DNA of 64,000 nucleotides from Deltaproteobacteria bacterium (GTDB taxonomy: Bacteria; Myxococcota_A; Bradymonadia; REDH01): positions 1-64,000 of the forward strand of contig REDH01000059.1 in NCBI GenBank assembly GCA_007693585.1, written 5' to 3'. Shown piece after piece: positions 1 to 64,000 of this stretch. Each line of letters begins with the position of its first letter. Positions within the stretch are counted from its first letter, which is position 1. The notes below the pieces were generated by a model. The model did no database searches and was not told the origin of the DNA. It saw only the letters and a program-made list of their open reading frames with translations. Made by a program: the position numbers and the translations under genes.

Positions 1-532
1 TCGATCACAGGTGCGCCACGACGTCGATCCCCTTCGACATCGTTCGCGTACAAGGGGGGCCATTTGGCCGCACTATGAATCACACCCCTGCGCGGGGAAC
101 GTGTGGGCGTGTGCCGAAAGCGGCGATCCGACGGCCCCCCCAACGGGGGTGGTTTGCGCGGGCGAGCCGGAGAACGCCTGTGGCGGCTGTACGCCGCTCG
201 ACCCGGTTCCCGGGGACCCGTGCGGCGTGTGCGGCCGGGTGGTCTGTGACGGCGCGGAGGCCACGGTGTGCGCGGATCGGCCGCCGAACGTCTGCGGTGG
301 CTGCACGGATCCCGGATTCGAGCCCGGTGATCCCTGCGAGGTCTGCGGCGAGCAGGCCGTGGTGGAGTGCAGCGCGTTCAACGAGCCCGTCTGTCCGATC
401 GCGCATCTCCTGAATCGTTGTGGTGGCTGCACGCCCCTGACGGCTGTGCCCGGAACACCCTGTGGCAACTGCGGGTTCATCGCATGCACCGCCGACGGGG
501 AGGGCACACGGTGCCTCGATCCCTGCCGCTGA
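1..532 (+). CDS. Cys-rich repeat protein, C-terminal fragment
   Basis: The 3' end of a gene that begins before the window; the frame is open to base 2, so no start is assigned. The visible part has about three tandem repeats of roughly 37-45 residues. Each begins N-x-C-G-G-C, then a short stretch ending P-G-x-P-C-x-x-C-G, and later one or two further cysteines. The protein ends a few residues after the last repeat (LDPCR). The same repeat occurs nine times in the lipoprotein at 50773-53400, so this is a paralogue of its N-terminal region. The repeats are probably disulfide-rich extracytoplasmic modules; the function is unknown. The first 30 or so residues do not match the repeat well and might reflect a different domain or a sequence error. 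Confidence 0.7.
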   Translation, partial: RSQVRHDVDPLRHRSRTRGAIWPHYESHPCAGNVWACAESGDPTAPPTGVVCAGEPENACGGCTPLDPVPGDPCGVCGRVVCDGAEATVCADRPPNVCGGCTDPGFEPGDPCEVCGEQAVVECSAFNEPVCPIAHLLNRCGGCTPLTAVPGTPCGNCGFIACTADGEGTRCLDPCR

Positions 533-580
533 ACGCCTTTCCTGTTTTCTTCATCGTTCGCCCTGTCCCGCGAGGACACC

Positions 581-3500
581 ATGGACCGCCTGTCGATCGA
601 CCGCCTTTCTCTCTCGTTTCCCACCCTGCTGGTCGGGCTGGCCGTCGGCCTCCTGGCTTGCGGCGGCGACCGCGAGGAAGCGGACGCCCAGTCCCGGCAG
701 GTGGCGTCCGCGCTGACTGCCGCCCCGGTCGCGGATGCGGGGAGCATGCCGGTGGCCGCGGCGAGGGAGCAGCGCCCGTTCTCCGACATTCTGCTGGAGC
801 CACTGGAGGAGACGCTGGCCGATGTGCAGCGGTCTCATCTGCTGACGCTGGACAAGGACGCCGAGGAGCACCCCGAGATCGGTCTGCGGCACGTCGGTGA
901 CCCGCCAGGGTCGTGGGAGCGGCTCGACCTTCGTCGTGCGGCGGAGCGCACGCTCGTGCTGCCCGACGGGACACTGGAGGCCCAGCGCCACGCGTCACCG
1001 GTCTTCCGGGCGGAGGGCGGTGCGCTTGTCTGGGATGTTCCCCAGCCTGTTCATCAGGGCGATCGGGTGGTGGACGTCCGAGGGTCCACGCTGCTCGAGG
1101 TGCCGGCGCGGTTGAGCACCGGGGCGATCCGGCTGGAGGACAAGGAGCGTGCCGGGACATTCACGCTGATGCGCGATCTCGAGGTGCGCGTGAACGGACG
1201 TCGGGACTCCGGCCTTCTCACGACGGGCGAGGCCCGGATCGAGGATGACGCGGTGCTTCGGTTTGCCGGCGGTGCCCACGACTGGTTTGTGCGGGTGCTT
1301 CGTGAAGGCATCCACTTTCGTCTTCAGCTCGACCGCGCGGCTTTGCCCGAGCGGATCGAGAGCGTGGAGGTGTCGTGGGACGTGGCGGCTCCGGCGGACT
1401 GGCGACCGGTGCAGACGGATGACCCGTGCGCTGGCCTGATGCTGGCGTCGCCGTCCGGGGACATGGTCCGGGTGAGCGCTCCGTCGGTCTGGGATGCGGC
1501 GGATCCCGTATCCCGGGCGCGTCGGGCTCCGTCTGGCCATGGTTGCGGTACCGCAGTCTCGATGCGGGCGATTCCGCGGACGGAGGGCCTGCGCGTCACC
1601 GTGGTGGTGGACGGGGAGTGGCTGGCCGCGTCGGACCGTACCTGGCCGGTCACCCTCGATCCCTACGTCGAGGTGGTCCGTGCGGCGGGCACGGGCCGAT
1701 TCGGCACCCTGACCGGTCCCCCGCTGCTGCCGTGGAACAATTTCGGTGGCTCGGGATGGTACGGAAACGCGGACTCGGAGCGGGCGCACCTGAACTTTCC
1801 CCTGCCCGCGATTCCCTCGGGCGCCGCGCCCGCTCAGGTCCGCTACCGGTTCGAGATCGAGCGTTACTTCAACCATGGGACCGGACAGAACACCTTCGCG
1901 CCCCGCGACCACATCGGCGTCCGCTGGGTGCGTCCGGATCAGCGGCCGCTGTCGTCCCAGCAGGCCCGTGGACTCGTGGACACCGGGCAGTTCTACCGCG
2001 GCGGCGGCACCGGCTGGACGGCCCCGATTCCGCCCGGCTGGACGCCGGTGTGCACCGGTGCGGCGTGTGCGGGGACGCATGTGGAGGGAGAGGCGCCGGG
2101 GGAGACCGGAGTGAATGACACGCCGGAGACGGCGGAGGGTCCCTTCGCCAACCTGCCGTTCGGCACCACGCTGCGGCTCGAGGGCCACCTGTCCGAGGGC
2201 GATCGCGACGTCTGGGGCTTCGTCTTTCCCGAGGGGAGCCGCCCCGGGCTGGAGATCACGCTCAGCGGACCGGACGGCACGGGGTGTCCGGTGGACGGCG
2301 TGATCGAGTTCGGCACCGCTGCGGGTGCGGTCCTGCGCAGCGCCGAGGGCAACCCCATCACGGGGGCCTGTGCCACGTTGCAGTGGGAGAGCATCACGCC
2401 CGCCGGGGGCTACGTCGTTACCCTGCGCGGCTTCACCGGGCTCGAGAGCGGCGCCTATCGGCTCACGGTGAACCACTTCGACTCCGGCCAGGTGGACGAG
2501 GGAGGCCTCGGGCCCGGCGCGTGGATTCTGACCTCGAGCCTTGGTCAGTGGCCGGATCTCATCGACCCGTACGCGGAGAGTGACGGGGACTTCCTGTCGG
2601 TGCAGTTCCTCAACCCCAGCCGTACACCGGAGGCCGGCGAGTCCCCCCTCGAGGGGCGGTTCCGGATCAGCGCGGTCCTGCGCGCCAGCTCCAACCGTGA
2701 CTGGATTGCCGTGCGCTACGTGATGCCGATCACCGGCCCCGTGCTCGGCTTCACCAACACCGGTCGCACCTGGAACAGCCTGTCGTGGGCGTGGACACCC
2801 TTCATCCGCGCGACGGGCTACCAGCTCTTCGAACACGAACCGGACAGTCTCGTGGCCAGCACCGGGGGCACGAGCATCACCGAAGGACCGGTCGGGGAAA
2901 ACGACTGCGTCGATCGCAAGGTCCGCGCGGTCAACCAGGCCGGCCCGGCCGACTTCTCGGTGGTGCGCACCGCGTGCACCCTCGTCCGAAACCCGACCAC
3001 CGCGGACTTCGAGGTGACCCGGGTGGGCAACGAGTTTCAGGTGACGGTGCGGGATCTGCCGAACCGCCTCGAGGAGAACCCGCCCGGCTTCGGCGACAAC
3101 CTCACCGCCTTCCGCATCGGGACGTTGCCCGCCAATGCCGCGGACAGCGCGTGGAACAACTCGGCGAACATCCAGCCGTGGATCAACGGGACGTCGACCT
3201 CGTTTCCCGCCCAGGGGCAGGCGAACCGCCGCATCTGCGTGCAGTTCCGCAACCGCGAGGGCGTGATCACCTCGATCGCCTGCATCTCGCCGGACGAGCT
3301 CGTTCCCCCGCTCTCGCCCCCGACCGACTTCGCGTGGACCGACCTCACCACCAGCGGGCTGACCTGGACGTTCACCGATGCATCCACCGGGGAGACCGGC
3401 TGGGAGATCGTCCAGGGCACCGATGGCCCGCAGCAGTTCTGGTGCGAGAGCACCACGCCGGAGACCACGGGCACGGCGTATGCCTGCCTCGAGGGGGGGT

Positions 3501-5563
3501 GGGCGCCCAACACCCGTCTGGTGAACCGGGGTATCCGGACCGTCGACGAGAGCATGAACCCGCGGCGGGTGTCCGACTTCGCACCGCAACGGTACAGTGT
3601 GTATACCCGGGTCGCCGAGCCCGGGCCGGCCAATCTCCAGGTGCAGGCTACCGGCGAGACGGTGGTCCGCGTCACCTGGTGCAGCCCGCGCAATCCCTTC
3701 GCCGACCTCACGGGGGCGCAGGTCGAGCGAAGCCTCGATCCCGCCTTCCCCGCTGGAGCGACCGAGCGGCTGGCCAACTGGGAGAACGCCGACCGCGGAT
3801 ATGCTCCGGGAACGTCGGCCGCCGAACCCTGCGGATTCGTCGAGGACGCCGTGCCGGCCGGGAGCGTGATCCACTACCGCATTCGCTACCGCAACGGTGA
3901 CGGCGTGCCCACGGGCTGGTTCACGGTGTCGACGGAGACCTGGGGCGGGCCCTGCTGCTACAACCCCCTCGATCCCTTCGATCTGGACAGCAACTGCGTC
4001 GGGGTATGCGCCGACTCGACCACCGACGCCAACTTCCGCTGCCGAGTGCCCGCCGACTATGGCCAGGAGCGGTGCGATCTGCTTGACCGCGACTGCGATG
4101 GCAGTCCGGTGACCCAGGCCGGCGTTGCGCTGGAGCGAGCGTGCTACAGCGGTCCGCCCGGGACGGCCGGTGTCGGCGCCTGCCGCATGGGTGCGGAGTT
4201 CTGCATCGAGCCCGGGGCGTGGAGTGGTGTCTGCGAAGGCGAGGTTCTTCCGCAGCCCGAGGTGTGCGACGGCATCGACAACTCCTGCGACGGTCAGGTG
4301 GATCGGCTGCCGGACGGCAGCCCGTTGACACGGTCCTGCTACTCCGGCCCGTCCGGTACGGCCGGCGTCGGCCTGTGCACCGAGGGGCTCCAGACCTGCA
4401 CGAGCGGCGACTGGGGCATCTGCGAAGGCGAGGTTCTTCCGCAGCCCGAGGTGTGTGACGGCCAGGACAACGACTGCAACGGCCTGGTGGACGACGGCCT
4501 CTCGGGCAACCGGTGCACCGGGGGTCGCAACGACTGCCTGCCGCCGCCGCCGGATCGCGAGCCCGGCCAGTGCTGGCGAGGATGCCGTGTGGGCGAGACG
4601 TCGTGCATCGATGCGGTGTTCACCTGCATCAGCGCCCCGCCGGTGCTCGAGATGGACGTGGAGATCCTCGACGTGCTCAACGGCGCGGATGTCGACGTCG
4701 ACGCCTGCTTCAACCCCTACGAGGACCGCTTCTGCGGCCAGACCAACGCCGTGGTCGTGCGGATGACGAACCGCAGCCCGCGCCCCACGCCCGCGAGCGC
4801 GCGCATGCGGCTGTATCTCGACAGCCGGACGAACGCCAATCGCATCGAGGACTTCGCCGTCGGCGCCACGATATCTGCGGGGGACAGCCTCGAGCGCACG
4901 TACTGCTTCAGCCGCGGCACCGGGATCCTGGAGAGCCAGAACCGCACCCTGCTGGCCGCCTTCGAGGATCCGAACGACGGGTTCGAGTGCGTGCACCCCG
5001 ATGACATCGGGCAGTGGCAGCCCGTCGCGTTCTCTGCGCCCTCGCCCGAGGTCTGTGACGGGTTCGACAACAACTGCAACGGCGAGATCGACGAGTATCC
5101 CGAGGCCTGCGGTCGTGTGGACCTCACCTGCATCTACGTGCCGACCAAGGATCGCTACATGTGCGTCGGCCTCCTCGAGGAGGAAGGCGAGTGTGTCGAC
5201 GGCGAGTGCGGGGCGGACGAAGTCTGCGGTGCCGATGGCCGGTGTCATCCCCTGTGCGGGAGCCGGTACGACTGCCCGACCGGCATGCGTTGCGTGGACG
5301 GCGGGTGCCGCGTGGTGAGCGGGGCATGGAGCTCGGCCGAAGAGGAGCCTGCCGTTGAGGACATCGCAGACGACGATGCTTCGGAGCCGGCGCAGGCGGA
5401 TGACTCTGACGACGGACCTTCGGGTGGGCTCCCGGCCGGCTCATCCGGTGCGGTGGGCTGCAGCGCCGCGCCGGGATCGCACGGGGGAGGGACCGTCGGC
5501 GTATCGCTGCTCCTGCTCGGGGCGTTGCTGCGCCGTCGGTCGTCCGTCGGGATCCGACGCTGA
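581..5563 (+). CDS. Giant MopE-like surface protein with lipobox and MYXO-CTERM-like tail
   Basis: 1660 residues, started at the ATG behind a GAGGA site (572-576). The N-terminus is a signal peptide ending LLAC (Cys27), a lipobox. The body is beta-rich. A segment around 510-640 resembles a pre-peptidase C-terminal domain, and 720-1120 holds fibronectin-III-like units (for example TGYQLFEHE and VRAVNQAGPADFS). From about 1160 it becomes Cys-rich with MopE-type motifs of the form C-D-G-x-D-N-x-C-x-G near residues 1229, 1292 and 1492, proposed to bind metal, and two copies of a 63-residue unit starting CYSGPxGTAGVG. The C-terminus has a Cys (AVGCSAAPG), a glycine run, a hydrophobic helix and LLRRR, the layout of MYXO-CTERM tails cut by myxosortase. 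Having both a lipobox and this tail is odd. It is probably a cell-surface structural or adhesive protein; the actual role is not known. Confidence 0.85.
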   Translation: MDRLSIDRLSLSFPTLLVGLAVGLLACGGDREEADAQSRQVASALTAAPVADAGSMPVAAAREQRPFSDILLEPLEETLADVQRSHLLTLDKDAEEHPEIGLRHVGDPPGSWERLDLRRAAERTLVLPDGTLEAQRHASPVFRAEGGALVWDVPQPVHQGDRVVDVRGSTLLEVPARLSTGAIRLEDKERAGTFTLMRDLEVRVNGRRDSGLLTTGEARIEDDAVLRFAGGAHDWFVRVLREGIHFRLQLDRAALPERIESVEVSWDVAAPADWRPVQTDDPCAGLMLASPSGDMVRVSAPSVWDAADPVSRARRAPSGHGCGTAVSMRAIPRTEGLRVTVVVDGEWLAASDRTWPVTLDPYVEVVRAAGTGRFGTLTGPPLLPWNNFGGSGWYGNADSERAHLNFPLPAIPSGAAPAQVRYRFEIERYFNHGTGQNTFAPRDHIGVRWVRPDQRPLSSQQARGLVDTGQFYRGGGTGWTAPIPPGWTPVCTGAACAGTHVEGEAPGETGVNDTPETAEGPFANLPFGTTLRLEGHLSEGDRDVWGFVFPEGSRPGLEITLSGPDGTGCPVDGVIEFGTAAGAVLRSAEGNPITGACATLQWESITPAGGYVVTLRGFTGLESGAYRLTVNHFDSGQVDEGGLGPGAWILTSSLGQWPDLIDPYAESDGDFLSVQFLNPSRTPEAGESPLEGRFRISAVLRASSNRDWIAVRYVMPITGPVLGFTNTGRTWNSLSWAWTPFIRATGYQLFEHEPDSLVASTGGTSITEGPVGENDCVDRKVRAVNQAGPADFSVVRTACTLVRNPTTADFEVTRVGNEFQVTVRDLPNRLEENPPGFGDNLTAFRIGTLPANAADSAWNNSANIQPWINGTSTSFPAQGQANRRICVQFRNREGVITSIACISPDELVPPLSPPTDFAWTDLTTSGLTWTFTDASTGETGWEIVQGTDGPQQFWCESTTPETTGTAYACLEGGWAPNTRLVNRGIRTVDESMNPRRVSDFAPQRYSVYTRVAEPGPANLQVQATGETVVRVTWCSPRNPFADLTGAQVERSLDPAFPAGATERLANWENADRGYAPGTSAAEPCGFVEDAVPAGSVIHYRIRYRNGDGVPTGWFTVSTETWGGPCCYNPLDPFDLDSNCVGVCADSTTDANFRCRVPADYGQERCDLLDRDCDGSPVTQAGVALERACYSGPPGTAGVGACRMGAEFCIEPGAWSGVCEGEVLPQPEVCDGIDNSCDGQVDRLPDGSPLTRSCYSGPSGTAGVGLCTEGLQTCTSGDWGICEGEVLPQPEVCDGQDNDCNGLVDDGLSGNRCTGGRNDCLPPPPDREPGQCWRGCRVGETSCIDAVFTCISAPPVLEMDVEILDVLNGADVDVDACFNPYEDRFCGQTNAVVVRMTNRSPRPTPASARMRLYLDSRTNANRIEDFAVGATISAGDSLERTYCFSRGTGILESQNRTLLAAFEDPNDGFECVHPDDIGQWQPVAFSAPSPEVCDGFDNNCNGEIDEYPEACGRVDLTCIYVPTKDRYMCVGLLEEEGECVDGECGADEVCGADGRCHPLCGSRYDCPTGMRCVDGGCRVVSGAWSSAEEEPAVEDIADDDASEPAQADDSDDGPSGGLPAGSSGAVGCSAAPGSHGGGTVGVSLLLLGALLRRRSSVGIRR
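4230..4462 (+). repeat. Near-identical 44-bp direct repeat inside the MopE-like gene
   Basis: Bases 4230-4273 and 4419-4462 match at 43 of 44 positions (one C/T change), offset by 189 bp, which is exactly one 63-residue protein repeat. The flanks of the two units are clearly more diverged, suggesting local gene conversion or recent slippage over the segment encoding CEGEVLPQPEVCDG. Confidence 0.8.
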
Positions 5564-5618
5564 GCCTCGGCGGGTTCCGGGATTCGGGCCGTCGATTCCG
5601 GGCCGATGTCCGGGCGGC

Positions 5619-6971
5619 TCAGTCGAGCGGTGTACCCATGAAGTAGTAGCAGACGCGCTGGTTGCCCGTGGCGCCGAAGACGCCGAGGTCCCGGTTCTGG
5701 AGGTCGAAGTCGCTGCAGAAGCTGTCCTCGCCGGCGAGGGGGCAGGAGCAGCGCGGGTCGGTGGCGTGGGCCATGCAGAGGGTCTCGTTGCCGTGTCGGA
5801 CGCAGGAGGTGCCGGACGGGCAGTCGGCGCTGTCGCCGCAGGGCATCGTGCAATAGGTGACCTGTCGGCCTGCGCCGACGGAGAAGGCGCGGCAGTCGCC
5901 GCCGATGCAGTCGGAGGGGGCGTCCGGGGCATCGCGGAAGCAGGGCTCGCCGATACGGGCGAGATTGTCGGGCCAGCAGGCGAGCTCCCACGCGAGTCGC
6001 GCAGTGCTGCTTGTGCGGGTGGGCAGGGCGACGCAGCGGTGTCGGGGTCCGAAGCCTGCGCAGCTCGCTCCTTCCACTTCGCAGCCCGACTGGAGCAGGC
6101 AGGCCGGCGTCCCGCCGTAGCGCTGGTTCACGGACCAGTCGACGCAGACCTCGGTGTCGCTGTTGCAGACGTCGTCGAGGCAGTCGCGCTTGGCGCAGTA
6201 CCCGTTGGGCATGTCGGCGCAACCGCCTTCGGTGCTGGTGCTGCCGAAGTCGACGCCGCAGATGCACAGGTCCCCCTGACAGTCGACGCCGTAGCTGCAG
6301 AACTGGCTGTTCGGCTGGAGTGCGCCGTCTGCGCATGCGCCGTCAATGCAGAGGGAGTTGGTGCAGGCTCCTGCGGGTCGCACGACGCCGCTGGCGCATC
6401 TCCAGGGCTGGTTCCAGGTGAGGCATCCGGACGTTCCGTCGTCGCACTCGATGTCCTCGTCCTCGCATTCGTCGCCAATGCAGCGGCGGCAGATGGGTGT
6501 CTCGGTGGTGGTGGGGACCTCGCAGACATCGCCGGGGTTGCACTGCTGCTCCACGGAGACGACGTCTCCGCAGGCGCCGCAGAAGACGATGGAGCGTCCG
6601 TCGGGTCCGCAGTCGCGCTGGAAGGGGCGCTGGCAATCGCCGACCCAGGTGCCGTCGATGTCGTCGCAGAAGCGTCGCGGATCGTCCTCGGACGGCGGGA
6701 GTTCGGTGGTGTCGCCGGGCTCCGAGGGGACATCGGGGAGGGTGGACTCGACGCTGTCGGTCGCGTCCGCGGGGGCGGAGCCGTCGTGGACGTCCGTGGA
6801 CGGGGGGGCGGGCTCGTCGGAGGTGGGCGGGATGGTGGGGGTTGTGGGGAGGGGCGGTCGGGTGGGGTCGTCGTTCGCCTCCTCGCCGGAGGCGCAGCCG
6901 GCCAGCAGGACGGTGAGCGCGAGGAGCGCCAGCGTGGGGAGGCCCGCGGGGCGAGGAGCGGTCGAAGTCAT
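5619..6971 (-). CDS. Cys-rich lipoprotein, function unknown
   Basis: 450 residues. The N-terminus is a lipoprotein signal with lipobox LAGC (Cys26), followed by a Pro/Thr/Ser/Asp/Glu-rich linker to about residue 100, typical of a flexible tether. The rest is rich in cysteine (over 30), spaced as in small disulfide-bonded Myxococcota 'xxDC..G.C' modules (for example DCQGDLCICG, DCIGGDCRAF, DCPSGTSC). No enzymatic motif is visible. It lies 8 bp downstream of the AMIN-like gene at 6980-7840 on the same strand, so the two are probably one operon. Expected location is the outer membrane or periplasm. Confidence 0.85.
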   Translation of the reverse strand: MTSTAPRPAGLPTLALLALTVLLAGCASGEEANDDPTRPPLPTTPTIPPTSDEPAPPSTDVHDGSAPADATDSVESTLPDVPSEPGDTTELPPSEDDPRRFCDDIDGTWVGDCQRPFQRDCGPDGRSIVFCGACGDVVSVEQQCNPGDVCEVPTTTETPICRRCIGDECEDEDIECDDGTSGCLTWNQPWRCASGVVRPAGACTNSLCIDGACADGALQPNSQFCSYGVDCQGDLCICGVDFGSTSTEGGCADMPNGYCAKRDCLDDVCNSDTEVCVDWSVNQRYGGTPACLLQSGCEVEGASCAGFGPRHRCVALPTRTSSTARLAWELACWPDNLARIGEPCFRDAPDAPSDCIGGDCRAFSVGAGRQVTYCTMPCGDSADCPSGTSCVRHGNETLCMAHATDPRCSCPLAGEDSFCSDFDLQNRDLGVFGATGNQRVCYYFMGTPLD

Positions 6972-6979
6972 GGATGTCC

Positions 6980-7840
6980 CTATCGGTGGGCGTTGTCGCC
7001 CGCGAACTCGATGAAGAGGGTGTTGTCCTCGACGCGGATGTTCGGTTCGGCGTGTCGCTGGAGGGTGATCACGACCTCGGTGCTGCCGTCGGGTCCGCGG
7101 GTGGTGTGGACGCGCTGGACGGCGGTATTGAAGTAGCGTGCTTCGATGGCCCGGTGGTGATTTCGGATGGCGTTGTCTGTGCTGCGCAGGCGGATGCGGA
7201 TCTGCATGCCGCCGTCCTGCCGGATCATCTCATGCCGCGGCTGCTCGGCGGTTTCGATGAAGACGCGTCCGGTGTGGCCGTCGGGCTGGAAGCCGATCCA
7301 GGTGAGCTGGTTGCGGGTGGTTCCGCGTCGCGCGAGCTCGCTGCGCACGTGCTCGGGGGTGTCGTTCACGCCGGGAACGCGGCCCTGGTAGACCGGGTCG
7401 ATGGCGCCATCGCTCCGGGTCCGGATCGTGGTCCCCGGGGTGCCGAAGCGGGCCCCTTCGAGCGAGAAGCCGCGGCCTTCGGGCGCTTCGCCGTCCGCGC
7501 CTTCGGCCGCGCCGGCTCGGCGCTCGAGGATCGCCTGGTAGGGGTTGACGCGTGCCGGGTCTCCGGTGGCGGCGCCCTCCCCGGAACCCTCGCCGGCACT
7601 GTCCTGACGCTGTCGCGCCCCCTCCTGGAGGGCGCGCTGGTGGAGCTGCTGGCTCTGCTCGGGTGTCATCGTGAGTGGCGTTTCGAAGCCCTCCGTCGGT
7701 CTGCCGGAGTGGTGCAGCACGTCCGTGGGGATGTCCTCCTGGGCTGCGCCTTCCGTGGGGAGGAGGAGCAGGAGGCCGGCCACGCCGGCGGCGAGGCCGA
7801 GGAAGCGGAGGATGGGCATCGGCGTCATGTCGGAGCGCAT
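6980..7840 (-). CDS. Secreted protein with AMIN-like C-terminal domain
   Basis: 286 residues, started at ATG 7840 because a GGGAG ribosome site sits just upstream and a signal peptide follows directly (hydrophobic GLAAGVAGLLLLL, cleavage near GAA-QED, residue 33). An upstream in-frame extension is possible but shows no protein-like features. Residues 35-150 are low-complexity, Gln/Ala/Glu-rich. The C-terminal 100 residues alternate beta strands: LTWIGFQ, GRVFIET, MQIRIRLR, TEVVITLQ and LFIEFAG. This resembles AMIN domains, which bind periplasmic peptidoglycan or sit at the N-terminus of secretins. The family call is by pattern only. It probably leads a two-gene operon with 5619-6971. Confidence 0.8.
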   Translation of the reverse strand: MRSDMTPMPILRFLGLAAGVAGLLLLLPTEGAAQEDIPTDVLHHSGRPTEGFETPLTMTPEQSQQLHQRALQEGARQRQDSAGEGSGEGAATGDPARVNPYQAILERRAGAAEGADGEAPEGRGFSLEGARFGTPGTTIRTRSDGAIDPVYQGRVPGVNDTPEHVRSELARRGTTRNQLTWIGFQPDGHTGRVFIETAEQPRHEMIRQDGGMQIRIRLRSTDNAIRNHHRAIEARYFNTAVQRVHTTRGPDGSTEVVITLQRHAEPNIRVEDNTLFIEFAGDNAHR

Positions 7841-7966
7841 GGGGATCTCCCGGGAGGTCGCGGCGGCGCGGCACATGTGGGGACGCACGCAGGGGCGCAC
7901 GCACCTGTCGGGACGCAGGATAGGTGCTGCGGGTCCTGGACGCAAATCCCCGGCGCTGCGCCCGCG

Positions 7967-7996
7967 TTGACCCCGGGAACCCCCCTCTGCTAGACC
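7967..7996 (+). promoter_or_regulatory. Candidate sigma-70-type promoter for the HEAT-repeat gene
   Basis: TTGACC at 7967-7972 is followed 17 bases later by CTAGAC at 7990-7995 (or TAGACC with 18). The start codon is about 135 bases downstream. The -10 box is far from TATAAT, but the same TTGnnn/NTAG arrangement recurs before three other genes here. Confidence 0.4.
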
Positions 7997-8134
7997 CGCG
8001 CGGGGGGTGGAACCCCGTGTGAATGGCCTGTTGCCGGCCGCCGTCCATGGGGAAGGATCCACGCCCGTTCGCTCGCGGGCCTTCGCCCGCCGGTGTTCGC
8101 CCCAGCGCCCTCGACCCGTCCCGGAGCCCTCCCG

Positions 8135-10066
8135 ATGCCCTCTCGAAGCCTTCCGTTCGCGCGACGCGTCGCCTGTGCCACCCTCGCGCTGTCCCTCGGG
8201 ACGGCGCTGCCCGCTCTCGCCGACGAGGACGTCGATCCGCTGTTCGAGGAGCCCGCGCCGGTCGACCGGGCCGAGACGATCCGCGATCTCATCACCCTGG
8301 GTCTGGCCAGCGAGGACGCCGCAGTGCGGGCCTGGGCGCTTCGCGCGGCGGCTGCTCACGGAGATCGGGCCTGGCGCGACACCATCGCCGGCGAGCTCGA
8401 CAACGCGCAGTTCACCGTGCGGCTCAACGCTGCGCTGGCCCTGCTGGACCTCAACCACCGCGCGCGGGACGCCCAGGCCCGGATCACCGAGGACCTCGCC
8501 ACCGGCGACGCGCAGACGCGCGCCTATGTGCTCGACCGGGTGTTCCCGCTCCTCCCCGAGGCCACCCGGGCCCGGGTCCTGCGCGATGGCGTGGCCCGAA
8601 TGGATGAGGAGCTCGCCCTGCGCCAGACGCTCGCCCAGCTCGCCCGCCGGGCGACCGGCGCCGAGCACGCGGTCCTCGAAGCGGGAGCGGACATCGACGA
8701 TGCCGAGCGCCGCGCATGGTACGTCGACCCGGTGCGCCGGGCTGCGCGCGAGGAGGGACTCGGCCTCGCCGGCCGCCTCGTCGCCCAGCGAGACGCCGAA
8801 CGCCAGCGCGAGGGGCTCGCCATCCTGCAGGCCATCGCCACCGCCGACGCGCGCGCCGCCGCCGCCCCCCTGCTCCGCTCCTCGCACGCGGCCGTCGCGC
8901 AGGAGGCCGGACTCTACCTCGCCCGGTTCGGCGATACCGGCGCGCTCCAGAATGTCCGCGACCTCGCGCTCAACGCCGACATGGACGTCGAGCTCCGCAT
9001 CGAGGCCCTTCGCATCGTGCGCGACACGGCACCGCAGATGTTTTCGATGGAGCAACTCCAGGAGGCCATCCCGGGCTCCGGGGTGGAGCTGCGCGCCGCG
9101 CTGCACGAGGCCATCGGCGCCACCCGCTCTCCCGAGGCGGTCGCCTGGCTCGAGGCGCTCCTCGATGCCGACTTCGCCGAGGAGCGCATGGACGCCATCA
9201 GTGGCATCGGGTTCTCCGGCGTCGAGCGGCACGTCGAAACCGTCGGCCAGATCCTCGCCAGTCAGGGCGCCGTCAACATCCGGGTCCGGGCGGCGCGTGC
9301 CCTCGGTCACCTCGGCGGCGATGCCGCCGCCCAGCGCCTCGTGACCGCCCTTCGGATGGAGCGGGACAGCGACGTCAAGGCCCAGATCGTGCTCGCCATG
9401 GGCGACACCGGCTCCGCCGACGCGGCCCAGCCGATCCTCTACGAGTTCGCCCGCAACGACGACACCGTCACCGCCGCGGGACTCGACGCCCTGCGCGCCC
9501 TCGGCAACACGGAGATCGCTCCCCAGCTCGTCTCGGTCGCCAACAACTACCGCAACGCTTCCCTGCGGTGGCGCGCCGCCCTCGTCCTGACCCACCTCGA
9601 CCCGGCGCTCGGTGCCGAGCGACTCATCGCCATGCTCGACCGGCCCCCTGCAGGCTTCGAGAGCGACCTCGCCGGCCTCCCCGCCGACCTGCGTCGACAG
9701 GTCGACGCCCGCCTCCTGCGCCACGCCAACCCGGAGATCGCCGAGGCGGCCCTCGCCCGCGTGCGCAGCCACGCCGACGGCGGACTCGAGTTCCTCCGGC
9801 CCCTCGCCCTCGACGCGGCCTCCGCCGAGGTGCGCCGCGTCGCCATCAACGCCGTCACCAACGCCCGACAGCCGCAGGATGCCGAGCTTCTCACCGAGCT
9901 CACCCGGCATCGTGACCGTCAGGTCCGACTTCAGGCCTGGGCCGCCCTCGCCGAGATGCGCGACACCGACCAGGAGCAGCTCTTCGCCGATCAGCTCGGC
10001 ACCACCGACGTCGCCGTCCGCGTCATCGCCGCCTACGGCCTGATCCGCATGGGCCGCGCAAGCTGA
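8135..10066 (+). CDS. Exported HEAT-repeat protein
   Basis: 643 residues, from the ATG at 8135 with GGAG at 8123-8126; this start gives a clean signal peptide (VACATLALSLGTALPALA, cleaved before Asp30), whereas the longer frame from 8093 does not. The mature protein is almost entirely alpha-helical repeats of about 30-35 residues with the HEAT/PBS-lyase pattern, such as 'VRLNAALALLDLN', 'IRVRAARALGHLG', 'VKAQIVLAMGDTG' and 'VRVIAAYGLIRMG'. Such solenoids bind partner proteins, so this is probably a periplasmic scaffold. No catalytic residues are seen. Divergent from the AMIN-like operon (294 bp between starts). Confidence 0.85.
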   Translation: MPSRSLPFARRVACATLALSLGTALPALADEDVDPLFEEPAPVDRAETIRDLITLGLASEDAAVRAWALRAAAAHGDRAWRDTIAGELDNAQFTVRLNAALALLDLNHRARDAQARITEDLATGDAQTRAYVLDRVFPLLPEATRARVLRDGVARMDEELALRQTLAQLARRATGAEHAVLEAGADIDDAERRAWYVDPVRRAAREEGLGLAGRLVAQRDAERQREGLAILQAIATADARAAAAPLLRSSHAAVAQEAGLYLARFGDTGALQNVRDLALNADMDVELRIEALRIVRDTAPQMFSMEQLQEAIPGSGVELRAALHEAIGATRSPEAVAWLEALLDADFAEERMDAISGIGFSGVERHVETVGQILASQGAVNIRVRAARALGHLGGDAAAQRLVTALRMERDSDVKAQIVLAMGDTGSADAAQPILYEFARNDDTVTAAGLDALRALGNTEIAPQLVSVANNYRNASLRWRAALVLTHLDPALGAERLIAMLDRPPAGFESDLAGLPADLRRQVDARLLRHANPEIAEAALARVRSHADGGLEFLRPLALDAASAEVRRVAINAVTNARQPQDAELLTELTRHRDRQVRLQAWAALAEMRDTDQEQLFADQLGTTDVAVRVIAAYGLIRMGRAS

Positions 10067-10112
10067 ACCCGCCGAATCACCCCGCCGACTCCGCTCCGCA
10101 CCGCGCGATGGG

Positions 10113-11204
10113 CTACCAGCGCACCCGGAGGTCCAGCCCGGCTCCCCAGGGCGACGCCGCCGGCAGAAGCGCCACGTCCATCGGCGCCCGAGCCGCGGCC
10201 GGGGACACGTCCTCCATCGGGCGGGTCAGCAGCAGCACGGCGCCTGTCGTTCCGAGGACCGCACCGCTGATCAGCAGGATGTTCGTCATCCGGGCCTGTC
10301 GCTGACCCCGGTCCCGGAGCCGCTCCGCCTCGTCCCGATCGAAGCCGGGTGCGGCCGTCACGTCGTCGAACTCCGACTGCGTGCCGAGCATCAGGATGCC
10401 CGTCACGACGCCGCCGACCACCGCCGCACCGCCTGCGCCCACGAGGCCCCACCCCACCGCAGGCGGCAGGCCACCGGCCTCGTCCCGATCCCGGTCGCGG
10501 GTGCGGGCCATCGCCTCCGAGCGAAGCACCACGTCCAGCTCGTTCTCGCCAATGTCGAGCAGCGCCGCCTCCCGGTGCGACACATATTCCGGATAGGTCA
10601 GCTCCAGCTGCACGTAGCCCAGCGGCCGGTCCTCGAGCGTCAGGGGCGTGATCCCCACCTGCTCCCCGTCCACGAGCACCCGCGCCCCCGCAGGCTCGCT
10701 CGTGATCGTCAGCGACGCCACGTTCTCGTACAGCAGGGAGCGGGCCAGTACCGGCAGCGCCTCGCGAAGCGCGGACCCCGAACGGGCCCGCAGCCCGTGA
10801 CGTGCGGAGGTCCGCAGGCGACCCTCCTCGATGTCCCACAACCGGAAGCTCACCTCGATCGCACCGTCCCGTTCCGTCACCTCCGCCCACGCGAGCAGCG
10901 TGCTGTCGGTCACCTCCGCCAGGAAAGTCGAGCACTCCGGATTCAGCTCCGTGCACCCCAGGAGCAGCAGCAGCTCCTGCAGGCTCTGGCGCGGCAGATC
11001 GTTGCGCACGTAGTCCGGATGGGCCTCGACCTGCGCGAGCAGCGCGTTATACAGCCCGAGCGCGAGCTCGTCGGGCTCGCCCCCATCCTCGACCCAGACC
11101 ACGACGTCCACTCGCTCCGCCATCGCCACCGCAGGAACCAGCATCGCCAGCACCCACACCACCGCGCGCAGAACGCCCGAACTCCGCATCCACCGCTTGC
11201 TCAT
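10113..11204 (-). CDS. PEGA-domain membrane protein
   Basis: 363 residues. A signal peptide is cleaved near AMA-E (residue 29). Residues 30-160 form an alpha/beta domain that may resemble the N-terminal domain seen before PEGA domains in Myxococcota proteins. A PEGA domain spans about 163-229 (SEPAGARVLVDG...GITPL, the hallmark motif), a beta-sandwich linked to surface-layer anchoring. Two hydrophobic segments follow (about 249-273 and 307-326) around a charged loop. The start codon is preceded by GAGG. The gene is convergent with the HEAT-repeat gene (46 bp between stops) and divergent from the ABC-F gene. Role unknown, probably envelope. Confidence 0.85.
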   Translation of the reverse strand: MSKRWMRSSGVLRAVVWVLAMLVPAVAMAERVDVVVWVEDGGEPDELALGLYNALLAQVEAHPDYVRNDLPRQSLQELLLLLGCTELNPECSTFLAEVTDSTLLAWAEVTERDGAIEVSFRLWDIEEGRLRTSARHGLRARSGSALREALPVLARSLLYENVASLTITSEPAGARVLVDGEQVGITPLTLEDRPLGYVQLELTYPEYVSHREAALLDIGENELDVVLRSEAMARTRDRDRDEAGGLPPAVGWGLVGAGGAAVVGGVVTGILMLGTQSEFDDVTAAPGFDRDEAERLRDRGQRQARMTNILLISGAVLGTTGAVLLLTRPMEDVSPAAARAPMDVALLPAASPWGAGLDLRVRW

Positions 11205-11351
11205 TCGCTACCTCGGCTGAACGGCCTCGCCGGCAGGACCTCCACCGGACCTGAGCTCCCGTTAGCACACTCCCTGCCCCATGGGCAGTCCCCATCGAAC
11301 CCCTCCGTCGCGCCGCCGCAGCGACCCCGGCCGCGCGCCCCCACGGTGCCC

Positions 11352-13403
11352 ATGATCCAGCTCGACAGCATCTCCCACGCCTTCGGGGATCGCGCCCTCT
11401 TCCGCGACCTCTCGTGGCAACTCCACCCCGGCGCCCGCATCGGGCTCGTCGGTCCCAACGGCGCCGGCAAGACCACCCTCTTCCGCATCCTCGCCGGCGA
11501 CCTCGTCCCCGACACCGGACGCGTCATCCTCCCCCGCGACGCCTCCATCGGACTCCTCCCCCAGGACGTCGGCGACCTCGGAGACTGCACCGCCATCGAA
11601 CACGTCCTCGAGGGCTGCCGGGACCTGCTCGACGAAGCCGACCGCATTCAGGACCTCCGCCAGCAGCTCGACGACGCCGTGGCCCGGGGCGAGGACTCCT
11701 CCACCCTCGAATCCCTCTCCGCCGACATGGCCGAGCGGGAGGAACGCTTCCGCGCACGCGGCGGCTACGGCCTCCGCGCCCGCGCCGCCTCCATCCTCGG
11801 CGGCATGGGGTTCGACACCGGGGACCTCGACCGGCACGTCAGCACCTTCTCCGGCGGAAAGCGCGTCCGCATCGTCCTCAGCAAGCTCCTCCTCCAGCGG
11901 CCCGACGTCCTCCTCATGGACGAACCCACCAACCACCTCGACGTCCCGTCCGTCGAGTGGCTCGAGGGCTTCCTCTCCAACTACCGCGGCACCGTCGTCG
12001 TCATCTCCCACGACCGCTACTTCCTCAACCGGCTCGTCACCGAGATCGCCGGCCTCGAATACGACGGCCTCCACGTCCACCCCGGGACCTGGGACGACTA
12101 CATGGCCGCACGCGACGAACGCGCCGCCCTGCTCGAAGCCCGGAAGGCACAGCAGGACCGCTCCATCCGCGAGACCGAACGGTTCATCGAACGCTTCCGC
12201 GCCAAGGCCACCAAGGCCCGGCAGGTCCAGAGCCGGGTCAAGCAACTCGACAAGGTCGAACGCATCACCCTCGACGAACAGCGCGGCACCATCCACTTCC
12301 GGTTCCCCGAAGCCGGACGCAGCGGACGCATGGTCGTCGAGGCCGAGAAGCTCGGCCGCGACTTCGGCGACCTCACCGTCTTCGGCTCCGTCGACTTCTC
12401 CCTCGAACGCGACGAACGCGTCGCCCTCGTCGGGCCCAACGGCGCCGGCAAGTCCACCCTCCTGCGCCTCCTCGCCGAAGACCTCGCCCCCTCCCGCGGC
12501 GAAATCCGCATCGGACACAACGTCGTCCGCTCCTACTTCGCCCAGCACTCCGTCGACAGCCTCGACCTCCGAAACTCCATCCTCGAGGAAATGGAGAGCG
12601 CCGCCACCACCGACACCTTCCCCCTGTGCCGCTCCATCCTCGGCGCCTTCCTCTTCTCCGGCGACGACGTCGAACGACGCATCTCCGTCCTCAGCGGCGG
12701 CGAACGAAACCGCGTCGCCCTCGCCCGCATGCTCCTGCGACCCGCCAACCTCCTCCTCCTCGACGAACCCACCAACCACCTCGACATCTCCAGCCGGGAC
12801 GTCCTCGTCGACGCCCTCCGAAACTTCAACGGCACCGTCCTCTTCGTCTCCCACGACCGCCACTTCATCAACCAGCTCGCCACCCGCGTCGTTCACATCG
12901 AGGACGGCACCCTCGAGAGCACCCTCGGCGACTACGAGTACTACCGCCACAAACGCCGCGCCGAGGGACTCGGCGGATCCTCCGGCCTCCTCGCCGACGC
13001 CGGACCGACCCCGCGCGACCCCAAACCGGCCCGCCCCTCCTCCGCCGAGAGCGCCGCGCCCCGAACCCGCCGCGACCGAAAGCGCATCGAGGCCGAGTGG
13101 AGAAACCGCATGAACCGCGAGACCCGGGAACTCCGCGCCGCCGTCGAGGACGCCGAGACCCGCATGGCCGCCGCCGAAGAACGCCGCGCCGAACTCGAGG
13201 GCGCCCTCGCCGACCCCGCCCTGTACGCAGCCGAAGGCAACGGCGCGCGCATCGCCGCCCTGCAGACCGACCTCGCCGCCACCCTCGAGGAGATCGACAA
13301 CCTCCTCGCGGCATGGGAAGACGCCGCCGCCACCCTCGAGGCCCGCGAGGCCCACTGGCAACAGCAGCTCCAGGAACTCCTCTCCGAACCGGACGACGCA
13401 TGA
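11352..13403 (+). CDS. ABC-F family ATPase (Uup/YheS-like)
   Basis: 683 residues, started at the ATG giving MIQLDSISHAFG, the usual ABC-F beginning; the open frame extends far upstream but without homology-like sequence. Two nucleotide-binding domains in one chain, no membrane segments. Walker A GPNGAGKTT is at 34-42 and GPNGAGKST at 361-369. Signatures SGGKR (167) and SGGER (448) are each followed by a Walker B ending LMDEPTNHLD or LLDEPTNHLD. Between them is the charged helical linker typical of ABC-F proteins, and the last 100 residues are a Glu/Arg-rich coiled coil. ABC-F proteins act on ribosomes (translation rescue, antibiotic protection) or DNA. Its stop overlaps the start of the PopT gene (ATGA), so the two are translationally coupled. 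Confidence 0.93.
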   Translation: MIQLDSISHAFGDRALFRDLSWQLHPGARIGLVGPNGAGKTTLFRILAGDLVPDTGRVILPRDASIGLLPQDVGDLGDCTAIEHVLEGCRDLLDEADRIQDLRQQLDDAVARGEDSSTLESLSADMAEREERFRARGGYGLRARAASILGGMGFDTGDLDRHVSTFSGGKRVRIVLSKLLLQRPDVLLMDEPTNHLDVPSVEWLEGFLSNYRGTVVVISHDRYFLNRLVTEIAGLEYDGLHVHPGTWDDYMAARDERAALLEARKAQQDRSIRETERFIERFRAKATKARQVQSRVKQLDKVERITLDEQRGTIHFRFPEAGRSGRMVVEAEKLGRDFGDLTVFGSVDFSLERDERVALVGPNGAGKSTLLRLLAEDLAPSRGEIRIGHNVVRSYFAQHSVDSLDLRNSILEEMESAATTDTFPLCRSILGAFLFSGDDVERRISVLSGGERNRVALARMLLRPANLLLLDEPTNHLDISSRDVLVDALRNFNGTVLFVSHDRHFINQLATRVVHIEDGTLESTLGDYEYYRHKRRAEGLGGSSGLLADAGPTPRDPKPARPSSAESAAPRTRRDRKRIEAEWRNRMNRETRELRAAVEDAETRMAAAEERRAELEGALADPALYAAEGNGARIAALQTDLAATLEEIDNLLAAWEDAAATLEAREAHWQQQLQELLSEPDDA

Positions 13404-14719
13404 ACCGTCTCCTCCTCGTCCTCAAGGGCGCCTGCATGGGACTCGCCGACATCATCCCCGGTGTCAGCGGCGGCACCATGGCCCTCGTGCTCGGCATCTA
13501 CGTCCAGTTCATCAACGCCCTCCGCTCCGTGAACCTCCGCTGGCTCGGCGGACTCGTGCGCTGGGCCCGCTCCGGGTTCCGGAGCGAGGAACGCGCACGC
13601 GTCACCGAACCCCTGCGCGCCATCCACTGGGGATTCCTCCTCCCCCTCGCCGCCGGGATCGGCTCCGCCATCGTCGTCGGCTCCCGCACCATCCCCCCGC
13701 TCATCGAGAACCACCCGCGCGTCATGTTCGCCTTCTTCTTCGGCCTCATCCTCGCCAGCGTCGCCCTGCCCTGGCTCCAGATGAACCGCCGCGGACCCCG
13801 CGAATACCTCGCCGTGCTCGTCTTCGCCGCCGCCGCCTTCCTGCTCGTCGGCAACCACGCCCAGCCCGTCTTCTCCTGGACCACCGCCCAGGCCGAAGAG
13901 GACCTTACCCTCGAAGCCTTCACCCGGGCGCACCCCTCGGCCTGGAACCCCCAGCAGCTCTTCTGCAACCCCGGCGGCCAGGACGGCAACCGCGACCTCC
14001 GCGCCGCCGTCGCCCAACAGGACGTCGAACGCGCCGACCAGCTCCTCGAGCTGTGCGCCCAGCTCATCCGCTCGTCCGACATCCCCGCCGTCTACATGCG
14101 CCTCATCGAGGAGCACCACCTCGACCGCAAGGACCCCCGCAACCCCTTCAACGCGCTCCTCGTGCCCGCAGGAACCCCCGTCGAACTCCCCAGGCCCGCC
14201 CTGTGGTTCATGTTCGCCGCCGGGCTCATCGCCATCTCCGCCATGCTCCTGCCCGGCATCTCCGGCTCCTTCATCCTCCTCATCCTCGGCGCCTACTACT
14301 TCATCCTCGTCTCCCTCAAGGGCTTCCTCGACGGGCTCGTCACCCTCTCCCCCTCCCCCCTCCACACCGCCTATGTCACCGCCTTCGCCGCAGGCATGGT
14401 CATCGGCCTCTTCAGCTTCGCACGCATCCTCGGCTGGCTCTTCGACCGCTACGCCTCCATCACCCTCGCCGCCATGGTGGGCCTGATGCTCGGCAGCCTG
14501 CGGGTCATCTGGCCGTTCAAGCTCGGTGACCCCGCCGTCGGCGTCGTCGAGAACGTCCTCCCCACCGCCGAGGACCTCCTCCCCGGGCCCCTCGCCGCCT
14601 TCCTCGTCGGCTTTGCCCTCGTGTCCGCCCTCACCTGGGTCGAGGTGAACGCGCGCCGCCGCGGCCAGCGCGGCGGGATCCACGACGTGCACATGCCCCC
14701 GGAAGAATCGCGACCCTGA
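13400..14719 (+). CDS. DUF368/PopT-family polyprenyl-phosphate transporter
   Basis: 439 residues, integral membrane protein with about 8-10 hydrophobic segments. It carries the family hallmark twice in inverted-repeat style: PGVSGGT near residues 20-26 and PGISGSF near 285. DUF368 (PopT) proteins are reported to recycle undecaprenyl phosphate across the cytoplasmic membrane for cell-wall and glycan synthesis. A hydrophilic insert of about 100 residues (roughly 155-260, with several cysteines) is longer than in typical members. Coupling to the ABC-F gene by a 4-bp overlap is notable. Convergent with hutI. Confidence 0.9.
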   Translation: MNRLLLVLKGACMGLADIIPGVSGGTMALVLGIYVQFINALRSVNLRWLGGLVRWARSGFRSEERARVTEPLRAIHWGFLLPLAAGIGSAIVVGSRTIPPLIENHPRVMFAFFFGLILASVALPWLQMNRRGPREYLAVLVFAAAAFLLVGNHAQPVFSWTTAQAEEDLTLEAFTRAHPSAWNPQQLFCNPGGQDGNRDLRAAVAQQDVERADQLLELCAQLIRSSDIPAVYMRLIEEHHLDRKDPRNPFNALLVPAGTPVELPRPALWFMFAAGLIAISAMLLPGISGSFILLILGAYYFILVSLKGFLDGLVTLSPSPLHTAYVTAFAAGMVIGLFSFARILGWLFDRYASITLAAMVGLMLGSLRVIWPFKLGDPAVGVVENVLPTAEDLLPGPLAAFLVGFALVSALTWVEVNARRRGQRGGIHDVHMPPEESRP

Positions 14720-14730
14720 GCACCCTTGCC

Positions 14731-14809
14731 CACCCCGGCGCTCGGCCCGCCACCTGACCCTCCCGGCGCGTCGGCCTCCTGGCCGCTCGGTTGAGCGGGC
14801 GCCGGGGTG
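14731..14809. terminator. Inverted repeat between convergent PopT and hutI genes
   Basis: Perfect 11-bp arms CACCCCGGCGC (14731-14741) and GCGCCGGGGTG (14799-14809) flank a smaller CGGCC/GGCCG hairpin (loop TCCT). No T-tract follows. The position between two stop codons suggests a bidirectional terminator. The left arm overlaps the start of a duplicated hutI tail. Confidence 0.5.
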
Positions 14810-14846
14810 TCGCGCTCAGCCCGCCGCCTGACCCTCCCGGCGCATC
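14740..14846 (-). repeat. Duplicated 33-bp hutI 3' end
   Basis: Bases 14740-14772 and 14814-14846 match at 30 of 33 positions, all three differences being G/A transitions, offset by 74 bp. The second copy contains the stop and last codons of hutI (RREGQAAG); the first lies just beyond the gene. This looks like a partial tandem duplication of the gene end. Confidence 0.8.
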
Positions 14847-16072
14847 CCTGCCTCCGGCCGGAACGCCAGCTCTCCCTGCAGCCAGGGCACCGCCGTCCAG
14901 TCCGGCAGCGAGAACGACAGGAACGACGCCCGCGCACCCGGCCGGATCACCCCGAACGCGCTCGCCACCCCGAGCACCTCTGCCGGAACCCGCGTCACCC
15001 CGCGCAGCGCCTCTCCCGGCGTCAGCCGGTGCAGCGAACACGCCAGCGACGCCGCCAGCGACAGGTCCAGGCTGCACGCGCTCCCCGGGTTGTAGTCCGT
15101 GCTCACCGCCACCCGCACCCCCGCCTCCACCAGCGCCCGCGCCGGCGCCCGCTCGGGGAGGTCCAGGAACGTCGTGACCAGCGGCAGCAGCACCGCCGCC
15201 GTGTCCGCCGCCGCCAGCGCCGCGACGTCCTCGCCCGTGATGTGCTCCAGATGATCCGCGCTCGCCGCACCGAGCTCCGCCGCCATCCGCGCCGCCCCCG
15301 TCCACGCCAGCTCTTCCGCATGCACGCGCAGACCCAGCCCCAGCGCCCGCCCCGCCTCCAGCACCCGCCGCCCCTCCGCCACCGTGTACGCCCCCCGGTC
15401 GCAGAACACGTCCACCTGATCCACCAGCCCCTCGCGCACCGCCCGCGGCAACAGCTCGCCGACGATCGCCTCCACCCACTCCCCCCGACGCTCCCGGAAC
15501 TCCGGCGGTACCGCATGCGCCGCCAGACACGTCCGGATCACCCGCACCGGCACGCGCCTCGCCACCGCGTCGATCAGCCGCAGATGCCGAAGCTCCTCCT
15601 CCACCGACAGTCCGTACCCCGTCTTGACCTCGACCACGTCCACGCCCCGCGCATGGAACGCCATCAGCCGCTCCCGCAGCGTCTCCTCCAGGACCTCCGC
15701 GGACTCGGCGCGCGTGTGCGCGACCGTGGACAGGATTCCACCACCGGCCTCGAGGATCTCCACGTAGGGGCGGCCCGCGTTGCGAAGGGCGAAGTCCACG
15801 TGGCGCGCCCCGCCGAAGAGGGCGTGGGTGTGGCACTCCACCCAGGTGGGCATGAGCTGCTCCACCTCCCGATCGGGGGCGGGCGCGTCCGGATGGTCCG
15901 CCGGGAGAACGGCCTCCACCAGCCCCCCCCGGCAGACCACGACCGCGTCCTCCCGAAGCCCCACCACGCCGGCTTCGCGCGCCGGCGCTCCGTCGGCGGG
16001 GGGAAGCCGCGCGGGACCCTCCATCGTCAGGAGCTGGCGCGCGCGGATGGTCAGGCGATCCCCGGCGGTCAC
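14816..16072 (-). CDS. hutI: Imidazolonepropionase
   Basis: 418 residues. Converts 4-imidazolone-5-propanoate to N-formimino-L-glutamate, the third step of histidine degradation, in the cytoplasm. The metal-binding amidohydrolase motif HTHALFGG begins at residue 81; other family segments are [32 protein letters not shown] and STDYNPGSA. The start is GTG at 16072, overlapping the hutU stop by 4 bp (GTGA), so translation is coupled. Length fits the family (about 400-420). hutH and hutG are not in the window. Confidence 0.95.
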
Positions 16073-17736
16073 GGGGTCTCCTCCTCGAGGTGGGGCACCC
16101 GGATGCCGTGCTGCCGCGCAAAGCGCGTGGCGTTGTCGTATCCGGCGTCCGCGTGCCGGAGCACGCCCATCCCCGGATCGGACGTGAGGACCCGGCGCAA
16201 CCGGTCGGAAGCCTCGTCGGTGCCGTCGGCGACGGCCACCATTCCGGAGTGGATGCTGTAGCCCATGCCAACGCCCCCCCCGTGGTGCAGGCTGACCCAG
16301 GCGGCCCCGTTCACCGCGTTGATGAGCGCGTTGAGCAGCGGCCAGTCGGCGACCGCGTCCGACCCGTCGCGCATGGCCTCGGTCTCCCGGTTGGGCGACG
16401 CGACCGAGCCGCAGTCGAGGTGATCGCGACCGATGACGAAGGGAGCGTCCACTCGGCCGGTGCGCACGAGGTGGTTGAAGCGCTCCCCCATCTCGGCACG
16501 TTCGCCGTAGCCGAGCCAGCAGATGCGCGCCGGCAACCCCTGGAAGGCGATCCGCTCCCGGGCCAGCCGGATCCAGCGCTGGAGCAGGGCGTTGTCGGGG
16601 TAGGCCTCGGTGATCAAGTCGTCGGTGAGGGCGATGTCCTCGGGGCGGCCGGACAGCGCGACCCAGCGGAACGGTCCCCGCCCCTCGCAGAAGAGGGGAC
16701 GGATGTACTGCGGGATGAACCCGGGGATCCGGAAGGCGTCCTCCACGCCCTCGTCGAGGGCCACCTGACGGATGTTGTTGCCGTAGTCGAAGGCGATGGC
16801 GCCGGCGTCCTGAAGGTTCCGCCATGCGCGCACATGCCGGGCGATGGAGGCCCTGGCGCGGCGGAGGTAGTCCTCGGGGTTCTCGTCGCGCAGCCGGTCG
16901 GCTTCCCGCTGGTCGAGCCCCTGCGGGTAGTAGCCGCGCAGCGGGTCGTGGGCGGAGGTCTGGTCGGTGACGAGGTCCGGGACGATGCCCCGTTCGACGA
17001 GTGTCTCGCAGACGTCCGCTGCGTTTGCCCGCAGGCCGATCGACACGGGGGAGCCGGTCTCGCCGGCCTCGCGGATCCACGCGAGGGCGGTGTCGAGGTC
17101 GTCGGTGGTGCGATCGAGGTAGCGGGTGCGCAGGCGCTTCTCGATGCGCTCCCCGTCGATCTCGACGGCGAGGCAGGACGCACCGCACATGGTCGCCGCG
17201 AGGGGCTGCGCGCCGCCCATGCCGCCGAGCCCGGCGGTGAGGATCCAGCGGCCGGCCAGGTCACCGCCGAAGTGCTGGTCGGCGGCGGCGGCGAAGGTCT
17301 CGAAGGTCCCCTGCACGATGCCCTGGGAGCCGATGTAGATCCAGCTCCCCGCCGTCATCTGGCCGAACATCATGAGGCCGCGTCGCTCGAGGTCGTTGAA
17401 GTGCTCCCAGGTGGCCCATCGCGGCACGAGGTGGCTGTTCGCCAGGAGCACCCTGGGGGCGAGCGGATGGCTCGGAAGCACGCCGACCGCCTTTCCGGAC
17501 TGGATGAGCAGGGTCTCGTCGTCGCGGAGCGTGCGGAGGGTTCGGACGATGACGTCGTAGGCTTCCCAGTTTCGTGCCGCCCGCCCGGAGCCGCCGTAGA
17601 CGACCAGATCATCGGGGCGTTCGGCGACCTCGGGGTCGAGGTTGTTCATCAGCATCCGGAGGGCGGCCTCCTGCGTCCAGCCACGGCAGGAGAGCGCCGC
17701 GCCGCGGGGTGCACGGATCGGGAGTCGGGGATTCAT
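16069..17736 (-). CDS. hutU: Urocanate hydratase
   Basis: 555 residues, matching known urocanases (about 550-560). Converts urocanate to imidazolonepropionate using tightly bound NAD+ as electrophile. Visible family segments: [15 protein letters not shown] near the start, [17 protein letters not shown], the dinucleotide-binding [24 protein letters not shown], and [15 protein letters not shown] with the conserved cysteine region. The start was set at 17736, not the ATG at 17742, because GAGG lies six bases before it and directly abuts the upstream one. It leads a hutU-hutI operon and may be co-transcribed with the upstream AgmX-tail gene (78 bp away). Confidence 0.95.
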
Positions 17737-17765
17737 GGGCATCCTCGTGGCAGGGGCGACGGGGC

Positions 17766-17809
17766 CCTCGGTGGCGGTGTGCACGCCCGGTGGGTGGCGC
17801 ACACCGAGG
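17766..17809 (-). terminator. Inverted repeat between the AgmX-tail gene and hutU
   Basis: CCTCGGTG (17766-17773) pairs with CACCGAGG (17802-17809); an alternative GGTGTGC/GCACACC pairing overlaps it. No T-run. It could terminate the upstream gene or act as a weak attenuator before hutU. Confidence 0.35.
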
Positions 17810-17814
17810 CGGCC

Positions 17815-19077
17815 TCAGCGCCGGTCGACGAAGTCGAAGTCGAGGGTGATGCTGGCGATGCCGGTGCCCTCGGTGGCGCTGGAGAACCGGAGGCTGCGGA
17901 GCTCGCGCTCGATGCAGCCGTCCAGCTCGGCGCTGCGAAGATCGGAGTGGCGGCGCTGCACCTCGGTGACCCGGCCGCCGCCGTCGATGGTGAGCTGGGC
18001 GACCATGCTGCCGACGCGGGTGGTCTGGTCCTCGCCCATGCGGGACGCGTAGCACTGGGTGAACCGGTCGAGGGCTCCAGCGAAGATTCCCTCGACGGTC
18101 TCCCGGGATGCGTCCTCGATTCGGTTGGCGGAGGCTCGGCGCACCTGGACGCGGGCATCGCGGCGCAGTCCGGCCGGGTCGACATTGACGGAGGCGAGGT
18201 GCTCGCCGTCGGCGCCGAAGACGTGGACGTGGTGCCGGTCGTCTCCGATGTAGAGTCGCGGTCCGTGGCCGAGGTCGACGACGGCCGCGCTGTGGAGCTG
18301 CTCACCGCCGAACGTGTGCCGGGCCAGGACGGCACCGTCGTCCGCGGCGGTGATGCGGAGCTCGCCGCCGTCGGCGGCGAGGGTCACCTGGCGGCCGCCG
18401 AGATCGAGCGGCCGGTCACCCCGGGCGAGCGCCGCGGTGCGGGTCAGGTTGGCGGCTCCGCGGGCCATCGTGTCGGGGGCGCCGCCCTCGCGCTCTTCCG
18501 GTCCGTCGAAACGGAAGTCGAAGAAGAGGTGATTGCTGCCGCTCTCGCACGCGAGGTCGAGCTTGCGGTTGGAGGAGAAGTCGTCGATCCAGCACTGGCC
18601 GAGCCGGTAGCCCCGACCCTCCCAGACGAAGATGCGCTGGCCGTCGTGGGAGTGGATCTCCACCCGGTTGCCGTTGCGGCACAGGATCTGAAGCCCGCGG
18701 TCCTGCGTGAAGTCGCCGAGGAAGAACTGCTCGCAGCCGCCGGGGATGCCCCAGATCGGGTCGGCGTTGTGATCGAGGACGAAGGCCGGACGTCCCGCGC
18801 CGACGAACTCGCGGTTGCGGTCGCCGTCGAGGTCCTCGATCCAGATCCACGGCTGGTCGAACCCGGAGCGCGCCGTCCGCTGGTGCCGAAACGCCCGGAA
18901 GAGCGCGTTGTCCGCGTCGAGGAAGGCGATTCCCCCCGGGGTGATGGCCGCCACGAGCGGACGCTCCGCGTCGCCCGCCTCCTGGATGTGCTGAACCTCG
19001 CCCGCATGGGCGACGGTCACGGCGAAGAGCGAGAGGACGGCCAGCGCGGCGGTGAGGGTGGTGCGTTGCGTCGTCAT
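17815..19077 (-). CDS. Secreted protein with AgmX/PglI-type C-terminal domain
   Basis: 420 residues. The start at 19077 has AAGGAG eight bases upstream and gives a signal peptide cleaved after AHA (residue 25). Residues 30-300 contain FG-GAP/VCBS-like segments (ITPGGIAFLDADN, IEDLDGDRNREFVGAG, FLGDFTQDRGLQILC, VVDLGHGPRLYIGDD), suggesting a beta-propeller. The last 90 residues (CYASRM...VAQLTIDGGGRV...CIERELRSLRFS...ITLDFDF) fit the myxobacterial AgmX/PglI C-terminal domain, found on many gliding and envelope proteins. No enzymatic motif. Gene order suggests possible read-through into hutUI, though a functional link is not obvious. Confidence 0.85.
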   Translation of the reverse strand: MTTQRTTLTAALAVLSLFAVTVAHAGEVQHIQEAGDAERPLVAAITPGGIAFLDADNALFRAFRHQRTARSGFDQPWIWIEDLDGDRNREFVGAGRPAFVLDHNADPIWGIPGGCEQFFLGDFTQDRGLQILCRNGNRVEIHSHDGQRIFVWEGRGYRLGQCWIDDFSSNRKLDLACESGSNHLFFDFRFDGPEEREGGAPDTMARGAANLTRTAALARGDRPLDLGGRQVTLAADGGELRITAADDGAVLARHTFGGEQLHSAAVVDLGHGPRLYIGDDRHHVHVFGADGEHLASVNVDPAGLRRDARVQVRRASANRIEDASRETVEGIFAGALDRFTQCYASRMGEDQTTRVGSMVAQLTIDGGGRVTEVQRRHSDLRSAELDGCIERELRSLRFSSATEGTGIASITLDFDFVDRR

Positions 19078-19293
19078 GACCACTTCTCCTTGCAGGGGTG
19101 GATGCGCGGGGTGCACGCCGGGAGGACCGGGTACACCGTGTCCCGGGGCGCAGGTGTCGTGGATCGGGGCAGGCCCGGTGTCAACGCGCACGTCGGGGCA
19201 CTTCCGGGGAACAACTCCGGCGGCAGGATCGTTCCCCCGCCATCGGTGCCGGGGCGCACCGGATGGATGACGCGGATGCACAGCTCGGTCGCG

Positions 19294-19321
19294 TTGCCAT
19301 CCTCGATCGCCCGTGTTAGCC
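19294..19321 (+). promoter_or_regulatory. Candidate promoter before the GspE_N/dynamin operon
   Basis: TTGCCA (19294-19299) and TTAGCC (19316-19321), spacer 16, ending about 48 bases before the ATG at 19369. Same style as the other TTGnnn/NTAG candidates in this window. Confidence 0.4.
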
Positions 19322-19368
19322 CGGTCGGCGCTGCTGCGCCCCTCCACCGTGTCTGGTCCCCGGCCACC

Positions 19369-20184
19369 ATGCTCGACGACGCCACCTTCAGCCGCATCGC
19401 GCTCTCCTACAGCCTCCTGAGCCCCGCCGCCCTGCGCGAGGTCGAGGAGCTCGCCACCCTGCGCAAGCTCCCCCGTGTCGAGGTGGCCCTGCAGACCGGC
19501 TCCGTGCGCGAGGAACAGCTCGCCCAGGCCGTCGCGCGCTCCCTCAACCTGGCCTACCGGGACCTGGAGAACGAGCCGCCGTCCACCACCTGGGCCCGGC
19601 GCGTGCCCATCCGGATCCTCCGCCACCACCGCGTCGTCCCCCTCGGCCAGGCCAGTGCCCCGGGCACCGTGCTGCTCGGGATGGTGGACCCCCTCGACAT
19701 CGACGCGCAGCAGGAGGCCGGCGCCCACCTCAAGGCCGCGATCGAGCCCGTGGTGGTCGGACGCCGCGCCCTCGACGCGGCCCTCGCCACCCTCAACGAC
19801 CCCGGACACGATGCCCCTCGGCGCAGCGGCGCCGCTCAGACCACGCCGGGAAGCCACGTCGGACCCCTGCCGCGCTCATCGAGCGCCGATACCCGACCCG
19901 GCAGCGCCCGCCCCGTGTCCCCGCACCAGACCGTGGAGATGGAGCAGCTCGACTTCGTCGGGGACCGACACCAGACCCACACCTCCAGACACCAGACCAC
20001 CCGCAACACCCGCCTGCCCCGTGCGGAGGACGGCGGGCTCGCCGACCCCCTCAGCCTCCTCGTCCAGCGCCACGACAGCGACGTGCTCGTCCAGGGCCTC
20101 ATCGAGGCGCTCGTCGCCCGACGCATCGTCTCCATCGCGGACATCGAACGCGCCATCGAGGCCCGCCGCAGCGGAAAGAAGTAG
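19369..20184 (+). CDS. Stand-alone GspE N-terminal (MshEN-like) domain protein
   Basis: 271 residues. The first 145 residues resemble the N-terminal domain of type II secretion/pilus ATPases GspE/MshE/PilB: a helical repeat (LLSPAALREVEELATLRKLPRVEVALQTGSVREEQLAQAVARSL split over two helices), then LAYRDL and an alpha/beta half (VVPLGQ, VLLGMVDPLDIDAQQ). No ATPase domain follows. In some GspE_N/MshEN domains this region binds c-di-GMP. A disordered linker (about 150-230) leads to a short helical C-terminus (VLVQGLIEALVARRIVSIADIERAIEARR) like a second GspE_N helix pair. It precedes the dynamin-like GTPase by 75 bp on the same strand. Confidence 0.8.
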   Translation: MLDDATFSRIALSYSLLSPAALREVEELATLRKLPRVEVALQTGSVREEQLAQAVARSLNLAYRDLENEPPSTTWARRVPIRILRHHRVVPLGQASAPGTVLLGMVDPLDIDAQQEAGAHLKAAIEPVVVGRRALDAALATLNDPGHDAPRRSGAAQTTPGSHVGPLPRSSSADTRPGSARPVSPHQTVEMEQLDFVGDRHQTHTSRHQTTRNTRLPRAEDGGLADPLSLLVQRHDSDVLVQGLIEALVARRIVSIADIERAIEARRSGKK

Positions 20185-20205
20185 CACCACCCGCCGGGAG
20201 GGAGC

Positions 20206-20223
20206 GCGACCTCCGATGGTCGC
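20206..20223 (+). other. Small hairpin between GspE_N and dynamin-like genes
   Basis: GCGACC (20206-20211) and GGTCGC (20218-20223) with a six-base loop, 36 bases before the next ATG. It may weakly attenuate or stabilise the operon transcript; there is no T-tract. Confidence 0.3.
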
Positions 20224-20259
20224 CTCGGGCCCGATCCCCCCGAACCCCCACGCGCCGGC

Positions 20260-23202
20260 ATGAGCCTCCTCCAGCGCTTCTCCAATCACCTGCAGAACCT
20301 CGCCGACGACATCGACGTCCGGCGCAATCCCACCCTCAAGGGGCTCCTCGACCGTGCGGAAGTGGCGTTCGCCGAGGACAGGCACCACGAAGCCCTCCAC
20401 CTGCTCGCCCGCGCCGAGGCCGAGAACCCCCGGGTCGGGCGCATTCACCTCGTCCGGGGACTCATCCTCCAGGCCCTGCAGCAGCACGACGAGGCCCGCC
20501 GGCACCTCCTGCGCAGCATCGAGCTCCGGGAAACGTTCACCGCGCGGTTCACCCTGGGCGAGATCGCGATGGCCTCGTCGGACTGCACGGACGGACACGC
20601 CCACTTCCAGCGCGCCCTCAAGCTCGCCGGCGAGGACGACGAGCGCGTCGCCGCCCTCGGTGCCCTGGCCTCGATTCACGAACGGCAGGGGGCCCGGCCG
20701 CGAGCGATCCCCCTCCTGCGTCAGGCGCTCCGCATTCGCGAGGACGACCCGGCGCTCGCCGTGCGCCTCGCCCGGGCGCTCCACGAGGACGGAGACGACG
20801 AGACCGCCTGGCTCGCCCTCGCTCCGGCGCTCGCCGCCGACCCCCCCCCGCGGGACGCCCTGCTTCTCGGCGCATCACTGGCCACCGGAGCGGCCGAGGC
20901 GGGAGTCCCGGAGGCCCACCGGCTGCTCGACCTCCTCGCGGCGCAGGAGGGCGAGTCCGGCGCCGTGCTCATGCAGCGTGCCGCGCTGCTCGAGCGGGAG
21001 CAACGCCCCGCCGAGGCCCTGCCACTTCTCATCCGGGCCCTGATCGACACCACCGTCGATGCCGACCGGATCGGCCTCCTCGAACGCATCGCCGCCTGCT
21101 ACCGAGCCGATGGCTCCCGGGACCAGGCCCGCGAGACCCTGCGCCAGGCCGTGGCCATCGAGCCCTCGCCCCGCCTCGTCCGCCAGCTCGCCCGCGCCGA
21201 ACTCGAGACCGGGGAGGCCCGCTCCGCACTCGCCCGCCTCGACGCGCTCGCCGAGAGCGCTCCGGGCATCGATCGCGCACTCCAGCTCCTGCGCGGCCGC
21301 GCTGCCCTCGCTCTGGGCGACCTCGAGGCCGCCCGGCAGGCCCTCGGCGCGCTGCGCTCCGCCAGCATGGGGCCGGAGACCCTCCTCGCCCTCGGTCAGC
21401 TCGCCCTCGCCGAGGGAGACGCGGTCGAGGCGCTCGGGCTCCTGCGGGAGGCAGCCCTCGACCCCGCCTGGCGATCCCTCGCGGAGGCCCCCCTCGCGGA
21501 GGCCCTCGCCGCCCTCGCCCCGGACCTGCCCGATCCGGGCTCCGTCGACGCACTCGGGCCGGCACGACTGGCGCCGTTCCTGGACGCCCTCGCCCCCGTG
21601 ATCGCCGCCCACCCGCTGCTCAGCCCGCTCCTTCCGCGCGCCACCGCCCTCCGCCAGCAGCTCGACGCGCCGCTGACCGTCGCCGTGCTCGGGGAGTTCA
21701 ACGCCGGCAAGAGCACACTCATCAACGCTTTCGTGGCCGAGGAGATGGTCGCGACCGGGGTCCTGCCGACCACCAGCCACGTCAACGTCATCCGGTATGG
21801 CCCCCGGCCCGTCGCCCGCTGGACCCGCACCGACGGTGCCGTCGAGGAACTGCCCTTTGCCGAGGCCGCCACCCTCGTCCGCCAGCGCCCCGAAGAGATC
21901 GCCGAGCTGGAGTTCTGCTACCCGCACCCGGAGCTGCGGTCGATCCACTTCTGGGACACCCCCGGATTCAACGCTCCCGTGGACGAACACGAGCAGCGCG
22001 CCGGCCGAGCCCTGCAGACCGCCGACGCCATCCTCTGGCTCCTCGACGCGCACCAGGCCCTGACCGCCACGGAGTTCTCGCGCCTCGAGGAGATCACCCG
22101 GCCGCGAGAGCGCCTGCTCATCGTGATCAACAAGATCGACCGGCTCGGTCGCGACGCGGAGGAGGCGGTGCAGGCCATCCGCGGGCACCTCGAGGACCAC
22201 CTCGACGGACGGTACGCGGGCATCTTCCCCCTGTCCGCCCTCCAGGCCCTGGAGGCGCGCCGTCAGGGAGAGGACGAGGGCAGCGACGGCGCCGGCGAGG
22301 GCTGGCGGGTCTTCGAGCTCGCGCTCCGCGAGCGCTTCTTCGCCCGTGCCGGACGGCTGAAGTCGCTCGAGGTGGCCGTCTCGCTGACCGGCCTCGCCGA
22401 CGATGCGCTCGCCCGGGCAGCCGCGGCGCTCGACGCGGTCGCCACCGCCCGCGAGGGGATTCGACAGAGACGGGAGGCGCTGGGCCATCGCGCCGCCCGG
22501 TGGGAGACCCGCGTTCTCACCCCGGCGCGGGAGGAGCTGCAGCAGGCCCTCCAGGCCCTCCGGACCCGCACTGCCGCGGAGATCGTGGATCTCGTCGGCA
22601 GCGAGGCGGGGCTGCTCGGCCGGCGCCGCCTCGAGGGGGAGGACCGGCGCCTGCTCTCCCAGCAGCTCCGCGATCGCACCCGGGCGCTGCTCGATGCGGC
22701 GCGTCAACGCCTCATGGAGGATGTCCGACGCACCGAGGAGGAGGTCGTGCGGACCGTCGAACAGGCCGCCACCCTGGTCGGACCGCCCGAGTCCCGGACC
22801 CTCCGCCGCCGGCTCGAGGCGTGGCTCGCCGAAGCACGGGCCCTCGAACGGCTCCTGGACGAGCGGGCGGGCCAGGCCCCCTACGCCCGGCTGATCGCCC
22901 GGCTGGAAGCCGACGGCGATCGGGTCCTCGAGGAGGTCGCGGCGGCCACCTCCCGCACGGAGGGGGAGCGCGAGGCCCTGCTGCGACGGCTGCTCCCCGA
23001 CCGCGACGATCTCGACCGCGAGCGTCTCCTCGCGTGGGGCGAGGAGTACGCGGCGAGCGCGCTGCGGCTGTGCGAGCACGCCGAGCGCGATCTGGAGCTG
23101 CTGACCCTCGACATCGACCACCGGATCGTGCGACCCTTTCGCGCCACCGCCGCCGCGCTGCGCCCGCTCGGTGCCGCCGCGGTGACCTCCCCTTCGGACT
23201 GA
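20260..23202 (+). CDS. TPR-dynamin-like GTPase
   Basis: 980 residues with two parts. Residues 25-450 are tetratricopeptide-like helical repeats (ARRHLLRSIELRETF, AIPLLRQALRIREDD, ARETLRQAVAIEPSP). From about 465 comes a dynamin-family GTPase: P-loop GEFNAGKST (478-486), G3 DTPG (566-569) and G4 NKID (624-627). The rest (about 700-965) is long, charged and helical, fitting the stalk/assembly region of bacterial dynamin-like proteins. No clear transmembrane helix is seen, so membrane contact, if any, would be via the helical tip. Bacterial dynamins remodel or repair membranes and some act in antiphage defence. Fusion to a long TPR array is unusual. It sits between a GspE_N protein and a lipoprotein gene 9 bp downstream. 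Confidence 0.88.
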   Translation: MSLLQRFSNHLQNLADDIDVRRNPTLKGLLDRAEVAFAEDRHHEALHLLARAEAENPRVGRIHLVRGLILQALQQHDEARRHLLRSIELRETFTARFTLGEIAMASSDCTDGHAHFQRALKLAGEDDERVAALGALASIHERQGARPRAIPLLRQALRIREDDPALAVRLARALHEDGDDETAWLALAPALAADPPPRDALLLGASLATGAAEAGVPEAHRLLDLLAAQEGESGAVLMQRAALLEREQRPAEALPLLIRALIDTTVDADRIGLLERIAACYRADGSRDQARETLRQAVAIEPSPRLVRQLARAELETGEARSALARLDALAESAPGIDRALQLLRGRAALALGDLEAARQALGALRSASMGPETLLALGQLALAEGDAVEALGLLREAALDPAWRSLAEAPLAEALAALAPDLPDPGSVDALGPARLAPFLDALAPVIAAHPLLSPLLPRATALRQQLDAPLTVAVLGEFNAGKSTLINAFVAEEMVATGVLPTTSHVNVIRYGPRPVARWTRTDGAVEELPFAEAATLVRQRPEEIAELEFCYPHPELRSIHFWDTPGFNAPVDEHEQRAGRALQTADAILWLLDAHQALTATEFSRLEEITRPRERLLIVINKIDRLGRDAEEAVQAIRGHLEDHLDGRYAGIFPLSALQALEARRQGEDEGSDGAGEGWRVFELALRERFFARAGRLKSLEVAVSLTGLADDALARAAAALDAVATAREGIRQRREALGHRAARWETRVLTPAREELQQALQALRTRTAAEIVDLVGSEAGLLGRRRLEGEDRRLLSQQLRDRTRALLDAARQRLMEDVRRTEEEVVRTVEQAATLVGPPESRTLRRRLEAWLAEARALERLLDERAGQAPYARLIARLEADGDRVLEEVAAATSRTEGEREALLRRLLPDRDDLDRERLLAWGEEYAASALRLCEHAERDLELLTLDIDHRIVRPFRATAAALRPLGAAAVTSPSD

Positions 23203-23211
23203 AGGCCCGTC

Positions 23212-23871
23212 GTGCGCCATCGAACCCTTCCCCTGCTGCCGTTCCTCGCCGCGATTCTCTTCGCCTGCCCCGGAGACCGCGAGGACGAAGCGGCGGAGCT
23301 CGAGCCGGAGACCGCCGAGCTCGCGGAGCCCGCCCCCGGACCGGACGGGGAGGCAGACGAACCCGCGATCCCCACGGAGACGGACGAGGAGACGGAAGTG
23401 GCGGCGCTCACCGTCGCCGAGCTGAGGGAGCTCAGGGCCCGACTCGGCCTGGCCCCGCCGTCTCCCCCGGCGGTACAGAACCTCCTCACGCGGGCGGACA
23501 TTCGCGAGATCCTCCGCTACGACGGCCTGCTCCGGGAGCTTCCCCTGCAGGGGCAGGAGCCCTCGCCCGGCTGGAACGCCATGCGAATCGCACCCGAGGA
23601 CGGACTGGGCGTCGCCGTGCAGCGGTGGATCGTGGACGACCCCGCACAGCGGGACCGACGGTTTCGTCGCCTGCGCGACACCTGGATCGCCGTGGACCGC
23701 GACGCCCCCGAGCTCGGCCAGGCCTCGTTCGGCGGCACCTTCGACGGGGTCCACCACCTGGCGTTCCGCCACGACCGCTCGCGCAGCATCATCGTGATCA
23801 CGCTGGACGGCGCCATGGGCGACGGCGAGCAGCTCCGGACGCTCGGGGCCCGGATCGCCGAGCGCCTCTAG
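23212..23871 (+). CDS. Lipoprotein, function unknown
   Basis: 219 residues from a GTG start, 9 bp after the dynamin-like gene. Signal peptide with lipobox LFAC (Cys19), then a Glu/Pro-rich acidic tether to about residue 65. The globular part (about 68-219) has helices (VAELRELRARLGL) and strands (HLAFRHDRSRSIIVITLDG) but no motif I recognise. Its position as the last gene of the GspE_N/dynamin operon suggests an envelope partner of that system. Confidence 0.75.
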   Translation: MRHRTLPLLPFLAAILFACPGDREDEAAELEPETAELAEPAPGPDGEADEPAIPTETDEETEVAALTVAELRELRARLGLAPPSPPAVQNLLTRADIREILRYDGLLRELPLQGQEPSPGWNAMRIAPEDGLGVAVQRWIVDDPAQRDRRFRRLRDTWIAVDRDAPELGQASFGGTFDGVHHLAFRHDRSRSIIVITLDGAMGDGEQLRTLGARIAERL

Positions 23872-24237
23872 CCGGGCCCGAGCGGTTCCGGACCCGTGGG
23901 GCGGAACATCGCAGGGTCGACTCCGGACCTCGTTCAGGCGCATTGACCCTCTTCATGGCCTCCGACCGGAGAGCGTCGAAGGATCATGGTCCGGCACCGT
24001 CGGGCCGTTGCCCGAACGGCCCTCGCCATGGACTCCGACGGCGCGAGCGTTCGGCGACCGCACACTGCCGCGGTTCCGGGCCGCACCGGCGGAACCGTCG
24101 CTCCCCCCGGCAGGCGGGGAGGAGACGGGTAAACCGTTGCATTGCAGAGCGTTCCATGATAGCCGCTGATGACGATTCGGTGCGCTGCATGAACGGAGAA
24201 CGGTGCTGGCCGTCGCCCCCTGAACGGGAGTGGACCC
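23872..24237. other. Intergenic region, 366 bp
   Basis: No coding signal is convincing. It holds a hairpin (CGGTTCC 24071-24077, GGAACCG 24091-24097) that may end the upstream operon, and a candidate promoter, TTGCAT (24136-24141) with ATAGCC 16 bases later (24158-24163), inside an AT-richer patch about 75 bases before the next ATG. Confidence 0.45.
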
Positions 24238-26931
<2,694 letters not shown>

Positions 26932-27427
26932 ACGATGCCATGGGCCACGCCCGGCCGACGGACCACCGGCGGCGGCGAAGCCCCCCTCCCGGGAGCGGAA
27001 GCGCGGGGGGGAACCGTGGCTGTCGACGCCGCGGATGGGGCAGCGGGCAGCGCGCCCGCCGGAGAAACGCGGCCCCGGCCCGGTCGAGCCGGGAGCCACT
27101 GGCAGGGTGATCGCAGGATCCGGGGTACGAACCGGCCTGGCCCCGTGCGGCGGTTCGCGTTGGCCGAAACGGCCCGAAGCACTTCGGTCCTCGATGGTGA
27201 GTCCGCCACAGGGAGGGGGTCGGTGGCGACTCGGTGTGGGCGCTGGAGCATGCGGGCGGAGGGATCTTGCGGCTTTGCCCCGCAGCACCTCGATGCTACG
27301 GTGCGGAGCCGGTCCGGCGGCACTCCGGTCTGAACACCCCGTGTCCGGGCTGCGTCGTGCCCGGCACCGAAGCCCCGCTGCCCGACGGATTCCGCGCGTC
27401 GGGCGGTGCTGCCCCCGGGGAGGAATC
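26932..27427. other. Intergenic region, 496 bp
   Basis: No gene is supported. The amidase frame is open through it, but no sequence before the ATG at 27428 looks like amidase. A hairpin CCCGACG (27381-27387)/CGTCGGG (27397-27403) sits just before the amidase ribosome site and could affect its translation. No clear promoter was found. Confidence 0.5.
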
Positions 27428-28978
27428 ATGTCCGACAGGCCTCGAGATCCCTTTCGCGATTCCGCCCGGTCGCTGGCGGCAGCCCTCCGGTCCGGCGAGG
27501 TCACGAGCCGCGCGCTGGTCGACGCGACCATCGCCCATGCGCAGGTGGTCAACCCGCTGCTCAACGCCATCGTCGCGGACCGGTTCGCCGACGCCCGGGC
27601 GGACGCGGACGCGGCGGATCGCCGCATCGTCGCCGCGCGCGCCGCGGGTTGCGAGGAAGAGCTTCCGCCCCTGCTCGGCGTGCCCTGCACCATCAAGGAG
27701 AGCTTCGAGGTGACGGGGATGCCCAACACCTCCGGGCTGGTCGCCCGACAGGGCGTTCGGGCGGAGCGAGACGCCGTCACCGTCCGTCGGCTGCGCGAGG
27801 CGGGGGCGGTGGTTCTCGGCGTGACGAACACGAGCGAGCTCTGCATGTGGATGGAGAGCAGCAACCGGGTCTACGGCCGCACCAACAACCCCTACGACCT
27901 GCGCCGGATCGTCGGCGGATCATCCGGGGGCGAGGGCGCGGCGGTGGGGGCCGCCTACGCTCCGTTCGGGCTCGGGGCCGACGTGGGCGGCTCCATCCGG
28001 ATGCCCGCCTTCTTCAACGGGGTGTTCGGCCACAAGCCGAGCGGCCGGTTGATCCCGAACGCCGGGCAGTACCCGCTCGGCGGCCCGGAGACCCAGCCCT
28101 TCCTGTGCACGGGCCCGCTGTGCCGTCGGGCGGAGGACCTGATGCCCCTCGTCCGGCTGCTCGCCGGCCCGGACCCGGAGGATGGGGCCTGCGTGCCGAT
28201 GGAGCTGGGCGACCCGGCCACCGTGGACCTGGGCGGAATGAGAGTCGTCCACATCCCCGACGACGGGCGCATCGGCGTGGCCTCCACCCTCCGCAAGTCC
28301 CAGGAGGACGCGGTCGCGTGGCTTCGCGCAGCCGGTGCCGACGTGCAGGTCCATCGCCCGCCCGAGCTCCGCCGCTCCGTGGAGATCTGGGGCGCCATGC
28401 TCGAGGCCGCCGGCGGGCCCACGTTCCGCTCCATGCTGGCCGACGGGCGGGACGGATTCTCGGCGCCGGTGGAGTTCATGCGGTGGGCCTCGCGTCGCTC
28501 GCCCCACACCCTGCCCGCGCTCATGCTGGCCGTGCTCGAGACGTTGCCGACGGCGGCGGAGGCCCAGGCCCGGGCGTTCCTGCAGTCCGGCGAGAGCCTG
28601 CGCAATCGGCTGGAGGATCTGGTGGGCGACAACGGGATCTTTCTCTACCCGTCGCACGCGCGTCCCGCGCCCCGCCACTATGCGCCGCTGCTCCTGCCGT
28701 GGCGGTGGGCGTACACCGCGATTCTCAACGTCATGGAGGTCCCGGTGACCCAGGTGCCTCTGGGGCTCGACGCCGGAGGCCGGCCGCTGGGCGTGCAGGT
28801 GGGCGGGCGCCGCGGGGACGATCACCGGACCATCGCTGTGGCGGAGGCCCTCGAGCGGGCGTTCGGCGGGTGGGTACCGCCCTGGGAGAGCGCGGTGGCG
28901 CAGCGGCGCGGGGTGGGCGCGTTCGCCCCTTCGCTGGCCCTGGCGTCCGGTCGGGGAGTGGGGGTCGTCGGGGCATGA
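27428..28978 (+). CDS. Amidase signature family hydrolase
   Basis: 516 residues, start chosen for the GGGGAGGAATC ribosome site just upstream. It has the amidase signature with a complete Ser-cisSer-Lys triad: Lys90 (CTIKES), Ser165 (GGSSGGE) and Ser189 (GADVGGSIRMPA). The 75- and 24-residue spacings are the same as the textbook FAAH triad (142/217/241). C-terminal segments (TQVPLGLD, LGVQVGGRRGDD) also match the fatty-acid-amide/indoleacetamide branch, so it may cleave aliphatic or aryl amides rather than being GatA (no gatB/C nearby). No signal peptide. Its stop overlaps the hrpB start (ATGA). Confidence 0.92.
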   Translation: MSDRPRDPFRDSARSLAAALRSGEVTSRALVDATIAHAQVVNPLLNAIVADRFADARADADAADRRIVAARAAGCEEELPPLLGVPCTIKESFEVTGMPNTSGLVARQGVRAERDAVTVRRLREAGAVVLGVTNTSELCMWMESSNRVYGRTNNPYDLRRIVGGSSGGEGAAVGAAYAPFGLGADVGGSIRMPAFFNGVFGHKPSGRLIPNAGQYPLGGPETQPFLCTGPLCRRAEDLMPLVRLLAGPDPEDGACVPMELGDPATVDLGGMRVVHIPDDGRIGVASTLRKSQEDAVAWLRAAGADVQVHRPPELRRSVEIWGAMLEAAGGPTFRSMLADGRDGFSAPVEFMRWASRRSPHTLPALMLAVLETLPTAAEAQARAFLQSGESLRNRLEDLVGDNGIFLYPSHARPAPRHYAPLLLPWRWAYTAILNVMEVPVTQVPLGLDAGGRPLGVQVGGRRGDDHRTIAVAEALERAFGGWVPPWESAVAQRRGVGAFAPSLALASGRGVGVVGA

Positions 28979-31488
28979 GCGAGAGGGTGCAGGTGCTCCC
29001 GATCGACGGGATCGGGGGAGAGTTCCGCTCGGTGCTGGGACAGGGGAAGCCGGTCGTGGTGACGGCACCGACCGGCTCCGGCAAGTCCACGCGGCTGCCG
29101 GTGATGGCGGCCGAGGCGGTGGAGGGGCCGGTCCTCGTGGTCCAGCCGCGGCGCGTCGCCGCGCGCAGCCTCGCCGAGCGGGTCGCCGAGGAGCAGGGGC
29201 GGACGCTGGGGCGGGAGGTCGGGTACGCCGTGCGCTTCGACGAGCAGCGGTGTGCCGACACGCGCATCCTCTTCGTGACGCCCGGGGTGGCGCTGCGCCT
29301 GTTCGCCGAGGGCGAGGTGGCGCGGTTCGGTGCGGTGATCATCGACGAGTTCCACGAGCGGGGCTGGCAGACCGACCTCCTCGCGGCGCTCGCTCGCGCG
29401 CCCGCGATGCCCCCGCTGGTGCTGACCTCGGCGACCGTGGACGGGGTGCGGCTGGCGGAGGAGATCGGGGCGGTCGCGCTGGACGCTCCAGGGCGCACCT
29501 TCCCGGTGGACGTCGCCTGGGCAGAGGATGTGGACGCGCCCTCGGCCCGGGGGCTGACGGATCGCGTGGTGGCGGCGGTCCGGCCGATGCTGGCGACCGT
29601 GGACGGGGACGTGCTGGTGTTTCTGCCCGGGCGGGGGGAGATCCGCCGGGTGCGGGACGCCCTGGGTCCGGTCCTTCTCCCCGGGTGGGAGCTCGTGGAG
29701 GTTCACGGCGGCGTGTCGCCGGAGAAGCTGCAGCGGGCGTTCCGCGCCTCGCGGGACCTGCGCCGCTGCTACCTGGCGACGAATGTGGCCGAGACCTCGC
29801 TGACGCTGCCGGGGGTGGTGCAGGTGGTGGATACGGGGCTCGAACGTCGGGTGGTGCACCGTGCCGGCCGGAACGTGCTGGCCCTGCTGCCCATCGCGCG
29901 CAGCGCCATGGATCAGCGCGCCGGCCGGGCGGGCCGTGTCCGTCCCGGGGCGTGTCTGCGGCTGTGGAGTCGGCGCTGGCGGCCTCGCCCGCAGGAGGCC
30001 CCGGAGCTGGAGCGGATCGCCCTCGACGAGCCCGTGTACCGCGCCGCGCTCGCCGGCCTCGACGGGGAGGCGCTGATGACCGCGCCCTGGGTGACCCCGC
30101 CGCCGGCGTTCGCGGTGGACGAGGCCCGGGAGCGGCTCCACCGCGCCGGGCTCCTCGATGCGCGCGGCCACCTCACGGAGCTCGGGCGGTCCGCGGCGCG
30201 CCTTCCGGTGGATGCCCACGAGGCGCGGCTGCTCACGGCGGCCCCGGAGGCCCTGCGCCCGCTCTTCGCCGACCTGCTCGCCTCGCTCACCTTCCGTCGC
30301 GAGCCGCTGCTCCCCCTCGACGGCCTGCGCGCGGACCAGCGCGAGGATGTGGCCCACGCGCGCCGCGAGCTGCTCCGCGACGCCGCGCACGAGCCCGCGC
30401 ACCGGGTGCATGTCCTGCGCGCCGGCGATGCCCGCCGCCACCACATCGACCGGCGCGCGCTCGAGGAGGCCCGTCGCGTGGCGCGCCAGCTTCGCGACGC
30501 CCTCGGTGTCCGCGCGGATCGAGCGCTCCCGGACGCGGCCACCTGGGCGCAGGCCGGCGACGTGCTCCTGCGCACGTGGCCGGAGGCGGCGTTCGTGCTC
30601 CGGGCCCGGGCGAAGGACCCGAAGCCCTCCCGTCGGGGACGTCCGCCGGCGACGCAGCCCTGGACCAACGGGGACGTGGAGGTCGAGCTCCTGCCGTTCG
30701 TTCTCCAGGACGCGGATCACGTTCCGGACGGCTGGATCGCGCGCCCGGAGGCGGGGGTGCTGATGGACATCGCGTGGATCGGTGACGGTGCGACCGGGTT
30801 CACGGGCCGGGGGAGCCTCCTGCTGCCGCTGCGCCCGGAGCGGCTGGCGGCGGCCGGGATCGGGGAGGAGGTGATCGGCGAGACTCGCCTGCTGAAGCGG
30901 CCACTGCGGATCGTGGGCCGGATGGAGCGGCGGCTGGCGGAGGTCGTGCTGGAGCACGGGGAGGCGCCCCTGCGCGGGGAGGCGCTGCGCGCGGCGGCGG
31001 CGTCCTTCATCCTGGAAGGGCGGCTCTATCGCCCGGCGGGCGAGGCGCTGCTGGATGCGCTGCACCTGCTGGGCGTGATCCGCGACCTGCCGTCGCCGCT
31101 GTGGCCGGACGGGGTGCCCGAGCGTCGACCGGAGGTGCCGGACGACGCGGCGGCGTGGCTGGAGGCGCGCCTGGCGGAGCTGGGGCTCGAGCGCGTGGAC
31201 GAGCTCGCGCTGCTGGAGGCCGAGGATCTGGCGCTGGATCTCGAGGACGCGACGGGCTGGCCCTCCTGGGAGCTGGAGCGGTGGGCGGAGGAGTTTCCGC
31301 GGATCTGGGTGCACCTCGGTGCGGAGTATGCGTGCGCGGTGCGCGCGGCGTCGGGGAAGGTGGTGCTGTCGCCGGCCAACGGGGAGGCGAAGCGTCGCGG
31401 GCCACCGGATGCCGCGGTGCTGCCGCGCTTCCGGGGGTTCCGGGTGCGCTTCGAGAAGGCGAGCCGCGTGGTGCCCCTGCGCGGATGA
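28975..31488 (+). CDS. hrpB: ATP-dependent helicase HrpB
   Basis: 837 residues, close to E. coli HrpB (about 810). DEAH-type RNA helicase motifs: I GSGKST (34-39 region), II DEFH (124-127), III TSAT, and VI QRAGRAGR. HrpB-specific C-terminal sequence is present (helicase-associated region, then NGDVEVELLPF and a long HrpB C-terminal domain ending RFRGFRVRFEKASRVVPLRG split over two strands). The physiological role of HrpB is poorly defined. Translationally coupled to the amidase and convergent with the RNA methyltransferase, 6 bp between stops. Confidence 0.93.
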   Translation: MSERVQVLPIDGIGGEFRSVLGQGKPVVVTAPTGSGKSTRLPVMAAEAVEGPVLVVQPRRVAARSLAERVAEEQGRTLGREVGYAVRFDEQRCADTRILFVTPGVALRLFAEGEVARFGAVIIDEFHERGWQTDLLAALARAPAMPPLVLTSATVDGVRLAEEIGAVALDAPGRTFPVDVAWAEDVDAPSARGLTDRVVAAVRPMLATVDGDVLVFLPGRGEIRRVRDALGPVLLPGWELVEVHGGVSPEKLQRAFRASRDLRRCYLATNVAETSLTLPGVVQVVDTGLERRVVHRAGRNVLALLPIARSAMDQRAGRAGRVRPGACLRLWSRRWRPRPQEAPELERIALDEPVYRAALAGLDGEALMTAPWVTPPPAFAVDEARERLHRAGLLDARGHLTELGRSAARLPVDAHEARLLTAAPEALRPLFADLLASLTFRREPLLPLDGLRADQREDVAHARRELLRDAAHEPAHRVHVLRAGDARRHHIDRRALEEARRVARQLRDALGVRADRALPDAATWAQAGDVLLRTWPEAAFVLRARAKDPKPSRRGRPPATQPWTNGDVEVELLPFVLQDADHVPDGWIARPEAGVLMDIAWIGDGATGFTGRGSLLLPLRPERLAAAGIGEEVIGETRLLKRPLRIVGRMERRLAEVVLEHGEAPLRGEALRAAAASFILEGRLYRPAGEALLDALHLLGVIRDLPSPLWPDGVPERRPEVPDDAAAWLEARLAELGLERVDELALLEAEDLALDLEDATGWPSWELERWAEEFPRIWVHLGAEYACAVRAASGKVVLSPANGEAKRRGPPDAAVLPRFRGFRVRFEKASRVVPLRG

Positions 31489-31510
31489 CCGGGCTCAGCC
31501 CGCGCGCAGG
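31476..31510. terminator. Hairpin spanning the stop codons of hrpB and the methyltransferase
   Basis: Outer stem CCTGCGCG (31476-31483) with CGCGCAGG (31503-31510) and inner stem CGGGC (31490-31494) with GCCCG (31498-31502), loop TCA. It includes both stop codons, so it could terminate transcripts from either side. Confidence 0.5.
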
Positions 31511-32610
31511 ACGAGGGGGATGTCGCCCGCGCGGAGGCGGGCCCGCACCGGGCGCGCCGCCAGCGCGTCCGGCACGGCCATGTCCCGGGGAGTGAGGACG
31601 GCGAGGGTCCACCCCGGGAACCGCTCGGCGAAGGTGTTGCAGAATGCCGCGAGGGACGGTTCGCTGCGCAGGCGCTCGCCCCAGGGCGGGTTGAGCAGGA
31701 CGAGCCCCGGGGGGGTGTCCGGGGGCGAGACCACCGCCGTGGCGTCGGCGAGCTGGAGCTGCACGCGGTCGAGCACGCCCGCGGCGCGGGCGTTGGCACG
31801 GGCGGCATCGAGGGCGCGGGCCTCGCGGTCGCTGCCGAGGACGAGGGGGGCGTCGGGGAGCGCGTGGGTGCCTGCGGAGGTCCCTGAAGACGGTTCGGGG
31901 GGGGCGGGGTGCTCCGGGTCTCGCAGCAGGGGGAGGAGGGTGTCGAGGGGGAGGGTTCGGGGCAGGCGCGGTGGGAGCCCGGCGCCCTGGCGGGCGGCTT
32001 CGATGAGGAGGGTGCCGCTTCCGCACATGGGGTCGAGCAGGGGGAGGTCTGGGGTCCAGCCGGCGGCGGCGAGGAGGGCGGCGGCGAGGTTCTCGCGCAG
32101 GGGGGCGCGCCCGGTGTCCACGCGCCAGCCCCGGCGGTCGAGGCGTCCGCCGAGGTCGAGGCGAAGGGCGGCGGTGTCGTCGTGGAGCCGCACGAGCAGC
32201 TCGATGGTCTGTTCGTCCGGAGTGTCCACGGTCGCTCGGGCGGCGCCGCAGGCTTCGCGCACTGCGCCGGCGACGGTGTCCGCGACCAGCCCGGAGTGCC
32301 ACAGGCGCGAGGACGAACAGGTGGCGCGGACGCGCAGCAGGTGTCGGTCGTCAAGCCACTCGGCGAAGGGGAGGCGTGCGACGCGGGTGGCGAGGGTCCG
32401 GGGATCGGTGGCCCGGACCTCGCCGACGTCCATGCGGACGCGGGTGGCCAGCCGGGTCCGGTGCACGATGGGCGCGATGGTCTGCCAGGTGGCGCGAAAG
32501 CGGACGAGTCCGTGCTCGGCCGTTGCCTTGCGGGCACCGAGGCCGCGCAGCTCGGCGAGGAGCAGGGGCTCGAGCCCCGGGGAGAGGGTGGCGTGGAAGG
32601 TTCGGGCCAT
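31495..32610 (-). CDS. THUMP-type class I SAM-dependent RNA methyltransferase
   Basis: 371 residues from ATG 32610 (MARTFHATLSPGLE), the typical start of RlmL/Trm14-like enzymes; the upstream frame lacks homology-like sequence. The N-terminal half is a ferredoxin-like/THUMP module for RNA binding. The C-terminal half is a Rossmann methyltransferase with the SAM-site motif DPMCGSGTLLIEAA and catalytic NPPWGERL, the N6-adenine or N2-guanine type motif IV. Closest by layout to the methyltransferase part of RlmL (23S rRNA m2G2445) or tRNA m2G6 methyltransferases; the substrate cannot be assigned. Divergent from the small-protein locus. Confidence 0.9.
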   Translation of the reverse strand: MARTFHATLSPGLEPLLLAELRGLGARKATAEHGLVRFRATWQTIAPIVHRTRLATRVRMDVGEVRATDPRTLATRVARLPFAEWLDDRHLLRVRATCSSSRLWHSGLVADTVAGAVREACGAARATVDTPDEQTIELLVRLHDDTAALRLDLGGRLDRRGWRVDTGRAPLRENLAAALLAAAGWTPDLPLLDPMCGSGTLLIEAARQGAGLPPRLPRTLPLDTLLPLLRDPEHPAPPEPSSGTSAGTHALPDAPLVLGSDREARALDAARANARAAGVLDRVQLQLADATAVVSPPDTPPGLVLLNPPWGERLRSEPSLAAFCNTFAERFPGWTLAVLTPRDMAVPDALAARPVRARLRAGDIPLVLRAG

Positions 32611-32645
32611 GGGGTGCCTGCGTGCGCGGAGAGGGCGGAATCCGA

Positions 32646-32673
32646 TTGACTTTCGCGGCCGGGACGCTATCTT
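32646..32673 (+). promoter_or_regulatory. Strong sigma-70-like promoter
   Basis: TTGACT (32646-32651), 16-base spacer, TATCTT (32668-32673). This is the best consensus match in the window. It points toward the small protein gene and leaves a leader of about 220 bases. Confidence 0.6.
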
Positions 32674-32679
32674 CCCGGC

Positions 32680-32903
32680 GTGCGAGAGGGCCCCTGTGGG
32701 GCCCGTCCCCCGGGCCATGCCGGCCCGCCGGGACACTGGTCCTCCGAATGGAGCATGTCGTGAACGAACCTGGAAGTAGTACCGGGCCGTCGTCTCGCCG
32801 ACGTCTCCACGAGGACCGCCGCTGACGCAGCAGACCTCCCGGAAGTCGACGAACGACGGTCCCCACCGACCCTGACCGACCGTCTTCGCCCCGAGAGGTT
32901 TCC
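32680..32903 (+). ncRNA. Structured leader, possible cis-regulatory RNA
   Basis: Downstream of the promoter come consecutive hairpins: GGGCCCC/GGGGCCC (32688-32694 with 32698-32704), GGGCC/GGCCC, CTCC/GGAG, and CGTCG/CGACG. A 25-codon reading frame (32748-32825, MEHVVNEPGSS...) lies inside and may be a leader peptide. No known riboswitch, SRP RNA or 6S motif was matched. Confidence 0.35.
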
Positions 32904-33194
32904 ATGCTGACCCTTGCCCTGTCCGTGGCGTCCATCGCTGCTCGTATCGCCCATCGTCCCGTCACCGGCCCCCGTGTGCGCCTTCGGCTGCTCGCCGACG
33001 GCAACCCCGCTGCGCTCGAGCGCGACGCCCGTGCGCTTCTCGTGCGGGCCGGCCGGGTGCGCTTCGATCTCCGCACACTCCCCGGTGGCGTGGAGGTGCA
33101 GCTCCCGGTGGCGGCCCGTGCCCTGCAGAACGAGCTTGCCGGCCTCGAGGGCGTGGTGGCCGTGCACTGGACCGAGCTGGACGTCGCCGCCTGA
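32904..33194 (+). CDS. Small conserved-looking protein, unknown function
   Basis: 96 residues, ATG with GAGAGG ten bases upstream. After about 22 residues the predicted order is strand-helix-strand-strand-helix-strand (RVRLRLL, PAALERDARALLVRAG, VRFDLRT, GVEVQLPV, ALQNELAGLEG, VVAVHWTEL). This resembles a ferredoxin-like fold such as HMA-type or ACT-like modules, but there is no CxxC metal motif. No neighbour explains it. The strong promoter and long leader suggest a highly regulated or abundant product. Confidence 0.6.
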   Translation: MLTLALSVASIAARIAHRPVTGPRVRLRLLADGNPAALERDARALLVRAGRVRFDLRTLPGGVEVQLPVAARALQNELAGLEGVVAVHWTELDVAA

Positions 33195-33273
33195 TGTCGA
33201 TCGGGCTTCGCCCGGCTCGCCCATGACTGGCGGCATCCGGGCATGGACCGCTGGATGTCGCCGCCTGGCGTCG
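33177..33273 (+). repeat. Duplicated 3' end of the small-protein gene
   Basis: Bases 33177-33199 and 33251-33273 match at 20 of 23 positions, offset by 74 bp; weaker similarity extends about 20 bases upstream with small gaps. The first copy covers the last codons and stop of the gene. Between them lies a CGGGC/GCCCG hairpin (33202-33214). Confidence 0.65.
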
Positions 33274-33317
33274 CCCAGGCCTCGGGGCGCTGCGTGCGGT
33301 TGGGGGTGGCAGAGCGC

Positions 33318-35513
33318 TCAGACAAGGGTGGGGCGCTGCACGACGACGCGGTTGCGTCCTCCTGCCTTGGCCTCGTAGAGCGCCTGGTCCGCCTGACTGA
33401 GGAGCCGGTCGAGGCTCTTGTCGTTCTCGGGAGTGCGCTGGGCGATCCCGATGCTGACGGTGGCGCGGAGTGTGCCTTCGTCGTGTTCGAACGAGTGGTC
33501 CTCGACCGCGGCGCGGATGCGCTCGGCGACCTTCTCGGCGGTGCCAAGCCCCGTCTCGGGCAGGAGGACGGCGAACTCCTCGCCGCCGAGCCGGCCGAGG
33601 AGGTCGGTGGCGCGGAGCTGATCGCGGAGCAGCGCGCCGAAGTCCCGGAGGACCCTGTCGCCCACGCCGTGTCCGCGGGTGTCGTTGATGCGCTTGAAGT
33701 GGTCGATGTCGAGCATGAGTACGCACAGGGGGCGCTCGGTGCGGCTGGCCATGGCGAGCTCGCGCTGGGCCCTTCGCGTGAAGTAGCGACGGTTCCACAG
33801 CCCGGTGAGCTCGTCGGTGGTGGCCTGCTCGCGGAGCTGCAGCTCGAGCTGCTTCACCCGGGTGAGGTCCATGTCGATGGCGTAGATTTCGGGAGGGCCC
33901 GAGGTCGGTCGGAAGACGGTGTGGTAGGTGCGGACATGGACGACATGGCCATGGATGTCCCGGAAGGTGAAGTCGACCACCGGGTCCACGTCCTCGTCGC
34001 CGACGAGGTTGCGGAAGAACGTTCGGGTCCGTTCGCGGGCTTCGTCGGTGAGAAGATAGTCGTACAGGCTGGTGCCGATGACCGCGTCGGGCGGGTATCC
34101 GTAGAGGCGCTCGCTGCCCCTGTTCCACGAGCGGATGGTGCCGTCTGGGCCGAAGGACTGGATGGCGATGGCGGCGTCGCCATCGAAGAGGGTGCGGAAT
34201 CTCCTCTCGCTCTCGCGAAGGGTGCGGATGGCCTCGATGTGGGTGAGGGCACTGCCGAGGAGGTCGGCGATGGGCTCGAGGAGGGCGATGGCCTGGTCGT
34301 CGAGGGGTTCGCCGAGCCGTTCGACACGGTCGAGCACCAGGCTTCCGACGATTCGTTCCCGGACGACGATGGTGCGCATGTGGAGCACCCGACTTCCCAT
34401 GGCGGTGAGGCCGATGCGTTCGCCGCCGCGGGAGTTGGGCAGGGCGAGGACGTCGTGGATGTGCACGCAGCCGTCGCCAAGGGTGTCCCTGCGGAGCGCC
34501 GGGAAGAGGTCGAGATCCACGCCCGGGAGGATGTCCAGGGTCGGCGGTGCGTTGCCGATGGTGGTCTGGACCGCGGCGACGATCTTTCGGTAGTCGTCGT
34601 CCGTGAAGAGGATGGTGCAGCGATCCATGTCGAAGTGCAGCGCGATGCGACGGAGGTCCGCCTCGAGCGCCTTCTGCACGGCTTCGTCGCCGTCGGGGAT
34701 GACGCCGGTGGTGTCGAGGAGCGACCGGGCGAGGCGGGCGACGAGGGTCTGGTCGGCGGATCGCCTCAGGGCCTCCCGCTCGGAGGTCGCCCGCTGCCGA
34801 GACTCCGACTGAAGGGCTGTGTGTGCCTCCCGGGCCTGCGACAGCGACCGGGCGATGGCGTCGCGCAGGCGCAGGGCCTCCATGGCGCGCCACATCAGCA
34901 GGAAGGCGAAGACGGCGAGGATCAGATACCCAGCGATGGTCAGGATGGCCCGCTCGCGCAGGTTCGCCCGGTACGCGATGGTCGGGGTGCCGATCACGAT
35001 GTAGAGTGGCGTCCGCTCCATGCGCCAGGCGACGTAGAACCTGTCGCCTCCATCGAGAGGGGACGTGTCTCGGAATCGCACGGCCCGATCGGTGCCGGCG
35101 GAGAAGGCCCGGGTCACGGGGTGGTCGACGACGACGCCGAGCGCCTCGGGGACGGCCGGTCGCCGGGCGACCAGGCGATGGTCGGCATCGAAGATGGCGA
35201 CGGAGAGATTCTCCGGGGGGTTGAGCTCCCGGAGCCACCGATCGCAGATGCTGGCTTCGGGGTCGGCGAGACAGGCCGACTCACCGGCATCGCCGAGGCT
35301 CGCGTCGAGCCACGCCGCGGTGAAGAGCGTGGTGGCTTCCAGGCGTTCGTACTCCAGATGTTCGAGCTGGCGCGCGTGGTCCCGCGTCAGCAGCCAGGCG
35401 ATGGCCGCCAGCAGGACGAGCGTCCCGGCGAGGGCGAGCCAGGGCAGCAGGGGGGGACGCGGGGAAGCCTCCGAGGACAACCCGGTTGTAGGCGGGGAAG
35501 GCGGAAGGCTCAT
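33318..35513 (-). CDS. Membrane-bound GAF-PAS-GGDEF diguanylate cyclase
   Basis: 731 residues from ATG 35513, chosen because it places a transmembrane helix (21-43) near the N-terminus. A periplasmic sensor (44-188) and a second helix (189-208) follow, then a coiled linker, a GAF-like domain (about 255-425), a PAS domain (about 435-560, RFRTLFDGDAAIAIQSF) and a GGDEF domain. The active site is GGEEF, and an RATD inhibitory I-site lies five residues before it, so it is predicted to make c-di-GMP with product inhibition. Divergent from the thioesterase gene. Confidence 0.93.
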   Translation of the reverse strand: MSLPPSPPTTGLSSEASPRPPLLPWLALAGTLVLLAAIAWLLTRDHARQLEHLEYERLEATTLFTAAWLDASLGDAGESACLADPEASICDRWLRELNPPENLSVAIFDADHRLVARRPAVPEALGVVVDHPVTRAFSAGTDRAVRFRDTSPLDGGDRFYVAWRMERTPLYIVIGTPTIAYRANLRERAILTIAGYLILAVFAFLLMWRAMEALRLRDAIARSLSQAREAHTALQSESRQRATSEREALRRSADQTLVARLARSLLDTTGVIPDGDEAVQKALEADLRRIALHFDMDRCTILFTDDDYRKIVAAVQTTIGNAPPTLDILPGVDLDLFPALRRDTLGDGCVHIHDVLALPNSRGGERIGLTAMGSRVLHMRTIVVRERIVGSLVLDRVERLGEPLDDQAIALLEPIADLLGSALTHIEAIRTLRESERRFRTLFDGDAAIAIQSFGPDGTIRSWNRGSERLYGYPPDAVIGTSLYDYLLTDEARERTRTFFRNLVGDEDVDPVVDFTFRDIHGHVVHVRTYHTVFRPTSGPPEIYAIDMDLTRVKQLELQLREQATTDELTGLWNRRYFTRRAQRELAMASRTERPLCVLMLDIDHFKRINDTRGHGVGDRVLRDFGALLRDQLRATDLLGRLGGEEFAVLLPETGLGTAEKVAERIRAAVEDHSFEHDEGTLRATVSIGIAQRTPENDKSLDRLLSQADQALYEAKAGGRNRVVVQRPTLV

Positions 35514-35552
35514 CCTGCACGATGAAGAAAGAGGAGAAGCACGGAACCCCGC

Positions 35553-35579
35553 CCTATCGTGCGGGTATACGGATGACAA
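35553..35579 (-). promoter_or_regulatory. Candidate promoter of the diguanylate cyclase
   Basis: Read on the minus strand: TTGTCA (35579-35574) and GATAGG (35558-35553), spacer 15, about 40 bases before the ATG. The region is AT-richer than its surroundings. Confidence 0.3.
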
Positions 35580-35590
35580 CCCGTTTTGCC

Positions 35591-35620
35591 GACGATCGGT
35601 CGTCCGTTGCGCTTCGCAAC
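35591..35620. other. Two adjacent small inverted repeats in the divergent promoter region
   Basis: GACGA-TCGG-TCGTC (35591-35604) and GTTGCG-CTT-CGCAAC (35606-35620), back to back between the divergent diguanylate cyclase and thioesterase genes. They are placed as operators would be; the binding factor is unknown. Confidence 0.4.
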
Positions 35621-35728
35621 TGCTTTGGGCCGCGGATGATTTCGTGCCTTGGGCAGCCACGAGCCGTTGCGCGTCCCGGTGCTCCGCTCCACCGTACGGC
35701 GGGGGCGGACACACCATGGAGAGACACG

Positions 35729-36538
35729 ATGACCGCATTCGATCGCGCCCTGGACTGGGAGCGCACGGAAGACCGGACCTATCGGGGGTCCATCGACGAC
35801 TCGTGGGTGCAGGGCCGCGGGGTGTTCGGGGGGATGGTGCTCGCGCTCTTCGAGCGGGGGTTCGCCCGCTCCCATGGTCACGGTTCGGCTCGCCCGCTGC
35901 GGAGCATCACGTGCAGCTTCTGTGCGCCGATGCTCAACGACGTCTGCACGTTGCGGATCCGGGTGCTCCGCGAGGGCGGCTCGGTGTCCTTCCTCGACGG
36001 CACCCTGCATGGGGACGGGGAGATCATTGCCCACGCGTCCGCCGTGTACGCGGCGCCGCGGCGTCTGCCCGTCTCCTGGGTGGAGGTGCCGCCCCCGGAG
36101 GTCCAGCCCCCCGCGGCGATCCCGGAGCTGCCGGCAGACCTGCCGGGGCTGCCGGCGTTCTCGCGACACGTGGAGTATCGGTACGGGCTGGGCGGGATCC
36201 CCTTCACCGGGGGGGAGACGGCGCTCACCGGGGGCTGGAGCCGCCTGCGGGAGGAACGGTTCGTGGATGTGCCGTGGGTTCTGGCCACCCTGGATGCCTG
36301 GCCGCCGCCGGGGTTCGTCCGGCTCGACCGGCCCGCCGCGGCGGCGACCCTGTGCATCTCGTGCGAGCTCTCCCCGCGGGTGGCGGACCTGCCCGCGGAG
36401 GGGCACCGTCACACCCTGTTCGCGTCGGAGAGCGCCTTCGCGGCCGACGGCTACTGCCACGAGAAGGCGCACCTGTGGTCGGAGAGCGGGGAGCTGCTGG
36501 CACGCGCGACGCAGGTGCGGGCCATCCTGCGGCGGTAG
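35729..36538 (+). CDS. Acyl-CoA thioesterase-like double hot-dog protein
   Basis: 269 residues; GGAGAG just before the ATG. The sequence fits the 4HBT_3/TesB-like thioesterase family: an N-terminal hot-dog half with GVFGGMVLALF, an RSITCSFCAP strand and VSFLDGTLHGDGEIIAHASAVY, and a second half with HTLFASESAFAADGYCHEKAHLWSESGELLA (here given as separate strands) containing the usual D/E/H-rich active face. It probably hydrolyses acyl-CoA thioesters in the cytoplasm. First of a run of plus-strand genes but separated from the next by its own promoter region. Confidence 0.85.
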   Translation: MTAFDRALDWERTEDRTYRGSIDDSWVQGRGVFGGMVLALFERGFARSHGHGSARPLRSITCSFCAPMLNDVCTLRIRVLREGGSVSFLDGTLHGDGEIIAHASAVYAAPRRLPVSWVEVPPPEVQPPAAIPELPADLPGLPAFSRHVEYRYGLGGIPFTGGETALTGGWSRLREERFVDVPWVLATLDAWPPPGFVRLDRPAAAATLCISCELSPRVADLPAEGHRHTLFASESAFAADGYCHEKAHLWSESGELLARATQVRAILRR

Positions 36539-36543
36539 GGTTC

Positions 36544-36557
36544 GTGCGTGCACGCAC
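36544..36557. other. 14-bp perfect palindrome after the thioesterase gene
   Basis: GTGCGTGCACGCAC is fully self-complementary and starts six bases after the stop codon. Either a regulator site for the next gene or part of a terminator. Confidence 0.5.
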
Positions 36558-36598
36558 TCGGCCACGTTCGGGGTTGGAATGCGCAACACGATTGCAGG

Positions 36599-36637
36599 TG
36601 CAATTGACTTGCAATTGAGCGGGGGGACCGACTAGGA
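36599..36637 (+). promoter_or_regulatory. Promoter and direct-repeat operator of the NHL lipoprotein
   Basis: TGCAATTGA occurs at 36599-36607 and 36610-36618, spaced 11 bases, one helical turn. TTGCAA (36609-36614) and CTAGGA (36632-36637) form a -35/-10 pair with a 17-base spacer, overlapping the second repeat. A factor bound to the repeats would block or touch RNA polymerase. The ATG is 67 bases downstream. Confidence 0.5.
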
Positions 36638-36703
36638 GAGCGACCGACAGTGCTCCAGACGTGAGGCTGTCCAGGTTTCTCCTACGCTTTCCCGAGACGA
36701 ACG

Positions 36704-39406
36704 ATGCGGATCGAACGCTGGTCGACCCTTGCAGGGCTGAGCGCAGCCCTGCTCCTTTTTTCCCTGCTTTCGGCGTGCGGCGGTGACGACGGCGCCGACG
36801 GCACGCGGTGCACGATCGAGGAGGCCGACGGCATAGCCACTCTCGTGTGCGATGATGGCACCTCGTTCCCGCTGCCGGCTGCGGGTGAGCCGGGGCCGGC
36901 GGGAGAGCCCGGTGCGCCCGGAGCTCCTGGTGCGCCCGGAGATACTGGTGCCCCAGGTGAGCCCGGAGATACTGGTGCGCCGGGCGAAACGGGGGAGCCC
37001 GGCGAACCCGGTGCGCCAGGTGAGCCCGGTGCGGGTTGTGATGTCGAGGAAGACGAGACCACTGGAGCCGTCCTCGTGACCTGTGGGGACTCCGATCCCG
37101 TGGAGATTCCCGCGGGCGCCTCATGCACGGTCACCGCAAACCTCGATGGCTCGGCCACGATCACCTGTGAGGATGGAACCTCGGTCGACATCGGTCGTCC
37201 AGGCCCGCCGACGGATGAACCAGTGCTCGAGCTGCTCGCGGGTGTGACATCCGTGGGCAGCAACGATGGCCTCGCCACCGAGACCCGCATGGATGGCGCC
37301 CTTCACGCGGCCTTCAGTCCGGACGGCAATTTCCTGTACTTCGTGGACTCCTTCAACGGCACGATCCGGCGGTTCGGTCTGGTGAGTGGCCGCGTCGTCA
37401 CCCTCGCGGGCCGAGCTGGCGAGGAAGGGGTCACCGACGGCCTCGGCAGCGAAGCGCTGTTCGAGAACCCGCGCGGCATCACCATCCACCCGGACGGGTC
37501 CACCCTCTACATCGCCGACGGGTTCAATTGCACCCTGCGGACCCTGGACACCGCGACCCGCGAGGTGCGTACCCTGTTCGGCGTTCCCCGCGAGTGTGGA
37601 TACGTGGACGGGGACTATGAGGAGGCGCGCATGGGGCTCGTGATCGGGATGGCCATGCAGGATGATCGCTACGTCTACCTGGCGCAGCGGGCCAATGGCG
37701 CGAACGCGATCCGGCGCATCGACCTCGAGGAGCAGCGCGTCGAGACCATCGCGGGCAGTGCGGCGCGCGGCCATGCGGATGGTCCGGGCGCCGAAGCCGA
37801 GTTCGCCGGTCCGGGCGGGATCGACTTCGACGAGACCGGGGAGTGGCTCTGGGTGAACGACACCTTCAACAACGTGATTCGTCGCATTTCGCTGACCGAG
37901 GTGGATGGCGATGGCGAACACACGTTCCGCGTGGAGACCGTGGCGGGAACGCCGGGCGCTGGGGGACACGTGGACGGGGATGGTCCGGATGCGCGCCTTG
38001 CGATCAGCCAGGGGCTGACCCGCGGCGTGGACGGATTCTACGTGGCCGGTTTCCACGACACCATTCGCCGCATTGCTCCGGAAGCACCGTTCACCGTCAC
38101 GACCGTGGCCGGCCGCAACGGCCAGAGCGGCAGCGCCGACGGCCACCCGTTCGAGGCGCGATTCGGGGTCGCCTTCGGCATTCACGCGCACCCGGACGGT
38201 GAGCGGATCTACTTCATGGACCGCGGGAACAACAACATCCGGGAGTACAACCTCACGGTCGGCCGTGTGACCACGGTCATGGGGGCCCCTCAGCCCACGG
38301 ACTGGCGAGACGGAGATGGCATGCACGCGCGCTTCCGCACCCCGGCCGGTGTGCTTCCCGATAGCGCCGGACGCTTCGTCTACATCGCCGACCAGTTCAA
38401 CAGCGTGGTCCGGCGGTACGACACCGCGACCCGCACCGTGGAGACCCTCGCCGGTCTTCCCCGAGCGTTTGGCTTCCAGGATGGCACCGCGGACGATGCG
38501 CTCTTCGACGAGCCTTCCGCTCTCGCCCTGAACGCGGACGAGACCGTCCTGTGGATCTCCGACATCGACAACCGCGCCATCCGGGCCCTCGACCTCGAGA
38601 CCCTGGAGGTCACCACGGTCACCGGCGGCCCCGATCGGATCGTCGAGTTCGAGGCTGGGGAGCCGGTCGCCGGCACTGTGATCGAGGGAGCGCTGGCCGA
38701 CGTCCACTGGGGACGGATCACCGGCCTCGCCTTCGATGCGGCGACGAACCGCGTCTTCGCCAGCGACTACAGCCTCGACCTGATCCGCGTCCTCGACCTC
38801 GAGACGGGCACCGTGTCCACCCTCGCGGGCGGTGCCCAGCCCCCGCTGGTGGAGGAGGTCGACGAGGACGGCAACCCCGTCCTGGACGAAGACGGCAACC
38901 CGGTGCTTGTCGTGGCCGACGAGTACGAGGTCGATGGCACCGGCGACGAGGCCATTCTCGACAGCCCCTACGGTCTCGCGCTCAGCGCGGATGGCGGCAC
39001 CCTCTACTTCGCCGACTTCTTCCATCACCTGATCCGCCAGGTGGACACCACGACCGGCGAGGTCACCACGATCGCGGGCGAGTACGGTGTCTCCGGCGCC
39101 TTCGACGACATCGGCCTCGACGCCGCATTCACGCGGCCCCGCAGCGTGGGTCTCAGCGCCGACGGCCAGCGTCTCTTCGTCGTCGACGGCGGCAACCACG
39201 CCGTGCGCCAGATCGACCTCGACACCCGGGAAGTCACCACGGTCGTCGGAGAGCTCGGCATCAGCGGCGGCTTCGGCTTCCGGTTCACCCCCCTCGACAT
39301 CGCCCGGCTGTACTTCCCGGGCAACCTCGCCGTGGACGGGGACGACATCCTGCTCACCGCCCGCAATGTCCTCTACCGGGTGCCCGGCCTCGCCGCCGCA
39401 CCCTGA
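36704..39406 (+). CDS. NHL-repeat lipoprotein with collagen-like stalk
   Basis: 900 residues. Lipoprotein signal (lipobox LSAC, Cys25). Residues 61-111 are 17 consecutive Gly-X-Y triplets (GEP, GAP, GDT types), a collagen-like rod. Two short Cys-containing beta units flank it (IATLVCDDGTS, ATITCEDGTS). From about 180 to the end come around ten NHL-type repeats of about 60-80 residues, each with a pattern like LFxxPxGIxxxPDGxxLYIADxxNxxIRxxDxxTxxVxTLAG. These build one or more beta-propellers on the cell surface. The role is unknown; NHL propellers usually bind proteins or ligands. Own promoter (36599-36637) and terminator (39431-39463). Confidence 0.9.
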   Translation: MRIERWSTLAGLSAALLLFSLLSACGGDDGADGTRCTIEEADGIATLVCDDGTSFPLPAAGEPGPAGEPGAPGAPGAPGDTGAPGEPGDTGAPGETGEPGEPGAPGEPGAGCDVEEDETTGAVLVTCGDSDPVEIPAGASCTVTANLDGSATITCEDGTSVDIGRPGPPTDEPVLELLAGVTSVGSNDGLATETRMDGALHAAFSPDGNFLYFVDSFNGTIRRFGLVSGRVVTLAGRAGEEGVTDGLGSEALFENPRGITIHPDGSTLYIADGFNCTLRTLDTATREVRTLFGVPRECGYVDGDYEEARMGLVIGMAMQDDRYVYLAQRANGANAIRRIDLEEQRVETIAGSAARGHADGPGAEAEFAGPGGIDFDETGEWLWVNDTFNNVIRRISLTEVDGDGEHTFRVETVAGTPGAGGHVDGDGPDARLAISQGLTRGVDGFYVAGFHDTIRRIAPEAPFTVTTVAGRNGQSGSADGHPFEARFGVAFGIHAHPDGERIYFMDRGNNNIREYNLTVGRVTTVMGAPQPTDWRDGDGMHARFRTPAGVLPDSAGRFVYIADQFNSVVRRYDTATRTVETLAGLPRAFGFQDGTADDALFDEPSALALNADETVLWISDIDNRAIRALDLETLEVTTVTGGPDRIVEFEAGEPVAGTVIEGALADVHWGRITGLAFDAATNRVFASDYSLDLIRVLDLETGTVSTLAGGAQPPLVEEVDEDGNPVLDEDGNPVLVVADEYEVDGTGDEAILDSPYGLALSADGGTLYFADFFHHLIRQVDTTTGEVTTIAGEYGVSGAFDDIGLDAAFTRPRSVGLSADGQRLFVVDGGNHAVRQIDLDTREVTTVVGELGISGGFGFRFTPLDIARLYFPGNLAVDGDDILLTARNVLYRVPGLAAAP

Positions 39407-39430
39407 CCAACCGCCCGTGGGAGCGGTTGC

Positions 39431-39463
39431 GCCCGGAGGTGTCCGACCACGGCACCTCCGGGC
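39431..39463 (+). terminator. Strong hairpin terminator after the NHL lipoprotein
   Basis: Perfect 11-bp stem GCCCGGAGGTG (39431-39441)/CACCTCCGGGC (39453-39463) with an 11-base loop, followed by a pyrimidine-rich stretch. A weaker AACCGC/GCGGTT hairpin (39409-39428) precedes it. Confidence 0.6.
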
Positions 39464-39495
39464 ACTTCCATTCTCTCCGATGCCAACGAACCGCC

Positions 39496-40254
39496 ATGTC
39501 CCTTCGCGTTCTGCCTGTACTGCTTCCGAGTTTCGTCCTGGTGCTGGTGTCGTCCTGTGGAGACGATGACGGCATCGACACGGCGCCATCGGACGATCGT
39601 CCGCAGGTCATCGAGTCCAGCAGCGACCCATCCGCCGTGGCACCGACCGACAGCGCCGACCGTCCGGCCTCGTCGGAGGAACCCCGACCGGGCTCGTCGG
39701 CCCATGACGGCTCTGGCCCTGCGCCCACGGACTCGCCGGACCCGTCCGGCCCGGGCGGCTCGAGGCCATCCGACCCCGGGGCATCTGGCCCATCGGACCC
39801 GAGCGACCCAGGCGCGTCCGGGCCGTCCGACCCCGTGCCCCCTGACCCGTCGGAGCCGAGCGACCCGGTGGACTCGAGCGACCCGGTGGACCCGACCGTA
39901 CCCTCGTCCGAACCAGCGCCGGAGCCTGGCGAAGCCGCCATGCCCTGCGACGAGGAACGAAGGTGTGCCGACGACCTGCTCTGCATCCGGCTCGGCACGA
40001 CCCATGACGTCGGCTTCTGTGCGCCCACCTGCAGCGCCCTGCACACACCCTGTGGCTTCTTCGGTTCCGGCGTTCACGCCGAGTGCAGCATCGAGCTGGG
40101 CGATGGACGTCTGGCGTGCGGCTTCATCTGCGAGCTCAACCATGGCGACCACGTCCACAACTACTCGTGCCCGTCGGGTGACTGGGGCCGTCTGCGCTGC
40201 GAGCGTACGCGGCGCGACTTCGGCCATCGGTTCTGTGCGCCGAGCCAGAACTGA
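39496..40254 (+). CDS. Lipoprotein with Ser/Pro/Asp-rich spacer and Cys-rich end
   Basis: 252 residues. Lipobox SSC (Cys21). Residues 22-150 are low complexity, with repeated SDPGASGPSDP-like blocks, a likely extended tether. The last 100 residues contain about 12 cysteines (CDEERRCADDLLCIR, CAPTCSALHTPCGFF, CGFICELNHGDH), resembling a small disulfide-rich domain. No known family. It lies between two larger exported proteins on the same strand and may share their location. Confidence 0.8.
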   Translation: MSLRVLPVLLPSFVLVLVSSCGDDDGIDTAPSDDRPQVIESSSDPSAVAPTDSADRPASSEEPRPGSSAHDGSGPAPTDSPDPSGPGGSRPSDPGASGPSDPSDPGASGPSDPVPPDPSEPSDPVDSSDPVDPTVPSSEPAPEPGEAAMPCDEERRCADDLLCIRLGTTHDVGFCAPTCSALHTPCGFFGSGVHAECSIELGDGRLACGFICELNHGDHVHNYSCPSGDWGRLRCERTRRDFGHRFCAPSQN

Positions 40255-40346
40255 ACGCTCCTCGGACGACGGGGAACCCTCCCCGGTGCCCTGGGTCAGC
40301 CATCGCCGAGGCGGGGCGCGCGATTGGATCCGACCGGAGAAGTGAC

Positions 40347-43300
40347 ATGACTGCGACCTCTCGCGAACGAAGCCTCCGATGTCGCGCCCGTCTGCGGATC
40401 GGGGCCGTGCTTGTTGCGCTTGCCTTGTCCGGCCCGTGGGGGTGCGGCGGCGACGGGGAGTCCTCGCCGTCGTCCTCCCCCACGGTGCCGGCAACGCAGC
40501 CTCAGCCTCCGGACACCACGTCGGGAGAGCCTGCAGACACCTCCACGGACCCCGAGCCCACCGGCCCCGAGCCCACCGGCCCGGAGCCCACTCCATCGGA
40601 ACCCCCACCGGAGTGGACGTTCTCGCTGCCCCTGCAGGACTGGCCCGCCGCGTTTCTCTCCGTCTCCGGGACCGACGCCGATGACGTGTGGGTCGTGGGC
40701 GCCGAGCACGAGGGGCGTCCCGTCGTGCTCCACTGGAATGGAGACGCGTGGGAGCGGCGCGAAGCCCCATCGGAGCACACGCTCTGGTGGGTCCACGCCC
40801 TCGACCGCGAGCTCGTCTTCTTTGCCGGAGAGCACGGCCAGGTGCTTCGCTGGGCGGCGGGCGAATTCGAGCGCATGGACACCCCGTCGCTGGCGCGACA
40901 GACCGTCTTCGGCATCTGGGCCCGCGCACCGGATGATGTCTACGCCGTCGGCGGTGTGGGGAGCCGAAGTGGCTTCATCTGGCACCACGACGGCCACGCC
41001 TGGACGTCCCTCGACCTGCCGGGCGCGTCGCTGCCCCGACTGTGGCACGGAGCAACGCCCGCCCTGTTCAAGGTCTGGGGCGATGAACGGGACACCTTCT
41101 TCGTGGGGGGGCTCGGACAGGTGCTGCGCCGTCGCGGAGACGGTCCCGTGGAGCTTGTCCGGGCCGAGGGCGAAGACACCCTCTTCACCGTAGCCGGCCG
41201 CGCGGATGGCTCCGAAGTCCTCGCTGTCGGGGGAACGCTCTCCGCGCGTGTGGACCGCCTCGTGGGCGAAGGGGTGGACTCCGAGGTGCTGGAGGCGTTC
41301 CCGCTTCTGCAGGGCATCGCCTTCGCACCGGACGGGACGCCGTGGGCCTCCGGCGCGTTCGGCACACTCCTGCGCCGCATCGAAGGGGTGTGGGAGAACG
41401 TGAACACGGGTCTGGACGTCCCGGGTGAATCCCTCCACGCGGTCTGGATCGACCCCTCCGGCAACGTGTGGAGCGTCGGGGGCAATGTCATCTCGGCTGC
41501 GCTCGACGAGGGGGTGCTCCTCCACGGCGCCCGCTCCGACGGGTCATCGGTCCCCGCGTTGCTGCCCGCACCGGAACCGGCGCCCGAGGACACCACCTGC
41601 AACGACCCCCCGCCGGACCTCTCCAACTGGTCCATCGCCCGCGTCTGGAACGAGCAGACTCTGGGCGCCATCCGCCGTGCCCTCCCCGAACCGACCGTCC
41701 ACGCCCGGAACCTCTACCACGTGTCTCTCGCGCTGCACGACGCCTGGGCGGTCTTCGCGGCCGGAGAAGCAGGGCTCGTGCACGCCGAAAGCGCCCGTGC
41801 CCCGGATGACGGCGCGCGCACCGCCGCCATGAGCCACGCTGCCTTCCGTCTGCTGATGCACCGCTACGCCCACCGAACCGGGGGCCCCGTCTCCGTGGAC
41901 TGCTTTCGCCGCGCCATGGTCCTCCTGGACCTCGACCCCGACGACGACGACCTCGAAGGCCCATCCCCCGCCGCGCTCGGCAACCGCATCGGCCAGGCCG
42001 TCATCGACGCCTTCGCGCAGGACGGCAGCCACGAGCACCTCGACTACACCGACCCCGACTACCGCTACGGCAACCCCGCCCTCGTCGTCGACGATCCCGG
42101 GATCGACGTGGACGACATCGATACCTGGCAGCCGCTCGACCTGGCCGTCGCCGTGACCCAGAACGGCATCCCCGAGGACAGCGGCCCCCAGGCGTACATC
42201 GGACCGCACTGGGGTCAGGTCGTGCCTTTCGCGATTCGCCGCCCCGCCCCCGGAGTGCCCTACTTCGATGGCGGATCCCGCCCGTCGGTCCACGACGAGG
42301 AGATGGGGGAGTGGGTCGAGCAGGTCATCCGCCAGACCGCCTGGCTCGACATCGGTGACGGCGTCACGATGGACATCGCTCCGGGAGCCTACGGCAACAA
42401 CAGCCTCGGTGCCGACGACGGCACGGGACATCCGGTCAACCCGGCCACCGGCGAACCCTACGATCCGCAGGTGGTCCTGCGCGGGGACTTCGGCCGCGTG
42501 CTCGCGGAGTTCTGGGCGGACGGACCCGACTCGGAGACGCCGCCCGGCCACTGGAACGTGATGGCCCACGCCGCGTTCGATCACGCCGAATTCGAGCACC
42601 GCTGGATGGGCGAGGGGCCCCTCCTCGAACGTCTCGAATGGGACGTCCGCGCCCTCCTCGCCCTCAACGGCGCCCTGCATGACGCCGCCATCGTCGCCTG
42701 GGAGGTCAAGCGCGACTACGAGAGCGCCCGACCCGTCAGCCTCATCCGCTGGATGGCCGAGCAGGGCCAGCGCACCGAGCCCGCCGCCGCAGACTTCGAC
42801 CCGCGAGGTCTTCCCCTTGTTGCCGGACTCATCGAGCGGATCACCGACGAGAGCAGCGCCGCCGGCGAACGCCATGCCCACCTCGCGCCCCACGTCGGTG
42901 AGCTCGCCCTCTGGAGCTGGCCGGGTGACCCGGGTGACCCCCACCGCCAGCGGTCCGCGTTCCGGTGGATCCGCGCCGCCGACTGGATGCCCTACCAGCC
43001 CCGCACCTTCGTGACTCCGGCCTTTCCCGGATTCGTGTCCGGGCACAGCACCTTCAGCCGGGCCGCCGCGGACGTGCTCACCGCCCTCACCGGGTCGGCC
43101 TTCGTCCCGGGAGGACTGGGCGAGTTCGTCGCCCGGCAGAACGAATACCTCGAGTTCGAGCGCGGCCCGTCCACCGACGTGCGCCTCCAGTGGGCCACCT
43201 GGCAGGACGCTGCCGACCAGGCCGGACAGAGCAGGATCTGGGGCGGCATCCACGTCGTCCCCGATGACTTCGTCGGTCGGGAGATGGGCGCAGGGATCGC

Positions 43301-43859
43301 CGCGCGGGCCATCGCGTGGGCAGAAGCACGCTGGGGCGGAGACGGGGAACGCCCGGGCGTCCCCACGGGCACCCCGGAAGACATCCCCCCGGGCAGCGAT
43401 CCGCCACCGAGCGACGCCTTCCCCGCGCCGATCGGGGAAGGGCCCGATGGGGATGACGGCCTCGAGGTGGGGACCGGGCGCAGCGGGTTCGAGACCCTTC
43501 GCCATGGCGATCCTCTCCGCTGGGAAGCCGGCATCCAGGGTGGGCATCACGTCTGGGTCTCCGCACGACTCGCCGCAGGTCTCGTCGAGAACCTCGACGA
43601 CGACACCCGCCGCGAGATCCGCACCCGGTTGGTTCTCACCCGCGCGTCCGGGGACGTGCTCGGCGATCTCGTGCGCCTCGGGGGCTATCGCGAGACGGAC
43701 GACGGCTGGGATCAGTGGGGGAACTTCGTGATCCTTCGGCCGGGCATTCGTCCCGGACGCCTCGACGATGAGCCGCTCCGCCTCGACGCCACGGTCGAGG
43801 TGCCGGGACACGGCACGCTGGAGAGTGTGGTGTGGGTTCGCTCCGCCTGTTGCGATTGA
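40347..43859 (+). CDS. Propeller-vanadium haloperoxidase-type lipoprotein
   Basis: 1170 residues. The N-terminus is exported: hydrophobic ALALSGPWGC (Cys33, an imperfect lipobox) and a Pro/Thr/Glu tether to 90. Residues 95-400 have repeated beta blades (DDVWVVGAEHEG, DDVYAVGGVG, GSEVLAVGG, GNVWSVGG), propeller-like. Residues 415-1000 match PAP2-type vanadium haloperoxidases with the whole vanadate site: KX6RP at Lys788-Arg795-Pro796, VSGH at 897-900 (His900), and SRX5H at Ser962-Arg963-His969 followed by Asp. The spacing between the first two motifs is longer than usual. The last 140 residues are another beta domain. By family it would oxidise halides with H2O2 or act as a phosphatase; halide preference is not visible. 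An FAD oxidoreductase gene follows. Confidence 0.85.
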   Translation: MTATSRERSLRCRARLRIGAVLVALALSGPWGCGGDGESSPSSSPTVPATQPQPPDTTSGEPADTSTDPEPTGPEPTGPEPTPSEPPPEWTFSLPLQDWPAAFLSVSGTDADDVWVVGAEHEGRPVVLHWNGDAWERREAPSEHTLWWVHALDRELVFFAGEHGQVLRWAAGEFERMDTPSLARQTVFGIWARAPDDVYAVGGVGSRSGFIWHHDGHAWTSLDLPGASLPRLWHGATPALFKVWGDERDTFFVGGLGQVLRRRGDGPVELVRAEGEDTLFTVAGRADGSEVLAVGGTLSARVDRLVGEGVDSEVLEAFPLLQGIAFAPDGTPWASGAFGTLLRRIEGVWENVNTGLDVPGESLHAVWIDPSGNVWSVGGNVISAALDEGVLLHGARSDGSSVPALLPAPEPAPEDTTCNDPPPDLSNWSIARVWNEQTLGAIRRALPEPTVHARNLYHVSLALHDAWAVFAAGEAGLVHAESARAPDDGARTAAMSHAAFRLLMHRYAHRTGGPVSVDCFRRAMVLLDLDPDDDDLEGPSPAALGNRIGQAVIDAFAQDGSHEHLDYTDPDYRYGNPALVVDDPGIDVDDIDTWQPLDLAVAVTQNGIPEDSGPQAYIGPHWGQVVPFAIRRPAPGVPYFDGGSRPSVHDEEMGEWVEQVIRQTAWLDIGDGVTMDIAPGAYGNNSLGADDGTGHPVNPATGEPYDPQVVLRGDFGRVLAEFWADGPDSETPPGHWNVMAHAAFDHAEFEHRWMGEGPLLERLEWDVRALLALNGALHDAAIVAWEVKRDYESARPVSLIRWMAEQGQRTEPAAADFDPRGLPLVAGLIERITDESSAAGERHAHLAPHVGELALWSWPGDPGDPHRQRSAFRWIRAADWMPYQPRTFVTPAFPGFVSGHSTFSRAAADVLTALTGSAFVPGGLGEFVARQNEYLEFERGPSTDVRLQWATWQDAADQAGQSRIWGGIHVVPDDFVGREMGAGIAARAIAWAEARWGGDGERPGVPTGTPEDIPPGSDPPPSDAFPAPIGEGPDGDDGLEVGTGRSGFETLRHGDPLRWEAGIQGGHHVWVSARLAAGLVENLDDDTRREIRTRLVLTRASGDVLGDLVRLGGYRETDDGWDQWGNFVILRPGIRPGRLDDEPLRLDATVEVPGHGTLESVVWVRSACCD

Positions 43860-43878
43860 GTCCAGGAGCGAGTAACTT
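43850..43878 (+). promoter_or_regulatory. Candidate promoter of the FAD oxidoreductase
   Basis: TTGCGA (43850-43855), spacer 17, TAACTT (43873-43878). The -35 lies in the last codons of the haloperoxidase gene; the ATG is about 88 bases downstream. Confidence 0.4.
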
Positions 43879-43966
43879 GCAACAGAAGGTGGCTGGCATC
43901 TTCGCGGGCGACCTCATCACGGTCGTTCCGCGGAGTGCGTGACCGTTTCCGGCGAGGCTCCATCTC

Positions 43967-45169
43967 ATGCTCGACTGGCTGATCATCGGCGGGGGAATTC
44001 ACGGCGTGCACGTGGCGGCCTCGCTGCGCGGCCGTGCGGGCGTGGACGGGCGACGGCTCCGGATCGTCGACCCGGGTGCGCAACTCCTCGACCGCTGGCG
44101 TGCGTGCACTGGCGTGACGGGCATGACCCATCTCCGTTCGCCGGCGGTGCACCATCTGGCGCTCGAGCCGATGTCGCTCCACCAGTACGCCGGCCAGCGC
44201 CGACACCGGGCGCCGGGTGTGTTCGCCCCGCCGTACGATCGGCCTTCCCTCGCGCTCTTCAACGCGCACTGCGACGCGGTCATCGAGGAGCACGGTCTCG
44301 CGGCCGGTCATGTCCGAGCCCGGGCGACCTCCGTCGATCGCGTTCCGGACGGGTGGACTGTCCACCTCGACGGTGGGGCGAAGCTGGACACCCGGCAGCT
44401 CGTGCTGGCCATGGGCAGCGCCGAGGCGCCGGCGATGCCCGCCTGGTCGCTCGCAGCGGGTGAGGCCGTACGGCATGTCTTCGACCCTGCGTTGATGTGG
44501 CCGTCGTCCGCGCCGCCGTTGCGGATCGCCGTGGTGGGCGGGGGCATCACCGCCTGCCAGGTGGCCTTGCGGCTTGCCGGCGAGGGGCACGCGGTACACC
44601 TGCTGTGCCGTCATGCGTTGCGCGAGCACCAGTTCGACAGTGATCCGGGCTGGCTCGGTCCGAAGTACATGGCGGCGTTCGAGCGGGAGCGGGACTGGGG
44701 GGCGCGCAGGCGGATGATCGCCCGCGCTCGTCATCGGGGTTCCGTGCCTCCGGACGTGCATGCGGCCATCCGTCGGGCCCGCGAGGGTGGACGCCTGCGC
44801 ATCCACGAGTCCGGGGTGGTCGGATGCGTCACGACTTTGGCGGGAGAGGTGCGGCTGCGGACCGACGAAGGGGAGTTCCCGACGGGGTTGGATCGGGTGC
44901 TGCTCGCGACCGGGTTCGCGACCGAGCGGCCGGGCGGAGACCTGGTGGACCGGTTGGTGGAGGAGGAGCGCCTCGCGGTGGCGCCCTGTGGCTATCCGGT
45001 GGTGGATGGCAGCCTGCAGTGGGCCTCGGGGCTGTTCGTGACGGGTCCGCTTGCGGAGCTGGAGCTGGGGCCCTCGTCTCGCAACATTGCGGGGGCGCGT
45101 CGTGCGGGGGAGCGCCTTGTGGCGCGCGTTCGGTCGGCCGGCGTGTCGGAGGGTCGCTGGGCGAGCTGA
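43967..45169 (+). CDS. FAD/NAD(P)-dependent oxidoreductase (flavin monooxygenase-like)
   Basis: 400 residues with two dinucleotide-binding sites: FAD motif IIGGGIHGVHVA at residues 6-17, and a second VVGGGITACQVA near 190-200 for NAD(P)H. An ATGF motif (LLATGFATE) near 310 closes the fold, as in single-component flavin-dependent monooxygenases and ornithine hydroxylase (SidA/PvdA) relatives. The substrate is unknown. It may reduce or oxygenate a product of the adjacent haloperoxidase, but only gene order suggests it. Convergent with korB, 77 bp between stops. Confidence 0.85.
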   Translation: MLDWLIIGGGIHGVHVAASLRGRAGVDGRRLRIVDPGAQLLDRWRACTGVTGMTHLRSPAVHHLALEPMSLHQYAGQRRHRAPGVFAPPYDRPSLALFNAHCDAVIEEHGLAAGHVRARATSVDRVPDGWTVHLDGGAKLDTRQLVLAMGSAEAPAMPAWSLAAGEAVRHVFDPALMWPSSAPPLRIAVVGGGITACQVALRLAGEGHAVHLLCRHALREHQFDSDPGWLGPKYMAAFERERDWGARRRMIARARHRGSVPPDVHAAIRRAREGGRLRIHESGVVGCVTTLAGEVRLRTDEGEFPTGLDRVLLATGFATERPGGDLVDRLVEEERLAVAPCGYPVVDGSLQWASGLFVTGPLAELELGPSSRNIAGARRAGERLVARVRSAGVSEGRWAS

Positions 45170-45246
45170 GCGATCGGCGATGCTGGTCGCGGTTCGGAGC
45201 GCCTCGGGCGAGGGAGACGCCGGTGGGGCGGTCCTGCGGCGGCGCT

Positions 45247-46263
45247 CTACACCGTCCAGGTGTCGGTGCCGGTGAGCAGGGCCTGGAGGTCACCGGGGCC
45301 CTGTCGTTCGATGGCGCTCTCGACCTGGGCGTGGAGGAGCTCGTCCCAGACGGGGGCGTCGACGGCGCGCAGGACGCCGATGGCGGAGACGGGGTGGTCC
45401 GGGTCGTCCTCGAGCTCGGTGAGGGCGTGGAGGTAGGCGAGGGGTCCGTGCTCGTCATGGCGGACGATGCGATCGTCGCCGACGTCCGCGGACTTCACGA
45501 CCCTGAGCTGGAAGCCTTCGTGGACGACGGCGTACTCGTGTTCGCGGCCGAAGACGAGGGGTTCGCCGTGGGCGAGGGGGAGGACGTGGTGGGCCTTGGT
45601 GTCCTTCTCGGTGAAGAGCTGGAAGGCGCCGTCGTTGAAGATGTTGCAGTTCTGGTAGAGCTCGACGAAGGCGCTTCCGCGGTGTTTGGCGGCGCGGTGG
45701 AAGACCTCGACCATGTGCTTCGGTTCGCGGTCGATGGAGCGGGCGATGAAGGTGGCGCCGCAGCCGAGGGCGAAGCGGATGGGGTGGACGGGGGGGTCGA
45801 TGGAGCCGGAGGGGGTGGAGCGGGTTTTCTTTCCGAGCTCGGAGGTGGGGGAGTACTGGCCCTTGGTGAGTCCGTAGATGCGGTTGTTGAACAGGAGGAT
45901 GCGCAGGTCGACGTTCCTGCGCAGGGTGTGCATGAGGTGGTTTCCGCCGATGGAGAGGGCGTCGCCGTCGCCGGTGACGACCCAGACGTGGAGGTCGGGT
46001 TGTGCGGCCTTGAGTCCGGTGGCGACGGGGAAGGGGCGTCCGTGGATGGTGTGGAAGCCGTAGGTGTTCATGTAGTATGGGAATCGGCTGGAGCAGCCGA
46101 TGCCGGAGACGATGGCGAACTTCTCGCGGGGGATGCCGAGTTCGGGGAAGGTCTTCTGGATGGCGGCGAGGATGGAGTAGTCGCCGCAGCCGGGGCACCA
46201 GCGGACGTCCTGGTCGGTCTGGAAGTCCTTTCGGGTGAGGGCGGGTGGGGTTGCGGCGCTCAT
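45247..46263 (-). CDS. korB: 2-oxoacid:ferredoxin oxidoreductase beta subunit
   Basis: 338 residues. Binds thiamine diphosphate and one [4Fe-4S] cluster; with the alpha subunit it oxidatively decarboxylates a 2-oxoacid (probably 2-oxoglutarate) to acyl-CoA and reduces ferredoxin. Visible: WCPGCGDYS and GIGCSSR for the cluster, the ThDP/Mg site GDGDALSIGGNH with NNRIYGLTKGQ, and QNCNIF as the fourth cysteine region. The start overlaps the alpha subunit stop by 4 bp (ATGA). Length is at the long end for KorB, with an extra C-terminal tail. Confidence 0.94.
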   Translation of the reverse strand: MSAATPPALTRKDFQTDQDVRWCPGCGDYSILAAIQKTFPELGIPREKFAIVSGIGCSSRFPYYMNTYGFHTIHGRPFPVATGLKAAQPDLHVWVVTGDGDALSIGGNHLMHTLRRNVDLRILLFNNRIYGLTKGQYSPTSELGKKTRSTPSGSIDPPVHPIRFALGCGATFIARSIDREPKHMVEVFHRAAKHRGSAFVELYQNCNIFNDGAFQLFTEKDTKAHHVLPLAHGEPLVFGREHEYAVVHEGFQLRVVKSADVGDDRIVRHDEHGPLAYLHALTELEDDPDHPVSAIGVLRAVDAPVWDELLHAQVESAIERQGPGDLQALLTGTDTWTV

Positions 46264-48119
46264 GCGTCCTCCAGGGCGTGTGCGATGCGTTCGGCGAGCT
46301 CGGTGACGCGGAAGGGGAGTCCGCGGACCTGGGAGAGGGAGACGGCGGGGACGAGGAATTCGCTGCGCAGGATGCGGGAGAGCTGTCCGCGGTTGAGTTC
46401 GGGGACGAGGACGCGGCGGTAGCGGGCGAGGGTCTCGCCGGTGTTGGCGGGCAGGGGGTTGAGGTGGCGCAGGTGGGCGTGTGCGATGCGGTGTCCGCTT
46501 CGGCGGAGTCGTTCGCAGGCGCCGTGGATGGCGCCGCGGGTGGATCCCCAGCCGATGACGAGGGTGTCGGCGTCGGTCTCGCCGTGGACCTCGAGGGGGG
46601 GGATGTCCTGGGCGATGCGGCGGATCTTGTCCTCGCGCAGGGCGACCATGTGTTCGTGGTTGGCGGGGTCGTAGCTGATGTGTCCGGTGCCGTCGGCCTT
46701 TTCGAGGCCGCCGACGCGGTGTTCGAGGCCGGGGGTTCCGGGGGTGGCCCAGGGGCGGGCGAGGGTGTCGGGGTCGCGGGCGTAGGGGAGGAAGGGTTCC
46801 TCGCCTTCGGCGGCGGTGGGCACGGCGAGGGACGGGAGCGTGGAGACGTCCGGGATCTGCCAGGGCTCCGAGCTGTTGGCGATGTACCCATCGGAGAGGA
46901 AGAGCACCGGGGTCATGTACTTCGTGGCGATGCGGACGGCCTCGATGGCCATCTCGAAGGCGTCGCCGGGTCCGCTGGGGGCGAGGACGGCCATGGGGGA
47001 TTCCCCGTGGCGTCCGTGGATGGCCTGCAGCAGGTCGCTCTGCTCGGTCTTGGTGGGGAGGCCCGTGCTGGGCCCGCCACGCTGGACGTTGATGACGATG
47101 AGGGGGAGCTCGACCATGAGGGCGAGCCCCATGGCTTCGCCCTTGAGGGCGATGCCGGGCCCGGAGGAGGAGGTGATGCCGATGGCGCCCCCCCAGGCCG
47201 CCCCGATGGCGGCGCAGATCGCCGCGATCTCGTCCTCGGCCTGGATGGTGCGCACGTTGAAGTTCTTGAGGCGCGACAGGGTGTGGAGGATGTCGGAGGC
47301 GGGGGTGATCGGATAGGAGCCGAAGACGAGCGGCCGTTCCGCGAGCTGTGCGGCGGCGGCGAAGCCGTAGGCGGTGGCGAGGTTGCCGGTGATGTTGCGC
47401 CAGGTGCCCTGGGGAAGCTCGGCACGTGGGACCTCCACCCGGTGGGCGAAGACCTCGGTGGTGACCCCGTAGTCGTAGCCCTTCTGCAGCGCCTGGAGGT
47501 TGGCGCGGCCGAGGGCGCTGTCTTCTCCGAACTTGCGGCGGATCCACGCCGCGGTGGGCTCCGGCGAGTGGGTGTACATCCAGAAGGTCAGGCCGAGGGC
47601 GAAGAAGTTGCGCGTGCGCTCGCGCTCGCGGGGGGTGAGCTCGGCGATCTCCTCCGTGGCGTCGCTGGCGAGCTTCGCGAGGGGGACGGGGATGACCTTC
47701 CACTGGTCAAGGGTGCCGTCCTCGAGGGGGTTACCGGGGAACCCGGCCCGCTGCAGGTTGCGCGCGGTGAACTGCCCGTCGTCGACCATGATGGTCGCGC
47801 CTGCGGGAAGGTCGGCGAGGTTCTTGCGCAGGGCGGCGGGGTTCATGGCCACGAGCACGTCCGGGCGGTCACCGGGGGTGGTGATGTCCCGGCCGGCGAA
47901 GTGGAGCTGGAACCCGGAGACCCCGGCGATGGTCCCGGCCGGGGCGCGGATCTCGGCCGGGAAGTCCGGGAAGGTGGCCACATCGTTTCCCGCCAGCGCC
48001 GCCGTTTCGGTGAAGCGCGAGCCCGTGAGCTGCATCCCGTCGCCGGAGTCCCCGGCAAAGCGGATGATCAGGCTGTCTCGAATCTCCGGCGGGGCCGGCT
48101 CCCTGCGAATATCGTGCAT
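46260..48119 (-). CDS. korA: 2-oxoacid:ferredoxin oxidoreductase, fused gamma-alpha subunit
   Basis: 619 residues from ATG 48119, which has GGAGAG eight bases before it. The first about 200 residues are the gamma domain (RFAGDSGDGMQLTGSRF, the standard start), then the alpha domain (YPITPASDILHTL for substrate/ThDP, IQAEDEIAAICAAIGAAWGG, TSSSGPGIALKGEAMG, VINVQRGGPSTGLPTKTEQ), and a C-terminal transketolase-like domain (VIGWGSTRGAI). The fused form is typical of two-gene KorAB enzymes of aerobic and microaerobic bacteria. No ferredoxin gene adjoins it. Confidence 0.94.
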   Translation of the reverse strand: MHDIRREPAPPEIRDSLIIRFAGDSGDGMQLTGSRFTETAALAGNDVATFPDFPAEIRAPAGTIAGVSGFQLHFAGRDITTPGDRPDVLVAMNPAALRKNLADLPAGATIMVDDGQFTARNLQRAGFPGNPLEDGTLDQWKVIPVPLAKLASDATEEIAELTPRERERTRNFFALGLTFWMYTHSPEPTAAWIRRKFGEDSALGRANLQALQKGYDYGVTTEVFAHRVEVPRAELPQGTWRNITGNLATAYGFAAAAQLAERPLVFGSYPITPASDILHTLSRLKNFNVRTIQAEDEIAAICAAIGAAWGGAIGITSSSGPGIALKGEAMGLALMVELPLIVINVQRGGPSTGLPTKTEQSDLLQAIHGRHGESPMAVLAPSGPGDAFEMAIEAVRIATKYMTPVLFLSDGYIANSSEPWQIPDVSTLPSLAVPTAAEGEEPFLPYARDPDTLARPWATPGTPGLEHRVGGLEKADGTGHISYDPANHEHMVALREDKIRRIAQDIPPLEVHGETDADTLVIGWGSTRGAIHGACERLRRSGHRIAHAHLRHLNPLPANTGETLARYRRVLVPELNRGQLSRILRSEFLVPAVSLSQVRGLPFRVTELAERIAHALEDA

Positions 48120-48484
48120 CGTTTGACTCTCCGGGGAGGGCAGCGCGCCCCGTTTCGGCAGGTCCATGACCATCCGGTGGCTTCGCCTGGATCCTCGGCG
48201 CGCTCGGCCCGGGGACCACGCCGAGCATGCGGCCGACGGTGCGGCGCGTCAACCGCTCCGTACAGTTGTTGAGTGATCGGGTCAAGAATGGAATCCCAGC
48301 GAGGCACAGCCGATCCGGACGGGCGCGGAACCCGAGTTCTCCACGCCCTCGGCGTCGTGAAGTGTGGTTCCGCCGAGCGTGTCGGGCACGGGGGCAATGC
48401 GGGGACTTCTCGCCCCTCGATCCACCGTGCCCGCCGTCGAGATCGGGCCAGGCCGCGGCGGCGACGGGGGGGGCTGCGGGGACT
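48120..48484. other. Intergenic region upstream of korAB, 365 bp
   Basis: Contains a possible minus-strand promoter: TTGACC (48285-48280), spacer 17, TACGGA (48262-48257), about 135 bases before korA, in an AT-richer patch. The rest downstream of the HAD gene shows no convincing gene. Confidence 0.4.
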
Positions 48485-49318
48485 TCAGGCCTCGATCCCC
48501 CACACGGTCCGGGCGACATCCGCCACGGCACCCCCGGTCTCCGACGTGCGGTCGAGCACGTCGGTGGCAGCCTCCTTCACCTCGCGGGGGGCCTGCCCCA
48601 TGGCGAACGATCGACCGGCGCGGCGGAGCATGGGCAGGTCGTTGAGCCAGTCGCCGACCGCCACGACGTGGTCGGCGGTGAGCCCATGGGGGGCGGCGAG
48701 GTGGTCGAGGGCGGTGCCCTTGTCCTCGCGGCGGTCCCGGAACTGGAGGGCCCAGAAGCCGGACCGGCTCGGGTAGAGCAGGGTCTCGACCTCCGGCGGC
48801 AGGGCGTCGCGGGCAGCCTCGGCGACCGCGCGCGCGCCGGCCTCGTCGCTGATGGCGGCGACGGCGAGCACGCCATCGTCGTCGTCCCAGTCGGGGGCCT
48901 CGAGTACCTCGGCGCAGCGGTCGAAGGTGGCGCTCCAGGTGCGCATGTAGGCGGTGAAGGGCTCGCCGCGCTCGCAGTGCACGATGCGTTCGCTCGTGAA
49001 CAGGAAGGGCACTACGGTCGCATGGCGCAGGGCGTCCCGGGCGGCCGCGAGCGCCGCGCCCCCCAGGGCGCGGCGCAGGTGCCGATCCCCGCTGGCGACG
49101 TCCACGATCTCCGACCCGTTCATGCAGGCGACGCGGCCTTCGAGGCCGAGCTCCGCGGTGACCATTCGTGCCCCGGAGTAGAGGCGCCCGGTGGCCAGGG
49201 CGACGGGGATGCCCGCGTCCACGAGGGCGGCGATGGCCGCGCGGTCCTCCTCCGCGAGGGCGTGGTCGGCCCGGAGGGTGGTGCCGTCGATGTCGAGCAC
49301 CAGCATTCGGGGGGTCAT
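48485..49318 (-). CDS. Cof-type HAD phosphatase
   Basis: 277 residues. HAD motifs: I DIDGTTL (residues 9-15, nucleophile Asp9), II region ATGRLYSG, III Lys (EDKGTALDHL) and IV GDWLNDLPML. The C2-type cap insertion between motifs II and III marks the Cof/YwpJ branch, which dephosphorylates small phosphorylated metabolites (sugar phosphates, cofactors). The start directly adjoins the stop of the TMEM43-family gene (no gap), so it is the second gene of that operon. Confidence 0.92.
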   Translation of the reverse strand: MTPRMLVLDIDGTTLRADHALAEEDRAAIAALVDAGIPVALATGRLYSGARMVTAELGLEGRVACMNGSEIVDVASGDRHLRRALGGAALAAARDALRHATVVPFLFTSERIVHCERGEPFTAYMRTWSATFDRCAEVLEAPDWDDDDGVLAVAAISDEAGARAVAEAARDALPPEVETLLYPSRSGFWALQFRDRREDKGTALDHLAAPHGLTADHVVAVGDWLNDLPMLRRAGRSFAMGQAPREVKEAATDVLDRTSETGGAVADVARTVWGIEA

Positions 49319-50449
49319 CTAGCGGCTCCCGGTTCGGGCGAGGTCGCGCCGGAGCCGGATGCTGGCGTAGACGGCGTACGCGCCGCCCAGGCCGAGCAGG
49401 AGCAGCGCCGGTGTGCTGTGCACGGTCTGGCTGACGAGGATGACGCCGACCCCGGTGAGGAGGGTGGGGAGGACGAGGAGGATGCCTGCGGCGATGCGCA
49501 CGAGGAGCCCGAGGGGGGGCACGATGTCCACGAGCACGAAGAGAGGCCCGAGGAGCAGGAAGAAGCCGACCCACAGGGCGAAGAGACCGCCGAACCGGAT
49601 GGCCCAGGTGACCATGGAGTCGATGCCGCGGAGCATCTGGAGGGCTTCGTCGCGCTCCCCCTCGAAGGCGATCAGGAGGTTCATGCCCGCCTTCCAGGGG
49701 TGTTCGCGGAGCTGCCCGCCGATGACCTCGCCGAAGGCGGTGACGCCCACCCCGTCGGGGATGACGTACCAGCGCACCCACTGATCGCCGAGCTCGGGGT
49801 GCTCCGGGGTTCCCTGGCCGAGGAAGACGGCGCCGTCCACGATGGGGGCGTCCGCGGCCTCGCCGACCCGGGTGACCTGGGCGGGGTCGAGGGGGACGGG
49901 GGCCACACCGGCGAGCTGGGCCGGGTCGACCCGCAAGGCGCCGATGTGCGCTCCCGGGGCGAGAAACGCCTGCGAACGCCAGCGCTCGCCAGGGTTCTCG
50001 TGGCCGTCCGGGTGGACCATCTCACCCGGGGTGAGCACCCGTGCCGTCCGGTCCATGGCGTACTCGATGGTGGTGGTGGTGCGCAGCCGGCCGCCCCACA
50101 TCCGCTCCTCGTCGACGTCCACGCTCTCCTCCCACGCGTGGGTCTCGACCTGGCGGATCACCGCAAGCCATGGCCCTGGCGCGAGGAGCTCCCGATCGCC
50201 GGCCCGTTCGGTGGCGTGAACGGCGCCGGTGACGGACACGAGGCGCCCTTCGACGTCGCCGGGCCGGTCGGCGCGGATCACCTCTGCGCTCGCCGCCTCC
50301 GGGGCGAAGTGGGCGCGGCCCTCGTTCTTCCACAGCGCCGGGTAGGCCTGTCCGATCAGGAGGAGCGCCACGGGGAGGAGGGCGATGGCGGCGGCCAGCC
50401 GGGCCGACAGGCCGGTGACGATCACCTCCACGAAGCGGTTCTGGAGCAT
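49319..50449 (-). CDS. TMEM43-family membrane protein
   Basis: 376 residues from ATG 50449 (MLQNRFVEVIVTGLSARL). One N-terminal hydrophobic segment (about 18-36), a large periplasmic region (about 40-270, with WLAVIRQVETHAWEE, TIEYAMDR, AHIGALRVDP), then three or four C-terminal helices (LFALWVGFFLLLGPLF, LLVRIAAGILLVLPTLLTG). This is the layout of the TMEM43/LUMA family (PF07787), common in bacteria with unknown function. Leads a two-gene operon with the HAD phosphatase; divergent from the Cys-rich lipoprotein. Confidence 0.85.
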   Translation of the reverse strand: MLQNRFVEVIVTGLSARLAAAIALLPVALLLIGQAYPALWKNEGRAHFAPEAASAEVIRADRPGDVEGRLVSVTGAVHATERAGDRELLAPGPWLAVIRQVETHAWEESVDVDEERMWGGRLRTTTTIEYAMDRTARVLTPGEMVHPDGHENPGERWRSQAFLAPGAHIGALRVDPAQLAGVAPVPLDPAQVTRVGEAADAPIVDGAVFLGQGTPEHPELGDQWVRWYVIPDGVGVTAFGEVIGGQLREHPWKAGMNLLIAFEGERDEALQMLRGIDSMVTWAIRFGGLFALWVGFFLLLGPLFVLVDIVPPLGLLVRIAAGILLVLPTLLTGVGVILVSQTVHSTPALLLLGLGGAYAVYASIRLRRDLARTGSR

Positions 50450-50772
50450 GGGCGAAGGGCGTGAGAGGAGACGGGGACGGGCGTGCGCCACCCGGATGAC
50501 GATCCCGGCGGCAGCATCGAGCGTAGGGATGCCGGCGGCCCGTGTCATCCTCCGTGGGTGTCGCGGGGCGGCGAGGGGCAGATGGTCACGGCGGGCGCCG
50601 CCAAGCCGTGTCGCACGTCGCGCCGTGTCTGTCGCATGCGCCACGATTGCGTGCTACGAAGTCGGTCCCCATGCAGCGGAGGGCATTCCTGCCTCTGTTC
50701 CGCTCTCCTGGCCGGTTGTCTTCGGGCTGTCCTGGACCGGCTGTGTTTCGTCTACTCGACACGAGAGTGCCC
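50450..50772. other. Divergent intergenic region, 323 bp
   Basis: Lies between the TMEM43 gene and the Cys-rich lipoprotein. An in-frame upstream ATG at 50671 exists but adds residues without lipoprotein character. No promoter stands out. Confidence 0.4.
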
Positions 50773-53400
50773 ATGGTCAGTCTCCTCCGACGTCGGTCCG
50801 GGTGGTTGCTTTTGCTCGCGTTTCTGGCTGCGCAGCCCGGTTGCAACACGGACATCGAGGCGCCGCACGAAGAGGAGAGCGGAGCGGACGCAACGGTACC
50901 CGACTCCGGAGCCGAGCCTGACGTTTCGGACGTCGAGGAATCTTCGGATGACGCCGGTGGCGAGTCGCAGCCGGTTCCTGTGGTCAACGCGTGTGGTGGG
51001 GCGCAGGTGCTGCAGTGGCGCGGGAGCAGGGCGGAGCTGCTGACGCCGTGCGGTTGTGGTGGCGTGCTGGTGTGCAACGGCTCGGAGGCGTTGCGCTGTG
51101 TGGGCGAGGATCCCGTCAACGCGTGCGGCGGATGCGGTGCGTTGTCCGGAGAGATCGGCGCGTCGTGCGGCTCGTGCGGCGGAACCTGGTTGTGCGGTCC
51201 GGATGGCGATGCGTTGTGCGTGGGTGAGTCCCGGGCGAACGGCTGCGGGGGGTGCGGTCCACTCGCGGGAGCGCCTGGGCGGTCATGCGATGGCGAGGAT
51301 GATCAGGAGTCGGCCTGGGTGTGCATGGCTGCGGACGACGTGTCGTGCAGGGCGTTGGCGGACGGGGGGAACGCGTGCGGAGGCACCGGCGCGTTGGAGC
51401 ACGGGGGCATCCCTGCCTTGCCCGGGGAGGCCTGCGCGGATGCCGACCGCCTGTGCGGACCGGGAGTGCTGGAGTGCAGCGCGGATCGTACCGCGCTGGT
51501 ATGCACAGGCACGGCGCGAAACGCGGCGGGCGGTTGCGGCGCCCTGCGGGGTGTTCCCGGAGACCCCTGCGGCTGTGGCGATCAGGGCACCTGGGTGGTG
51601 GACGCCGCGCAGGCCGGGGGGGTCCGTTGCGCGGGGGATCCACGGAATGCGTGCGGGGGCTGCGAGGGTCTGCGCAACGAGCCGGGCGGCATATGCGGAG
51701 CGGACGAAGCCTACGTCTGCGTGGGGGAGAACAGCACGATCTGCCTGCCCCGCGGAGGTGTACGCAATGCGTGTGGTGGAACGGAGCCGCTGGAGTTCCG
51801 GCCGGGCACGTCCTGCGGGGCCTGCGAGACGGGGGTGCGCCGGTGTGTGGGGGTGGACGAAGTAGCGTGCGCCGATGACGCGGGGCCGGCAGCGTTCAAT
51901 CCCTGTGACCAGTCGTGCACGCCGTTGAGCGGTGGGGTACCCGATGGCGCGTGCGGTCTCTGTCTGGCCGGCGTCCTTGCCTGTGGAGACGGTCCTGTGC
52001 TCGTCTGCGAGGAAGCGCCCGAGTCCGAGATCCGCAATGCGTGTGGTGGGTGTCAGGCACTGTCTGGCGAGCCAGGCACGCCCTGCGGGCGGTGCCGGAC
52101 CTGGACGTGCAGCGACGACGGCGAGTCGGTGCGTTGCGAGGTCGACCCGGCATTGCCCGGTTGTGCCACGGAGCCGGTCCGCTGTTCCGATCTCCGGGCC
52201 GAGTGCTCGGCTGAAAACCGCGATTGCGCGGAGGGAGTGGGGGGCGCGGATGCCGTGTGCGGGGGGTGTCTTGACGGGTTCGAGGAGGTGGGCGGTCAAT
52301 GCATGGCTGCCGGTGGCAGCGTGAACCTGGGTTCAGTGTGTACGTCGGACACCGGGTGCCCCCCCGGCGCGTGGTGCCCTACCGACACCACCGAGCGCCG
52401 GTGCTCGCCGCGTCCGTCGGTGGGCGGGTTGGAGATGCCGTTTCAGTGGGTGCCACGGGGAACGTTCACGATGGGTTCTCCGGAGGACGAGGTCGGGCGT
52501 CGGGCGGAACGCGAGGAGCAGGTGGATGTCGTCCTGACCCGCTCCTACGTGGTTCAGCGCACGTCGGTGACGCAGGGCCAGTGGGAGGCGGTGATCGCTG
52601 CCTGGAACGCGCTTCCATCGCATGAGCGCCAGATGAGCGGCTGGACGGGCGAGACGCCGGCATTCGGGACGACACCGTCTTGCTTTCTCTCGACGAGCGG
52701 CACGTCCTGCACGACCTCGGGCAGCAACCCGAACGGGCCAGTGGAACGCGTGAGTTGGTGGGACGCGGTTGTATACGCAAACATACTGAGTCTGCTGGAG
52801 GGGTTGGAGCCATGCTACACCCTTTCGGGTTGCCGGACAGGCACAGGTCTGGCGCGCGTTGGCGGCGGGTGCGGTGCGACCAGCAACTCCTGTACGAGCG
52901 GTACGTTCAGTTGCGACTCGGTGAGCTTCCCGGGTCCGAGCTGCGCAGGTTATCGTCTGCCGACAGAGGCGGAGTGGGAGCGCGCAGCGCGAGGTGGGAC
53001 GACATCGGCGACGTACGGCGGTGACCTGGACGGTACGAGTGGTTGCGTAACCTTGGATGGCGCTGGTGGAATCTCGTCAGGTACACCGCTCGCGGACGTG
53101 GCGTGGTACACCTGCAACAGTGGCGGCCGGACGGAGGTCGTCAGTAGTAGAGCGCCGAATGCATGGGGACTCTACGATATGCTGGGAAATGTTTGGGATT
53201 GGACGTGGAACAGATTCAGCGACTTGCACATTGGGGGGACGGATCCGGAAGGCTCGTCGACAGGAGCTCGTCAGGTACGCCGCGGGGGCTCCGCATTCAG
53301 TTCTGCGCCCAGTGTTCGGGTCGCAAGTCGTGGTGGTGATACGCGCGATCATCGCAGCCGCGGCATCGGCTTCCGCCTCGCCAGAACAATCGAGCCCTAG
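50773..53400 (+). CDS. Lipoprotein with nine Cys-rich repeats and a SUMF1-like domain
   Basis: 875 residues from the ATG that gives a lipoprotein signal ending QPGC (Cys24); acidic tether to about 75. Nine repeats of about 40-50 residues follow (N-A-C-G-G-C, ...PG..C..C...C), the same type as at the window start. An EGF-like module (RCSDLRAECSAENRDC...CGGCLDGF) leads to a formylglycine-generating-enzyme-like (SUMF1) domain (about 555-875: WVPRGTFTMGS, VTQGQWEAV, YRLPTEAEWERAARGG, MLGNVWDWTWN, GIGFRLAR). Where true FGE has its two catalytic cysteines the sequence is RRGGSAFSSAPSVRVASR, so it is probably a binding rather than oxidising domain. The last 350 bp are less GC-rich than the rest. Stops overlap the convergent AAA gene. 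Confidence 0.88.
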   Translation: MVSLLRRRSGWLLLLAFLAAQPGCNTDIEAPHEEESGADATVPDSGAEPDVSDVEESSDDAGGESQPVPVVNACGGAQVLQWRGSRAELLTPCGCGGVLVCNGSEALRCVGEDPVNACGGCGALSGEIGASCGSCGGTWLCGPDGDALCVGESRANGCGGCGPLAGAPGRSCDGEDDQESAWVCMAADDVSCRALADGGNACGGTGALEHGGIPALPGEACADADRLCGPGVLECSADRTALVCTGTARNAAGGCGALRGVPGDPCGCGDQGTWVVDAAQAGGVRCAGDPRNACGGCEGLRNEPGGICGADEAYVCVGENSTICLPRGGVRNACGGTEPLEFRPGTSCGACETGVRRCVGVDEVACADDAGPAAFNPCDQSCTPLSGGVPDGACGLCLAGVLACGDGPVLVCEEAPESEIRNACGGCQALSGEPGTPCGRCRTWTCSDDGESVRCEVDPALPGCATEPVRCSDLRAECSAENRDCAEGVGGADAVCGGCLDGFEEVGGQCMAAGGSVNLGSVCTSDTGCPPGAWCPTDTTERRCSPRPSVGGLEMPFQWVPRGTFTMGSPEDEVGRRAEREEQVDVVLTRSYVVQRTSVTQGQWEAVIAAWNALPSHERQMSGWTGETPAFGTTPSCFLSTSGTSCTTSGSNPNGPVERVSWWDAVVYANILSLLEGLEPCYTLSGCRTGTGLARVGGGCGATSNSCTSGTFSCDSVSFPGPSCAGYRLPTEAEWERAARGGTTSATYGGDLDGTSGCVTLDGAGGISSGTPLADVAWYTCNSGGRTEVVSSRAPNAWGLYDMLGNVWDWTWNRFSDLHIGGTDPEGSSTGARQVRRGGSAFSSAPSVRVASRGGDTRDHRSRGIGFRLARTIEP

Positions 53401-55151
53401 ATGAGGGAATTCGTGCCGGGCTGCCGCCGCCCCTGTTCCTCCACCATCTCCACCCAGCAGCACTTGCCGTCGAAGACGACGGCGTACTGGTGCACGGTGG
53501 TGGCGCCTGCGGCGCGGACTTCCGCGGCATAGTCGCGCTGCTGTAGCTGGGCGGCGGCGCGCTCGAGGGCGCGCTCGGCGGTTTCGCGGCGGGTGATGCG
53601 CTTGAGTTCGAGCACGGCGCCGGGCCCAGGGGTGCGGGGCATGACGAGCACGTCGGCGCGACCGAAGCCGGCTTCGCGGTTGGAGACCACGCGATGGGTG
53701 TCCTGCAGATGGACGAGCAGACCCACCAGGAACGCCTGGTAGACGGCCTCGACGCGCTCTCCGGCGAGGTCATGATGGGAGAGCATGGCCACCATGATGG
53801 CCTCGAGCTGCTCCTCGAAGGCCTCGGTGTCTCCGCCGAGCATGGCGTCGGAGAGGGCGGTGAGGCCGGCGGTGGCTGCCGAGACGCTCGCCTCTTGGAG
53901 ACAGCCGTGGAAGGTGTCGGTGAAGATGCTGCGGACTTCGCGGTTGGGGATGCGAAGCGCGCAATCGAACGCCCCATCGTCGTTGGCTGCGATGCTGTCG
54001 ACGGTGAGGTAGCCGCTGAAGGTGAGGAGGCCAAGGACGGAGAGGGGCTGGTCGTGCAGGTGCTGGACGGGAACGTTCTCTTCGAGCAGCGTACGCACGG
54101 TCTGTCCATTCAGGAGCTGCTCCACGTGGGGTGCAACGGTGGCCGCGTGCCGGATCATCAGATCGCGGATGAGTGCGTTGTCGCTGGTGTTCTTCCAGAA
54201 GGGGCGGGGACCGATGCCAGGATCCTTCAGGTAGTTGAGGATCGACCAGGGGTTGTAGAGCAGGGTGCGGTGGGCGGCGCCGAAGATGTAGCCGTTGTAC
54301 CAGCCGCGCATCGCGTCCAGCTCGTCCCTGCGCCCGGAGGCCCCTGCGAGCGCTGCGACCTCGGCGTCGGTGAACCCGAAGCGGTCCACGAGACGATCGT
54401 TGACGATGGAACTGGTCTCCAGATGGTTGAGGCCGCTGAAGATGCCTTCCTTGGAGACCTTGAGGATGCCGGTGAGCACGCCCTTGAGCAGGTGGGGGTT
54501 GTCCTTGAGCCCGCCGGAGAGAAAGCCCCGGAAGAATGACACGGCCTCCTCCCAGTAGCCGTGCTGCCAGGCTGCATGGAGCGGGGCGTCATACTCGTCG
54601 ATGAGGATGAAGGGGCGCTCGCCCGTGGCGCGGTGGCACCAGGCGCTGATGTCGGCGAGCATGTCGGTGAAGACGTCGATGGGGCTGTCCGCATCGGTCA
54701 GTTGCCGGGCGCGCCCCACGTCGCCGGAACTCTGGAGGTCCAGGTGACGTCGCCGATCCAGGTCGCGGGTGGTGGACGTGAGCAGTCGCACGAGGTGCCG
54801 ACCGCATGTGGTCCAGTCGCGCTCCTTCACGTCCTTGAAGCTCAGGTAGATCACTGGATAGCGCTGGAAGTGCGCGCGGTATGCCCCACCCTTCGCCTGC
54901 CAGAGCGCAGTGTCCTCGAAGCAGTCGGTGGTGTCGTCGTCACTGCGCTCGAGGAAGGCGCGCAGGGTGGTCATGTTGAGGGTCTTTCCGAAGCGCCGGG
55001 GCCTCGGGACCAGCAGCACCTTGCCCGAGTTGTCGAGGAGGTCGGCGATCCACAGGGTCTTGTCGACATAGGTCTGACCGGCTCGCCGCAGCGTGCGGTA
55101 GTCGGACTCTCCGATGGGGAAATCGGGCGGGTTCGTGGCGCCGAGGATCAT
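53397..55151 (-). CDS. AAA-ATPase-like / PD-(D/E)XK nuclease domain protein
   Basis: 584 residues from ATG 55151. The N-terminus (IGESDYRTLRRAGQTYVDKT, VPRPRRFGKTLNMTTL at 49-63) is the AAA-ATPase-like domain PF09820, whose P-loop reads RPRRFGKT. A Walker-B-like FILIDEYDAPL follows. The C-terminus is a PD-(D/E)XK nuclease fold (PF08011) with GRADVLVM near 496-503 and ELK near 515. Such proteins occur in expanded, scattered families in many bacteria; a role in defence, mobile elements or DNA processing has been guessed but not shown. Its stop overlaps that of the 50773-53400 gene (shared bases 53397-53400). Confidence 0.9.
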   Translation of the reverse strand: MILGATNPPDFPIGESDYRTLRRAGQTYVDKTLWIADLLDNSGKVLLVPRPRRFGKTLNMTTLRAFLERSDDDTTDCFEDTALWQAKGGAYRAHFQRYPVIYLSFKDVKERDWTTCGRHLVRLLTSTTRDLDRRRHLDLQSSGDVGRARQLTDADSPIDVFTDMLADISAWCHRATGERPFILIDEYDAPLHAAWQHGYWEEAVSFFRGFLSGGLKDNPHLLKGVLTGILKVSKEGIFSGLNHLETSSIVNDRLVDRFGFTDAEVAALAGASGRRDELDAMRGWYNGYIFGAAHRTLLYNPWSILNYLKDPGIGPRPFWKNTSDNALIRDLMIRHAATVAPHVEQLLNGQTVRTLLEENVPVQHLHDQPLSVLGLLTFSGYLTVDSIAANDDGAFDCALRIPNREVRSIFTDTFHGCLQEASVSAATAGLTALSDAMLGGDTEAFEEQLEAIMVAMLSHHDLAGERVEAVYQAFLVGLLVHLQDTHRVVSNREAGFGRADVLVMPRTPGPGAVLELKRITRRETAERALERAAAQLQQRDYAAEVRAAGATTVHQYAVVFDGKCCWVEMVEEQGRRQPGTNSLI

Positions 55152-55434
55152 GCGACCGGTAGGGCACGGGAAGCGAGCACGCGCGCAGCGCGGCGTGCCC
55201 GCCCGCAACGTAGCTCGGCGACCAGGACCCGGCAAGGTCGGGGTCGTCCGGACTCGTCCATGGGTTCTGGAGCGAACCGGGGAAGGGATTCGGTCAGGCA
55301 GGGTCGTGGTCTGGTGCTGGAACGCTGCTCCACGCGCTTCCGTATCCTCGCGCACCGCCGGGAGCCGCTTGACGCCGCGCTCCCCGCGGGGCACCCATCG
55401 CGCGGGGGGCGATGGACGACTGCAGCGGAGGATC

Positions 55435-56424
55435 ATGAAGCGCGTACTGGTGGTGGGAGCCGGGGCCGTGGGCCAGGTGTACGGCGCCGCGCTCGAGCGT
55501 GCGGGGGCGCAGGTGACCTTCTTCGTGCGTCCACGGCACCGGCAGACAACGGAGGCCGGCATGCAGGTGTCGCGCATGCACACACTCTCGCGGCGGCGGG
55601 ATCGCCACGCGATGCTGTCGCCGTCCGTTCTCGACACCGTGGACGAGGCCGCGGCATCCCGCTGGGATGCCGTGTGGCTGTGCATCCCTTCCAACGGGGT
55701 TCACGAGGAGGGCACCCACGCGCTCCTGCGCGCCCTGGGGGAGCCGCTGGTGGTCTCTCTGACCCCGGGCCTCGACGATCGTGCAGCGCTCGCGAGCGTG
55801 GTGCCCGAGGAGCGGCTCGTCACCGGGCTCATCCCCTTCCTCGCGTGGTTCGAGCACGCCACCGTGGATGGTCGCGGCCTGGAGGAGACGGTGGTCTGGT
55901 TCCCGCCGTTCGCGCGCTGCGCCTTCGAGGGAAAACGGGCCGAGGCGGTGGCCGCGCAGCTCCGCGCCGGCGGTCTGCGGGCCGACGCGGTTCCCGGGCT
56001 CGCCCAGCGGGCGCCCTACGGATCCGCCGTCCTCATGCCGACGGTCGCCGAGCTCGAGGTCGCCGGCTGGTCCTTCTCGGCGCTGGATGCAGTCCACCGC
56101 AAGCGCCTGCGCAACGCCGTCGGCGAAGCCTTCCGCGTGGTCCGGGCGGAGACCGGCGCCGCCCCGCCGCGCGGGCTCCAGGGGCTCGTCCGGTGGGTCC
56201 ATCCCCTTACCCTTCGCCTGATCAACCTCCTCACGCCGCTCAACCTCGAGGTCTTCCTCCGAAAGCACTTCACGAAGGTCGGGCACCAGACCACGAGGAG
56301 CCTGGGCGTGTACGTGGATCGCGCGGACCACCACGGCGTCGGCCCCGTGCCGGCCCTGCAGGCCCTGCTCGCCGAGCGCAACGGGCTGCCCGATCGGTCG
56401 CAGACGTTCGTGGACGGAGGGTGA
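55435..56424 (+). CDS. Ketopantoate reductase-family protein
   Basis: 329 residues, GGAGG just before the ATG. N-terminal Rossmann motif GAGAVGQVYG (8-17) and the ApbA/PanE fold: a strand-helix Rossmann half, then a helical C-terminal half (LNAAGEAFRVV-like NAVGEAFRVVRAE). By family it would use NADPH to reduce a 2-oxo acid. The conserved Lys of PanE is not obvious in the stretch VSLTPGLDD where the Lys/Asn motif would be, so ketopantoate activity is uncertain. A monocistronic gene. Confidence 0.8.
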   Translation: MKRVLVVGAGAVGQVYGAALERAGAQVTFFVRPRHRQTTEAGMQVSRMHTLSRRRDRHAMLSPSVLDTVDEAAASRWDAVWLCIPSNGVHEEGTHALLRALGEPLVVSLTPGLDDRAALASVVPEERLVTGLIPFLAWFEHATVDGRGLEETVVWFPPFARCAFEGKRAEAVAAQLRAGGLRADAVPGLAQRAPYGSAVLMPTVAELEVAGWSFSALDAVHRKRLRNAVGEAFRVVRAETGAAPPRGLQGLVRWVHPLTLRLINLLTPLNLEVFLRKHFTKVGHQTTRSLGVYVDRADHHGVGPVPALQALLAERNGLPDRSQTFVDGG

Positions 56425-56599
56425 GCACGCCCCTGTGCCCTTCCGGCACACTCGTGACGGAATTGTGCCTCGTTCCATGGAGTTTCCCGCTCCGGGCGCA
56501 TAGTTTGCGCGGGTGGGCATCTGGCGGTCGCGTCCCGTCGACGCGCTCGCCATGCCCCGGGCCCGACCGGCCCGGGACAGCGTCCGGGGGGACAGGACC

Positions 56600-57700
56600 A
56601 TGCACATCGTTCACGTTTCGCCGCTCGATCCTCGCGAGCTGGAGGGAGCGTTCGAGCGGCTCCGCCATGCGGAGTGCTCGGCGGCGCTCTGCCTCCTCGC
56701 TCCGGGCGACTCGTCGCACCTGCTGGCCGAACTGGGTGACCGCGCCGCCCGGTCCAGCCTGCCGGTGTTCGGTGGCGTGGTGCCGGGCGTGGTGCGCGAG
56801 GGGGCCGTGGATCGGGACGGTGCCGTCCTGCTCGGACTGCCCGGCGACGTGCAGATCGCCGTCGTGGACCCGGCGGACGCGTCCGGCATTCGCGATGCCG
56901 TGGCGCACATCGCGCGCGATGATGTGGGCACGGTGTTCGCGTTCGTCGATGTCCTCGCCGGAACCGCCACGCTCGTCGAGACGCTCTTCGAGCGCCTCGG
57001 CCACCGGGCGACCATCGTGGGGGGAGGGCTCGGGCTGCTCGACTTCCAGCCCCGTCCGGTGGTGCTCGGGCCCGACGGGCTGGTCGAGGGCCGGGCGGTG
57101 CTCGCCGCGACTTCGCTGCGGAGCCGGTCGGCGCTGCGCCATGGCTGGGCGCCCATCTCCGATCCGCTGCTCGTCACCGCCGCCGCCGGCCACGATCTGC
57201 TCACCCTGAACTGGCGACCGGCCGTGGAAGCCTACCGCGAGGTGGTCGAGAAGCACGCGGGTCGTTCTCTGGACGACGATTTTCACGGGGTGGCGAGCCG
57301 CTACCCCCTCGTGGTCGATCGCATCGGCGCGGAGGGCATCGTGCGGGACCCCCTGCTCGCGCTGGCGTCCGGAGCGCTGCGCCTCGCCGGCGACATCCCC
57401 GCTCACGCCACGGTCCGCGTGGCCCACGCGAGCGCCGACACGATGATCACCGCCGCGGCGGCCGCGATGGCCTCGGCGACGGCAGCACCGGTCTCCCGGG
57501 GGGCCGTGGCCTTCGTCGTCGACTGCATCTCCCGCGCGCTCGTCCTCGGGGACCGCTTCCCCGAAGAGCTCGCCGCCCTGCGCGTGCCGGGCATCGCGCA
57601 GGGCGGTGCGCTCACCATCGGCGAGATCGCGCACAGCGGGGGCGACATGCTTCACTTCCACAACAAGTCCTGCGTCCTCACGCTGCTGGAGGCCGAATGA
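56600..57700 (+). CDS. FIST-domain sensor protein
   Basis: 366 residues from ATG 56600 (MHIVHVSPLDPREL). It contains FIST_N (about 25-200: VFGGVVPGVV, GTVFAFVDVLAG, TIVGGGLGLLDF) and FIST_C (about 210-355: VEAYREVVEKHAG, YPLVVDRIGAEGIVRDPL, GAVAFVVDCISRALVLGD, GALTIGEIA). FIST domains are predicted small-ligand sensors (amino acids, possibly nitric oxide-related) placed beside signalling proteins. Its stop overlaps the start of the GGDEF-EAL gene (ATGA), so this is very likely the input partner of that c-di-GMP protein. Confidence 0.9.
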   Translation: MHIVHVSPLDPRELEGAFERLRHAECSAALCLLAPGDSSHLLAELGDRAARSSLPVFGGVVPGVVREGAVDRDGAVLLGLPGDVQIAVVDPADASGIRDAVAHIARDDVGTVFAFVDVLAGTATLVETLFERLGHRATIVGGGLGLLDFQPRPVVLGPDGLVEGRAVLAATSLRSRSALRHGWAPISDPLLVTAAAGHDLLTLNWRPAVEAYREVVEKHAGRSLDDDFHGVASRYPLVVDRIGAEGIVRDPLLALASGALRLAGDIPAHATVRVAHASADTMITAAAAAMASATAAPVSRGAVAFVVDCISRALVLGDRFPEELAALRVPGIAQGGALTIGEIAHSGGDMLHFHNKSCVLTLLEAE

Positions 57701-60441
57701 CCGTCACCCACACCCAGCTCCTCAGCCTTCAGTTCGAGCTCGCGATGAGCCTCGGCTCCTCCGTGGAGGAGCGAGAGCTTCTGCGGGCGTTCACCACCAC
57801 GCTGATGCGCCACCTCGCGTGTCGGTCCGCTGCGGTTCATCGCGTCCACCCGTCCACGGACGGAACATGGAGCCGCAGTCTGGCCTTCTCGCTTCCCGAC
57901 CGGGACGCGCTCCCTTCGCATGACACGCATCACTGCCGGACCTGTGTCTGGCGCTGGACGGCCGGGGTGCGGCCGGTGGAGCCCCTGTCCACGGGTGAGG
58001 AACCCTGTGCGCTGGGGGCGGCGCTGGACGGGCTGGATGCGGCGGTGCACGAGCAGCCCGAGGTGGATCTCCGCACCGCCGAGCACGACGGCAATGCGCA
58101 CCTCGCCGCGACCATTCCGGGCTACGGGATCATTCACGTGGTGCGCCAGGGGGAGGGCTTCGAGACCCTCGTGATCGAGGCGTTGCGCCCTCTTCTGAAG
58201 CGCCTTGGTGTCGCGCTCCGGGTGGCCCTCGCCGTGACCCGCCAGCGGCAGGCCCAGGAGAGCCGCCTGTACGCTGTCCTCGAAGCCGCTCCCGACGCGA
58301 TCCTCTCCCTGGACGCCGAGGGTTCCATCACGCTGTTCAACCGCGGCGCCGAGCGACTCTTCGGTCTCCCGGCCGACGCCGTCCGCGGCATGCCCGTGAC
58401 GCGGCTCTTCGCGACCGGGCACACCCCGCAGGATCACCGGCGCTGGTCCCGTCGGATCGTGCGCTCCGCTCCGGCCACGGGCTCGGTTCCCATCGAGTGG
58501 GTCATTCGGGGACCGTCCGGCGCCCCGGTGCCGGTCGAGGTCATGCTGAGCTGCCATGGTCTGGACGGCGAGCCCATCGCCGTCGCGGTGATCCGTGACA
58601 TCGCCGCGCGCAAGCGGGAAGAGGCGGTGGTCGCCTCCCGCTTCCTTGCGCTGCAGACCCTCGCCGGCGACCGCCCCCTCCCCGAGATCCTCTCCGCGCT
58701 CGTCCGTCTGGTCGAGACCGGCGTTCCCGGCGCCAGGGTCCTCGCCCTCTGGCACGACGAGGCCGACGGCGTGCAGGTGGTGGGGGAGGACGCGTTCCCG
58801 GACGAGGCCGTGGCAGAGCTTCACCACGATCGTCCCGAACTCTACCGGGCGCTGCAGCACAGGCAGGGGCAGGCCGAGTCGTGCGAGCCCGTGGGGACAC
58901 AGCTCGGTCCCGAGGTGCCGGCGTTGCTCGGACCGCACGTGCGCGGCGCCCTCGGGGGCGAGGGGGCCGAGATGCATGCGTTCTGTTTCGGCAACGCGGG
59001 TGAGGAGGCCGCCGGCTGCTTCCTGATCGCCTGCGCGCCCGGCGCCGAGCCCGCCGGACACCTGGTCACGGAGGCGCGGCGGCTCGCGGGAATGGCCTGG
59101 GAGCGCAAGCTGCTCCGGGACGAGCTGCAGCACCGGGCCCGGCACGATGCGCTCACCCAGCTCCTCAACCGGTACGCCTTCGAGGAGGCCCTCGAGCGCG
59201 CGGTCGAGGATGCGGGCCAGTCCGATCACCGCATCGCCCTCATCTTCATCGACCTGGACCGGTTCAAGCACATCAACGACACGCTGGGTCACGCGGTGGG
59301 CGACGCCCTGCTCGTCCAGGTCGCCCGTCGGCTGCAGGGCGCCGTGCGCCGGATCGACACCCTCGCCCGCACCGGCGGCGACGAGTTCGTCCTCATCACG
59401 TCCCCGCTCAAGAAGCCAGATGACGCCGAGATCGTCTGCGCGCGCATGGCGCAGCGGCTCAGGGCGCCCTTTGTCGTGGCCGGTCACACGCTCTACGTCT
59501 CGGCGTCGATGGGCATCAGCCTGTACCCCGATCACGGCGAGGACGCCCAGACCCTGCTGCGCCGGTCCGACTCGGCCATGTACCGGGCGAAGGCCAACGG
59601 CGGCGACGCCTTCGGCTGGTTCGACCAGGCGGACAACCAGGACGATCTCGGGACCCTCGTGCTGGAGAGCCGCCTGCAGGAGGCTGTCGACAACGGCGAC
59701 ATCCAGGTGCACTACCAGCCGCAGGTCGCGCTGGAGGACGGCCGTGTGCTCGCGGTCGAGGCCCTCGCGCGCTGGGTCACGCCGGACGGAGAGTTCATCT
59801 CGCCGGGCCGCTTCATCCCGGTCGCCGAGGAGAGCGGCATCATCATCCGCCTCGGGGCGCACGTGCTCCGGCGCGCCTGCCGCGAGATCCTGGCCCGGAA
59901 AGGCTGGGACGGTGCGCCGCTTCGCCTCGCGGTGAACGTTTCTCCTCGGCAGTTCATGCGCGACGACTTCGTGGCGACGGTCCAAGGCATCCTGGAGGAG
60001 ACCGGCTTCGCACCGGACCGTCTCGAGCTGGAGGTGACCGAGAGCGCGCTCATGCAGGACGTGGACCGGGTGGCCGATCGGCTCCGTCAGCTGAGCGCGC
60101 TCGGGGTGACCATCTCCATCGACGACTTCGGGACGGGCTACTCGTCGTTCATGTACCTCAGCCGCCTGCCGGTGCAGCGCATCAAGATCGATCGCTCCTT
60201 CGTGTCCGCGCTGCTGCACGAGGAGCCGTCCCGGCGGACCGGTGCGGTGGTCGAGGCCATCGTGGCGATGGCGGATCACCTCGGCATGGAGTGCATCGCC
60301 GAGGGGGTCGAGACGCTGGAGGAGGCGGTCGAGCTGATTCGGCTGGGGTGCACCGAGGCGCAGGGGTTCTACTACGCCCGTCCCGCGCCGGCGTCCGCTC
60401 TGGCCTCCCTGCCGCATCGCCTGGGTGCATCGACGCCGTGA
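57697..60441 (+). CDS. GAF-PAS-GGDEF-EAL c-di-GMP turnover protein
   Basis: 914 residues, no transmembrane segment. Order: an N-terminal GAF-like region (about 1-185), PAS (about 190-310, LEAAPDAILSLDAEG), a second GAF-like region (about 315-470), GGDEF and EAL. The cyclase site is intact GGDEF (560-564), with RRID five residues before it as an I-site. The phosphodiesterase has EAL (688-690), and downstream NVSPRQF, ELEVTES, DDFGTGYSS and KIDRSF, all needed residues. It may make and degrade c-di-GMP under control of the FIST partner. Its 3' end forms half of a terminator hairpin with the M28 gene. Confidence 0.94.
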   Translation: MTVTHTQLLSLQFELAMSLGSSVEERELLRAFTTTLMRHLACRSAAVHRVHPSTDGTWSRSLAFSLPDRDALPSHDTHHCRTCVWRWTAGVRPVEPLSTGEEPCALGAALDGLDAAVHEQPEVDLRTAEHDGNAHLAATIPGYGIIHVVRQGEGFETLVIEALRPLLKRLGVALRVALAVTRQRQAQESRLYAVLEAAPDAILSLDAEGSITLFNRGAERLFGLPADAVRGMPVTRLFATGHTPQDHRRWSRRIVRSAPATGSVPIEWVIRGPSGAPVPVEVMLSCHGLDGEPIAVAVIRDIAARKREEAVVASRFLALQTLAGDRPLPEILSALVRLVETGVPGARVLALWHDEADGVQVVGEDAFPDEAVAELHHDRPELYRALQHRQGQAESCEPVGTQLGPEVPALLGPHVRGALGGEGAEMHAFCFGNAGEEAAGCFLIACAPGAEPAGHLVTEARRLAGMAWERKLLRDELQHRARHDALTQLLNRYAFEEALERAVEDAGQSDHRIALIFIDLDRFKHINDTLGHAVGDALLVQVARRLQGAVRRIDTLARTGGDEFVLITSPLKKPDDAEIVCARMAQRLRAPFVVAGHTLYVSASMGISLYPDHGEDAQTLLRRSDSAMYRAKANGGDAFGWFDQADNQDDLGTLVLESRLQEAVDNGDIQVHYQPQVALEDGRVLAVEALARWVTPDGEFISPGRFIPVAEESGIIIRLGAHVLRRACREILARKGWDGAPLRLAVNVSPRQFMRDDFVATVQGILEETGFAPDRLELEVTESALMQDVDRVADRLRQLSALGVTISIDDFGTGYSSFMYLSRLPVQRIKIDRSFVSALLHEEPSRRTGAVVEAIVAMADHLGMECIAEGVETLEEAVELIRLGCTEAQGFYYARPAPASALASLPHRLGASTP

Positions 60442-60474
60442 GCGCCTCTCGTCCGACCTCGGCCGCTCACGGCG
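60434..60474. terminator. Hairpin spanning two convergent stop codons
   Basis: Perfect 11-bp arms CGCCGTGAGCG (60434-60444) and CGCTCACGGCG (60464-60474), loop 19. The left arm contains the GGDEF-EAL stop and the right arm the M28 peptidase stop, so it can act for both transcripts. No T-tract. Confidence 0.55.
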
Positions 60475-61714
60475 TTCCCAGCCATCGGCGGACGAGCGCC
60501 TCGACGAAGTCCACCGAGCGAATGCATTCCTCCGGCTCGAGGTGTTCGAGGGTATCGCTCGGCAGGTGGTAATGGCGGGGTGCGCCGATGGCGGGGTCGA
60601 TGCGCGAGATGCACACCGCCTGGAAGCCGCGGACGAGAAAGGAGGCGGCATCGGTGGCGCCCACGGGGGGCGCGTACGGTGCGGCGTCGGCGAAGCGGGG
60701 GTCCGCGGCCGCGACTTCGCGGCACAGGCGCTGCAGCGGCTGCGGGACATGGGCCGGGAGCACCTCGCCTTCGGTCACGATGTAGCGCAGGTCTCCGCCC
60801 CCGAGGGTGTCCACGCCCACCACGAGGGTCCGGTCGCGGTCCCAGTCGTCCTGCCGATCTCGCGCGAGCGCGTCCGATCCGCCGAGGGAGGTCTCCTCCG
60901 CGCCGGCGATCACGTACAGGACCTCCACGTCGTCGGGGAGGTCGGTCAGGCGCTCGGCGAGGATGGCGAGCGCCGCCGTCCCGCTCAGGTTGTCGTTGGC
61001 GCCGGGGACGAGGGTGTTGCGCAGCACGACGTCCAGATTGAGCAGCGCGGCGATCGCCGCCGGCGCCGTCAGCAGCAGCTCGAGCGGGACGAGGCCGCGC
61101 AGCCGCCGCCCCGACAGGGCGCGCAGCAGCGCCAGCCCCGCCAGCCCCGCCTGGGTGAACACCGCCAGCCCGGTCCCCCGCTCGAGGAACTTCAGCGCGT
61201 CGGGGAGGCCCCCGCCGGCGAACCGCGCGATCACGTCGGGACGGAACATCACGCCCGTGTATGCGCTGTCCGCGTGGGCCACCAGCACCACCCGCCGCCG
61301 CGGCGTGCCGGCGGCCGGCCGGATGGCGAGCTGGTTCTGCCCGTCCCTCCACGGGAACAGGCGCCGCAGCAGATAGCCGCGGCGGGTGTTGTCCATGAGG
61401 TAGCTTGTCGCCACCAGCCCGTGCAGCGTCGCCCCCACGAGCGGGCTCCGCCGCGCGATCGCCGTGGCCACCGTGCCGAGCCCGAAGTGCAGCAGGAGGT
61501 TCGCGTACAGGTGGTCGTTGAACCGGAACGCCTCCGTCCACGTCCGCAGACCGCGGGCCTGAAGCTCCTTCGCCATGAACGCGTGGACCCGGCGCTCGTC
61601 CTCGCTCAGGGGCCGCCGCACCGGCGCGATCCGCAGCATCTCCGCGACGAGCGCGCGCAGGTGCTCGGCCTCGCTGGTGGCGTGCATCGTCTCCGTGTCC
61701 GTGTGTTCCCGCAT
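60467..61714 (-). CDS. Membrane-associated M28 zinc peptidase
   Basis: 415 residues from ATG 61714 (GGAG eight bases upstream). M28 metal ligands: His/Asp in AHADSAYTG, Asp in GANDNLSG, the Glu pair GAEE, Asp in DTLGGG and a final His in RHYHLPSDT. Two hydrophobic helices (AVFTQAGLAGLALLRAL, LVPLELLLTAPAAIAALLNL) are inserted after the first ligand, before the GANDNLSG ligand segment, unusual for secreted aminopeptidases and suggesting a membrane-embedded form. Substrates are probably peptides or amino-acid conjugates. Convergent with the GGDEF-EAL gene; divergent from tcdA. Confidence 0.88.
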   Translation of the reverse strand: MREHTDTETMHATSEAEHLRALVAEMLRIAPVRRPLSEDERRVHAFMAKELQARGLRTWTEAFRFNDHLYANLLLHFGLGTVATAIARRSPLVGATLHGLVATSYLMDNTRRGYLLRRLFPWRDGQNQLAIRPAAGTPRRRVVLVAHADSAYTGVMFRPDVIARFAGGGLPDALKFLERGTGLAVFTQAGLAGLALLRALSGRRLRGLVPLELLLTAPAAIAALLNLDVVLRNTLVPGANDNLSGTAALAILAERLTDLPDDVEVLYVIAGAEETSLGGSDALARDRQDDWDRDRTLVVGVDTLGGGDLRYIVTEGEVLPAHVPQPLQRLCREVAAADPRFADAAPYAPPVGATDAASFLVRGFQAVCISRIDPAIGAPRHYHLPSDTLEHLEPEECIRSVDFVEALVRRWLGTP

Positions 61715-62000
61715 CGTCCGCTCCCGTGGTTCCCCGGCGCCGGCGGCATCCCCACGCTTCGGAGTCGCCGCCGCGCCCGCGTCATCGTGGCCCGTCGCGC
61801 AGGTCGAGCGCAAGCGTTCCGATGGGGGACCTCCGCCGGCGGACCTTCCCGAGGCGTGAAGCGGGACGTTGACAGCGATGCGGATCCGGCGCCACCCTTG
61901 GACGCCTCGTCGCGGCGGCCCTGCCGCACGGGCTGCTCCCGGGCGGTGTGTCCGCGGGGCGGGCGGGAGACGCGGCGCGGGCGCAGGCGAGCGGAGGAGC

Positions 62001-62753
62001 ATGCCTTTTTCGGGAACAGCGAGGCTGGTCGGGGTCGAGGGGCTGCAGAGCCTGCGGCGCGCGCACGTGGCGGTGGTCGGGGTGGGCGGCGTGGGATCGT
62101 GGACCGCGGAGGCGCTCGCGCGGTGCGGGGTGGGGCGGATCACGCTGATGGACCTCGACGATGTGTGCATCACGAACACCAACCGGCAGGTGCATGCGAT
62201 GCCGGCGACGGTGGGGCGGACGAAGGTGTCGGTGATGGCGGAGCGCATCCGCGCCATCGCGCCGGACTGTCGCGTGGGCGAGCTGGAGGAGTTCCTCGGC
62301 GAGGACACGCTGGAGGAGCTGTTTCTGGCGTTTCCGGACGTGATCGTGGACGCGATCGACGACGTGGCGGAGAAGTGCCGGCTGGTGGCGGCGGGGCGGC
62401 AGCGGGGGGTGCCGGTCGTGGTGTCCGGCGGTGCGGGAGGGCGCCGGGATCCCGCGCAGGTGCGGACCGGCGACCTGCAGGCGACCGGAGGGGACGGGAT
62501 GCTGCGCGATGTGCGGCGGACCCTGCGGCGCGTGCACGGCTGGCCGCAGACCGACGCGCCGTGGGGGGTGCCGGCGGTGTGGTCGACGGAGCGCCCGGTG
62601 TGGCCGCAGCCGGATGGCACGGTCTGCGCCACACCGCCGACCGGGGCGCGCGGGCGCCTGGACTGCCGGACCGGGTTCGGGACCGCGGTGTGGGTCACGG
62701 GGACGTTCGGTTTCGCGGCGGCACAGCTCGCGGTGGAGGCGCTGCTGCGCTGA
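62001..62753 (+). CDS. tcdA: tRNA threonylcarbamoyladenosine dehydratase
   Basis: 250 residues, ATG behind GGAGGAG. E1/ThiF-like enzyme that cyclises t6A37 in tRNAs to ct6A using ATP. Family features: GVGGVGSWTAEALARCGVG (27-45, ATP site), LMDLDDVCITNTNRQ, VIVDAIDDVAEKC and GGAGGRRDPAQV. Length matches CsdL/TcdA (about 250-270). An upstream TTGACA (61870-61875) is a possible -35, but no good -10 follows. Confidence 0.95.
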   Translation: MPFSGTARLVGVEGLQSLRRAHVAVVGVGGVGSWTAEALARCGVGRITLMDLDDVCITNTNRQVHAMPATVGRTKVSVMAERIRAIAPDCRVGELEEFLGEDTLEELFLAFPDVIVDAIDDVAEKCRLVAAGRQRGVPVVVSGGAGGRRDPAQVRTGDLQATGGDGMLRDVRRTLRRVHGWPQTDAPWGVPAVWSTERPVWPQPDGTVCATPPTGARGRLDCRTGFGTAVWVTGTFGFAAAQLAVEALLR

Positions 62754-62771
62754 CCGGTGCCGGGCGTCGGT

Positions 62772-64000
62772 TCACTGCCGGCAGTTCCACCACGGACCCG
62801 TGCAGGGGGGATGCTGCCAGGTGTCGCCGCCGGGGTTCGTGTGGATCCAGTCGGTGGGGCGTTCCCGCGGACCGTCGGGCACGACGAGGGAGCCGACCCA
62901 GTCGCCCTGCGCGTAGACACGCTCGATCTCGGCGCGGACCTGCTCGAGATCCTCGTCGGAGACCACGCCGTTGCTGGTGGCGCGGTAGAACTGGACGGTC
63001 ACCCGGATGGGGAAGCGAGCGTCCCGGCGCAGGCGCTGGCCGTTCATCTCGATGAACGGGCCCTCGGTCTCGCCGTGGCCGAGCACCGCGCGCTCGACAT
63101 CGGAGCGCGCGCGGTCGCTGCCGGCGGCGGACCGGGGCGCAGCCATCTCCAGGACGGCGCCGTCGGGCGCCATCGACCCGGCTCCGCTGCCCAGCCCGTG
63201 CAGGCGACCGCGGTTCTCGTGGACGAGAGGGATCTGCACGAGGAGCAGGACGTCGCTGCCTTCCTGCAGGCCGTCCACGTCGTCGGCGCTGCCCTGGCCG
63301 CTGTCCACCCGCTGCTGCACGGTGGAGAGCCGCTCGGCGGTGAACAGCGCGCGCTCTCCGCCGGCGTTGAAGAAGAGCTGCTGGCCGTGGCCCTGCCGGG
63401 TCTGTTCGCCCCGCCGGTTCTCCACGACGGTGGCGCTCAGGCCCTGGCGGGTGACGAGGAGCACGAGAACGGCGGGGTTGCCCGGGGCGGACTGGTAGTT
63501 GAAGATCACGGGAGAGAACGAAGCCTCGCCGCGGGCGGGGATGGGCAGGAAGACGTGCTGGGCGCTCACGAGCACATGGGTGTCGCGGTCGGCGAGGAGC
63601 CGGCCGTCGCCGTCCATGTGGCGGGGGTTCGAGAGGAAGGGGCGGATGTCCTCGAGCACCTCGCGCAGGCTCGCCGTGCGGAGGCTGCCACCGCCCCGGT
63701 GGTTGCCCACCCGCACCTGGAAGTGGTCGAGGGGGATGTCCGCGGTGCGGTCGGTGAAGTTGGGGAACCGGAGGACGGGCAGCAGGTGGCTCTGGCGGCG
63801 ATTCCCCGACCCGCCATCGAAGACCTGGAGGGTCACGTCGCTGATGTTGGGGCCCAGGGCGGAGCCGGCGGAGCGGCCGGTGTCTTCCCACAGCACGTTG
63901 AGGACGTTGAGCCCGCGGAGGTTGGCGCGTCGCCGCAGGTCGGCGTCGCCGGGCATGGCGGTCACGCGGCGGATGACCTCGGAGAACGGTGGCGGCGCAG
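62772..64000 (-). CDS. Unknown protein, 5' end beyond window
   Basis: At least 407 codons; the frame stays open to the window edge (upstream codons read SEVIRR then the GTG at 63965), so the true start is outside. No family is recognised. The chain is beta-rich (ISDVTLQVFDGG, VLVLLVTRQGL, VLLLVQIPLV, FPIRVTVQFYRAT) with a Trp/Cys-rich end (WQHPPCTGPWWNCRQ). There is no signal peptide in view because the N-terminus is missing. It runs toward tcdA, 18 bp between stops. Confidence 0.75.
   Translation of the reverse strand, partial: APPPFSEVIRRVTAMPGDADLRRRANLRGLNVLNVLWEDTGRSAGSALGPNISDVTLQVFDGGSGNRRQSHLLPVLRFPNFTDRTADIPLDHFQVRVGNHRGGGSLRTASLREVLEDIRPFLSNPRHMDGDGRLLADRDTHVLVSAQHVFLPIPARGEASFSPVIFNYQSAPGNPAVLVLLVTRQGLSATVVENRRGEQTRQGHGQQLFFNAGGERALFTAERLSTVQQRVDSGQGSADDVDGLQEGSDVLLLVQIPLVHENRGRLHGLGSGAGSMAPDGAVLEMAAPRSAAGSDRARSDVERAVLGHGETEGPFIEMNGQRLRRDARFPIRVTVQFYRATSNGVVSDEDLEQVRAEIERVYAQGDWVGSLVVPDGPRERPTDWIHTNPGGDTWQHPPCTGPWWNCRQ

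Follow-up and report, generated by a model that had tools for sequence, protein, structure and literature searches.

The 64,000-nucleotide stretch of DNA analyzed here (the window) encodes a 1170-residue protein that is, by its predicted fold and its active-site residues, a member of the vanadium haloperoxidase superfamily; its domains are arranged in a new way, and it has conserved lipoprotein partners (Table 1). Most known vanadium haloperoxidases come from algae, fungi, Streptomyces, and Zobellia, and the family can make bleach-like oxidants. To our knowledge, none of the members of the bacterial family found here has been characterized. Three open reading frames that a sequence-only reading had described, for a Cys-rich lipoprotein, the haloperoxidase-like protein, and an FAD oxidoreductase, were all recovered at the positions given there.

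Table 1. Features of the haloperoxidase locus (window positions).
Feature	Position	Strand	Basis
NHL-repeat propeller lipoprotein (predicted) with collagen-like GXY stretch, 900 aa; conserved neighbor	36704..39406	+	Pfam SGL, NHL, Collagen
Cys-rich lipoprotein (predicted), 252 aa; conserved neighbor	39496..40254	+	Strong homologues in same locus type
Putative lipoprotein, 1170 aa: YCF48-like propeller, vanadium-haloperoxidase core, C-terminal beta domain	40347..43859	+	
Signal region to Cys33, degenerate lipobox PWGC	40347..40445	+	Sequence; Cys conserved in homologues
YCF48-like beta-propeller, residues 90-401	40614..41549	+	AF2, Foldseek, profile vs PDB
Vanadium-haloperoxidase core, residues 415-1000 (DUF6851 460-566; VCPO_2nd 873-971)	41589..43346	+	Pfam, profile, Foldseek
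K788 and R795, predicted vanadate ligands of first motif KX6RP; W785 upstream	42708..42731	+	Invariant in 27 cores
S898-G899-H900 motif with predicted acid-base His; F893 upstream	43038..43046	+	Invariant in 27 cores
R963 and H969 (SRxxxGxH), predicted vanadate-binding Arg and His	43233..43253	+	Invariant; aligns with Zobellia SRMYGGIH
C-terminal beta domain, ends in CCD; in relatives encoded upstream as a lipoprotein of its own	43407..43856	+	
FAD/NAD(P)-binding oxidoreductase, co-directional neighbor, not a conserved partner	43967..45169	+	Pfam NAD_binding_9/Pyr_redox_2

Domain order and active site

A hydrophobic N-terminus that ends at Cys33 agrees with the earlier claim that the protein is exported. 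The lipobox of this copy, P-W-G-C, falls outside the consensus [LVI][ASTVI][GAS]C; the signal-region Cys is kept in homologues with readable starts, several of which fit the consensus, e.g., LAGC. The product is presumably lipidated and probably located outside the cell. An AlphaFold2 (AF2) model of residues 86-1170, built from an input alignment of 42 rows, reached a mean pLDDT of 86.3 and a pTM of 0.81, and predicts, in order, 320 residues of propeller strands, a helical core, a disordered linker (model residues 915-969, pLDDT < 50), and a beta domain. The propeller that the sequence-only reading had placed in front of the enzyme is borne out, with pLDDT mostly above 90; its sequence profile found only Ycf48-like proteins in the PDB (5ojp, 2.7e-7), and Foldseek matched the modeled domain to 7-bladed propellers, YCF48 (2xbg) among them.

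Pfam, PDB profiles, AF2, and Foldseek all support the haloperoxidase assignment and the domain order. DUF6851 and VCPO_2nd scored 44.6 and 30.6 bits, respectively (Pfam cut-off 27 for each), while NCBIfam offered no equivalog for the enzyme. Among solved sequences, the closest to the protein are vanadium haloperoxidases, and the significant PDB profile matches of the core were all vanadium haloperoxidases or their homologues (9ptr, 9e-29; NapH1, 2e-19; Zobellia, 3e-12; Curvularia, 5e-6); a profile of the 118-position K/R segment was too short and did not align the Curvularia enzyme. The core was modeled with pLDDT above 90 over most of its length as two helical bundles in a cylinder-like fold. 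XhnO11, NapH1, and NapH3 headed the Foldseek matches (E 1e-16 to 1e-17, TM(target) 0.73-0.79; for NapH1, 3w35, E 2.8e-17 and TM(target) 0.79), followed by Curvularia chloroperoxidase, Zobellia iodoperoxidase, and then the 7-bladed propellers, including YCF48. Hence the haloperoxidase bundles, for which structure prediction had been proposed as a check, are present in the predicted fold, and the nearest solved relatives are haloperoxidases and not PAP2 phosphatases.

K788, R795, H900, R963, and H969 stand at the positions reported earlier, and the vanadate/phosphate-binding pair S898-G899, absent from that list, is also present. W785, K788, R795, F893, S898, G899, H900, R963, and H969 showed no variation across 27 homologous cores spanning roughly eight phyla or more (Myxococcota, Chloroflexota, Actinomycetota, Verrucomicrobiota, Planctomycetota, Acidobacteriota, Pseudomonadota, Binatota, and others). 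Because the seven motif residues and also W785 and F893 are invariant in these cores, the motif is not a product of chance. Its spacing presumably matches that of K353, R360, S402, G403, H404, R490, H496, W350, and F397 of the Curvularia enzyme, in which case we take W785 and F893 to be the counterparts of W350 and F397.

The motif nevertheless does not settle the chemistry, which is the main uncertainty, because its form KX6RP / SGH / SRX5HX3D is common to haloperoxidases and PAP2 acid phosphatases and because Curvularia apo-chloroperoxidase shows phosphatase activity (PMC4859513). An exported acid phosphatase, whose pocket would bind phosphate and which would release phosphate from phosphorylated sugars or polyols close to the cell, might also account for the distant relatives of the core in sugar-uptake loci. 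We consider this unlikely: the PAP2 domain scored below its Pfam threshold (18.2 bits, cut-off 27.2), the core has the DUF6851 first bundle that single-bundle phosphatases do not have, and the solved proteins matched by the core are haloperoxidases only. A PAP2 family search of the window's own genome returned a sole match, this same gene, again below the cut-off.

Similarly improbable is a haloperoxidase-like protein with non-halogenating chemistry (a NapH3-like rearrangement or sulfoxidation) or one devoted chiefly to peroxide removal, although NapH3 (8cxl), a non-halogenating homologue by its structure title, ranks with the nearest solved folds. In this family, the segments SGH and SRxxGGIH align with those of Zobellia iodoperoxidase, where the His is kept, while at the same place in the alignment XhnO11 has SGS and NapH3 has SGF, both lacking the His (NapH1 was not aligned there). 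The trait of having no His after S-G is not seen in this family, since H900 is present and invariant in the 27 cores. The protein also appears to be exported, judging from its N-terminus, and has no evident biosynthetic cluster around it.

Partners in the locus and the neighboring flavoprotein

Homology places the NHL/collagen-like lipoprotein, which is encoded outside the interval covered by the sequence-only reading, as the most conserved partner of the enzyme. Across 58 relatives of the window genome, its homologues at E<1e-100 occur only beside propeller-haloperoxidase genes, twice in the window's own genome (G000, with C129) and in G030, G013, and G027; weaker homologues adjoin propeller-core genes in G054 and L054. 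The collagen-like GXY stretch lies near the start of the protein, at residues about 60-110.

The Cys-rich lipoprotein has no Pfam or NCBIfam match. Its strong homologues all lie in propeller-haloperoxidase loci (G000:C129, G030, and G013), so that its earlier pairing with the enzyme is upheld. The C-terminal 120 aa hold 12 invariant Cys and 4 invariant His; this region (39892-40251) keeps an HGDHxH cluster together with the 12 Cys, a possible metal site. On contig C129 the genes follow the order NHL, Cys-rich, enzyme, as in the window. Gene order varies among lineages, and therefore linkage has been kept while the genes were rearranged. In other lineages (G001, G006, G008, and G035) the enzyme gene stands alone.

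The beta domain behind the core was also described earlier; its standing as a conserved domain is confirmed, while its fold was modeled only modestly (pLDDT 54-76 within the long model and 74 when modeled alone) and had no significant PDB match, a fold search returning weak beta-sandwich matches only (best E 1.3e-3). In G049, G030, and G013 the domain is encoded by a lipoprotein gene of its own, immediately upstream of the propeller-core gene, and in G027 a separate gene for it is followed at once by the start of a propeller-core gene at the contig end. Only in the window copy and its paralogue on contig C36 is the domain joined to the downstream end of the propeller-core protein. In the tree, the loci with this domain group as a single clade of five (support 100; G027 not included). 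All six copies, fused or separate, terminate in Cys-Cys-Asp (43848-43856 in the window), for which a vicinal disulfide, a metal site, and a sorting tail are candidate meanings.

The FAD oxidoreductase fares differently. The sequence-only reading had joined it with the Cys-rich lipoprotein and the haloperoxidase in a halogenation or surface-oxidation unit; in such a unit the flavoprotein might supply H2O2. All three genes run in the same direction, separated by ~90-110 bp, and the Cys-rich gene is a conserved neighbor, which leaves that part of the proposal standing. However, strong flavoprotein orthologues were found in about 14 relatives, and in 7/7 genomes that also hold a propeller-core gene (G054, G013, G027, G008, G035, G030, and G049) they lie on another contig or ~98 kb off. 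Related loci contained no flavoprotein-like gene, and the protein starts MLDWLIIGGGIHG, a Rossmann motif, with no evident signal sequence. Because its orthologues lie elsewhere in these seven genomes, the proposed unit needs changing; we rejected the flavoprotein as a partner and regard the three-gene unit as very improbable. The locus has no conserved H2O2 source, a point against the haloperoxidase reading itself. By conservation of linkage, the NHL/collagen-like lipoprotein, the Cys-rich lipoprotein, and the C-terminal domain are better partners than the flavoprotein.

Family spread and recurrent pairing with propellers

Scanning one genome per species returned at least 580 relatives of the core. 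A homology search for the same domain order had been suggested as a check, and a YCF48-like propeller precedes the core in 14 of the best 80 of these at least 580 loci. All such loci are labeled myxobacterial or deltaproteobacterial with the exception of L050, a single-cell contig labeled Candidatus Hydrogenedens, which may reflect transfer or a mislabeled contig. Homologues are also present in two cultured myxobacteria, Corallococcus llansteffanensis and Corallococcus sp. CA053C. In a tree of 87 cores, 22 propeller fusions fall inside one branch of 24 (SH-aLRT 100), whose two non-fused members, likewise from Myxococcota, have apparently lost it. By this phylogeny, the YCF48-like fusion forms one Myxococcota clade with one later loss. 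The propeller-core protein (E<1e-200) is present in 13 of the 58 relatives of the window genome, itself counted. The window genome holds two full copies (C62 and C36) plus one truncated at the edge of contig C129; the second full copy, at G000:C36:14097-17555, carries the fused C-terminal domain, and the truncated one spans G000:C129:1-3947. On another myxobacterial contig, L046, the fusion gene has on its upstream side a further stretch of YCF48-like propeller (8001-8864).

Outside this clade the core is found with a different propeller. Among the 80 loci (L043-L122), it is fused to FG-GAP repeats and UnbV/ASPIC in 7 (Opitutaceae, Actinomycetota, and Binatota), and an FG-GAP/UnbV-like gene is its immediate neighbor in 23 more, vs. 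5.7 expected if such genes were placed at random within their loci (p<1e-4). A Pfam check of ten adjacent genes found FG-GAP and UnbV in all ten. On the tree, the FG-GAP fusion calls for two or more changes on top of the YCF48-like one, and therefore the core has been coupled to propellers several times. Its recurrence in several phyla, fused with or beside propellers, suggests that core and propeller work as a pair.

In Chloroflexota and Actinomycetota, a XylF/H-type ABC transporter lies beside the core in 16/25 loci (L060, L065, L068, L069, L072, L077-L080, L082-L085, L088, L096, and L101), many of the remaining contigs being short. These xylose loci often also hold xylulokinase, xylose isomerase, a ROK regulator, and a Gfo-type dehydrogenase. 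We tentatively suggest that this widespread, apparently uncharacterized family of exported haloperoxidases could be a two-part machine of core plus propeller, either fused or encoded side by side, with a YCF48-like propeller in Myxococcota and FG-GAP/UnbV in other groups. The propeller might dock the oxidant source on a polymer or cell surface; the link to xylose uptake in Chloroflexota and Actinomycetota would then point to bacterial oxidative attack on plant polymers, similar to what has been suggested for chloroperoxidases of fungi. Searches of the open-licence literature returned no paper on DUF6851, none joining vanadium chloroperoxidase to FG-GAP or relevant for UnbV with haloperoxidase, and none on haloperoxidase in Corallococcus, which is weak evidence of absence in each case.

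Proposed function and comparison with known systems

The reading that we favor, and hold to be somewhat probable, is of an exported, lipid-anchored enzyme of the vanadium haloperoxidase type that acts at the outer surface of the cell, with the propeller or propellers holding it to a substrate or partner. The core would bind vanadate via K788, R795, S898, G899, R963, and H969, with H900 as the acid-base residue, and by family chemistry would oxidize halide extracellularly with H2O2, yielding hypohalous acid. The YCF48-like propeller at the N-terminus may hold the enzyme to a macromolecular target or partner, and because of this proposed tethering a short-lived oxidant would be made beside its target. 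In this lineage, the NHL/collagen-like, Cys-rich, and C-terminal-domain proteins may help to place the enzyme there. The analysis documents the active-site residues, the predicted fold, their conservation, the domain order, and the gene linkage; lipidation, use of vanadium and halide, surface exposure, the role of the propeller, and complex formation are what we infer from these sequences and models. Roles proposed for haloperoxidases in soil include microbial antagonism and defense against peroxide (PMC4926216), and fungal chloroperoxidases have been suggested to chlorinate lignin and humic acids (PMC6299022). Both possibilities are compatible with the findings; in other phyla the xylose loci favor the second, and for the myxobacterial version the data favor neither.

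A large exported bacterial family, with at least 580 relatives and repeatedly paired with propellers, would provide haloperoxidases with both a partner and a site at which they act. It would also offer specific genes with which to ask what bacteria produce organohalogens in soil and freshwater, and the xylose-locus linkage offers a testable role in the breakdown of plant matter.

The best matches among known systems are the NapH1-type enzymes (NapH1, 3w35/3w36; NapH3, 8cxl; XhnO11, 9l8x; and 9ptr), which share the two-bundle fold and the vanadate motif at ~18-20% identity in fold alignments; no propeller or lipobox was seen in them, and the two checked, XhnO11 and NapH3, lack the His of SGH. 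The vanadium iodoperoxidase of the marine Zobellia galactanivorans, with a solved structure (4cit/4usz), aligns at SGH and SRxxGGIH but has no propeller and a different first bundle (15-16% identity, Foldseek). Curvularia inaequalis vanadium chloroperoxidase (1vnc/1idq) has two bundles as here, but is fungal and has no propeller (~15% identity). The N-terminal domain is of the same propeller type as the photosystem II assembly factor YCF48 (2xbg, 5ojp), with 15-16% identity, though here it is fused to an enzyme and has no photosynthesis context. Finally, the FG-GAP/UnbV(ASPIC) fusions of Opitutaceae, Actinomycetota, and Binatota join the same core family to a propeller, but one of an unrelated family, accompanied by a UnbV domain and gained separately.
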